From a virus, in the IMG/VR virus record IMGVR_UViG_3300033149_001335, positions 1 to 41,147 of that record: a stretch of 41,147 bases of DNA. One strand, given 5' to 3'. Under the pieces are notes generated by a model. That model was given only the letters and a program-made list of their open reading frames with translations, was not told the origin of the DNA and did no database searches. Positions 1 through 41,147 of this stretch are shown piece by piece. Within the stretch, counting starts at the first letter, position 1, and every line of letters starts with the position of its first letter. The translations under genes were made by a program, and so were the position numbers.

Positions 1-33
1 TATCTTATCTATGTATCAATTTGTTACTTCCTC

Positions 34-49
34 TATAGTATATACTATA
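34..49. repeat. Perfect 16-bp AT palindrome
   Basis: The sequence TATAGTATATACTATA equals its own reverse complement. A palindrome of this kind could be an operator for a dimeric repressor or a cruciform site. It contains TATA-like sequence but points both ways. Confidence 0.6.
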
Positions 50-178
50 CTTGTTCTTATATTCTAGTCTATTCTATGACAATAATAACAAGTATTACTA
101 TAATATAGAGTAGAAATACCATTAATTATATGTCTAAATACCATAAAATACCTTATTTACCCTCTAAAATACCCCTAA

Positions 179-231
179 AAACGCTATATGTATAGGGTAA
201 ATTGCAATAGTCTAATAGTTATATAGCGTTT
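179..231. repeat. 11-bp inverted repeat around a TAGTCTA copy
   Basis: AAACGCTATAT (179-189) is the exact reverse complement of ATATAGCGTTT (221-231). The 31-nt loop contains the TAGTCTA copy at 208-214. It could form a hairpin or be a paired protein-binding site. Confidence 0.5.
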
Positions 232-464
232 GTAATAATCTATCTATAATAGTCTAATTAAAAGCAGAATATACACATGCAATTATTATGCTATAGACTA
301 TCTAATATCTATTCTCTAGTCTAATAAAATACTATATTCTATATACATCTATTAATATAAATTCCACTAGATAGACAATTAACTATCTATCTACTATTCT
401 AGTCTATAGAGCATAAACCAGCCTTAATTAATTACACTAGATATAGGATAACTAAGTTCTAAAA

Positions 465-580
465 ATATATGGTAACATTTCACGAACTCTTTGCCCGTTT
501 TCCCTTATCTCCATACTTTTGGAATATTTCGTTTTCCTTTGCTAGAAATCCCTATTCCAAAAAATTATATAGTAACATTT
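465..580 (+). promoter_or_regulatory. Two TATA-like direct repeats exactly 100 bp apart
   Basis: ATATATGGTAACATTT (465-480) and TTATATAGTAACATTT (565-580) match at 14 of 16 positions. Both follow an A-rich stretch, as in archaeal BRE plus TATA elements. If they are promoters, transcription would start roughly 25 nt downstream and run toward the packaging genes. This is pattern resemblance only. Confidence 0.25.
517..562. repeat. 10-bp inverted repeat
   Basis: TTTTGGAATA (517-526) is the exact reverse complement of TATTCCAAAA (553-562), separated by 26 nt. It ends just before the second TATA-like repeat, so an operator role is possible. Confidence 0.4.
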
Positions 581-736
581 TGACACTAAAAACTACATGT
601 ATTAATTTGTGTGGTTTGTCCGACCTTTATAAACCTTTGCATTACCTTCTCCATATACAATCATATATCTAAAAATAAGTCTCCGTTATATATATTATAT
701 GAGGAGAAGTGTAAAATAAAAGATATCAAATTTGAA

Positions 737-847
737 ATGAAGATGTTTCATAATGGAATAGATTTATATGGTAAAATTATAGATTATATGGAATGACTTA
801 GTCTATCTTTTACTGAGGATGAGATTAAGTTCATTAGCTATTTATGA
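737..847 (+). pseudogene. Possible remnant of a small gene
   Basis: From the ATG at 737 a 19-codon frame ends at TGA (794-796). The same frame then continues for 16 more codons reading LSLSFTEDEIKFISYL before a second TGA. Both halves have charged/hydrophobic spacing like real helical protein, so an ancestral small gene may have acquired a stop. There is no convincing Shine-Dalgarno at the ATG and no recognised family. Chance is a serious alternative in AT-rich DNA. Confidence 0.15.
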
Positions 848-964
848 GTTAAATTATATTCCATTTGTTATATAGAGACAATGTGTTAGAACAGGAGTTG
901 CCGAGAATGGGGCGGGATTATGATGGTGGGCGAATACATATTTTATATATAGGAGAAGATAATT

Positions 965-1525
965 ATGCCAATAATGACTAAAATAAAGAAACATGGATTA
1001 GAGAATGAAATATACAATCTTATAAATACTGGGATGAGTTTACAAGAAACAGCAGATACTATAAATAGAACTCATGAGGATATTAATATTAATAAAATGA
1101 CATTATCTAGGTTTATGAAGAGTACAGAAGTAAAGGAGATACAAAAAGAACTTAATGAGGGTAAAGACGTAGAAACCCAATTAAGAGATGAACTTAGGAA
1201 TAAGATGACTGAATGGGAGGACGAAACCCATGAAATATATACTATTATGAAAAGAGCTTTAAAGAAGATGGTGAAAGATGATGACAATTGGAAAATCATT
1301 AAAGCTGCAAAAGATACTCTTAATGCAATAGACCAATCGAGACGTAATCTAATTACTAAAGTTGAAGAAGGATTCAAGAGGTTTGGATATACAGATGAAG
1401 CCAAGCAAGTTAATTATGTCCAGATTAACAATCTATTAATAGCAGCGAGTGATGAGTTATGTCCGAAATGTAGAAAGAAGATAGTTGACTTAATAACAAC
1501 TATGGAGGAAACAGATGCCAGGTGA
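965..1525 (+). CDS. Putative terminase small subunit
   Basis: This 186-residue protein probably recognises viral DNA for packaging. The assignment rests on position, as first gene of the packaging block ahead of TerL, and on architecture. A likely helix-turn-helix spans about residues 12-52 (LINTGMSLQETADTIN followed by a second recognition-type helix), and a charged helical oligomerisation region covers about 55-140. A C-x2-C pair (C166, C169) near the C-terminus might bind a metal, which is not typical of well-studied small terminases. The start is supported by AGGAGA at 951-956, nine nucleotides or so before ATG. The end overlaps the next gene by 11 nt, so translation is probably coupled. 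A general DNA-binding regulator is the alternative. Confidence 0.55.
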   Translation: MPIMTKIKKHGLENEIYNLINTGMSLQETADTINRTHEDININKMTLSRFMKSTEVKEIQKELNEGKDVETQLRDELRNKMTEWEDETHEIYTIMKRALKKMVKDDDNWKIIKAAKDTLNAIDQSRRNLITKVEEGFKRFGYTDEAKQVNYVQINNLLIAASDELCPKCRKKIVDLITTMEETDAR

Positions 1526-1718
1526 TAATTTTGATATTAAGATTACAGGTAAGAAATTCTTGTATGGTTTATTAAATACCTTAGGTTTAGCTGGATTAGC
1601 ATATACTAGTAATTTTTTAGGTGTAACTGAATTTCCACCTGAATATACTATCTATATCGGTCTTGCAATAGCAGTTATCCGAACAGTTGAGAATGCTTGG
1701 AAACATTATAATGATTAG
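1515..1718 (+). CDS. Small two-helix membrane protein
   Basis: This 67-residue protein has a short polar N-terminus and two hydrophobic segments (about residues 16-36 and 44-60), ending in a charged tail. Size and topology resemble small phage holins, but no lysis enzyme is visible in the window, so that function is only a possibility. The start has GGAGG (1504-1508) upstream, inside the preceding gene, and the 11-nt overlap suggests translational coupling with the terminase-like gene. I recognise no specific family. Confidence 0.55.
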   Translation: MPGDNFDIKITGKKFLYGLLNTLGLAGLAYTSNFLGVTEFPPEYTIYIGLAIAVIRTVENAWKHYND

Positions 1719-1765
1719 GTTTAATTTGTATGTATTGTATGTGAATTATAATATGGTGTGATAGT

Positions 1766-1948
1766 ATGGCAACCGAAAGCAAAATCAAAGTAGACTTAAT
1801 GGCAGGTCTATTATTTGGTATAGGTGGCTGGTTTCTGGCGACAATTCTTAGCTCAACCGATATATTCTATATGGTATCTCATTTACCAACGATAGGATTA
1901 TTTGTAGGTTTAGTTGCAGGATTGTTTAAAGATAAACTAGGCTTCTAA
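1766..1948 (+). CDS. Small two-helix membrane protein
   Basis: This 60-residue protein carries two predicted membrane helices (about residues 10-28 and 36-54) joined by a short polar loop, with a charged C-terminus (KDKLGF). It follows another small membrane protein, and the pair could act together in the host membrane, for example as holin and antiholin or membrane modifiers. Nothing in the sequence proves this. The Shine-Dalgarno is weak (GGTGTGA about 6 nt before ATG). The gene sits about 50 nt after its neighbour and before a hairpin and terL. No family is recognised. Confidence 0.5.
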   Translation: MATESKIKVDLMAGLLFGIGGWFLATILSSTDIFYMVSHLPTIGLFVGLVAGLFKDKLGF

Positions 1949-1981
1949 GTAATATCTATATAGGAGATATACATTTGCTGT

Positions 1982-2001
1982 AGGTGTTCCTTAGAACACC
2001 T
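1982..2001 (+). terminator. Hairpin between the membrane-protein genes and terL
   Basis: AGGTGTTC (1982-1989) and GAACACCT (1994-2001) form a perfect 8-bp stem with a CTTA loop, followed by the T-rich stretch TATGTTTATTTATT. It may terminate or attenuate transcription from the upstream genes. It ends 20 nt before the terL ATG, which lacks a normal Shine-Dalgarno, so it could instead modulate terL translation. Confidence 0.45.
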
Positions 2002-2021
2002 TATGTTTATTTATTCATAAT

Positions 2022-3506
2022 ATGACGTTATCTACTTTATTAAATAATATAGATTCAACACAACTAGATGTACTAAAATACTCTAATAATCCTGTCCTAT
2101 TCATGACAGATATATTAAATCTAGATTGTGAACAATTTCATCAGGAATGGCTAAAGACATTTGAGGATAATAAATTTACAGTATTATTAGCTCCTCGTGG
2201 TCATGGTAAGACAACTGCGATTGGTTCTTACATAACTTGGCGTATATGTAATAATAGAAGAATAAGAGTTCTTATAATTACTATTAACCAAGCGAAAGCT
2301 AATAATATGATGACTTTCGTTCAAGAGAGTCTAACTAAGAATCAAAAACTAATTAATTTATTTGGTGTGTTTAAGGGAAATACTGAATGGTCAAGGAACT
2401 CAATAAGAGTTAAGCAGTCAGTATCTGGTATTCCTATAATAGAACCAACATTAGAAGTTATGGGTAGAGGTTCTAGATTAGTATCATCTCATTATGATTT
2501 GATAGTTCTTGATGATGTAATTGATGATGATAGTTCTAGAACGGAAGCTCGTAGAAGAGAGACAGAGGATTGGTATGATGGACCTCTAATCGGAACATTT
2601 AGAGGAAATACCAAATTAATTAATATTGGAACGAGATGGGGAGAAGATGATTTTCATCAATTCCTAATGAATAAGGCTGGATTTGTAACTTTAAAATATA
2701 AAGCTCTTCTAAATAGAAAGAAATATGATGAAGGTTTAGAAGAAGCTAAAGTTCTATGGCCAGGAAGAAGACCATGGAATGCTAAGATGGCAGTAGAGAA
2801 TGGTTTATCAGAAGATGTTATAAATCTAAAATTCATACGTAAACATCAAGGTGAAAGATTCTTCCAAATGCAATATCAGAATAATATAATTGCAAGTGGA
2901 ATATCTAAATTTAAAGAAGAATGGATAGAATCTGCAATTAGACGACATTATTCAATGAAAGGTATCTATCCATTAGATATAAAGAAGTATATGGGTGTAG
3001 ATATTGGTGGAGAAGATGCAAAGTCTGATTATTGTTCCATAACAGTAGTTGGAATAGATAAGAATGGAATTATATATATATTAGACAATGTCAAAACTCA
3101 CGCTTCACTTAGTAGACAAGTTGATTTAATTAAATCAATGGATGAACGACATCATGTATCTAAAATGGGTATTGATTCATCTGCTCAACAGAAATTAATC
3201 ACATCTGAATGGATTAAGAATAATCCCTCACTTCCAATTGTACCTATTAAATTATCCAGAGCTAATGATAGAGAGACAAGAACTGATAGATTATCTATAA
3301 TATTTGAGACTAATAGAATATGTATTAATCCAATATATGAAGATTTAATAAATGAGTTAAGGGTGTATCCTAGAGGAAAGAATGATGATTGTATTGATTC
3401 ATTATCATTTGCATTAGAAGTATCTAGAGATGGTAGCTTTATTGATTGGGATAAAGCATTAGATAATATTGTAACAAGACGTAAATATGAGATAAGAACT
3501 TTATAA
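2022..3506 (+). CDS. terL: Terminase large subunit (ATPase-nuclease)
   Basis: TerL powers DNA translocation into the procapsid and cuts the concatemer. The 494-residue length is typical. The N-terminal ATPase has a Walker A-like LLAPRGHGKTT (residues 55-65, K63) and a Walker B LIVLDDV (160-166, D164/D165). The C-terminal RNase H-like nuclease is seen in YMGVDIGGED (D327), KMGIDSS (D384) and DDCIDSLSFAL (D456/D459), which supply the expected metal-binding acids. The gene begins without a clear Shine-Dalgarno (TTATTCATAATATG), just after a hairpin. It is followed 12 nt later by the Alba gene and then the portal gene, matching standard packaging order apart from the inserted Alba. Confidence 0.95.
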   Translation: MTLSTLLNNIDSTQLDVLKYSNNPVLFMTDILNLDCEQFHQEWLKTFEDNKFTVLLAPRGHGKTTAIGSYITWRICNNRRIRVLIITINQAKANNMMTFVQESLTKNQKLINLFGVFKGNTEWSRNSIRVKQSVSGIPIIEPTLEVMGRGSRLVSSHYDLIVLDDVIDDDSSRTEARRRETEDWYDGPLIGTFRGNTKLINIGTRWGEDDFHQFLMNKAGFVTLKYKALLNRKKYDEGLEEAKVLWPGRRPWNAKMAVENGLSEDVINLKFIRKHQGERFFQMQYQNNIIASGISKFKEEWIESAIRRHYSMKGIYPLDIKKYMGVDIGGEDAKSDYCSITVVGIDKNGIIYILDNVKTHASLSRQVDLIKSMDERHHVSKMGIDSSAQQKLITSEWIKNNPSLPIVPIKLSRANDRETRTDRLSIIFETNRICINPIYEDLINELRVYPRGKNDDCIDSLSFALEVSRDGSFIDWDKALDNIVTRRKYEIRTL

Positions 3507-3518
3507 TGGAGTATAAAG

Positions 3519-3872
3519 ATGAGTGATGAAAATATAGAAAAGATATTCATAGGTCCAAAAGATATTCCACAATATCTTTCTGCTTGTTTCTATGGATTTA
3601 CTAATAATGACACAATACAAGTTGTAGGAAGAGGTAACCATATCAAGAGATGTGCTGATATTGGAGCTATAATGATTAGAGAACATATGGATGTTCCTGA
3701 TAAGTTTCCATCTTTACAACAAGTATTAGATTGTTTAGATTCTAATGATATTGATAAAGCCAAAGAACTTATCACACAATTAATGAAATGTGAAATAAGT
3801 ATTGGAAGTGAGTGGTTTGTTGATAGATTTGTATCTACTATGGAAATTACTCTACGTGGTGGTAAGAAATGA
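3519..3872 (+). CDS. Alba-family nucleic-acid-binding protein
   Basis: Alba proteins are archaeal chromatin/RNA-binding dimers of about 90 residues. This 117-residue protein keeps the main Alba landmarks. IFIGPKDIPQYLSA (residues 9-22, K14) corresponds to the family's V-x-I/V-G-K-K-P-x-x-x-Y-V segment. VVGRGNHIKRCADIG (35-49) matches the RGRAIxxAVD motif. ISIGSEWFVDRFVSTMEITLR (93-113) matches the final hairpin and VSxIEIxL strand. A helical insertion at about 57-90 explains the extra length. GGAG at 3508-3511 precedes the ATG, and its TGA overlaps the portal ATG (ATGA), so the gene is embedded in the packaging operon. It might coat viral DNA, remove host chromatin before packaging, or bind mRNA. 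The family call rests on motif matching by eye. Confidence 0.8.
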   Translation: MSDENIEKIFIGPKDIPQYLSACFYGFTNNDTIQVVGRGNHIKRCADIGAIMIREHMDVPDKFPSLQQVLDCLDSNDIDKAKELITQLMKCEISIGSEWFVDRFVSTMEITLRGGKK

Positions 3873-6301
3873 ATTTAGGTCTTGGTCGTCCAAATTATAG
3901 TGTAGATACTTATGATACTCCTGGATTTATTAAATATCTAAAAGAAGATGGTAAAGCTAAAACTCTTGTAAGAACCAAGGGATCTGCTAAATATTCTAAG
4001 AAAGCTGGAGAACGTACATTATCGGAATTAAAGAATTATTGGATGTATTATTCTAAGGAGGGTACAGTATTTGCTGCTCTCAATTCTACTGCTTTTAACA
4101 CAATACTTGTAGGTTCAAGTATCCAATCTGTAGATGAAGATGCTAAACAATTAATAGAGGATATTTGTTTTAATGTGGATTTAGAAGGTGCTTTACTAGA
4201 GGCTACTCTTCATAGTCTTGTATTTGGTGATGCATATATAGAGAAGAGGAGAGTAGGTGGTGGAGATATTGTTAAATTACACCCAGTAGATCCTCAGACT
4301 ATGATTATAAATTATAATGAATTTGGCGATGTTGAGTCATACCAACAGGAGATTGGTGGTAGATTAATAGAACCAGTTATCAAACCAGAAGATATTATTC
4401 ATATTAGGTTTCTTCCAATTCCAGGTTCGCCATACGGTGTCTCAATGATAGAACCTAATGTAGATATTATAAACCGTAAACTATCTATAGAAGAAGCCAT
4501 ATATAATGCTATGATACGTCATGGTACTGGTAAATGGGTTATTTACGTAGGTAATGAAAAGGATGGTCAAACTCCTCCTGATGACGTAATGGATAAGATA
4601 GCAGAGAAGTTTGAGAATATAAATGAGATTAATGAAGTGGTACTTCCATGGTTTATTAAATTAGAAGCAGTTGATGAAAAGGGTATAGAGGGAGTAGATA
4701 CATACTACGATTATTTCCAAACTCAATTAGTAGTTGGATTAATGTGTCCAGAAGAAGCATTGGGTTTGGGCAGGGGAATTTTACATCCAGATACTGAAAT
4801 ATTTACTAAGTCTAAAGGATTTGTACCAATTGAGTATGTAGAAGAGGGAGATGAAATTCTAACTTATAATTCAAAGTCTAATACTCTTGAATACCAACCG
4901 AATAGAAAGACATGGGAGTTTGATTTAGATGAAGAATTATTTAATATTAAAGCTCAAACATTCAATTTATTATGCACGCAAGATCATAGAGTTTGTTATA
5001 GAGGACAACATAAAGAAGAATTTGATATTTGTCAAGCTCAAGAATTACCTACTAGATTTGAAATGATAGTGGGTGGAATGAATTGGAATGGGATTGATGT
5101 TCCAATTGAGAAAATACCGTCTATACCAATATATTATGGAAATAGATTTGTAAAACATAAGTTACGTAAATGGGAACCAGAGCAAGAAATACGAATGGAT
5201 GATTGGCTAGATTTTCTTGGATGGTTTATATCTGAAGGTTATACTTCAATTAATAAAGATGGATATACTGTTGGTATTAGACAATTTAATAAAGACAATT
5301 TAGCTAAGATTTGGGAATGTGTTAATAAATTACCATTTAAGGCTAATCTTTCTGAAGATAGAGTAACAATACATAATAAACAATTAGCATTATATCTAGA
5401 ACCACTTGGGAAATCACATGAAAAATATATTCCATCCCATATAAAAGAATTATCTCCAAGACAATTATCAATTCTTTACGAATCATTAATGTTGGGGGAT
5501 GGATGTGAGAATAATTATTTTACGTCCTCTAAACAATTGGCTGATGACTTACAGGAAATTATTTTAAAGATGGGTTATGGTTCTACTATTTATATTCGAG
5601 ATAGAATTGGAGATGATGTAACAATTCATGGAGAAACAAATGGTAAAGTTAATTATTTACAATATACAATAACAAAGAATGAAAAGAATCTAACACCAGA
5701 AATATGTATTAAAGATACAAAAGGTCATAAAGATATGCATGAGTTAATACCATATAAAGGTAAAGCATATTGTGTAACTGTTGATAATGGTTTAATTCTC
5801 ACTCGTTTAGATGGGAAGTGTGTAATAACTGGTAATTCGACTGAAGGAACAGCAAGAGTTAAAGCTATAATGTATGAGAGGATGATAAAGGCTTATCAAC
5901 AGCGTATATCGCAGATTATAAGAACTGAATTATTCAATGAAATTCTAATTAAATATGGATTTGTAAACAAAGAATCTGAAGTAAAAGTTAAAGGGGATAA
6001 ATCACCAGTTAAAGTAGAGTTAATATTTAATTCTGTCACAGAAGAAGATGAAGCGTTGAGAGCAAAATGGTTAGGTAATCTTCTTAGAGGATTCCCAGAT
6101 GGTAATATGCCATTTACAAGAAATGAGATTAGAGCATTCTTTAATTTACCCCAAAGAGAAGATATGGAGGATGTTCCTGTTTCTGGTGAAGATGAGGAAG
6201 ATAAAAAGCCAGAAGAATCTAAAGAAGAGAAACCCAAAGAAGAAAAGCCAAAATCTAAGCCTAAAGAAGAATCAGTTGAGGAAGAAGAGGAGGAAGAGTA
6301 A
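3869..6301 (+). CDS. Portal protein precursor containing an intein
   Basis: The portal is the dodecameric ring at the capsid vertex through which DNA passes. The 810-residue product reduces to a normal-sized portal of about 457 residues once the internal 353-residue intein (304-656) is removed. Portal-like features include FGDAYIEKRR (about 119-128), KLHPVDPQTM (136-145), DIIHIRFLPIPGSPYG (175-190), and the junction GLGRG/STEGTARV, which rejoins a conserved-looking segment. The C-terminus (about 772-810) is a low-complexity Lys/Glu/Pro tail ending in seven Glu. The gene overlaps Alba by 4 nt, and its acidic tail codons (AGGAGGAAGAG) supply the ribosome binding site for the next gene. It is probably transcribed with terL. 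Confidence 0.9.
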   Translation: MNLGLGRPNYSVDTYDTPGFIKYLKEDGKAKTLVRTKGSAKYSKKAGERTLSELKNYWMYYSKEGTVFAALNSTAFNTILVGSSIQSVDEDAKQLIEDICFNVDLEGALLEATLHSLVFGDAYIEKRRVGGGDIVKLHPVDPQTMIINYNEFGDVESYQQEIGGRLIEPVIKPEDIIHIRFLPIPGSPYGVSMIEPNVDIINRKLSIEEAIYNAMIRHGTGKWVIYVGNEKDGQTPPDDVMDKIAEKFENINEINEVVLPWFIKLEAVDEKGIEGVDTYYDYFQTQLVVGLMCPEEALGLGRGILHPDTEIFTKSKGFVPIEYVEEGDEILTYNSKSNTLEYQPNRKTWEFDLDEELFNIKAQTFNLLCTQDHRVCYRGQHKEEFDICQAQELPTRFEMIVGGMNWNGIDVPIEKIPSIPIYYGNRFVKHKLRKWEPEQEIRMDDWLDFLGWFISEGYTSINKDGYTVGIRQFNKDNLAKIWECVNKLPFKANLSEDRVTIHNKQLALYLEPLGKSHEKYIPSHIKELSPRQLSILYESLMLGDGCENNYFTSSKQLADDLQEIILKMGYGSTIYIRDRIGDDVTIHGETNGKVNYLQYTITKNEKNLTPEICIKDTKGHKDMHELIPYKGKAYCVTVDNGLILTRLDGKCVITGNSTEGTARVKAIMYERMIKAYQQRISQIIRTELFNEILIKYGFVNKESEVKVKGDKSPVKVELIFNSVTEEDEALRAKWLGNLLRGFPDGNMPFTRNEIRAFFNLPQREDMEDVPVSGEDEEDKKPEESKEEKPKEEKPKSKPKEESVEEEEEEE
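4778..5836 (+). mobile_element. Intein with LAGLIDADG homing endonuclease, class-3-like
   Basis: Residues 304-656 of the portal form a full-length intein. Block A is ILHPDTEIFTKSKGF (304-318). Block B contains T370 and H373 (CTQDHRV). The two endonuclease motifs are DFLGWFISEG (448-457) and ESLMLGDG (538-545), of the dodecapeptide LAGLIDADG type. Block F is KAYCVTVDNG (632-641) and block G is CVITGN, followed by Ser+1. Position 1, normally Cys, Ser or Ala, is Ile, and the penultimate His is Gly655. Block F position 4 is Cys635 and the block G residue before Gly is Thr654, as in class 3 inteins, which lack the N-terminal nucleophile. The expected block B Trp appears to be Val. Splicing would also work on paper if residue 1 were Gly303. 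Activity is not proven. Confidence 0.85.
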
Positions 6302-6302
6302 T

Positions 6303-6791
6303 ATGAATAAGTGTAATGCAACTAGGAAATTTGAGTATGATTCACAGATATCTCACAAATCTCAGGGTATGAGAATTTTCAAAGGAGCTATTATGCTTAC
6401 ACCAGGAACTTGGGCTGATATGGTTACTAATGCAAATGTATTGTATAAATCTGATATCATAGATAAATATAGTAACAATTGGATATCTAATTACATAGAT
6501 TTGCAACACTCACATCATCCAAGAGATTTAGTTGGTACAGTACATAATCAATATTCTAAGAATGGTATCCTTAAGGGAGATTTATGGATAAATACTAACT
6601 TAACAGCTGGTAAAGATATAGTGCAATTAATTGACTCTAATATAGTTAATCAACTATCCATAGAGATGTTGACTAATGATAAATGGGATGGGAATTCACG
6701 AGTAAGGTCTGTTGAGTCTATTAAATTCTTAGGAGTTGCGATTTTGGGTGGACCATCTATACCTGCCTGCAAGGATACTAAAATTAAATGA
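6303..6791 (+). CDS. Prohead-protease-like protein (short paralog)
   Basis: This 162-residue protein resembles caudoviral prohead serine proteases, which cleave scaffold and capsid proteins during maturation. Matching landmarks are YIDLQHSHHPRDLVGTV (64-80, likely catalytic H69), NGILKGDLWIN (87-97) and DIVQLIDSNIVNQLSIEM (105-122, likely nucleophile S119). RSVESIKFLGVAIL follows, where proteases usually carry an acidic residue that is not obvious here. It aligns along its length with residues about 50-190 of the larger protease at 8139. The start at 6303 was chosen because the frame's earlier ATG (6099) lies deep inside the portal gene and a strong AGGAGG-type site sits just before 6303. It could be an active second protease or a degenerate paralog. 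Confidence 0.65.
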   Translation: MNKCNATRKFEYDSQISHKSQGMRIFKGAIMLTPGTWADMVTNANVLYKSDIIDKYSNNWISNYIDLQHSHHPRDLVGTVHNQYSKNGILKGDLWINTNLTAGKDIVQLIDSNIVNQLSIEMLTNDKWDGNSRVRSVESIKFLGVAILGGPSIPACKDTKIK

Positions 6792-7105
6792 ACAATGATT
6801 TCGACCATATTCTTGTTGATGGATGTGATTTATGTAAATACTTCAAGAATCCAGAATCTATAACTGTAAAATTGTATTATCCAAATGACATATCTAAGAT
6901 TAAAGATTCTGATTTTATTATTATAGAATCAGATACTGGTCCGATGATTATTATAAATGACCACATAACTGAGATATCTAAAGAACTATGGGGTAAGATA
7001 CTCTACATATCTAAAAAGCTATATGGTGATATTATTAGATTAAAGATAGATAAATGTAAAGACTATATGCATTGGAACGCACGTGTAATGTCTACAGAAT
7101 ATTAG
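6788..7105 (+). CDS. Small C-x-x-C protein, conserved-looking, unknown function
   Basis: This 105-residue protein begins with a C-D-L-C pair (about residues 13-16), continues with a strand-rich core (SDFIIIESDTGPMIIINDH), and ends with DKCKDYMHWNARV. From memory this layout resembles a small family in archaea and their viruses with an N-terminal CxxC, a central P-M-V/I segment and a terminal H-x-H/N-A-R motif. I cannot name it securely. Some members would have a second CxxC where this one has SDTG. The start overlaps the upstream stop (ATGA) with AAGGA at 6770-6774, and the end overlaps the next frame. It probably belongs to the head-maturation operon; a metal-binding or regulatory role is possible. 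Confidence 0.5.
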   Translation: MNNDFDHILVDGCDLCKYFKNPESITVKLYYPNDISKIKDSDFIIIESDTGPMIIINDHITEISKELWGKILYISKKLYGDIIRLKIDKCKDYMHWNARVMSTEY

Positions 7106-7611
7106 GAAGTGATAAAATACCTACTAGATGTGGTCAAACCGATAGTAACGGTACTTTTTGTAGATGGGGAGATAAAGGAAAGAAATACTACTATACTCCT
7201 GGTGATAAAGCATCTATGGCGAGAGCTAGAGCTAAAGCTGAAAAACAAGGTAGAGCAATACATTCCACTGGTTGGAAAGAGAAATCTACTGATATATCTA
7301 AACAATCTAGTAAAGTTCAATCACTAGTCTTTAAGAAACCCAAATTCAATGTATCAAAAGCTAAGTCTTGGGCTAAGTCTCATGGATTTAAATCTAACAA
7401 TGTCAGAGAAACTGAAAATACTATTAGATTACAACAATTCAAACCTAATCTCTGTACGGAAAGTGGTGGAATGAAAGAGCTTGATATTGGAGTAATTGCT
7501 TATATATGTCCAATATTAGTATCTAAATCTCTACAACAGAATGCTTTAAGTAGTATAAATGAAATACAATGTCTAATTAATTCAATACGTAATATGTCTG
7601 TTGATAAGTAG
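7072..7611 (+). CDS. Head-operon accessory protein, unknown function
   Basis: The protein has up to 179 residues. Two segments look like motifs often found in phage head-morphogenesis neighbourhoods: WGDKGKKYYYTPGDKASM with a following Ala/Arg/Lys-rich helix ending KQGRAI, and FNVSKAKSWAKSHGFKS with a following ETENTIRLQQF, which recalls substrate-like segments near prohead proteases. The start is uncertain. TTG at 7072 overlaps the upstream gene without a clear ribosome site. AGGAAG at 7104-7109 instead points to in-frame ATA at 7117, just before IPTRCGQTDSNGTFC. No enzymatic motif is visible. It may be a minor head protein or protease substrate. Confidence 0.5.
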   Translation: MERTCNVYRILGSDKIPTRCGQTDSNGTFCRWGDKGKKYYYTPGDKASMARARAKAEKQGRAIHSTGWKEKSTDISKQSSKVQSLVFKKPKFNVSKAKSWAKSHGFKSNNVRETENTIRLQQFKPNLCTESGGMKELDIGVIAYICPILVSKSLQQNALSSINEIQCLINSIRNMSVDK

Positions 7612-7630
7612 TTAATATGAGAGAGTGGAT

Positions 7631-7669
7631 ATGTTAAATACTCAATATAAATCATCTTGGAGGGATTAA
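7631..7669 (+). CDS. 12-residue mini-ORF ahead of a non-AUG gene
   Basis: ATG at 7631 encodes MLNTQYKSSWRD and stops at TAA (7667-7669). It overlaps the GGAGGG site (7659-7664) used by the next frame and ends one base before the proposed ATT start at 7671. It could be a leader peptide coupling translation, or chance. No strong ribosome site precedes it. Confidence 0.2.
   Translation: MLNTQYKSSWRD
7659..7664 (+). promoter_or_regulatory. Shine-Dalgarno deciding an ATT start
   Basis: GGAGGG lies 6 nt before ATT at 7671, which opens a 61-codon frame with no ATG, GTG or TTG nearby. The strength and spacing of this site are the main reason for accepting the non-canonical start. Confidence 0.45.
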
Positions 7670-7670
7670 A

Positions 7671-7856
7671 ATTTCTTTAATTGGTGGAACTAGATATACT
7701 AGTGCGTCTGGTAATGCAGATGAATCTCCAGTTAGTAGAATAGTAAATTTTGTTGGTTTTCCTATATCAGGTCAAACTGATAGTAATGCTTTAGCGTGTT
7801 GTTTATATGTTTGGGATTCTGCAGCTAATATGTGGCAACCAATGACTCAACCATAA
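7671..7856 (+). CDS. Small Gly/Ser-rich protein with probable ATT start
   Basis: A 61-codon frame beginning ISLIGGTRYTSASGNADESP and ending LYVWDSAANMWQPMTQP has good protein-like composition. Its C-terminal V-W-D-x-A-x-x-x-W-x-P-M pattern resembles the short beta repeats of phage structural or fibre proteins. The frame is open from 7638 but has no ATG, GTG or TTG before its body. GGAGGG is well placed for ATT at 7671, and ATA 7638 is an alternative without a ribosome site. It ends just before the next gene (ATG 7864). It may be a minor head or fibre-type protein; the function is unknown. Confidence 0.45.
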   Translation: MSLIGGTRYTSASGNADESPVSRIVNFVGFPISGQTDSNALACCLYVWDSAANMWQPMTQP

Positions 7857-7863
7857 TGATAAT

Positions 7864-8142
7864 ATGCCTAATAGTGATATAGATAAGTTGATTGAAAAGT
7901 TTAATAAGATGAATGGTGGAAGTAATAACTATTCGCAGAGAGATTTACTTAAGTATCTAATAACTAGAATAGATGAATTAGATGGTAAATTGGAGAATAC
8001 TAATGGCAAGTTAGATAATCATATTACACATCTATCACAGCGTATTACAGCAATAGAGACATGTATTTCTAATTTCAAGTGGATATTTGGAGCTGTTGCA
8101 GTATGTATATTTGGATTATTTATTGAAGGATTGGTGTTATGA
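7864..8142 (+). CDS. Coiled-coil protein with C-terminal membrane anchor (XhlA-like)
   Basis: This 92-residue protein has a polar N-terminus, a heptad-type helix (about residues 26-66, ITRIDELDGKLENTNGKLDN and onward) and a single C-terminal hydrophobic helix (about 70-92, WIFGAVAVCIFGLFIEGLVL). This matches the layout of haemolysin XhlA-type and related small phage membrane proteins, some of which act with holins. Its place in the head operon rather than a lysis cassette is odd for that job. The stop overlaps the next ATG (ATGATGA). No good Shine-Dalgarno precedes its ATG. The membrane topology is clear; the role is a guess. Confidence 0.55.
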   Translation: MPNSDIDKLIEKFNKMNGGSNNYSQRDLLKYLITRIDELDGKLENTNGKLDNHITHLSQRITAIETCISNFKWIFGAVAVCIFGLFIEGLVL

Positions 8143-9431
8143 TGAAGATTAATGAGGTGATTATAAGGGGGGACATAGATTTAGATAGATTATCTACATT
8201 GCCTTTAAATAATGATAAAGTATCTATTATTACCAAACAGTCGGTACCAATACAACTTGGTGGTGGATTTGATATAATTAATAAGGCTAATGATGGAGAA
8301 CGCATTATTGCTGGGTACGCAAGTGTTATTGAGCTTGACCAAGAGAATCATTTAATACCTAAAGAGACATTAGAAGCTGGTATAAAACCTCTATTGGAAG
8401 ATTCAGATTATTCTAATTTGATGCTTCTGCATCAGAATATCCAAGTAGGAAAGATATTAAAAGGGTATAAGAAACTCAAAACCCATGTAGATGATATGGG
8501 GTTATTCATAGTAGCAGAGATACGTAAAGGTCTAAAGACAGCAGATGAGGTATGGAAAGCTATTCTAGATGGTGCATTACAGGGATTTTCGATTGCTGCG
8601 GAGATAGTAGGTGCACACAATGAATGTGATAAGAATGAATGTTGGAAAGTAATTGATAGTATTAATATGTTTGAAATAAGTGTGTGTGACAATCCAGTAA
8701 ATTCTAAATCAGGATTTGTTGTAGTGTCCAAAGGAGAGAGTCCTTGTGATAATGTATTTACAGATGTAATAACTAAAGGTAATGAAATGTCCGAAGAGGA
8801 AAAAGTTAAGGAAGAAGTTACAAAAGATAAAGTAACTAAATCAGAAGAGACACAAGAGTCTAAATCTGAAGATGAGACTAAAGTAGTTAAGAATGATGAT
8901 GAAACTCTAAAATCAATAGTTATGGAATTATCACAACAGGTATCTGCTCTTACTGGTATAATTCAACAAATGAAAGCGAAACCAGAAGATGAAGAAGTGA
9001 TGGATGAAGAAGACGATGAGGAGGATGAGGAAAAATCTTTACCTAAAAAGGAAGAGAAAGCTTTACCTAAAGAAGAAGAGAAACCTCCAGTAGAAGAACC
9101 ACCCAAAGAGGAAGAGAAACCAGTTGAGAAGTCAGGTGAATCTTCATATCCTGCTAAGAAAGATTTTGATGATTTAAAGAAGTCTATAGATAAAATCATT
9201 GAGAATGTTTCAACTTCTAAAGAGATAATCAAATTAGAGAATGTGCTTAAAGCCAAAGATGGTGAAATATCAATTCTAAATGATAGAGTAAAAGTATTGG
9301 AGAAAGCAGAGATAGTTCCTAAAACAGTTGTAGAGGAAAAGAAAGATGTAGTTAATAAGAATGTTAAGTCATCTAAGTTTGTCAAAGATAAGTTAGGTAC
9401 TGGAGTCTTTTTTAAAGATCCAGACTTTTAA
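8139..9431 (+). CDS. Prohead protease fused to scaffold-like domain
   Basis: The N-terminal half (about residues 40-198) is a prohead serine protease of the XkdF-like kind. It shows IIAGYASV (56-63), MLLHQNIQVGKILKGY with likely catalytic H98, GALQGFSIAAEIVG with nucleophile S151, and INMFEISVCDNPVN with E179. The C-terminal half (about 210-430) is charged and low in complexity. It has an acidic run (EVMDEEDDEEDEE), Lys/Glu/Pro repeats and a coiled coil (about 345-395), as expected for a scaffold around which capsid protein assembles and which the protease then digests. At 430 residues the fusion fits known protease-scaffold proteins. It starts by ATGA overlap with the upstream gene and precedes the decoration and capsid genes. 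Confidence 0.85.
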   Translation: MMKINEVIIRGDIDLDRLSTLPLNNDKVSIITKQSVPIQLGGGFDIINKANDGERIIAGYASVIELDQENHLIPKETLEAGIKPLLEDSDYSNLMLLHQNIQVGKILKGYKKLKTHVDDMGLFIVAEIRKGLKTADEVWKAILDGALQGFSIAAEIVGAHNECDKNECWKVIDSINMFEISVCDNPVNSKSGFVVVSKGESPCDNVFTDVITKGNEMSEEEKVKEEVTKDKVTKSEETQESKSEDETKVVKNDDETLKSIVMELSQQVSALTGIIQQMKAKPEDEEVMDEEDDEEDEEKSLPKKEEKALPKEEEKPPVEEPPKEEEKPVEKSGESSYPAKKDFDDLKKSIDKIIENVSTSKEIIKLENVLKAKDGEISILNDRVKVLEKAEIVPKTVVEEKKDVVNKNVKSSKFVKDKLGTGVFFKDPDF

Positions 9432-9471
9432 TGTAAGTACATTTTAATTAATATAATAAGAGGAAGATAAT

Positions 9472-9894
9472 ATGGCATGGTCAACGACTGATATCGCAAC
9501 AAATGATATCATGCAACAAGATGGCGTATTTGCATATGGTTTTACTGCAAGTGGAGCAATAAAGAAAGGACAGGCTGTATATGCATCTGCTGATAATAAA
9601 GTGACTGTAACTACAGCAAGTGCTGGAGAAGCGGATAGTGTTGGTGTTGCTTGTTATGATGCGGATGATGGTGGATTAGTAGGTATTGCTGGTCCAGGTA
9701 ATATAGTGGTTTGTTGTATGGATTCTGATGCTGTGGCTGTAGGTGTTCCATTGTACGCTGATACATATGGACTGTTTGAAGGCACAAAAACTAATTCAAC
9801 ACGAGCATCTGCTATATTGGTGGATAATACACCATCAGATGTGTCAGGTTCAGTTGCAGGTACTAACCACGTAATCAAAGCATTACTGGTCTAG
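9472..9894 (+). CDS. Capsid decoration-like protein (first paralog)
   Basis: The 140-residue beta-rich protein contains FTASGAIKKGQAVYASADNKV (beginning near residue 24), GVACYDADDGG, VGIAGPGNIVVCC and GVPLYAD. This is the alternating Gly-rich pattern of DUF2190-type capsid stabilising or cement proteins, which bind the outside of HK97-fold shells. It shares the G-A-I-x-K-G-Q-A-V and GPGN blocks with the next gene, so the two are paralogs. AAGAGGA lies before the ATG after a 40-nt gap from the protease-scaffold gene. Placement directly before the capsid gene supports a virion role, but a minor tail protein cannot be excluded. Confidence 0.6.
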   Translation: MAWSTTDIATNDIMQQDGVFAYGFTASGAIKKGQAVYASADNKVTVTTASAGEADSVGVACYDADDGGLVGIAGPGNIVVCCMDSDAVAVGVPLYADTYGLFEGTKTNSTRASAILVDNTPSDVSGSVAGTNHVIKALLV

Positions 9895-9914
9895 GTTAGG
9901 GAGGTGATGTTAAT

Positions 9915-10310
9915 ATGGCATTTACGGCAATAACTACAGTTGATGTACCAGCACAACCAGGTACTAAAACATATAATCTCGAAGCATCTGGTGCTATTCT
10001 AAAAGGTCAAGCTGTTGTTATGACAGGGGATAATCAAGTTGGAGTACCTGGTGGTGTTACCGATATGTTAATTGGTATAGCTGCGTATTCAGTAACTACA
10101 GCTGGTGATGATATAGCAATATACGGTCCAGGTAATTTAGTTAATGCTAGAATATCAGGTACGGATGTAGCTGGTACTATGGTTGGAGCACATGAAGGTG
10201 GATTCTTATATACTAGTACGTACTCTGGAGCTGTTATAACTAAAGCTGCGTCGACTAAAGGTGGTGTAGGAGAAGTTTTAATTCTTGGTTGGAGTAAAGT
10301 TGATTCTTAA
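9915..10310 (+). CDS. Capsid decoration-like protein (second paralog)
   Basis: This 131-residue protein has the same plan as its upstream neighbour: LEASGAILKGQAVVMTGDNQV, GIAAYSVTTAGDDIAIYGPGNLV, then a Gly-rich C-terminal sheet ending GEVLILGWSKVDS. It lacks the cysteines of the first copy and is shorter at the N-terminus. GGGAGGTGAT upstream is a strong ribosome site, suggesting high expression as expected for a cement protein. The two copies have diverged considerably, so the duplication is old or they serve different positions on the shell. The assignment is by pattern similarity only. Confidence 0.6.
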   Translation: MAFTAITTVDVPAQPGTKTYNLEASGAILKGQAVVMTGDNQVGVPGGVTDMLIGIAAYSVTTAGDDIAIYGPGNLVNARISGTDVAGTMVGAHEGGFLYTSTYSGAVITKAASTKGGVGEVLILGWSKVDS

Positions 10311-10350
10311 GAATAATTAAGTTTTATTTATGTTTCTATGTTTAACTGTT

Positions 10351-10368
10351 GGATTGTATTTTCAATCC
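10351..10368 (+). other. Hairpin in the capsid gene leader
   Basis: GGATTG (10351-10356) pairs with CAATCC (10363-10368) across a TATTTT loop. It lies between the decoration gene and the major capsid ATG at 10395. It may stabilise or punctuate the capsid mRNA. The stem is short and lacks a U-tract, so termination is less likely. Confidence 0.35.
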
Positions 10369-10394
10369 GTATGTGTCTAATATAAGGAAATAAT

Positions 10395-11399
10395 ATGTAC
10401 GAAAATAATACTATTGGATTTAACTCATTCACTAAGTTACTCCAATTAGCATTTGCTTCAAAGACTGATTTCAAGACTATAGTAGATAAACCATCTACTG
10501 AAGTTCTCTTGAAGAGTTATCTTGGAGATGAAAAATATAAAGCATTATTACAATCTAATGCAATCCAGGAATCAAATCTTTTGCAAGAACAAGTGCACAA
10601 GGAGATATCACAAGGTGCAGAGCCATGGAAAGTGATGAGAGAGATTCTACCAATAATAAAGACTGATTCTTATTCAGTAAGAATAGTCAAAGGTGAAATA
10701 GGAACGTATGCAGTAGATGTAGCTGAAGGTTCTAAAGTTCCAATCGATACACAAGTTTATACCAAAGAGGATATCACTATCTCTAAGACAGGTACTCGAC
10801 CTATAATTACAAATGAGTTGATAGAGGATGGTCTCTTTGATATAATCCAACTCGAACTTTCGAAAGCTGGTGCTCGAATGGAGAATAAACTTAACAGGGA
10901 TTGTCTATTGGAGATACTCACAGATACAACTGCGGGTACTAGTGATTTAGATCCAGCTGGTCCACATGTTGCTGTAACTGATATAGCTAAAGCTCGTGCT
11001 GATGTTGCTGGTAATAACTATCTACCTGATACGCTTATTATGCATCCATCTTTCGAGGGATATCTATTACAAGATTCCAACTTGGTGTATGTGTCATATG
11101 CTGGTGCATCTGCTGGATTAAGAGGTGCTCAGACTGGTAAGATTATGGGATTAACCCCACATATCTGTTCAGTAACAACTGGTGATACTGGTCATGTCTG
11201 GGGTAGTACTGATGCTAGTAACAACTATAATGGTATAATCATGGACAAAGCCGCTCATACATATCTAGCGATGAGACGAGATCTTACTGTTGAAGAGTAT
11301 GAAGATCCAATCCACGACATTCTTGGTATAGCGTGTACCATGAGATATGGTGTAGGCACTATACAAGCTGGCTCTGGGATATTAGTACTCACAAAGTAG
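10395..11399 (+). CDS. Major capsid protein, HK97 fold
   Basis: The 334-residue protein occupies the expected place after the protease-scaffold and decoration genes. Its sequence has the HK97-type order: a helical N-terminal arm (to about residue 70), an E-loop/beta region (about 85-130, SYSVRIVKGEIGTYAVDVAEGSKVP), and a spine helix (about 145-172, IIQLELSKAGARMENKLNRDCL). An A-domain follows with LIMHPSFEGYLLQDSNLVY and a C-terminal sheet (YLAMRRDLTVEEYEDPIHD). There is no long N-terminal delta domain, consistent with a separate scaffold. AAGGA precedes the ATG. A hairpin sits in the leader and a strong terminator follows the gene, as expected for an abundantly and separately controlled transcript. 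Confidence 0.85.
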   Translation: MYENNTIGFNSFTKLLQLAFASKTDFKTIVDKPSTEVLLKSYLGDEKYKALLQSNAIQESNLLQEQVHKEISQGAEPWKVMREILPIIKTDSYSVRIVKGEIGTYAVDVAEGSKVPIDTQVYTKEDITISKTGTRPIITNELIEDGLFDIIQLELSKAGARMENKLNRDCLLEILTDTTAGTSDLDPAGPHVAVTDIAKARADVAGNNYLPDTLIMHPSFEGYLLQDSNLVYVSYAGASAGLRGAQTGKIMGLTPHICSVTTGDTGHVWGSTDASNNYNGIIMDKAAHTYLAMRRDLTVEEYEDPIHDILGIACTMRYGVGTIQAGSGILVLTK

Positions 11400-11417
11400 G
11401 ACTATTGTATTAGTTAT

Positions 11418-11454
11418 ATAGGCTGGTTATTCTAGCCTATCATTTCTTTTATTT
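11418..11454 (+). terminator. Terminator after the major capsid gene
   Basis: ATAGGCT (11418-11424) and AGCCTAT (11434-11440) form a 7-bp stem with a 9-nt loop, followed at once by CATTTCTTTTATTT. Stem plus T-rich tract just after the capsid stop codon is a good terminator or 3' end signal. Confidence 0.65.
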
Positions 11455-11471
11455 ATGTAATGATGTTTAAA

Positions 11472-11849
11472 TTAAATTGAGAGGTTGGAATTATGGCAGG
11501 AGCCAAGATCCCAGTATTAGAAATAGAACAATTCTGGTTGAAAAGTGGTGGTAGAGGTATATATGCTTATCATGATGGTACAGCTTTGGATGCGTCAACA
11601 GGTATATTTACTGGTGTGTCATCACAACTTGCTGGAGCTAGTAAAACATTCTTACCAGCAGCTAGTACGAGTGCATGGTTAAAAATTGTGTATGATGATG
11701 CTGGAACATCAACAACTGGATATATACCAATATGGCCAAGAATTGATTTAACCACATAGATATACTTTAGATTAATAATATATGGTTTAACATTTCTTTT
11801 GTATGTTTTATGTTTAGGTTAAATTGAGAGGTTGGAATTATGGCAGGAG
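11472..11849 (+). repeat. 31-bp direct repeat spanning two gene starts
   Basis: Identical 31-bp sequences at 11472-11502 and 11819-11849 cover the TTAAATT leader, the GAGAGGTTGGAA ribosome-site region, the ATG and the first codons (MAG) of two paralogous genes. They show that the whole unit, leader included, was tandemly duplicated, or that the leader is under strong conservation. Confidence 0.75.
11493..11759 (+). CDS. Small structural-type protein, first of a tandem pair
   Basis: This 88-residue protein begins MAGAKIPVLEIEQFWLKSGG and ends DDAGTSTTGYIPIWPRIDLTT. It reads as a compact beta protein with no signal peptide or catalytic motif, and it is about three-quarters identical to the next gene. 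Position just after the capsid gene, with its own ribosome site and a T-rich leader, suggests an abundant virion component such as a minor capsid, decoration or head-fibre protein. No family is recognised. Confidence 0.6.
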   Translation: MAGAKIPVLEIEQFWLKSGGRGIYAYHDGTALDASTGIFTGVSSQLAGASKTFLPAASTSAWLKIVYDDAGTSTTGYIPIWPRIDLTT

Positions 11850-12103
11850 TAAAAATTCCAGTATTAGAAGTCGAACAATTATGGTTAAAGAGTGGTGGCA
11901 GGGGTATATATGCTTACCATGATGGTACTGTATTAGATGCATCAACTAGTATATTTACTGGAGTGTCATCAAATACTGGTAAAGATAGGACATTCTTACC
12001 AGCATATAGTACGAGTGCATGGTTAAAAGTTACATATGATGATGCTGGGACTTCAACGACAGGGTACATACCAATATGGCCAAGAATTGATTTGTCAGAA
12101 TAG
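11840..12103 (+). CDS. Small structural-type protein, second of a tandem pair
   Basis: This 87-residue paralog of the preceding gene keeps the N-terminal KIPVLEVEQLWLKSGGRGIY and the C-terminal WPRID end, and differs mainly in the middle (SSNTGKDRTFLPAYSTS). The conserved leader and ends suggest both copies are used. They might form a hetero-oligomer, or be alternative versions. No recognised domain. Confidence 0.6.
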   Translation: MAGVKIPVLEVEQLWLKSGGRGIYAYHDGTVLDASTSIFTGVSSNTGKDRTFLPAYSTSAWLKVTYDDAGTSTTGYIPIWPRIDLSE

Positions 12104-12118
12104 ACATATTCTATATAT

Positions 12119-12406
12119 TTGAAGGATAAGGAGAGTGATTATATATTAAATGGTAAAGGCGACCAATTCTGGTTAACAGAGACATATGAGAAGAAAAGAC
12201 ATAAGGCTTTGGAAGATAGGTCTAAATTTACTGATGCTCAACTTGAATTAGTTGATGTGGATGTAGATGACAAATCTATAGGTGGTGGTCGTACTAATGA
12301 TGATACGTATGAATTCAATCAATTTCCCTTTCCTGTGGATACTTCAATAAGAAAGCGTGAGAAGTTAGATTTAAGAGATGTTGATCCAAAGATGGGGGGA
12401 AGATAA
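12119..12406 (+). CDS. Hydrophilic head-neck region protein, unknown
   Basis: The frame gives up to 95 residues, highly charged, with QFWLTETYEKKRHKALEDR, a D/V-rich middle (ELVDVDVDDKSIGGG) and a Pro/Phe stretch (NQFPFPVD). No domain is recognised. TTG at 12119 has no ribosome site. AAGGAG at 12128-12133 would suit in-frame ATA at 12143, giving YILNGKGDQFWL-type starts without ATG. The end overlaps the next gene (TAATG), so the two are coupled. Between capsid and adaptor genes, it may be a minor head or connector protein. Confidence 0.5.
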   Translation: MKDKESDYILNGKGDQFWLTETYEKKRHKALEDRSKFTDAQLELVDVDVDDKSIGGGRTNDDTYEFNQFPFPVDTSIRKREKLDLRDVDPKMGGR

Positions 12407-12807
12407 TGACCGCTACCGAACGCGATATAAGAAATTCTACTTCCCCGCCATTGGATTATGATGATGTGTCATCTGCTGAAATTGCTGTTAAGATTCGTTT
12501 AGTCGAAACTGCATTTAAGCATAAATGGTTTGAGGGAGGAAGTCTTCCTGGGGATGCTGATGATGCTGTTATTCTTTATGTTTTATCATATCTATTATCA
12601 AGATCTGATTTAGCTAAGAAATATGGTACATTAAGTGAAGAGCGATTTGCAGATTATTCATATGTGCTAGCTGGGAACATTTCTAGAGGGTCTGAGTTTC
12701 AATCTAGTCCAACTGCGATAAAGAACACTTACCAAGATTTAGCTGATTCTATTCTATTTAGTCTATCAGCTGAGACAAGATTCAAGGTAAGACTAACAAA
12801 TGAGTAG
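12406..12807 (+). CDS. Head-tail adaptor (connector) protein
   Basis: This 133-residue, mostly helical protein lies where the adaptor that docks below the portal is normally encoded. It includes helix-forming segments such as SSAEIAVKIRLVETAFKHKW, DDAVILYVLSYLLSRSDLA and NTYQDLADSILFSLSAE, a size and helix content like the gp6/gp15 adaptor family. GGGGGA precedes the ATG, which overlaps the upstream stop. The order adaptor, head closure, gp10-like protein, tail terminator downstream supports the call. No sequence motif is diagnostic on its own. Confidence 0.55.
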   Translation: MTATERDIRNSTSPPLDYDDVSSAEIAVKIRLVETAFKHKWFEGGSLPGDADDAVILYVLSYLLSRSDLAKKYGTLSEERFADYSYVLAGNISRGSEFQSSPTAIKNTYQDLADSILFSLSAETRFKVRLTNE

Positions 12808-12815
12808 ACTATAGA

Positions 12816-13049
12816 ATGGTGTATAACCGTCCTTACGTGAAACCTGGACCTGAATATCCAGATGGGTGGAACAAAATTCGTTATTATATCTTCAAGAGGG
12901 ATGGATATAGATGTCAGATTTGTGGGCGTACATCACAACTAGTGTGCCATCATATTCGTCCAATTAAATGTAATGGTTCTCATCATGCCTCTAATCTCAT
13001 CACAGTATGTCAATATTGTCATAAAAGGATACATAAGATAAAAGATTAA
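12816..13049 (+). CDS. HNH endonuclease-like protein
   Basis: This 77-residue single-domain protein carries a full HNH signature: C33-x2-C36 (YRCQICG), H45-H46 (VCHHIRPI), N60 (ASNLITVC), C65-x2-C68-H (CQYCHKRIH). Two CxxC pairs bind structural zinc, and the His/Asn residues form the beta-beta-alpha-metal nuclease centre. Small HNH proteins often sit in phage packaging and head modules, where some assist terminase cutting; others are selfish homing enzymes. The ATG has only a weak ribosome site (ACTATAGA), and the gene interrupts the otherwise tight neck cluster. Confidence 0.85.
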   Translation: MVYNRPYVKPGPEYPDGWNKIRYYIFKRDGYRCQICGRTSQLVCHHIRPIKCNGSHHASNLITVCQYCHKRIHKIKD

Positions 13050-13050
13050 T

Positions 13051-13374
13051 ATGAGTTTTACCTCCTTGCTTAACCACTCGTGTTACAAAGGAACTTCAGC
13101 TAGTTCACAAAATTCTCTAGGAGAGTGGATATATACATGGACATATTCTACAGATGAGATTAGTTGTAGAGCTCTTCCTATTACATATGCTGAACGGGTT
13201 CAAGCACCAACTGCTTATAGAGATGTGACATATAAGATATATTTCCCATTTGGTACTGGAATAACTATAGATAATAGATTAGAGTATGGTGGTGAATACT
13301 TTAGAATTGTTGATATTCATCCAGATTCATCTCATCATCATGATACTGCTTTAGTATCTAGGGTGTCTGTATGA
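13051..13374 (+). CDS. Head closure (stopper) protein
   Basis: This 107-residue beta protein shows CRALPITYAERVQAP, YRDVTYKIYFPFGTGITIDN and LEYGGEYFRIVDIHPDSSHHH. This is the typical order of the SPP1 gp16/HK97-connector-type head closure protein (minor tail or neck, with a Y-x-I-Y-F-P-x-G-T-x-I strand and G-x-x-Y-x-I-V). It would close the portal channel after packaging. It starts two bases after the HNH gene and overlaps the next gene by ATGA, fitting a neck operon. Confidence 0.65.
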   Translation: MSFTSLLNHSCYKGTSASSQNSLGEWIYTWTYSTDEISCRALPITYAERVQAPTAYRDVTYKIYFPFGTGITIDNRLEYGGEYFRIVDIHPDSSHHHDTALVSRVSV

Positions 13375-13925
13375 GTACATTAATAGAAGCTAACAGCAAT
13401 GCAACAGAAACTTTAAAGAGATTTAGGAAGATAGAAACTGCTGTTAGACATGGTATGCTTAATGGTATAGATAATTCACTAAGGATTATTAATATCCAAG
13501 CATCTACTGATTTAAGGTCGACAACTAAAGGAACAGGATTAAGTAGACCAAGTGAAAGTATCAATCAGAATTGGCATAGAGAACTTGCTAAGGATGAAGG
13601 TGGTACAATTACTGGTATTCTACATAATACAAGTCAACATTGTGCTTATGTGGAATTTGGAACGGGAGAATACAGAGAAGGAGAACGATATGGTCCTGGT
13701 GTAGGATTTACAGAATCTGGGGATGATGATGCAGTTACTGATGTCATTATTCCAACTAATAGTTCATTTCTTAAGTTTGTAGTTGAAGGAAAATTAGTAT
13801 ATCCTGCATTTGTTAAAGGTCAAAAACCTAAGGGATATTTTAGGAATGCAATCTTAAGACATGAAAGACAGATACCTAGAATGGTAACAAGAGACATTCA
13901 ATTAAGATTAATGGAGTTGAGATAA
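13371..13925 (+). CDS. HK97 gp10-like tail completion protein
   Basis: This 184-residue protein has the HK97-gp10 family layout. An N-terminal helix carries a basic stretch (NGIDNSLRIINIQAS), and RSTTKGTGLSRPSESINQ precedes the hallmark CAYVEFGTGEYREG segment (about residues 85-98, Y-V-E-F-G-T-G). KPKGYFRNAILRHERQI (about 152-168) corresponds to the usual P-x-F-L-x-x-A C-terminal helix. The family joins tail to head. An insertion around 100-150 makes it longer than many members. It overlaps its upstream neighbour by 4 nt. Confidence 0.75.
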   Translation: MSTLIEANSNATETLKRFRKIETAVRHGMLNGIDNSLRIINIQASTDLRSTTKGTGLSRPSESINQNWHRELAKDEGGTITGILHNTSQHCAYVEFGTGEYREGERYGPGVGFTESGDDDAVTDVIIPTNSSFLKFVVEGKLVYPAFVKGQKPKGYFRNAILRHERQIPRMVTRDIQLRLMELR

Positions 13926-13945
13926 TTTATTTTGGTTATTCCTCA

Positions 13946-14332
13946 ATGAGGTCTACTCTTGTACACAACTATTATATATCTACTCAAGTTGGAGTTAGTA
14001 ATATAAAGTTAGGATACAAAACCACTATAGATTCTATTCCATGTATAACAATCCAACGTATAGGTGGGGATTCATATGCTAAGCTTGGATATGGAACTTC
14101 TACTGGTGGTTCTAAGGATAGAGATGAGACTAGATTGATGCAGATAGATATATTTCATGATAGTATTCTAAATCTTGAGTTATTAGATGATATAGTGATT
14201 AAAGCTATATTTTCTGGTTCTAGAGTTGGAGAAGGTTTGAGATTAACAAGTAATCCTCCTGTTTGGGATTCATCTTATGAGTCTTACAGAAGCATTCAAA
14301 CTTGGAACTGTAATGAGATAGTGCAGGATTAA
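13946..14332 (+). CDS. Tail terminator-like protein
   Basis: This 128-residue alpha/beta protein sits between the gp10-like gene and the tail tube genes, the usual place for the tail terminator that caps the growing tube. Segments such as SIPCITIQRIGG, RDETRLMQIDIFHDSILNLELLDDIV and SSYESYRSIQTWNCNEIVQ follow the gpU/DUF3168-like pattern of a central Q-I-D-I/V strand and a late W-x-C strand. The ATG at 13946 has no Shine-Dalgarno. The frame stays open upstream, and GGAG (13913-13916) precedes ATT at 13925, which overlaps the previous stop. The true start may therefore be non-AUG and add seven residues. Confidence 0.6.
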   Translation: MRSTLVHNYYISTQVGVSNIKLGYKTTIDSIPCITIQRIGGDSYAKLGYGTSTGGSKDRDETRLMQIDIFHDSILNLELLDDIVIKAIFSGSRVGEGLRLTSNPPVWDSSYESYRSIQTWNCNEIVQD

Positions 14333-14387
14333 TGTAATGTGTTAATTATATGTAATTATGTTTAGTATGTTAGATGTAAATCTTAAT

Positions 14388-14394
14388 AAGAGGA
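14388..14394 (+). promoter_or_regulatory. Shine-Dalgarno serving a 16-codon mini-ORF
   Basis: AAGAGGA lies 6 nt before ATG 14401, the start of a short frame that ends just before the tail tube start. It is the best ribosome site in this leader, better placed for the mini-ORF than for the tube gene. Confidence 0.45.
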
Positions 14395-14400
14395 TTTAAT

Positions 14401-14451
14401 ATGTTTTTTTGTAAACAAATGAGTACCAATACCATCTCAGGGAAGTGGTAA
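14401..14451 (+). CDS. 16-residue mini-ORF leading the tail tube gene
   Basis: The ATG at 14401 encodes MFFCKQMSTNTISGKW and stops at TAA (14449-14451), three bases before the GTG proposed for the next gene. It has a canonical ribosome site. It could be a leader peptide that couples translation of an abundant protein. Alternatively the internal M-S-T-N-T-I-S-G resembles the N-terminus of the next paralog (MTATSPKTY), which would fit a frameshift joining it to the tube frame. Confidence 0.35.
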   Translation: MFFCKQMSTNTISGKW

Positions 14452-14453
14452 TC

Positions 14454-14891
14454 GTGGGTGTAGTTACAGGTAGTGATGCTACTATTGTAATCATGTCAGG
14501 AGCTACGGCAAAAGGTCATTCAGTTTGGGGGATATCAGATTTCTCTTTAACTTTTGACAGAGGTACAGTTGAACAGGCACTTGTTGGTGAAACTGGTAAT
14601 TGGTTTGGAGTTGGTTCACTATCAGTTGAAGGTTCATATACATGCTGTAAGTTTGGAGCTTCAGGCAATTGTGATTCATTAGTTGGTATCGTAGAAGGAC
14701 AATATATAGTCGTGTCAGGCACTACAGCAACTGGAGATATGTCTTGGAGATTTGTGTCATCACAAATTTCAGGATATGATATTTCTATTGGAGATGCAGA
14801 TACTATATCTGAAGCCTCTATAGATTTTGTAGTTATGGATCCTTATATGGTTACTATTAATGCAACCAATGGATTTATTACGGACGTATAG
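14454..14891 (+). CDS. Major tail tube protein, first paralog
   Basis: This protein of about 145 residues is a beta-rich tail tube candidate. DRGTVEQALVGETGNW, GSLSVEGSYTCCKFG and ISIGDADTISEASIDFVVMDP are shared almost position by position with the next gene, showing tandem paralogy. Tail tube subunits polymerise around the tape measure protein, and this placement before the tail chaperones is the standard one. The start is uncertain. GTG 14454 has AGGGA at 14439-14443 at good spacing, while GTG 14445 in the same frame is too close. It lacks an ATG and begins inside or just after a mini-ORF. Confidence 0.65.
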   Translation: MGVVTGSDATIVIMSGATAKGHSVWGISDFSLTFDRGTVEQALVGETGNWFGVGSLSVEGSYTCCKFGASGNCDSLVGIVEGQYIVVSGTTATGDMSWRFVSSQISGYDISIGDADTISEASIDFVVMDPYMVTINATNGFITDV

Positions 14892-14903
14892 GGAGGTTAA
14901 ATT

Positions 14904-15365
14904 ATGACAGCAACATCACCAAAAACTTATAGAGGAGAGAATGCAGCGATTCAATTTAAAGGACATACGGCTGCCAGAAAACATTCCGCTATGGGAGCAG
15001 GAGATTTTACTCTTACTCTAGATAGAGGAACTGTAGAACAATCACTATTAGGTGAAGCTGGTAATTACCATGCTGCAGGTTCATTATCTATAGAAGGTTC
15101 ATTGACAGCTTGTAAGTTAGACCCAACAGCAGCAGTTGATATATTAGTTCAATGTATCACAGGAGCTACTTGTTGGATATCGGGTTCAGTTGGACCAAAT
15201 TCGTTGAATTTCTTCTTTATATCGAGTCTAATAACTGGATTTGATATATCTCTAGGAGATGCAGATTCAGTAACTGAAGCTTCAATTGATTTCGTAGTTA
15301 TGGACCCACAGAATATAAATCTAAAACAACTTGATACTGGTGGAACTCAAATCAAAGATACATAG
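14904..15365 (+). CDS. Major tail tube protein, second paralog
   Basis: This 153-residue protein starts MTATSPKTYRGENAAIQF, with GGGAGGTT well placed upstream. The core DRGTVEQSLLGEAGNY, GSLSIEGSLTACKL and ISLGDADSVTEASIDFVVMDP matches its neighbour. Differences lie mainly in the middle and in a C-terminal extension (LKQLDTGGTQIKDT). Either copy may be the main tube subunit, with the other forming a special ring, or both may co-assemble. No Ig-like add-on domain is present. The tail tube assignment is by position and paralog pattern, not by a diagnostic motif. Confidence 0.65.
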   Translation: MTATSPKTYRGENAAIQFKGHTAARKHSAMGAGDFTLTLDRGTVEQSLLGEAGNYHAAGSLSIEGSLTACKLDPTAAVDILVQCITGATCWISGSVGPNSLNFFFISSLITGFDISLGDADSVTEASIDFVVMDPQNINLKQLDTGGTQIKDT

Positions 15366-15368
15366 ATA

Positions 15369-15375
15369 AGGAGGT
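15369..15375 (+). promoter_or_regulatory. Shine-Dalgarno deciding a GTG start
   Basis: AAGGAGG lies nine to ten nucleotides before GTG at 15385, the first usable start of the tail chaperone frame. Confidence 0.55.
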
Positions 15376-15384
15376 TATAAGATA

Positions 15385-15870
15385 GTGGAAAGTAATGAAG
15401 AACTTCAGAAACGTAAAGACGATTTCAAGAAGAGTGTAACAAAATCTAAAGAAGTTGATAAGGTAGACTTTGCTCGACAGATAGCTACAAGAGCTAAACT
15501 TGAGAGAGATTACAAAGAAGATCTTATCAATGTAACATATTTTACATCACCAGGTGTAGAACGTACTGTTATAGCTAGAAGACCAACTCCAGAGGAGTTC
15601 TGTGAGATGTTGAATCTAGCTATTCAAGCTACTAAAGCTGAGAAGAATCCTGATGATGTGACATCTTTAGAGGAGTTAATAAGTATCTATCAAGACAGGT
15701 TTCCCAAATTGGCTACCAAGATAACTATTGACAAAACACTCAACGAAGAGTTTTGGAAGAAGAATGTCTCTGTAATGTCTCTCTCGAATTTCATTAATTC
15801 TTTAATGAATGCAAGTCAACAGATGAGCATTGGGGGCGTCACAAAGACCGAAATGGAGAAATTTCGTTAA
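15385..15870 (+). CDS. Tail assembly chaperone, short form (gpG-like)
   Basis: This 161-residue, mostly helical acidic protein begins at GTG with a strong ribosome site. It contains NVTYFTSPGVERTVIARRPTPEEFCEML, a segment like that of tail chaperones and tail-tube-associated proteins between tube and tape measure genes, and ends EMEKFR at TAA. In many siphoviruses this position encodes two overlapping products made by programmed frameshifting, and the frame that follows (15827-16072) overlaps its end. The chaperones bind the tape measure protein during tail assembly and are absent from the mature virion. Confidence 0.65.
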   Translation: MESNEELQKRKDDFKKSVTKSKEVDKVDFARQIATRAKLERDYKEDLINVTYFTSPGVERTVIARRPTPEEFCEMLNLAIQATKAEKNPDDVTSLEELISIYQDRFPKLATKITIDKTLNEEFWKKNVSVMSLSNFINSLMNASQQMSIGGVTKTEMEKFR

Positions 15871-16072
15871 TAGTAATCTAGGATATCTTGAATTCGAACT
15901 GTGTAAGTTTTTAAATTGTAATCCTAAACACTTAGGAGAGCTAAGAATTAAAGACCCTAGTGGCATTGCTTTCATAGAACTGTCTATGATACACAAGTGG
16001 AACGAAACAGCTAAACAACACGATAAAGCAGAGAAAGAACGAGCTAGGAAATCTAAAGGACGCAGACACTAA
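15827..16072 (+). CDS. Tail assembly chaperone extension (gpT-like part)
   Basis: This frame overlaps the end of the short chaperone and reads about 80 residues: ASQRPKWRNFVNSNLGYLEF, then ELCKFLNCNPKHLGELRIKD and PSGIAFIELSMIHKWNE, ending in a basic tail KAEKERARKSKGRRH. The LGYLEFELCKFLNCNPKHLG part resembles the helical C-terminal part of other frameshifted tail chaperones. There is no ATG, and TTG at 15830 lacks a ribosome site, so translation by +1/-2 frameshift from the upstream frame is favoured. The fusion would be about 240 residues. Confidence 0.6.
   Translation, partial: ALGASQRPKWRNFVNSNLGYLEFELCKFLNCNPKHLGELRIKDPSGIAFIELSMIHKWNETAKQHDKAEKERARKSKGRRH
15829..15838 (+). other. Probable programmed frameshift site (ATTGGGGGCG)
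   Basis: In the zero frame the codons read ATT GGG GGC GTC. A +1 slip of glycyl-tRNA from GGG (15832-15834) to GGG (15833-15835) re-pairs perfectly and leads to GCG in the downstream frame. A -2 slip after GGC reaches the same frame. From memory a -2 shift on a G-rich site is reported for phage Mu tail genes. The downstream frame is closed by TGA at 15824-15826, so any shift must fall between 15827 and 15870, which contains this run. Confidence 0.55.
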
Positions 16073-16084
16073 ATGTTAAATGTA

Positions 16085-16095
16085 TTTTTTTCTTT
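16085..16095 (+). terminator. T-tract possible terminator before the fibre gene
   Basis: TTTTTTTCTTT follows the chaperone stop at 16072. Archaeal transcription often ends at T-tracts without a hairpin, and none is evident here. The next gene starts 22 nt later. Confidence 0.25.
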
Positions 16096-16116
16096 CTATT
16101 AGAGAATAACGATATT

Positions 16117-19100
16117 ATGGTTTTTACTGAAACTAAAGTTGCTGGCGATTTAATAATGTCGTCTGAGCAAAATGCATTTGTAGATTTTGCAGAGTTGGTA
16201 TCATCACAGAGAGCATGGTCAACAATCTCTGGTGCAAAAGATATAACATGGAATACCACTCAATTTGATAGTTCTGGTATTAAATGGGATGATACTACAC
16301 AGAAGTGGATTGCTGTTAATGTAACCGCTGCTGGTGGCGGAATAAATAATGTAGTTGAGGATGTATCACCCCAATTAGGTGGAGATTTAGATGGTCAATC
16401 ATCATATAGTATTTATGATATTACTTATGTATCATCTACAACATATTCTGGTTCTAAGTTAGGTAGTAATTTATTAGGAACTGGTGATACTCAAGCTGCT
16501 TCAGGTTCACATACACATTCAATATATGATAATTTAGGTTCAATAACCTGGACTATTCCTACAGAAGGTCTAGGGATTTCATTAGATGCCACCACAGGTA
16601 TGGTGTCTGGTTCACTTACAATTAAGGTTGATGATTATATTGCATCATCCACAGCAATAACTCAATTTGCTGGTTCATCCAATATAAATAGAACATATGT
16701 AGATGCAGTATCTAGTAATCTATCCACTAGAATAAATGATGTTACAGATACACCATCAACTTGGGGTGTGTTGTCACAAGGTACTGGTATATCCTCTTTT
16801 AGTGTAGGAATTAGTGGTGGTAATGATACTGTTTCTGTCGATATGACTTCTTTTGTAGCAAGTTCTACTGCTATCAGTAGATATGCTGATTCTGCTAATA
16901 TAAATACTAAAATAGATACTAAACAAGATACCTTGATTGGGAGTGAGTATTATCCATCATCAATTGGTGTTGGATTATCTGGTAGTTTCCAAACACATAC
17001 ATCTGACTCTACTATTCATTTCACCAAGACCTCTATAGATGATGACTATGCTGGCTCATCTAATTATTATACTCATAAGGAGGATTCTACAATCCATTAT
17101 ACAGTTGAATCAATTAGAGATGATTTTTATCCATCAAGTTTGGGTAAAGGGGCTTCTAGTAATGTAAATACACTGAATGATTGGTATAATGCTTCAGCAC
17201 AAAACTACTCTAAAGCGTATGCCTCTGCCCAGATTGCTATATATGATGCTGGAGGTGGAATATCTGGATGGTATGATTTGGACACAGGTACTGGGGTTAC
17301 TGCTTTTGGTGGAGCAGTTGCTATCTCGGGTACGCAGGCGGAGACATTATCGGTTTTAGGTTATACTACAATATCATCTAATGCTCAAAAGGCTTATGCT
17401 TCATCACAATTGTTAAATGATTTAGCATTTAGATCTACATATTCCATATCTGGAGCAAATGATGTGGAGAATGGTGGAGTTTCTTGGGATTCAGTAAGAT
17501 GGAACTTATCTGGTATTAAGTGGAGTGATGGAGCTAAGAAGTGGATTCCTACTACGGTTACTGGTGGAGGTGGTGGTTTATCGAATATAGTTGAGGACAC
17601 TACACCACAGCTTGGTGGCGAATTAGATGGTAATACACACGGTATATATGGCTTAATAGATTTAAGTTCACAAAAGATTTCTGGTGGAAGTATTAAAGGT
17701 GTTTGGGTTGGTAATCAAGTTGAACAACAATATATTAAGTCAGGTAGTGAATACTGGAAGGCGTATATGTCTGCCCAGGTTGCTATATATGATGCTGGTG
17801 GAGGTATATCAGCATGGTATGATTTATCAGCTGGTACTGGAATAACTCCATTTGGTGGTTTAGTATCCATATCTGGTACACAAGCAGAGACATTGTCCAT
17901 GTTGGGTTATGATACAATTTCTGCTAATGCCCATAAGGGTCAAGCTTCTGGTGCTTTAGCTTTGTATAGTGAAACTTATTCTTCTGAGAATGACTTGACT
18001 TATATTCTTAATGATAATTATCCTGGTAGTTCTAATATTAATAGAGCACTTATAGATACAATATCTGGTGCTCTTGATACTAAAATAGATGGTAAGGAAG
18101 ATACACTAACTAAAGGTAATCTTACTGCAACTTCACCAATAGCATTAGATAATACAAGACAAGTTATTGGTGGTACTGCTGTTATTTCCATATCTAATAT
18201 TCCCCAAGCTACACTCAAGTCAGGTTCAGAATATTGGAAAGCATATGAATCTGGTCAAAAAGCACTATATTCGGAAACTTATAGTCAGGAGAGTGATTTA
18301 ACTGGTGTACTTAATGATAATTATCCTGATTCTGGTGCATTCCAATCTCATAAAGCTGATGGTGATATTCATTTTCCTTCATCTAATCTAACTAATTGGT
18401 TGGATACTGTGTATGAGCCATTGGGAGCTTCGGGTATGGCTTGGTCTGGTGCTTCTGAATATGTTGGACATTCCAGCAATTCTACAATACATTTTATTGA
18501 GTCATCCATAGACCATACAGCTATCAGTAATATAGGTACAAATAGTCATGCACAGATAGATACTAAGCTTACTGATTTATTTAATTGGTCAACTAGTGCT
18601 ATAAATCTATATGGTGCATCATCACATAACCATCCATTATCAGGATTATCTGATGTTACTTCTAATTTTAATACTAATGATTATCATGATTCTGGATTGA
18701 AATGGAATAAGGCTACTGGGTTATGGGTTGCTACACAAGTTGCTGGTGGTGGGGGAGCTGTTGATAATTATACAGTAAAGATAGATACTGGTGCTACTGC
18801 TGACTTTATTGGTGCTACAAATAGTGATGGTGTGTTAAGAGTTGGAGATACTATTACTTATGCTGATGGTGGTAATTATGTCACTATTGGTGTAGATGAA
18901 TCTGCTATATTAACTACAGTGTCTAGTAATGCTAAGTCTAGTTATGATTGGTATGTTGCATCTGGTGAGAAATTATCTACTATATCAGGCTCACTTTCAA
19001 GTAGAATAGATGCTATATCGGATACACCTACTAATTGGACAACTCTCACAGCAGGAACAGGAATAGATACATTATCTAATATAGGAGTATCTGGTAGTAG

Positions 19101-22100
19101 TCCAGAAACTGTTACTATTTTAGGTTATGATACAATTTCTGCTAATGCTTATGCTGGAAATGCATTTTCTTCTAATAGTGATTTGTTTGATTCCACTTTA
19201 TATATAGCATCATCTACATCTATAGGTAGATTTCATCCGTCAGCATCAGGACATTTTGCATATATATCTACACAATCTATATCTGGAGTTACATGTGATG
19301 ATGTAAAATTAAATACAATAGATACGGATGGACTTGGTGATTTATGTACATACATAGATTACACCCAGTCGCCAGCATTATTATCTGGAGCAAATATTAC
19401 TATTGGTGGGCCAACTGGTTCAATTAATATATCACAAGGTTTTATATCTATAAGAGATACTAATAATCATAGTTCAACTATATGGCAAGCCACAATACCT
19501 GCTTCATCAAATATAACATTAGGAGAAGGACTCCATTACATATATGTAGATTATAATTCTGGAAGTCCTAAATATGCTAATAAAACTACTCCTGGAACTA
19601 ATAGAACCACTCAAATTCCTATAGGTCCAGTATATAATGATTGGGATACTGGATATGTACCAGAAACTACTATAATGGAAGCGGGACATAGATTGAGTAA
19701 CTTACCCCAAACTACTTTCAGGCGATTTAGTATGTATGGTAATGAGAGATCAACTGGTTTGGTAATTACATCATCTCAAACATCAGGACATCCATTATCA
19801 TTAGAATCTACTGCGGGTGTTATCTGGAGAGGATTGGGTCAATTCTCAACAGTTGCTCAAGATTTTGGTGCAAATCATGATATAACTGCGGTGAATACTA
19901 CAGATAATTGGTTTTCAGTAACTGGGTGTATTCATACTATATCTAGAGGTAATCATATATTAGTTGTGGATTCAACTGGAAATGATGGTATATATATAAT
20001 TAGTTCAACAACATTACCAAGTAGTGCTGGCTATAAGAGAATGTATACTTACCAAAGTATTGATAATGCTACTATAGATGGACATATACACGACCAAACA
20101 TTTACATATTATTGGAGAAATAGTTCAGATGGTTGGAATAATACTAGTGGACAAATATCATTAAATCCTGATAATTATGATGATGGTGCTGGAACATTAG
20201 GATTGGTTGGAGTATCAAAATATGGAATTCATTGGGTATATTCAGATTTAGAAGGAGATTTGAGTATAATATATGGTAGAGGTAGTTATTCTTTAGCAGA
20301 AGCACAAGATGCAACAGTACCTGTAGATGTTCCAGATTTATTAGATGAATTTGGAATATTGATAAGTAGAATTATAATAGAAAGAAATGAAACTAATTTA
20401 GATAATGCAGAGTTTGCAACACCTTGGACAACTACATTTACTGCGGGTTCAGTGGATAACCATAATGATTTGGGTGGATTAAATTCTGGTGATTATCAGC
20501 ATCTAACCGCAGCAGAAGATACTAACTTTGGTACATTAACTGATAATAGTGATGCATCCGCATTACATACTCATTTATCATTATATCCTGCTAGTGGGGT
20601 GGTGAATAAATCTTATTTAGATATTGTATCATCTAATGCTATGTCTGCATATACTTGGTATTCTGAATCATCTAATAAACTATCTGCGTATATGACTTCT
20701 GGTGATGAATATAGTCAAGCATACCTTTCGGCTCAAATTGCATTATATGATGAAGGTGATTTGACTAATCTACTAGATGATAATTATGTTGAATCTGGTG
20801 GAACTAAATGGACTGATTTGACTGATGGTGGGGAAACTACTTTACACACTCACGCTGGAATGACTACTGATGTTGCTTGGAGTGGTGCTCATGAGTTTTA
20901 TGTAGTATCTAGTGCAGTAAAGACATTAGATACTTGGTATGATAACTCATCACAGAAATATTCACAAGCATATGCATCTGCATCAACTGGAATATTTGCA
21001 TTACAAACAATAGATTTAACTGCGGGTGCAGGTTTGACTGGTGGTGGCACAATTGATGCTACGAGGGATTTTGCTGTAGGTGTAGGAACTGGAATTACTG
21101 TAAATGCTAATGATGTAGAAGTAACTGATTATGCTACAATAGTTGCAAATGCTGAGGAAGGCTCGTGGGCATCATCTAATATGTATACAACAACAGAAGT
21201 GGATACTATTTCTGGTGCGATTGTTGGGCATGTTACAAATAATTATTACACCAAAACATGGATTGATTCATTATCAGGCAGTTTAGATACAAGAATCGAT
21301 GCAATTGAGGCTGATACTTTCAATCACGATTTGTATATTACCTCTTCTAATGCTATAGATAGATTTGCCGATTCTTCTAATATAAATAGTAGATTCTATG
21401 GTAGTGGCTCGACTATACATTCTCAATATATAATGTCTAGTGCTAAATTTACTACAGTTGCAGATACTACAAATGATGGTTATTTATCCACTATAGATTG
21501 GGATACTTTTAATGATAAACAATCTACATTAGATGGTTCAGAATACTACCCATCTTCTTTAGGTAAGAGGGTATCTTCTGCTGTAGCATTGAATACTACA
21601 CATAGAACAAGTGATGGTTCTGACCATACTTATATTGACCAAGATGTTACTAATGGATCTACTCCAACATTTGGAGGTACTAATTTTACTATTATACCAC
21701 AAGGAGCATTAAAGTCTGGTAGTAATTATTGGGGTGGATATTTATCAGGTCAAAATATTAATCAAAGTGTTTTAGTCGATGCGGCTCCAACATTTACTGC
21801 TGATAATTTCTCTGATGGTGGTTCTAATGCAATTATTACAACTACACAAGAAACTAATTTCACATCTTCTTATTCTTGGTATACAGAATCTTCACAAAAA
21901 CTATCAACATTCTATGCAAGTGGAGATGAATACTCCACTAACTATGATTGGTATAATACTAACAACTCACAATTAGATAATCTATTAGCATCAGGTTCTA
22001 AATATTCTGGATGGTATGGTTCTGGTGCTCAATTTGCTACAGCGTATGACCATAGTCAGGATAATACTCAGGCACATACTGATTATCTTCTTAATAGTAG

Positions 22101-22563
22101 TGATGACACTATGAATGGTGTTCTTATTGCTAATGGTTTCACTACAATTGCTGGAATATCTAGTAATATAATATCATCGCAATCTATACATGGAATTACT
22201 CCAGCAACTTATTCCATAGCTAATATTAGAATTAGTGCTAACCAAAATTTAAACATTTGCAGATTTGATTGTGGTGTTACTCAGAAAGCATATATCTATC
22301 AGGCATATGCATGTTGTTCTAGTGGTAGAGGGATGGGTGATTTGTATATTGAGATGCTTGCTGGTACTACATTACCTCTTGATGGTAGTGATACAGTTTA
22401 CAAAACTTCAAGTGCTACAATCCAACAGGGTAATCCATTAGGTGAATCTGTTGCTGGAGATCACGTAGAAATAAGATTCATGTATTCTGGGGATACTTTC
22501 GCTCCAGAAGGTGGTAACAATATTCAGTATGGTAATGGATTTATGATGGTGGGAGTTTATTAA
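16117..22563 (+). CDS. Giant repetitive tail fibre protein
   Basis: This 2148-residue Ser/Thr/Asn-rich protein looks like a trimeric tail fibre that binds the host. It has many related short repeats: SGIKWDDTTQKWIAV and SGIKWSDGAKKWIPT; VVEDVSPQLGGDLDG and IVEDTTPQLGGELDG; GTGVTAFGG, GTGITPFGG and GTGIDTL; plus frequent SSNAxxAY and YPSS elements. A non-repetitive domain at about residues 1058-1460 contains ISLNPDNYDDGAGTLG, YGIHWVYSDLEGDLSIIYGR and HNDLGGLNSGDYQHLTAAE, which I recall from fibres of marine-type phages. The last 150 residues form a beta-rich tip (CRFDCGVTQKAYIYQAY to FMMVGVY). There is no signal peptide. The ribosome site is weak. It lies between chaperone and tape measure genes, an unusual place. 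Confidence 0.8.
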   Translation: MVFTETKVAGDLIMSSEQNAFVDFAELVSSQRAWSTISGAKDITWNTTQFDSSGIKWDDTTQKWIAVNVTAAGGGINNVVEDVSPQLGGDLDGQSSYSIYDITYVSSTTYSGSKLGSNLLGTGDTQAASGSHTHSIYDNLGSITWTIPTEGLGISLDATTGMVSGSLTIKVDDYIASSTAITQFAGSSNINRTYVDAVSSNLSTRINDVTDTPSTWGVLSQGTGISSFSVGISGGNDTVSVDMTSFVASSTAISRYADSANINTKIDTKQDTLIGSEYYPSSIGVGLSGSFQTHTSDSTIHFTKTSIDDDYAGSSNYYTHKEDSTIHYTVESIRDDFYPSSLGKGASSNVNTLNDWYNASAQNYSKAYASAQIAIYDAGGGISGWYDLDTGTGVTAFGGAVAISGTQAETLSVLGYTTISSNAQKAYASSQLLNDLAFRSTYSISGANDVENGGVSWDSVRWNLSGIKWSDGAKKWIPTTVTGGGGGLSNIVEDTTPQLGGELDGNTHGIYGLIDLSSQKISGGSIKGVWVGNQVEQQYIKSGSEYWKAYMSAQVAIYDAGGGISAWYDLSAGTGITPFGGLVSISGTQAETLSMLGYDTISANAHKGQASGALALYSETYSSENDLTYILNDNYPGSSNINRALIDTISGALDTKIDGKEDTLTKGNLTATSPIALDNTRQVIGGTAVISISNIPQATLKSGSEYWKAYESGQKALYSETYSQESDLTGVLNDNYPDSGAFQSHKADGDIHFPSSNLTNWLDTVYEPLGASGMAWSGASEYVGHSSNSTIHFIESSIDHTAISNIGTNSHAQIDTKLTDLFNWSTSAINLYGASSHNHPLSGLSDVTSNFNTNDYHDSGLKWNKATGLWVATQVAGGGGAVDNYTVKIDTGATADFIGATNSDGVLRVGDTITYADGGNYVTIGVDESAILTTVSSNAKSSYDWYVASGEKLSTISGSLSSRIDAISDTPTNWTTLTAGTGIDTLSNIGVSGSSPETVTILGYDTISANAYAGNAFSSNSDLFDSTLYIASSTSIGRFHPSASGHFAYISTQSISGVTCDDVKLNTIDTDGLGDLCTYIDYTQSPALLSGANITIGGPTGSINISQGFISIRDTNNHSSTIWQATIPASSNITLGEGLHYIYVDYNSGSPKYANKTTPGTNRTTQIPIGPVYNDWDTGYVPETTIMEAGHRLSNLPQTTFRRFSMYGNERSTGLVITSSQTSGHPLSLESTAGVIWRGLGQFSTVAQDFGANHDITAVNTTDNWFSVTGCIHTISRGNHILVVDSTGNDGIYIISSTTLPSSAGYKRMYTYQSIDNATIDGHIHDQTFTYYWRNSSDGWNNTSGQISLNPDNYDDGAGTLGLVGVSKYGIHWVYSDLEGDLSIIYGRGSYSLAEAQDATVPVDVPDLLDEFGILISRIIIERNETNLDNAEFATPWTTTFTAGSVDNHNDLGGLNSGDYQHLTAAEDTNFGTLTDNSDASALHTHLSLYPASGVVNKSYLDIVSSNAMSAYTWYSESSNKLSAYMTSGDEYSQAYLSAQIALYDEGDLTNLLDDNYVESGGTKWTDLTDGGETTLHTHAGMTTDVAWSGAHEFYVVSSAVKTLDTWYDNSSQKYSQAYASASTGIFALQTIDLTAGAGLTGGGTIDATRDFAVGVGTGITVNANDVEVTDYATIVANAEEGSWASSNMYTTTEVDTISGAIVGHVTNNYYTKTWIDSLSGSLDTRIDAIEADTFNHDLYITSSNAIDRFADSSNINSRFYGSGSTIHSQYIMSSAKFTTVADTTNDGYLSTIDWDTFNDKQSTLDGSEYYPSSLGKRVSSAVALNTTHRTSDGSDHTYIDQDVTNGSTPTFGGTNFTIIPQGALKSGSNYWGGYLSGQNINQSVLVDAAPTFTADNFSDGGSNAIITTTQETNFTSSYSWYTESSQKLSTFYASGDEYSTNYDWYNTNNSQLDNLLASGSKYSGWYGSGAQFATAYDHSQDNTQAHTDYLLNSSDDTMNGVLIANGFTTIAGISSNIISSQSIHGITPATYSIANIRISANQNLNICRFDCGVTQKAYIYQAYACCSSGRGMGDLYIEMLAGTTLPLDGSDTVYKTSSATIQQGNPLGESVAGDHVEIRFMYSGDTFAPEGGNNIQYGNGFMMVGVY

Positions 22564-22564
22564 A

Positions 22565-25500
22565 ATGAAATTATTTAATGATATTAAAGATACAATATTC
22601 AATTTCTTACAATCTATATTATCTATAGAATCTAATCAGGTGGTCAAAACTGTATTATATCTAATTCCTATTATATCTATAATAATCATCTGTCTATTTC
22701 TCAATGTTAATATATTTATAATCATATTCCTTATTATTATCTATTCAGTTATAGTTTGGACATCTCTACATTGGAAACGAGTTGTTAAGTGGATTAAATC
22801 TAATAAGAAGAAATCAATGGTTGTTGGTGTGGCGGTATCTTCGTTATTAGGTGGATGTTTGGTACTGTTTGATTTACAAGAACTTCCTACAACTAACTTT
22901 ATTACTTTATATGAACGTGGTTCGACATACAACATATATTATAACTCAGATACAGAACAATATTACTCCCATCTCTTTTCAGGAGATGTAAACTATCAGA
23001 ATGAAACAGGAGTTTACAATCCTATCAACACAACAATACAGGTATTACCTCAAGACCATCCAGCACGTCAATATGGCTATGCTGCATATGCAAATAGGGG
23101 ATTATATGCAGTATATTTCAAACAGAACGCCCAAGATGATTATCCCATTTGTTTTGCTTATAATCGTGGTGATAGTAATGTTACCCATGCATTAAGAAGT
23201 AAACTTATCGGTGTTGGTTATTATGACCCTTCATCTGGACATGACTATACTATTCTTCAAACTGTATTAAATAGTCAGGGTACGATGGATGGAAACACAG
23301 GAACTTACAGCAATATCCTTTCGGGTGTGGATGCCGAATGGGTATATGGAAAGTATGGATTAAAAGAAGACCTTATTATGTCCAATACTACAAAAACATT
23401 ATTACAGAATCATCCTCCATCCGATTATGGATATAACAATCAGAACTCTTATGTTGTGATAGTTACTAAGATGGATTACAAAAACGTATATTCATACAAT
23501 GGTAGCACAAACATCTCAAGTAATTTCACATTCCATAACGGGATTAAATTCAAGGATGCTTTAGGCAAGGTTCTTTTCGCTATGCCTACTGGTTTTGTTT
23601 ATGAACAGAATAATAAGAGTTCTGTAAACGATTTGATTTATCGCCTTGTGCGACATAATGGGGAATATTATTTATTGTCTGGTATTAAGGCAACGACTCT
23701 TAACAATATGGAATTTCCTGTTGTATTTGACCCTGCTGCAGATATAACTGCTGAGAGTGATGATGGTATAATTATTACGGGTACTGATGCTAATTGGGAT
23801 AATATTAGGGATGCCACAACTGGTACTGCAGATTCAAGTGTTGCAAGTACTCTTAGTGCAGTAAAAGCAATTTTATCCAAAAGTCAATATCAAATCTCTC
23901 GTACGTTTTTCGAGTTTGATACATCAAATCTCCCTGATGGTGCCACTATTAATACCCTGCATCTTTTTATTTATGGCACAGCAACAATATATGGTTCTGA
24001 TGATACAATTGTAATAGCAAGTTCCCAAGGAGAAGCATTGGACAATGATGATTTTAACAATATAGATTTTAATACACCATATAGTAGTGAAGTGACTTCT
24101 TGGACTGCAAGTAATTGGAATGATATTACTCTAAATCAGGATGGTAAAGATGCTGTAAGTCTTGTTGGAAAAACTTATATGGCTTTGGTGAACCATGATT
24201 ATGATTATTTAGATAGTGACCCTCTTGTGAATAATGGTGTTGGGTGTTATTTTTCTGAGGAGACTGGTAAAGAACCTTATTTGAATATCACATATTCAAT
24301 ACCAAATACTGCTCCAACTTTTAGTGGAGAAATACCATCTGCCGATTCTGGTGATATTGGTATATCGCCTACTATGAATATCACAATCTGGGATGATGAT
24401 GATGAAGATACTACAATAGATTGGTATTATAATGCGACTATTGGTTCTGGTTCATGGACACATATTGACCATTATACAGGACATCCTGCGGATACCTCAA
24501 ATACCACAACTGCGACATCTGGAATTAATCAATATAACCATTGGTATAATATAAAAGTTACCGCAGACGATGGACAGACCGGTGGAAATTCTACAAAAGT
24601 ATGGAAATTTAAGACTATAGATTACACTCCAGACACTCCTGCAAGTTTTGTATCAACAGCATATTTGTATAAACAAATTAATTTAACATGGACAGATGAC
24701 ACAGAAGCGGATAGCACACGTGTAGAATGGAATCCAGATGCTGATGGAACTTGGAATGTTGATGACCACTCATTCTTGTATAATGGTTCTGCTGAACAGT
24801 ATGAGCACACTGGTTTACATCCAAACAAGGATTATTTTTACAAGGTATGGTCATGGAACTCTACACAGGGAGTTTGGAGTTCAGGTTCAATAAGTAGTGA
24901 AACAATAGGGAAAGCTCCCATATTGTACACATTAACAACTCCTTTTTCTACATTAGAGTTTAACTTGCAAAATAACACTAATAACATAGAACCAACTGGT
25001 CAAAATGTAGCTGTCTATGCAATTAATATTACAAATAATAACAGTAAATACATGGATTTGGATATTAGGTTAAATGAAACAACAATTGATAATGTTTCTC
25101 TCTACTATAATATTGAGTATGATAATAGCTCATCTAACTGGGCAATATATTCGGCTACAACTAATATTACTTGCATGGATGAAAGTGGTTCTGTTTATTG
25201 GAGATATTGTATAGGGGATACAAAAACAAAGCCAGGTATTACATATTATAATGGTAGTATATATACCCAATTAACAACTAGCCCTTGCAATTTTACCAGA
25301 TTAAACGCATCAACAGAAACGATGTCTGCTGCGGAAAGGACAATGGCAGCAGTAGATTTAGACCAAATTTTGTATTCTACGCCATTACACTCAAATGGAT
25401 ATACTTATTGTGCTACTCCTGGGGCAGTAGAAGGTCACTGTGTAATATCATGTCATTACTCTAACAATTTAACACTTATATGGGAAAGTGATACAAAAGA

Positions 25501-28500
25501 TTTAAACGGCATAGATTATTACACAAGAATATATTCACAGCTTGCAATGGCAGATGGTATTCTATTATGGATGGATGACAACTGGAATGTTGTTGCATTG
25601 GGAAATCTAACACAGTATAATAGTAGTTTTCATACTGATTGGGACGAATATGGGAGGACATATTCCAATCATATGGTAGCCGAATCCAATTCAAGTGTTA
25701 ATTTATCAAAAGATGTTTTATGGACTGCCAATGCAACTGGGACATTTGATGAATATGGTGGTGTATCTGTCCATGATGGTATTGTGTATGTGTCACCAAA
25801 GGATGCATATTTGGAAAGTTTTCCTGGTCATTCAGGTATGTCTGCAATTTATTTGAATAATGGTACAATAAAATGGCAGGATACAGTTGACATTAATTCT
25901 GACAGCACACCGACTTATTGGAATGGATATTTGTATACACAGAGTTTAAGTGATGGGAATAATAATTCAATATACTGTCTTGATGCATCTGATGGTTCAT
26001 TGGTGTGGTCACATAACATAAGTCACACAGATGGAGGGGTTGGCTGTATTGGTTCAGTTTCAAATGATGGAATAATAGTAACATCATGTGATGGATATTT
26101 ATACGCATTTTATGCGATGAATGGTACTGAACTATGGAATGTCAATCTCTATGGTGAAGAGTCATATTCTGCTGGGATAGCTCCATTGACCATAAACAAC
26201 AGCGTGTATATAATTAATGCTGATACGGCAACTTCTTCATCCATTTTTTATTCGTATAATCTGCATAATGGAACTAAAAACTGGGAAGTAGTTGATGGGG
26301 GATCACATTGGGATAGTAACCCATGTGCTGTAAATTATGGTGGTAATAAGGAAAAACTATATAATTATTCATTACAACTCGATGATGCTCTAGCACCTGG
26401 AGAATCTTGCACACTATATTTATGGGCTGATTTAGATGGGAACATGACTTCTGATTTTTCGAGGTACATAAATATTACATTATCTGCAAACGAAGAGGGC
26501 TATGAAACAGAATATGTTGAGGTTGAAGCGTGGTTCAATCTATCAAATACAGGTGATTGGTCAAACACGGCTCCAACAATCACAAATCCTGGGCCTGTCA
26601 ACGGTGCAACAGGGCAAAGCCTGACTCCAACCATCAACGCTACGATTTGGGATGTTGACGGGAACACTACAACAATCGACTGGTATTATTCATTGGACAA
26701 CAGCAGTTGGACTTTCCTTGCCCATGTTACAAACCATCCGGCGAACACATCCAACAGCACTACCGCAACTTTTGCAGATTCTTATAATACTAAATATTAT
26801 TGGAATCTGACTGCGAATGATGGACATGACAACACGACTTCGACCGTGTGGAATTTCACAACCTTAGATGCTACGCCTGATGTCCCTACTGGGTTTTCTG
26901 CTACAAACATCAGTTCATCTCAAATAAACCTTGGATGGACTAAGGGAACGAATCATGTAGACACTACCTATATTGAGCGTAATGCTACCGCAGTAACGGT
27001 TTGGGCACGTGGTGCAGGCACAATGATTTACAACGATACAGGTACAGCCAAAAGCGATACTGGACTTGATGCGGACACCCATTATTACTACCAAGCCTGG
27101 AGTTATAATGCAACACAGAACGTCTACAGCATAACAAATGATAGTGTTGATAATATGACACAAATCACTTCTTCTTTAAGTGTTTCTTTGCCGTTTCCAA
27201 CCAATAACAGCCAAACAGTTCTTACGGGTATTGGTAATCTTTCCGTACTTATCAAAAGTACAGGTAGCTGGAATATTTCCCTATATGATAATTCTACTCG
27301 TACATTGCAGGCGTATGCATCTGGTGCAAGCAGTTCGAATGTTGTGCAGTATTGTGATGTTACATCTGCTTTGTATTATGCATTTGACAAAAGTTATACC
27401 TGGTATGTAAATGCTACCGATGGGTCTACTTGGGACAATAATACTTATTATTTTACTACTTTTAACGGGAGTGGATTTGTTTATTTGGATAACACATCGG
27501 TAAATACAGATACTAATATGTCAACATTGTGTGGTCTTGATAATACAGAACCATATGTTTATGCATTGGATAGTGTTGGCAAGAAACTTGTTGCATATTC
27601 TTATAAAAATGGTACATTAGAAAAAATCACTGAGACAACATTACCAGATTCACCAGATGAGGTTTATAAAATGGGTGTTGGTAATTATATTCATATTACA
27701 ATAAAAGTTCCAGCGGCTACTGACATTATTAGAAATTTAGCATATGATTTCGATGGAAATTCATTTACACTTTTACATAATAGATTATCAGGACTTGCTG
27801 ATGCTATTACTATTAATGATGTTGATGTAATTGAAAATGGTACAGGAGATTGGCTTTTTTACTCTATTACATATCCTGGTGTTAGTGATTTTGTCAGAAT
27901 ACTTGAGTTTAACGGTACAGAATACAATTCTGGTGAGGCAATAGATGAAATAGCAACATTTTATTCAAGAATATCAGTTATGGAAACTGCTACTACCTAT
28001 CTCTGTGCAATTGATTCATCTAATGATATTCAACTATTTACATTCAATGAATCTGGTACACATGAATTTGTTTATAAAAGTACGTATGCTGGTACATATC
28101 TTGACATCACTAATGATAATCTTTATTTTTATGGAGTATCGGATACATCTTTAGATATTTGTTCAGTTAATGATACATATAATTTAGTTCCTGAATATTC
28201 ATATATTGACAGTGGTGTGAGTGTAACAACAATTGATGATAAATCATTTATCGGTTCATCAGATGGTAATTTACTTTCATATATTTTTGAAGGTGGAGAG
28301 TTTACAGAGCAACAAAGTGTTTCGATGGTAAATAATACTAAATCTGTTTATGAAATGGGCGGTTTTGGTTCTTATCTTGTTTCTGCTTGTGAAGAAGGTG
28401 GTATTCATCTTTATGGTTATGAACTCGTGCGTGTTGCTCCACCTGTAATTGATTTGATTTATGCTGGTGACCCATCTAAATACAGTGTAACCCGTGATGG

Positions 28501-30952
28501 AACCATTCGATATGTGAATCAGTCATATAATAATCAGACTTTTTGTAATGTCACTGCGAATATTACTGTTCCTGATTATCGTACTATGGGACGTTATTTC
28601 AAAACAACTGACGATGATATATTTATCCCGTCTGGCAATCTTACTGATGGCGATACGGATTACGTCCATGAACAGAACCACAGCCTTATAGCAACCCAAT
28701 GGGAATGTACATATACAGGTGAGTACAGTCAGATCAGTGGGTATCTTATAGGATCTGGAATGTGTCCTCCGTGGGTGGGTTATGCTATCTATACGGATAA
28801 CGCAGGTAGCCCAGGGACACTTCTTGGTTTTACTGAAAGGGATTGGCCTGGGAGCGATACATTCACTGAAGACCAGCGTGATAATGTTGGTGTTTTATAC
28901 TACCCACCATGTACAAGAGTATGGTTCACTGGCGACATAGCATATGATGGCTCTGGGATTTCCACTAACTCAATTACTCTTACAGATGAAACTGATTACT
29001 GGCTTGTGATTGCTACTAATGACAGTTATGGTTACACAGGATATGGATATACTTATAGTAATGATATTTACTGGTTACTTGGAAACAGTCTTGGCGATAC
29101 TTGTTATGTCAAAACTGCACCATATAACATCAGTTCAGATATGAACTTCAGTAATGTCACCAGTCCAACTTGGAGTAATCATGCAACAGCCCATTATGCC
29201 TGTATTTATGCAATTGCAAACAGTACCTATAATACTGTTCCGACTGTAGATATTGCATCTGCAACACTTCATTGGTATAACAATAGTGTTAATACTTGGA
29301 ATATGAGCATGACAGAAATAGGAGATACTGGGAACTGGACTAAAAATGTTTCAGGTCTCACTTTTGGTAATTGGTACACGTTTGATATTACGGCATACGA
29401 TGAACTTGCTGATGATGTTACATATGAACATTATCGTTATTTGATTGAGGGGACTACAGAATATATAGAATTTCAATGTAATGTTCCTTATGAAGATGAG
29501 GGGGGACACCAGGGCTATAATTCAACATCTACATTATATCGGAATGATTCTATATTGTACATTGAAAACCGTTCATATGGTACTGATACTTGGTATGGGG
29601 ATGATGAACATATGGAAGATGTATTGCCCCATGAACAGGGTGTAGATGGTACTGCTGACGACACAGGTGGTTGGGTGACTGGACTTCCTGGCGATACATT
29701 TCAAGCTCGTCATTGCCTGAAGTTTGCAGGTGCATGGTGGGATGATAATATTACTATTGAAAATACAGTAAACCTTACGAATGTTTATGTGCATTTATGG
29801 GCTGGTGGCGGTGTTAACTGGGACGATATGCGTATTCATTATGGACGTATGACCACATTGTATGATTTCGGTTGGCTTGATTTGACAGAAAACGTAGGCG
29901 AATCCTGGAACTATCTTGAACTTGGTACAAACGCTTCAACTCGCACAACTCACGTTATCACTAACTCTCCTGCGACATTTTCTGACCCATCTGGTACTGA
30001 TAATACTGCTCGGCTTGTCTGTGAATATATTAATATATCTCAAGGAATAGACAAATCTACATTTGGCAGTAGCAGCATTTATAATTTCTTCTTAGGATAT
30101 GACAATAATGGCAGTCTTGCCTGGTCAAAAGAGAGTGCTATACTTCTTAACAACCGCAGTTTCCTGAGTTTCCTTATTTTCAATATCCCACAAGACATTT
30201 ATGATGGAACGAATACGTCAACAGACTCGGATGGTGACGGGTTATCTGACTATCATGAGATGAATGTCTCTTTTACTCATCCATTTTTAGTTGATACTGA
30301 TGGGGATGGAGTTAATGATAACATAGATGCGTATCCAAATGATTATACTAAGTCAGAGTATGATACCATAATCCGCACAAACGGGGTTGATTATTTCGTG
30401 TGGATAGGAGAGAATGTTTCGGCATACTCTATTAATTCTACTATGTCTAGTGATGGATGTAGTTTTGATGAAGCAAATGAATATATAGCAATTTGGAACT
30501 CATCTGGTTCTTGGGACTCTAATTGGTATGTAGATGATTTATGGTATCAATATCATGGTGCAAATGCATCTGGCAATAATTTTACTATCCACACATTCGA
30601 TATCCTAAAGGTCGTTCTCACAGATTCTGGTGATGTTACTATTAATATGATTCGTAATTCTAATATAGATTATACTACAGCTAGAAATGTATCACTTACT
30701 AATACTACTAATGTTGGTGCTAACTATGTTGGCTGGACTGATGATGCTTCAACTACTCTAAATGATATTGCTGATACAATGATAACAACTCTATTAGATA
30801 ATGGAGAGTATCTTTGTCTATGGAATGAGACTAACTATGCTTGGGATTTCTTTATAGTAGGATTCTATGAACCTGCTATTGCCGTTCTTGAAGACGATGT
30901 TATTATGATTAAAGTAGAAGATCAAGAGTATATTGAGATAGGTGGTAAGTAA
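22565..30952 (+). CDS. Giant membrane-anchored surface protein, propeller/Ig/FN3 mosaic
   Basis: The 2795-residue protein begins with three hydrophobic segments (about residues 29-47, 49-68, 84-102). The third follows KKK and ends LLGGC, so a lipoprotein-type signal is also possible. Next comes an RHS/teneurin-like beta region ending EFPVVFDP (about 390). An FxFDTSNLP beta domain follows (about 400-580), then Ig-like plus FN3 modules (580-780). A PQQ-type propeller spans about 1050-1245, with repeats such as SIYCLDASDGSLVW. A second Ig/FN3 pair occupies about 1335-1530 and a second propeller-like region about 1640-1955. TSP3-like calcium repeats DSDGDGLSD and DTDGDGVND lie at about 2553-2595, before two C-terminal beta domains. 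N-x-S/T sequons are extremely frequent, as in archaeal surface glycoproteins. GGGAG precedes the ATG. It may be a host-attachment fibre or a protein displayed on infected cells. Confidence 0.7.
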   Translation: MKLFNDIKDTIFNFLQSILSIESNQVVKTVLYLIPIISIIIICLFLNVNIFIIIFLIIIYSVIVWTSLHWKRVVKWIKSNKKKSMVVGVAVSSLLGGCLVLFDLQELPTTNFITLYERGSTYNIYYNSDTEQYYSHLFSGDVNYQNETGVYNPINTTIQVLPQDHPARQYGYAAYANRGLYAVYFKQNAQDDYPICFAYNRGDSNVTHALRSKLIGVGYYDPSSGHDYTILQTVLNSQGTMDGNTGTYSNILSGVDAEWVYGKYGLKEDLIMSNTTKTLLQNHPPSDYGYNNQNSYVVIVTKMDYKNVYSYNGSTNISSNFTFHNGIKFKDALGKVLFAMPTGFVYEQNNKSSVNDLIYRLVRHNGEYYLLSGIKATTLNNMEFPVVFDPAADITAESDDGIIITGTDANWDNIRDATTGTADSSVASTLSAVKAILSKSQYQISRTFFEFDTSNLPDGATINTLHLFIYGTATIYGSDDTIVIASSQGEALDNDDFNNIDFNTPYSSEVTSWTASNWNDITLNQDGKDAVSLVGKTYMALVNHDYDYLDSDPLVNNGVGCYFSEETGKEPYLNITYSIPNTAPTFSGEIPSADSGDIGISPTMNITIWDDDDEDTTIDWYYNATIGSGSWTHIDHYTGHPADTSNTTTATSGINQYNHWYNIKVTADDGQTGGNSTKVWKFKTIDYTPDTPASFVSTAYLYKQINLTWTDDTEADSTRVEWNPDADGTWNVDDHSFLYNGSAEQYEHTGLHPNKDYFYKVWSWNSTQGVWSSGSISSETIGKAPILYTLTTPFSTLEFNLQNNTNNIEPTGQNVAVYAINITNNNSKYMDLDIRLNETTIDNVSLYYNIEYDNSSSNWAIYSATTNITCMDESGSVYWRYCIGDTKTKPGITYYNGSIYTQLTTSPCNFTRLNASTETMSAAERTMAAVDLDQILYSTPLHSNGYTYCATPGAVEGHCVISCHYSNNLTLIWESDTKDLNGIDYYTRIYSQLAMADGILLWMDDNWNVVALGNLTQYNSSFHTDWDEYGRTYSNHMVAESNSSVNLSKDVLWTANATGTFDEYGGVSVHDGIVYVSPKDAYLESFPGHSGMSAIYLNNGTIKWQDTVDINSDSTPTYWNGYLYTQSLSDGNNNSIYCLDASDGSLVWSHNISHTDGGVGCIGSVSNDGIIVTSCDGYLYAFYAMNGTELWNVNLYGEESYSAGIAPLTINNSVYIINADTATSSSIFYSYNLHNGTKNWEVVDGGSHWDSNPCAVNYGGNKEKLYNYSLQLDDALAPGESCTLYLWADLDGNMTSDFSRYINITLSANEEGYETEYVEVEAWFNLSNTGDWSNTAPTITNPGPVNGATGQSLTPTINATIWDVDGNTTTIDWYYSLDNSSWTFLAHVTNHPANTSNSTTATFADSYNTKYYWNLTANDGHDNTTSTVWNFTTLDATPDVPTGFSATNISSSQINLGWTKGTNHVDTTYIERNATAVTVWARGAGTMIYNDTGTAKSDTGLDADTHYYYQAWSYNATQNVYSITNDSVDNMTQITSSLSVSLPFPTNNSQTVLTGIGNLSVLIKSTGSWNISLYDNSTRTLQAYASGASSSNVVQYCDVTSALYYAFDKSYTWYVNATDGSTWDNNTYYFTTFNGSGFVYLDNTSVNTDTNMSTLCGLDNTEPYVYALDSVGKKLVAYSYKNGTLEKITETTLPDSPDEVYKMGVGNYIHITIKVPAATDIIRNLAYDFDGNSFTLLHNRLSGLADAITINDVDVIENGTGDWLFYSITYPGVSDFVRILEFNGTEYNSGEAIDEIATFYSRISVMETATTYLCAIDSSNDIQLFTFNESGTHEFVYKSTYAGTYLDITNDNLYFYGVSDTSLDICSVNDTYNLVPEYSYIDSGVSVTTIDDKSFIGSSDGNLLSYIFEGGEFTEQQSVSMVNNTKSVYEMGGFGSYLVSACEEGGIHLYGYELVRVAPPVIDLIYAGDPSKYSVTRDGTIRYVNQSYNNQTFCNVTANITVPDYRTMGRYFKTTDDDIFIPSGNLTDGDTDYVHEQNHSLIATQWECTYTGEYSQISGYLIGSGMCPPWVGYAIYTDNAGSPGTLLGFTERDWPGSDTFTEDQRDNVGVLYYPPCTRVWFTGDIAYDGSGISTNSITLTDETDYWLVIATNDSYGYTGYGYTYSNDIYWLLGNSLGDTCYVKTAPYNISSDMNFSNVTSPTWSNHATAHYACIYAIANSTYNTVPTVDIASATLHWYNNSVNTWNMSMTEIGDTGNWTKNVSGLTFGNWYTFDITAYDELADDVTYEHYRYLIEGTTEYIEFQCNVPYEDEGGHQGYNSTSTLYRNDSILYIENRSYGTDTWYGDDEHMEDVLPHEQGVDGTADDTGGWVTGLPGDTFQARHCLKFAGAWWDDNITIENTVNLTNVYVHLWAGGGVNWDDMRIHYGRMTTLYDFGWLDLTENVGESWNYLELGTNASTRTTHVITNSPATFSDPSGTDNTARLVCEYINISQGIDKSTFGSSSIYNFFLGYDNNGSLAWSKESAILLNNRSFLSFLIFNIPQDIYDGTNTSTDSDGDGLSDYHEMNVSFTHPFLVDTDGDGVNDNIDAYPNDYTKSEYDTIIRTNGVDYFVWIGENVSAYSINSTMSSDGCSFDEANEYIAIWNSSGSWDSNWYVDDLWYQYHGANASGNNFTIHTFDILKVVLTDSGDVTINMIRNSNIDYTTARNVSLTNTTNVGANYVGWTDDASTTLNDIADTMITTLLDNGEYLCLWNETNYAWDFFIVGFYEPAIAVLEDDVIMIKVEDQEYIEIGGK

Positions 30953-30953
30953 T

Positions 30954-31334
30954 ATGACTATTGGTTTTCCATTTCCTGTGTGGGGTTATGTATATGATTC
31001 TAGTGGTGATTTAGTCGATGATGGTATAGTTACTATAACTGGTGATTCTGGAGTATCTGATAGTGTGGATTCGTCTGGTAGATATATAATAAATATAATG
31101 GATTATGCATCTAGTGGGGACACTATCACTATAACTGGAGATTGTCTTGGCGAGACTTATTCTAGTTCTTTTAAGATTATTACTTCTAATCCAGGCAAGA
31201 ATTTAGATATCAATCTCCAAGAGGCAGTAAACCCTAATAATATCTATATAAATACTCATCATAAGTATGGTAATGAATTGTATATATTTACACCTTACGA
31301 CACTGAATCATGGTGTAAGACGAGTGATTACTAA
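30954..31334 (+). CDS. Transthyretin/CarboxypepD-reg-like beta protein
   Basis: This 126-residue protein contains FPVWGYVYDSSGDLVDDGIV, TVDSSGRYIINI-type strands and GDTITITGDCLGE. It is the common beta-sandwich in which a G-x-V-x-D-x-x-G strand is followed by a D-x-x-G-x-Y strand, as in carboxypeptidase regulatory-like and transthyretin-like domains of surface proteins. The start at 30954 was chosen over GTG 30942 because AGGTGG sits just upstream and this ATG follows the previous stop by one base. It probably assists or extends the adjacent giant proteins, perhaps as a fibre-associated subunit. Confidence 0.55.
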   Translation: MTIGFPFPVWGYVYDSSGDLVDDGIVTITGDSGVSDSVDSSGRYIINIMDYASSGDTITITGDCLGETYSSSFKIITSNPGKNLDINLQEAVNPNNIYINTHHKYGNELYIFTPYDTESWCKTSDY

Positions 31335-31534
31335 TGGCGACTATCTGTGCATATTATAACACAGCAACATTTGATAATAGTTATTTTGATTGTTATGATA
31401 CAACTAATATACCAAATACAATCACGGTAACAACATCACAAAGACACAAATCTACTATAACATCATCAGAACATAATAAGTCAACTGTAACCTCAACTGA
31501 GAGGAATGTAAGTAATATATCTACATCAGAATAG
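31334..31534 (+). CDS. Small Thr/Ser repeat protein
   Basis: This 66-residue protein starts at a TAATG overlap with the preceding gene. After an N-terminus with two cysteines (ICAYYNTATF, YFDCYDTT), it carries about three 10-residue repeats, TVTTSQRHKS, TITSSEHNKS and TVTSTERNVS, ending NISTSE. Such repeats could form a short beta-solenoid or fibrous stalk. No known family. Its position suggests a fibre accessory. Codon and composition look coding, but the evidence is modest. Confidence 0.45.
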   Translation: MATICAYYNTATFDNSYFDCYDTTNIPNTITVTTSQRHKSTITSSEHNKSTVTSTERNVSNISTSE

Positions 31535-31551
31535 ATAAAGAATGGAATATA

Positions 31552-31749
31552 ATGATTTTAACTCAATTTATGATAAATGTTAATATAGATAGAGAATATT
31601 ATTCAGAAATCGATTTAAAGGCACCAAAGAGCCGTTCTGACGCACATGGAGTGTTTCTGAATGGTAGAAGCAGGGTAGAGAGTCGAAGTGTCTCAAATCG
31701 CTTGTATGACCCCTTTAAATGGAAAATAGGATTAAGAGGAATATTATGA
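31552..31749 (+). CDS. Small protein of unknown function
   Basis: The 65-residue frame (MILTQFMINVNIDREYYSEI onward) has an Arg/Ser-rich centre (SRSDAHGVF, RSRVESRSVSNRLYDPFKW) and no recognised domain. Base composition rises in GC between about 31620 and 31720, unlike its neighbours. The ribosome site is weak, and a competing ATG at 31542 opens a 13-codon frame (MEYNDFNSIYDKC). The stop overlaps a downstream ATG, which slightly favours it as a real gene. It could equally be a remnant of imported DNA. Confidence 0.3.
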   Translation: MILTQFMINVNIDREYYSEIDLKAPKSRSDAHGVFLNGRSRVESRSVSNRLYDPFKWKIGLRGIL

Positions 31750-31820
31750 TAGGAACTTATGAAGCAGGAAACATATTTAAAACTACTCTACAGCAGAGTA
31801 TGAATATAGGGAGAGTATAA
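31746..31820 (+). CDS. 24-residue ORF resembling the start of the next gene
   Basis: ATG 31746 (ATGA overlap with the preceding frame, AAGAGGA at 31733-31739) encodes GTYEAGNIFKTTLQQSMNIG and stops at 31820, one base before the next ATG. It loosely matches the next gene's start, LTKYVRGNTWRTRVSYLSG. It may therefore be a truncated duplicate, or a real leader peptide. Confidence 0.3.
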   Translation: MIGTYEAGNIFKTTLQQSMNIGRV

Positions 31821-31821
31821 T

Positions 31822-32136
31822 ATGACATTAACAAAATATGTGAGAGGTAATACATGGAGAACAAGAGTGAGCTATCTATCTGGTAATACTCCAATAGATT
31901 GCTCTTCTAATATCGCAAATCTTACAGTTGAAGCACCAGACGGTTCGACTTATATGACTGGGATTACTGGTCAGCATGTGAGTACGGGAATTTATCAGTA
32001 TTATTTAAGTACTCAGAGTACAGATGATCTTGGGATATATGTTTGTAGCTGGGAATCTTGGTTTGATTACCAACATCCATGGAATTATTCACCTAAAGTT
32101 GAGAATGAAGCTATACAATTGGTACATGTAAAGTGA
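31822..32136 (+). CDS. Small Ig-like beta protein, baseplate or fibre accessory
   Basis: This 104-residue protein has alternating strands: YVRGNTWRTRVSYLSGNTPI, ANLTVEAPDGSTYMTGIT, STGIYQYYLSTQSTDDLGIYVCSWESW, and ends QLVHVK. The V-x-x-P-D-G-S-x-Y and T-G-I-Y-x-Y-x-L pattern is that of small Ig-like or BppU-like domains of baseplates and adhesins (two cysteines at about residues 27 and 75 could pair). GGGAG precedes its ATG. It directly precedes the tape measure gene, so it is more likely a tail than a head component. Confidence 0.5.
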   Translation: MTLTKYVRGNTWRTRVSYLSGNTPIDCSSNIANLTVEAPDGSTYMTGITGQHVSTGIYQYYLSTQSTDDLGIYVCSWESWFDYQHPWNYSPKVENEAIQLVHVK

Positions 32137-32154
32137 AGTGTAATAAGGATATAA

Positions 32155-35100
32155 ATGACTGAATTAGGACCACTTAAGCTTACGCTTGTAGGTCATACCA
32201 AAAGATTCAATTCTAGTATTAGGACTGCAACTACTAATCTAGTTAAGTTCAGAGATACTCTTAAACCAATATCTGGAGCTCTGAAGAGTTTAGCTGGTGT
32301 AACAAAACCTGCAGCACGTTCTATGATGAATCTCACAAATACTACTAAACAAATGGCTATTACAAGTGGTAGAGGTATAGCTGCTATGAAAGCTTTAGCT
32401 GCGTCAATGGAGAGACAAAGAGCTGCAGCACAAAAAGCTATTGGTCCTACGGTACAAGTTGGAATTGCATGGAAACAAGCGGGTGCTGCTGGTCTTAAGG
32501 GTGCTTTAACTTTTAGACAGGCAACTGAGCAATCATTTGCTGGTACAATAAAATCTATGCTTAAGTTTAGAGCGATGATGGCTAAGATAATACATTATAT
32601 TACTTTCTCAATTGGTGTACAAATGGTAATGATGTTCAGACGTGGTTTTGAACAGTTAATAGATATATTCTCTGACTTTGAAAGAGCCGCAGTTAATGCG
32701 ACCACGATCAGCGGATATTTGTCTTCTTCGTTTGAAAGAGTTAAGAAGCATATAATGGATGTTTCTCGTACATTAGGAAGAGAAACAGTATACAGTGCAA
32801 CTCAAGTAGCTGATTCATTCTATTCAATTGCCTCAGCGGGTTATGATGTATCTAAAATGATGGCTAACGACTTATTACCTATGTTAGATTATGCAGCAGC
32901 TACACAATCTGATTTAACAGAAGCAACAACTGCTGTATTAGTAACCCTTAAACAATTTAATATGGAGATGTCAGAAACTGGTCATATAGTAGATGTATTC
33001 ACTACTGCTATCACAAATTCATTCATGACTATGGAGAAGATGAAAGAATCTATGAAATATGCTGGTCCTATAGCTGGTGTTCTTGGACAATCATTTGAAT
33101 CAATAACAGCAGCTACTTCAATACTAGTTGATAGGGGATTAGAAGCTGGTCAGTCTGGTCAGCGTCTTAATATGGTAATGGTTAAACTTCTTAAACCTAC
33201 AGAGAAAGGTAGAAAGTCATTAGAAGCGATGGGTTATGATATGGAGGATTTAACTCCATTAGGTAATTCATTAATAGATGTGTTATATAGATTACAAGCT
33301 GGTGGTGCTGGTGCAACTCAAATGGCTGAGATATTTAGAGCAAGAACAGCTGGTGCGGCAGCAGTATTAGTAGAAGAAGCACAAGCAATAGCTAGAATGA
33401 CGACTAGATTAGAGATGGCAGAAGGAGTTACTAAAGCAGTAGCTGATGCACAGGAAAATACATTATGGGGAGCTCTAACCAAAACAGCTAATAGAATGAC
33501 AGAAGTAGCTACTAGAGTAGGAGAAGATTTAGCTCCTATTCTTATCTATATGACTGAAATAATACAGAAGAGTTTAGCTCCTATTCTTGAAGGTCTTGGT
33601 GGTATCTTTAAATTCATATCTAAAAATGCTTTATTCTTTAAGAGTGTATTAGCTTTATTAACTACTGTTTTAACATTTCATATAGTAAGGTTAAAATTAC
33701 TTATACCTCTCACCATTGCCTTGAAGAATGCTCAAATACTTGTAACTCTTGGTATCTATAAGAGAATGATTATAGAGAAAGCGTCTATTGCGGTAGATTT
33801 TATGAAGATAGCAGTTACCAAAGGTCTTACTGCTGCAACTATAGCGTATGATATGACTCTAAAGCAACTTGCTATTACTATGTTGGCAAGTCCAATTACT
33901 TGGTTTGCTATTGCTATTGGATTAGCTGCGTTTGCCATTTCTGGGATGGTGAGTGAAGCTACAAAGTTAACTGAAGTTGAAATCAAAGCTCGTAAAGAGA
34001 TGAATAGTTTTCAAAAATCTATATTGGATATTGATATAACTCCATTAGAAGAAACAACTGAACAAGTAGAAGATATGGAAGATGCGTGGGCAAGGCATAA
34101 TAAAAGTATAAAGAGAGCGGAAGTGGCAGCACAAGTAGTTATGAAAATGAAACAAGCTGGGGATGAATATAAAGATGAGTTAGATAAGATAGCTCAAGCT
34201 GCAGGATTTGCTAATGCTGAAAGCGTATCTTGGGGAAAGAGTACTCTTGAGATGTATCCAGCATTAATAGATGGTATAGGTGAATTTGCTATGTCTGAAA
34301 TGTCAGTAACAAAAGGAATCTTGACTAGAGTAACAGCTCAGATTCATTTGAATGAAGCTCTTGGTAAATATGAGATTGCATTGTATCTATTAGATAAAGC
34401 TAATAAACAACTAGTTAAAGCTCAAGAAGATTTTAATAGTGGTACTGGAGATACTTTAGATTTATATGCGAAACTAACAAAGGCGGAAGAGAAATATGCT
34501 GATGCTCAAAGTGAATTAATTAAGTATACTGGTAAGTTACTATCTGCTATTAGAGAACTTCCTGGATATATGGAAGATTTTATACAAGTATTAGAGAATG
34601 CATACGATGCTAAATCTGGGTATATAACCAAAACTGAACATCTAATTAGATTGGAACGGAGTGAAGTAGATGCATTAGATGATTTAACTGATGCACAATT
34701 AAGATATGGTTCTGCATCTAAAGAGGCTATTAGAGCTGAAGATAAGTTACGAGATGCCGTGCAAGCGAAAATAGATGTAGAGATGGAATCTATTGAACTT
34801 GACAAACAATATGAACAAGGAATAGATTTAGTACAAAAAGCTATAGATGGACAAGCTGTATCATTAAGTGATGTTGAAGAATCTATGGTAACATTAAATG
34901 ATGCTGAACAAGCACTTCTCTCACATTCTATGGCTATTATAAGTATGAGAGAAAGTCTAACTGAGGCAATGACTCAGGAAGCTATATGGAGTGCTAAAGT
35001 AGCTGCATTAGATGGAGTAAGAGAAGATGCTACAAAGTATCTAGATGAAAGATTACTTAAGCTATATGAAACCCAAGATAAGATATTTGACATAGAATAT

Positions 35101-38100
35101 AAACTATATAAGTTAAGACAAGATGAAGATGACCAATTAGAAGGAATGTTTAGTTCGTTAGCTGAACAAGGTCTAATTAATGATGATATTATTAATCAAT
35201 ACAAAGAACTCATGATGGCTGAAGGTGAGGTAGTTAAGCTAAATCATGAGTTTGCGAAAGTAATGGGAGATTTAACTCCAGAACAAACAGCATGGGTAGA
35301 ACAGTTAATGAATGCTGAGAAAGGTAGTGATGAATACAATGAAGCTTTACAGAATCTACAGAATAGTGGAGTATCTGGTTTAGACACTATCATATCTATG
35401 GATGATGCACAAGATCACTTAGCATCTACTATAGCGTCATTGTCTGGCGAAATGATACCATTAATAGAAAGTCTAATAGAAGTTGGGGCTGTATCATCCG
35501 AAACAGCTAAGATGTTCTATGACTTTATAGATAATATGTACGAACTTGCATCTGGTGAAACTAAACTTGCTACTACTTCAGAAGATGTAGCAGATAGCTT
35601 TGAAGGAGTAATGGATGTTATAGCTCAATTAGCTATGTCACTTATAGATGGTGAAGACGGAGCAGAAAAACTATCTGATGTGTTTGATGAATTACTAGAC
35701 TTGTTAGGATTAAGTGAAATGGGTTATGATGAACTTAATGATATTCTAGGAACTGCATATGGCTCTACAGAAGAATTCTCTGATGAGGAGTTGATATTAG
35801 CTGCAGCATTAAAGAAAGTGGCTAGTGATTTAGGTATCTATCAAAGTGGTATGAGTGGTGCTAGTATTGCAACTAGATTGAATCTAGTAGCTACTCAAGA
35901 TTTGGATACTGCTATTAGTACTCTAATGAGCAAAGTTGGTGATGCAGTGGGTAATCTATCTACGTATAAAGATGCTATGAATGAGTTAGCTGTAGCTACT
36001 CAAAATGCTCTTGCATATCTACATGGTGGTACAGTTGTTATAGATGGAATAGAGACAGAAGTATTGGGTTTAACTGGAGCTGCAGAAGCACTTGGTCAGT
36101 ATCTAGGTGAAACTACATTTGATTTTAATGTAAATGGAGTAGGTTTAGAGGATTTAGCACCAACAACAGGTGATGTTACTAATTACTGGGGTACTGTTGT
36201 ACAAATCACTAAAGATGCTACAATTGATATAGGGAATGAAGGAGATACTGCTGGAGATGATTGGCTTACCAGTTTCAAGAATAGAATGGGAGAATTAGAA
36301 GGATGGATTAAAGATCATATAGTAAATCCAATTAAATCTTTAGTTGGTGGTCTTTTTAGTTCAATACAAAGTGGTTTGAGTAATATAGGAGCAGGTAGAC
36401 TACCTTGGCAGAACGAAGCTACAGGTACTATTGTTAAGGCTCAAGCTGGTGCTCTTCTTAAGGGACCTCAAATGGTTCTTGCTGGAGAAGCTGGTGATGA
36501 AGCGATAGTACCTCTAGAGGGTAAAAATAGAAAGTATGGACAAACTATCCTTCAAGAAATAATACCTAAATATTTCCCAGAATTAGCTATGCAAAGAGGG
36601 GGTATTATAGGTTCATTAAAAGATATTATATTACCAACAGAATTAGATAACACACAAGATTTAGAATTATCTATTAGAGAAAACCTAATTAAATCAGAAT
36701 TTCCAGAATTAGATACACAAATAATTCCAATAAAACAAAGGTTAGAGGAAGAAAATATACCAGATATAGAATCTTTAATACAAACTATTAGACAGAAAAT
36801 TGTTTATGAAGAGATAAAGAGTCCAGAAGAAGTATTACAGTTAATAAGACAAAGATTAGAACAAGTGGATATACCAGGTATTCCAGATAGGAAACAAGTT
36901 ATTAGTCAAACATTAGAAGAAACAAATATACCTATACCCGAAGATAAAATACAAAGTATAACTCAAATTCTAGATGAGGTGGAAATACCAGATATACCAG
37001 ATAAAACTCAATATATAGAACAATTACTTTCTAGTTTTGAGCCTATAAAGATTCCAGATATGACGAGCAAGATACAATATATTACTGATGAGTTACCAGA
37101 ATATCAAAAGGGTGCTTATATAACAAAAGGACCTCAACAAGCTATCATAGGCGAAAATGGTGCAGAAGCAGTAATTCCATTAGAGGGTAAGAACAAAAAA
37201 TATGGTGAATCAATTCTTCAACAAATTTTACCAAAATACTTTGGTGGTGTGGGAATGCAAACTGGAGGTATTGTTGGTGGTGGAACTGGTGAATTACCTA
37301 CAACTGGATTTAGTGAAATCTTAAAGTTATTCGCTGAAACAACTAAACAGCAATTAGATAAATTAATATCCGAGTTCACATTTGACCAAGAAGATTTGGA
37401 GATAGATGCTGATGAGTTTAATGAAAGAGTTAAAGATGGAAGTCTATCATTCAAAGCTATTATGCTTAATATCGGTCAGTATATGCATTCTGTGTTTAAT
37501 AAATTATTTGCAACGTTTAATGATATTAATAACCAATTTAAACAATTCATTAGTGATTTGAGTAAATCTACAAGCACATTATCTACTACTCTTTCAACTT
37601 TTAATACTAATATGTTGTCATTAATTAGTAAGATAAGTAGTATAACCACATCTGGTGGAGCAACAACTCCTGGTGGTGGGAACAATGGGGGAGGAGGAGG
37701 TAGTAATGATGGTAGTGTGGAAAAGGAAACAGTAGCATCACATAGAATAGAAGAGAAGGGTGGTAAGTATTATGGATATGCTACTTCTACTTCTGGTAAA
37801 GAGAAAGGATTTGGTTCTAATCAAACACGCAGTATTGTAGAAAGCTATTTGACTAGTAATTGGCCTATAGGTAAAGAGATAGGTTGGGCGAAGGGTGGAA
37901 TTGCTAACAAACCAACTTTTGGTATGTTTGGTGAGGCTGGAGCAGAAGCTCTAATTCCATTGGAAGGAGCTAATAAGAAACTTGGCAAGAGGATATTAGA
38001 ATCTATAATACCAGAATATTATCCTGAAATGATGCAACAAACTGGTGGTACATTTGGTGGTGATTCATATAATAGAAATACTACATATGGTGATACAACT

Positions 38101-38211
38101 TCATATAATGAAGATTGGAATATAACAGGCCCTGTGAACATTACTACACAATCACCAGAGAATATGATGGAACAGTTGAAATATAAGTTCCGTTCAGCTG
38201 GAGGGAAATAG
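32155..38211 (+). CDS. Tail tape measure protein
   Basis: This 2018-residue protein sets tail length; at roughly 0.15 nm per residue it predicts a tail near 300 nm. The TP901-type core (about residues 195-440) includes MDVSRTLGRETVYSATQVAD, SIASAGYDVSKMM, AGPIAGVLGQSFESITAATS and GGAGATQMAEIFRARTAGAA. Hydrophobic segments follow at about 494-538 and 572-597, and long coiled coils at about 640-1000. Near the C-terminus a G-E-x-G-x-E-A-x-x-P-L-E-G-x-N module occurs three times (about 1428-1480, 1650-1700, 1912-1965). The first two copies are separated by 18-22-residue repeats built on I-x-Q-x-L-E-E-x-x-I-P-D. No peptidase motif is evident. The ATG is preceded by AAGGAT. Confidence 0.92.
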   Translation: MTELGPLKLTLVGHTKRFNSSIRTATTNLVKFRDTLKPISGALKSLAGVTKPAARSMMNLTNTTKQMAITSGRGIAAMKALAASMERQRAAAQKAIGPTVQVGIAWKQAGAAGLKGALTFRQATEQSFAGTIKSMLKFRAMMAKIIHYITFSIGVQMVMMFRRGFEQLIDIFSDFERAAVNATTISGYLSSSFERVKKHIMDVSRTLGRETVYSATQVADSFYSIASAGYDVSKMMANDLLPMLDYAAATQSDLTEATTAVLVTLKQFNMEMSETGHIVDVFTTAITNSFMTMEKMKESMKYAGPIAGVLGQSFESITAATSILVDRGLEAGQSGQRLNMVMVKLLKPTEKGRKSLEAMGYDMEDLTPLGNSLIDVLYRLQAGGAGATQMAEIFRARTAGAAAVLVEEAQAIARMTTRLEMAEGVTKAVADAQENTLWGALTKTANRMTEVATRVGEDLAPILIYMTEIIQKSLAPILEGLGGIFKFISKNALFFKSVLALLTTVLTFHIVRLKLLIPLTIALKNAQILVTLGIYKRMIIEKASIAVDFMKIAVTKGLTAATIAYDMTLKQLAITMLASPITWFAIAIGLAAFAISGMVSEATKLTEVEIKARKEMNSFQKSILDIDITPLEETTEQVEDMEDAWARHNKSIKRAEVAAQVVMKMKQAGDEYKDELDKIAQAAGFANAESVSWGKSTLEMYPALIDGIGEFAMSEMSVTKGILTRVTAQIHLNEALGKYEIALYLLDKANKQLVKAQEDFNSGTGDTLDLYAKLTKAEEKYADAQSELIKYTGKLLSAIRELPGYMEDFIQVLENAYDAKSGYITKTEHLIRLERSEVDALDDLTDAQLRYGSASKEAIRAEDKLRDAVQAKIDVEMESIELDKQYEQGIDLVQKAIDGQAVSLSDVEESMVTLNDAEQALLSHSMAIISMRESLTEAMTQEAIWSAKVAALDGVREDATKYLDERLLKLYETQDKIFDIEYKLYKLRQDEDDQLEGMFSSLAEQGLINDDIINQYKELMMAEGEVVKLNHEFAKVMGDLTPEQTAWVEQLMNAEKGSDEYNEALQNLQNSGVSGLDTIISMDDAQDHLASTIASLSGEMIPLIESLIEVGAVSSETAKMFYDFIDNMYELASGETKLATTSEDVADSFEGVMDVIAQLAMSLIDGEDGAEKLSDVFDELLDLLGLSEMGYDELNDILGTAYGSTEEFSDEELILAAALKKVASDLGIYQSGMSGASIATRLNLVATQDLDTAISTLMSKVGDAVGNLSTYKDAMNELAVATQNALAYLHGGTVVIDGIETEVLGLTGAAEALGQYLGETTFDFNVNGVGLEDLAPTTGDVTNYWGTVVQITKDATIDIGNEGDTAGDDWLTSFKNRMGELEGWIKDHIVNPIKSLVGGLFSSIQSGLSNIGAGRLPWQNEATGTIVKAQAGALLKGPQMVLAGEAGDEAIVPLEGKNRKYGQTILQEIIPKYFPELAMQRGGIIGSLKDIILPTELDNTQDLELSIRENLIKSEFPELDTQIIPIKQRLEEENIPDIESLIQTIRQKIVYEEIKSPEEVLQLIRQRLEQVDIPGIPDRKQVISQTLEETNIPIPEDKIQSITQILDEVEIPDIPDKTQYIEQLLSSFEPIKIPDMTSKIQYITDELPEYQKGAYITKGPQQAIIGENGAEAVIPLEGKNKKYGESILQQILPKYFGGVGMQTGGIVGGGTGELPTTGFSEILKLFAETTKQQLDKLISEFTFDQEDLEIDADEFNERVKDGSLSFKAIMLNIGQYMHSVFNKLFATFNDINNQFKQFISDLSKSTSTLSTTLSTFNTNMLSLISKISSITTSGGATTPGGGNNGGGGGSNDGSVEKETVASHRIEEKGGKYYGYATSTSGKEKGFGSNQTRSIVESYLTSNWPIGKEIGWAKGGIANKPTFGMFGEAGAEALIPLEGANKKLGKRILESIIPEYYPEMMQQTGGTFGGDSYNRNTTYGDTTSYNEDWNITGPVNITTQSPENMMEQLKYKFRSAGGK

Positions 38212-38213
38212 TA

Positions 38214-41147
38214 ATGGATTACGATATTTTTTTCAAAAGTAGTAGTGCATATTCTACTCATTATACTAAGGGAGATAATGTACAACTAATCTCAATTCAA
38301 AATTCTGATGATTCATATTTTCAAGATGGTATGATATCACTATATAATGTCCAATCATCACAAACTATTGGGGATGAGTGTATGATATTTATAGATGACA
38401 CATTGCAATTTAATGGGTATGTATCTCGAAAGCAGCAAACAATAGATAAAGGAGTTAATTTATCTATCTATCAGTTAGTTGGTAAAACATATGACTTGTG
38501 GAGATACCATACAAACAGTGATACTGAGTATTCTGGATATACTTCATATATAGCATCATCATTAGTCCATGATTTCTGTCATGGTATATCTGGAACTAAT
38601 ATAGATGTGACTACAGGTATTGAGCTTTTAGATATGTTAGATTTATCCAATATGACAATTGGAGATGCAATTGTGCAACTTATTGGATATGATGGGTTTA
38701 GATTCTATATTAATAATGATAGTGAGTTAATTTATTATGAACCTGGGGTGGATACATATGCATTCACGATTGAAGAAGCTGATATTCTAGAAATGACACC
38801 AATTGAGGAGGCAGATGAAGATTTAGTGAATGATGTCCTAGTTATTGGTGGTTCTGGATATTCCGAGCAGACTAATGTTAGTGAAACTCATCCAAGTTAT
38901 ACATGCTTCCCAAGTGGTGTTCTTGTGGCACAGCAATTTATAGCTAAAGATAATATTCTTTCTTCTATTAAACCATATCTAAATAGGACATTAGACCCAA
39001 ATCAACCAACTACACTTAACTTCGAGGTTTGGGAGAATACGGAGAAGATTGTATTTGATGATGATTTTGATAACTATAATTATCTAAATTCTGGTGCTTC
39101 TTCTCATTATAATATGGAAGTCGAAGATAGTAAATTACAATTATCCCCATCGGTATCTTATACAGAAAGTGGACTATATGGTAATACTAAATGGAATGCA
39201 AATTATTATGTATGTGGATTATTCAGACCTACTCAGGTAATGACTCCAACAATGGCAAGGTTGTATAGTTATATTCTGATTGATGGTGGGAATGCTCCAC
39301 AGAATTTTATTATAGAAATACAAGCAACTGGTAGTACAGGAGTTCCAGATGGAGTATCTATAGTTACAAGTGATGCTATAAAATATTGGTATAATGATAG
39401 TAAATTTCATGGTGATGATACTTGGTATACATTTTCATCGTCCCCTACATTACAAGCAAACAAGACTTATGCATTGGTCAAATACGGTGGCTACGATGGA
39501 GGAAATGTTGAATATACACGTGTGTCACTAGGATCGGATGCTGGTGTAACTGCCACAGTTAAGAAGGTAGGTTGTAGTTTAGATAATTCAACTTGGTCTA
39601 TGTATTCATATTCTTCAAATTATTGGATTAATGGTGTTACACGTTGTATTTCTGGTTGTGTAGAATCATTGTGTTATTCTGGTGCTAAGGATTATGATTG
39701 TCAATATATGAAGATTACCTTATCTGGAGCGGTATCATCAAGTAGAATATATCTATCAGGTAGTAATGATAGTGGTCAGACATGGATAACATTAACTGAT
39801 GGAGTGTGGGGCAATTTTGGGAGTCAAGATTCTGCTGTTAAGGTAAAATATATATTTTCATCCAATGGTACATATACTCCAAAGATAGGTTCTGCAGAAT
39901 TGGTGATAACTGATGATACTGGAGCAATTGATGGAGAGTTATTTGAAGATACATTTTCGGATTCCACTTATCTATCTTCTCAAACATCTAATTATATGAC
40001 TATTGATGATGAGGTGCATACAGGAAAATTAGTTTTGAGTGGTTCTAATGGATATTCAACATGGGCATATGCTGTGGATGCGAGTGAATCAGATTTTTCA
40101 CAAGGAGTTAGTAATATAGAAAATCTAATACAAGAAAGTGGATATGCTTATAAGAATAATGATCATCAAGGTGATATTGGATATGTGTATTTTTCAATAA
40201 CAGGACAAGTCGGTGATGGTGGTAGTTTATATCCACGAGTAAGTAAATTTAAGACATATACATATACACAAAATCTTGAGCATAATTACAGGACAGAGAT
40301 ACAAGAAATTGCTTTATCGGGTACATGGACACCTAATGGGTGGGAGGTTGTAAATACAGATGCTATTAGGATATCGAAAGTTGGGTATGGATATAGAACA
40401 GTTGAGGGAGATTTAGCAAAATCTGGATATGTGTATAGTGGTGTGAAAAGAATAAGACTTGAGGTGTTATGGGTTGAATCACAAAACACTTGGTATTGGT
40501 GTAAATTCTTAACTCATCCTATATATAATAATAATGGATATATTAAATCTGTAGATGATAAATTAGCAGCTAATGTCGATATGACATCATTATTAGTGGA
40601 ACCTGAAGGAGTTACTAATTCTGGTTATATAAAGTATTCTGGTTCACTAGATAGTGGCTCAAACTGGACTAGTCTAACTCCAAATATATCTACTTTAATG
40701 GATGTGAGTGGTAAACATGCTGTTCTTTGGTATAATTTTTCACCTAGTGGTTCTTGGCCCTCTTATCCATCATCTAACACTTTATTACCAGCCACACCAA
40801 TGATAGATTCTATAAAGTTAACTGCTTCTATATCTCAGGGAGGAGGAATACCTAAATCTGGAACTAAGATTGAGTGGTCAGATGATATCACATTTATTGC
40901 TGGAGATGTCCCATATCCACCAGAATATACTAGTTGGCAGACTTACACAACTCCAAAGTTGAGTGGATTAACTATTGGTGATAAATATTGGTTAGTGTTT
41001 AATCATACATCTGGAAGTAGTAAGTACTGGGATTATTATCTAGATACAGAATCTACATATGATGGGAAGTTAGCATATTCATGGAAGGATGGAGTAAGTT
41101 GGAGTTCAAACTCTACAGACCCTACCGATGTCCCAGCTGGTAATATG
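38214..41147 (+). CDS. Tail hub/baseplate-like protein, partial at right edge
   Basis: The frame runs 978 codons to the window edge without a stop. GGAGG (38200-38204) precedes ATG 38214. Residues 1 to about 260 fit a tail hub (gp27/gpD-like) N-terminus: short beta domains with DECMIFIDDTLQFNGYVSRK, LSIYQLVGKTYDLW, then NMTIGDAIVQLIGYDGFRFYI and LVNDVLVIGGSGY. This part would sit at the tail tip after the tape measure gene. The remainder is a chain of Gly/Ser/Tyr-rich beta domains (for example SGSNDSGQTWITLTDGVW and SGSLDSGSNWTSLTP) resembling carbohydrate-binding or fibre domains, so hub and adhesin are apparently fused. The missing C-terminus may hold more domains. Confidence 0.7.
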   Translation, partial: MDYDIFFKSSSAYSTHYTKGDNVQLISIQNSDDSYFQDGMISLYNVQSSQTIGDECMIFIDDTLQFNGYVSRKQQTIDKGVNLSIYQLVGKTYDLWRYHTNSDTEYSGYTSYIASSLVHDFCHGISGTNIDVTTGIELLDMLDLSNMTIGDAIVQLIGYDGFRFYINNDSELIYYEPGVDTYAFTIEEADILEMTPIEEADEDLVNDVLVIGGSGYSEQTNVSETHPSYTCFPSGVLVAQQFIAKDNILSSIKPYLNRTLDPNQPTTLNFEVWENTEKIVFDDDFDNYNYLNSGASSHYNMEVEDSKLQLSPSVSYTESGLYGNTKWNANYYVCGLFRPTQVMTPTMARLYSYILIDGGNAPQNFIIEIQATGSTGVPDGVSIVTSDAIKYWYNDSKFHGDDTWYTFSSSPTLQANKTYALVKYGGYDGGNVEYTRVSLGSDAGVTATVKKVGCSLDNSTWSMYSYSSNYWINGVTRCISGCVESLCYSGAKDYDCQYMKITLSGAVSSSRIYLSGSNDSGQTWITLTDGVWGNFGSQDSAVKVKYIFSSNGTYTPKIGSAELVITDDTGAIDGELFEDTFSDSTYLSSQTSNYMTIDDEVHTGKLVLSGSNGYSTWAYAVDASESDFSQGVSNIENLIQESGYAYKNNDHQGDIGYVYFSITGQVGDGGSLYPRVSKFKTYTYTQNLEHNYRTEIQEIALSGTWTPNGWEVVNTDAIRISKVGYGYRTVEGDLAKSGYVYSGVKRIRLEVLWVESQNTWYWCKFLTHPIYNNNGYIKSVDDKLAANVDMTSLLVEPEGVTNSGYIKYSGSLDSGSNWTSLTPNISTLMDVSGKHAVLWYNFSPSGSWPSYPSSNTLLPATPMIDSIKLTASISQGGGIPKSGTKIEWSDDITFIAGDVPYPPEYTSWQTYTTPKLSGLTIGDKYWLVFNHTSGSSKYWDYYLDTESTYDGKLAYSWKDGVSWSSNSTDPTDVPAGNM

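Follow-up and report, generated by a model that had tools for sequence, protein, structure and literature searches.

Alba proteins and the viral locus

Alba proteins form an archaeal family that binds chromatin and RNA. In host Alba, residues K16, R44 and R83 are together needed for the binding of DNA and dsRNA (PMC3325275, PMC7498313), RNA chaperone activity, the preference for ssRNA and growth depend critically on K17, and M20, L24, L27 and F60 are needed for oligomerisation (PMC7498313). The acidic homolog Mth10b (pI 4.56) retains the fold and binds neither DNA nor RNA (PMC3097224).

The searched literature (main texts of openly accessible papers) contained no virus-encoded Alba located in a packaging operon, and the preliminary description of the locus, which knew of no such system, agrees with this. 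The main texts of reports on ANME-1, on Bathyarchaeia and on head-tailed proviruses of archaea mention no Alba. To our knowledge, and within the searched literature, the recruitment of a nucleic acid-binding Alba dimer to the terminase-portal junction or to a packaging-associated RNA is not known, either among Alba proteins or among tailed viruses. The Alba family itself is known; new, with respect to the searched literature, is a virus-encoded, uniformly remodelled Alba that is fixed in the packaging operon. It was identified in a window of 41,147 nucleotides, i.e. the whole stretch of DNA analyzed (positions 1 to 41,147 of IMG/VR record IMGVR_UViG_3300033149_001335).

Identity and predicted structure of the viral Alba

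The viral Alba gene (positions 3519..3872, + strand; 117 aa) starts 12 bases past the end of the gene for the large terminase subunit (TerL) and is preceded by a Shine-Dalgarno-like GGAG (3508..3511, + strand), placed 7 bases 5′ of its ATG. Such a motif is present ahead of 31 of the 41 viral Alba genes. The stop codon overlaps the start of the portal gene in an ATGA sequence (3869..3872, + strand). The ORF, its coordinates and this overlap had been given exactly in the preliminary description, which was also right on the tight coupling with the packaging genes.

Taken alone, the window ORF gave no Pfam match; in a phmmer search of the PDB its top two matches were Alba proteins, both weak (E 0.012 and 0.013). 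As a single query against viral and genome collections this protein returned no match, and a tblastn search of phage records was likewise negative. The viral Albas score under the NCBIfam AlbA cut-offs, and in PHROGs they produced only two weak single-member matches, to unnamed families. The assignment was obtained through the relatives. The Albas of contigs L001–L003 are 46–52% identical to the window ORF (52% for L003); those of L002 and L003 (31.7 bits for L003) lie above the Pfam Alba cut-off, and the highest score, 39 bits, was that of L004. PF01918 was matched by 40 of the 41 aligned homologs (E ≤ 0.01; best 2e-15), and profile-profile comparison of viral with host Albas gave a probability of 98.9% (E 2.4e-17).

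The AlphaFold2 model of the window protein (pLDDT 92.6, pTM 0.82) contains the Alba (IF3-C-like) fold, β1-α1-β2-α2-β3-β4, and superimposes on Mja10b with a Z score of 13.7 (1.6 Å over 79/80 residues). The elements through which a homodimer would form (α2, β3 and β4) are present, and D51 is kept in 40/41 sequences. All leading PDB structure matches were Alba or Rpp20/25, followed, in the expected order, by SpoVS and IF3-C. ORF 3519–3872 thus encodes an Alba-family protein, as had been proposed from its sequence landmarks, and the comparison of a predicted structure with Alba, suggested at that time as a check, bears this out. No Alba was present among the BFVD viral structures matching the model. 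The best BFVD match, SpoVS (E 5e-3), was dropped as an identity, since the Alba matches are far stronger.

Organization of the packaging and structural module

A probable small terminase gene (TerS; 965..1525, + strand), predicted to encode an N-terminal HTH followed by long helices, was recognized by the HMM census, homolog profiles and modelling. The census placed a TerS-like gene 5′ of TerL in almost every relative, and 2 of the 36 TerS-like homologs matched phrog_426 (terminase small subunit). The model of this protein is all-helical (pLDDT 85), with non-significant matches to G20c TerS and a fold search at noise level. The viral Alba is therefore additional to the TerS-like gene. Its own candidacy as a small terminase was rejected: it lies downstream of TerL, lacks the HTH and the oligomerisation helices, and the separate gene at 965–1525 fits that role. 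Between the TerS-like gene and TerL (1515–1948) two small membrane proteins (67 and 60 aa) are predicted; both recur in L001 and L002, and the first also in L004.

TerL (2022..3506, + strand) was identified by matches to phrog_38 (E 1e-73) and Terminase_6C (2e-8). The portal gene (3869..6301, + strand; Phage_portal 1e-11, phrog_12 4e-17) is split by an intein that includes a homing-endonuclease domain (LAGLIDADG_3, weak Hint_2). TerL or portal ORFs are oversized in L013, L017, L036, L038, L062 and L075, which suggests that packaging genes are a recurrent target of inteins in this clade. The portal gene is followed by a prohead-protease-like gene (6099..6791, + strand; true start probably further in), whose similarity to Peptidase_S78 is just under the cut-off in the window and over it in L004, and whose order is conserved. 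A second, separate head-maturation-protease-like gene occurs in the same structural module (8139–9431).

Further features of the window were also recorded. A small protein encoded 3′ of the protease gene (6788–7105; no Pfam match) is conserved in L001 and L004; the L004 homolog is HIT-like, with a histidine motif that has seemingly been lost in the window. Small genes are duplicated in tandem at 11493–12103 (after the major capsid gene) and at 14445–15365 (tail-tube region). A 2795-aa protein (22565–30952), which has hydrophobic segments at its N terminus and weakly resembles BamB (PQQ-like propeller) over one stretch, is possibly a surface or receptor-interaction protein.

Distribution and inheritance of the Alba gene

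The initial set of relatives, obtained with TerL as the query, comprised 8 viral contigs, 6 of them close. Each of the six carries a small ORF directly 3′ of TerL, and 5′ of the portal gene where the contig extends that far, and these ORFs match Pfam Alba. Profile scans of IMG/VR then yielded 36 loci with an Alba query (made without TerL) and 47 loci with a TerL query; gene-order counts were taken from an HMM census over all loci from both scans.

The order TerL-Alba-portal was found in 49 of the 51 clade contigs that show both flanking genes; the 36 loci of the Alba query lie without exception in the TerL-portal slot. The preliminary description had proposed a search for Alba beside TerL and portal in other viral contigs, and this arrangement is indeed recurrent. 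In every contig holding TerL, Alba and portal genes (49/49, the window counted) these follow in that order, spaced by ≤100 bases, and the Alba and portal genes overlap in 24/49. Among 50 contigs there are 43 distinct Alba sequences, with constant slot and orientation, and each virus record that has an Alba has one copy.

In L067 and L075 TerL abuts the portal gene and Alba is absent. Since both contigs are nested within the clade, close to L038, in the trees of TerL and of portal (rooting unsure), the gene has likely been lost there; as these two viruses do without it, Alba is dispensable in some relatives. No Alba was present in the more distant L076 and L077, nor in the database record MW202426 (21.5% identity between its TerL and that of the window). 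A scan with canonical host Albas, whose patterns are finite, detected one further viral contig only, L098 (Alba at 4968–5243). The Alba search patterns in general are degenerate yet finite, so further viral Albas may exist.

By the estimated rates the Alba gene is under strong purifying selection (dN 0.03–0.29, dS mostly above 1; TerL similar). Its distances correlate with those of TerL at r 0.62, compared with 0.77 for portal and 0.73 for TerS, the somewhat lower value being unsurprising for so short a protein. A single-copy Alba-fold protein is thus fixed in the packaging module of this clade (TerS-like, TerL, Alba, portal, protease) and is inherited with it. There appears to have been one ancestral capture of Alba, followed by remodelling.

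Remodelling of the putative nucleic acid-binding surface

The 41 viral Albas were aligned with five host Albas (Sso10b and four others, the latter taken from search outputs). The β3-β4 span is exactly 12 residues long in 41/41 viral sequences, compared with 16–17 in hosts. K16 is lost in 38/41 (kept in 3), R44 in 36/41 (kept in 5), and the R83 hairpin tip is absent in all 41. The dimer-dimer patch M20/L24/L27/F60 has become mostly polar: L24 is replaced by S/T in 39/41, F60 by Y/H in 39/41 and M20 by S, P or other residues, so that only L27 (F/L) stays hydrophobic. K17, Y22, R42 and G43 are invariant (41/41), as is an arginine that sits at the base of the hairpin (R103 in the window). K47, present in 40/41, was gained relative to hosts; K/R48 occurs in 39/41, and position 18 is D or E in 36/41 viral sequences but Pro in hosts. 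To judge from this alignment, the remodelling is uniform across the viral family. The features of chromatin-type DNA binding (K16/R44/R83, long β3-β4 minor-groove arms, hydrophobic patch) are thus lost, either throughout or in most members. With regard to RNA chaperones of the Sis10b type, a basic residue 17 together with Y22 and R42 is present in 41/41, but R44, R83 and the oligomerisation patch are not.

The window Alba is acidic (pI 5.09, net charge −4, with −3 contributed by an insertion), whereas most relatives are basic (family median pI 8.95). Since acidic Mth10b binds neither DNA nor RNA, the window copy may, by analogy, be weakened and might not bind nucleic acid at all. The insertion, already noted in the preliminary description, is located between α2 and β3 (~30 residues, about residues 58–90; 3690..3788, + strand) according to the alignment and the model, and its helices at residues 66–74 and 78–88 are real features of the model. 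It is, however, lineage-specific, being carried only by the window and four relatives (L001, L002, L009 and L042), and absent in L003 and most others. In the portal tree the carriers group as a single clade (100/99), which is recovered neither with TerL nor with Alba, and a single origin is for this reason considered only likely. In this lineage, the window included, the extra helices may add protein contacts.

The virus clade and its hosts

The window belongs to an uncultured clade of head-tailed viruses with genome records of up to 155 kb. No replication gene was recognized in the window, and no tRNA. Family B polymerase genes occur in four long relatives. The largest record (G019, also L031; 154999 bases), a member of the same clade, encodes a family B polymerase, a separate 3′-5′ exonuclease, an ERCC4-type nuclease, a ribonucleotide reductase and a Cas4-like protein. 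Its ends match over ~655 bases, but not identically, and it was therefore not called complete. The same record contains (as L079–L086) a Band 7 gene, as well as an extended series of genes of the sugar-metabolism, methyltransferase and radical-SAM-like types.

A TerL profile scan of GTDB genomes detected no relative and therefore no host by way of a provirus, and searches of these virus records for MCM and TFIIB found neither, so that no host link was obtained from them. The gene make-up and Alba itself suggest that the hosts are probably archaeal.

Possible functions of the viral Alba

We tentatively favor a role of the viral Alba as a nucleic-acid adaptor in packaging or the late stage of infection, acting as a nucleic acid-binding dimer that forms no fibres. 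The protein would fold as a homodimer whose compact basic patch binds nucleic acid, single-stranded or RNA more probably than duplex DNA. It is predicted to build no Alba fibres: K16, R44 and R83 are mostly lost and the patch is mostly polar, while K17, Y22, R42 and K47 are kept or gained, which points to a smaller basic surface. Presumably sharing a translational unit with TerL and portal, it would be made in motor- or portal-level amounts, which would suit a motor/portal accessory or a regulator of late mRNA and not genome-wide coating. Candidate ligands include late mRNA, a packaging-associated RNA and the DNA end at the motor. This reading is weakened by the acidity of the window copy and by the absence of the gene from L067 and L075; positional coupling shows co-expression and not a packaging function, and the RNA preference is read, by analogy, from residues studied in Sulfolobus proteins. 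The more specific proposal that Alba is a standing component of the viral packaging apparatus, placed as a nucleic acid-binding dimer at the terminase-portal junction or on packaging-associated RNA, is doubtful.

Less probable is a head-completion or portal-associated structural protein, with the Alba dimer serving as a scaffold at the portal or motor and nucleic-acid binding being secondary. The TerL-portal slot is equivalent to that of lambda gpW, the portal adjacency is fixed (with the overlap in 24/49 contigs), and the acidic members and the helical insertion would suit protein contacts; acidic Mth10b, too, has the Alba fold but binds no nucleic acid (PMC3097224). A pure scaffold would nevertheless not need the basic residues conserved on the nucleic-acid face (K17 and R42 in 41/41, K47 in 40/41). 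The invariance of K17, Y22 and R42 and the near-invariance of K47 argue for a ligand of the protein's own, and hence also against an antagonist of host Alba, which would form defective dimers with the host protein and so weaken the attachment of that protein to DNA or RNA at a late stage. The retained dimer fold (D51 in 40/41) and the loss of DNA contacts and of the polymerising patch do amount to a dominant-negative make-up. Such a takeover function would, however, be expected early and not in the packaging operon, and it supposes a host with an Alba of its own; we regard this alternative as unlikely.

A viral chromatin, in which viral DNA would be coated or condensed by the protein, either ahead of packaging or following it, was the first of the roles proposed in the preliminary description, the others being a clearing of host chromatin and a control of late mRNA, the latter a candidate role here as well. 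It is consistent with membership of the Alba family, the basic character of most relatives (median pI 8.95) and the position beside the motor gene. The claim is weakened by the loss of the long hairpin (arms cut in 41/41) and of most DNA-contact residues (K16/R44/R83), the mostly polar patch and the acidity of the window copy. In addition, the portal overlap and coupling suggest modest expression, and terminase motors tend to strip DNA-bound proteins. Judged by the aligned residues, chromatin-type condensation is the role least consistent with the changes, and it seems improbable. A captured host gene without a role, or mis-binned host DNA, might be argued from the two clade members that lack Alba, but is far more remote: 43 distinct sequences in 50 contigs share slot and orientation, purifying selection is strong, and the members have a viral-only signature in common. 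For the clade as a whole, synteny and dN/dS refute it.

The viral Alba, for which we favor the adaptor role, shows an archaeal chromatin- and RNA-binding family being kept as a conserved packaging-module gene in a widespread virus clade, and is a candidate for a new factor in the packaging or late expression of archaeal head-tailed viruses. Its uniform remodelling is a natural experiment separating the Alba residues used for DNA compaction from those serving a different ligand, and the TerL-Alba-portal order is a marker by which the clade can be recognized.

Comparison with known systems

In gene content, the large relatives of the window resemble the head-tailed Kunpengvirus of Bathyarchaeia (PMC10848311) in carrying a separate 3′-5′ exonuclease, a family B polymerase and a Cas4-like gene; they differ in that no MCM is present in the window-clade records, and the main text of the Kunpengvirus paper names no Alba. 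The L098 Alba is likewise encoded on a virus record (77 kb), but it has a host-like long hairpin and lies amid small genes, outside any packaging operon.

Among characterized proteins, Mth10b of Methanothermobacter (PMC3097224) shares with the window copy its acidity and the lack of K16 and R44 equivalents. The window copy differs in keeping K17, R42, K47, R48 and the hairpin-base arginine and in its shorter hairpin, and most of its relatives are basic. As in the RNA chaperone Sis10b of Sulfolobus islandicus (PMC7498313), K17, Y22 and R42 are kept in the viral Albas, whereas R44, R83 and the M20/L24/F60 patch, which Sis10b needs, are not. With the Alba/Sac10b family in general (PF01918; Sso10b, Mja10b and Afu10b) the viral proteins share the fold (Z 11–14), K17, Y22, RG42-43, K/R48, D51 and the VST strand. 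They are distinguished from it by the shorter arm (12 residues versus 16–17), the loss of most K16/R44/R83 residues, the mostly polar patch, D/E18 in place of Pro and the gain of K47, and by being encoded by viruses, within the packaging operon.
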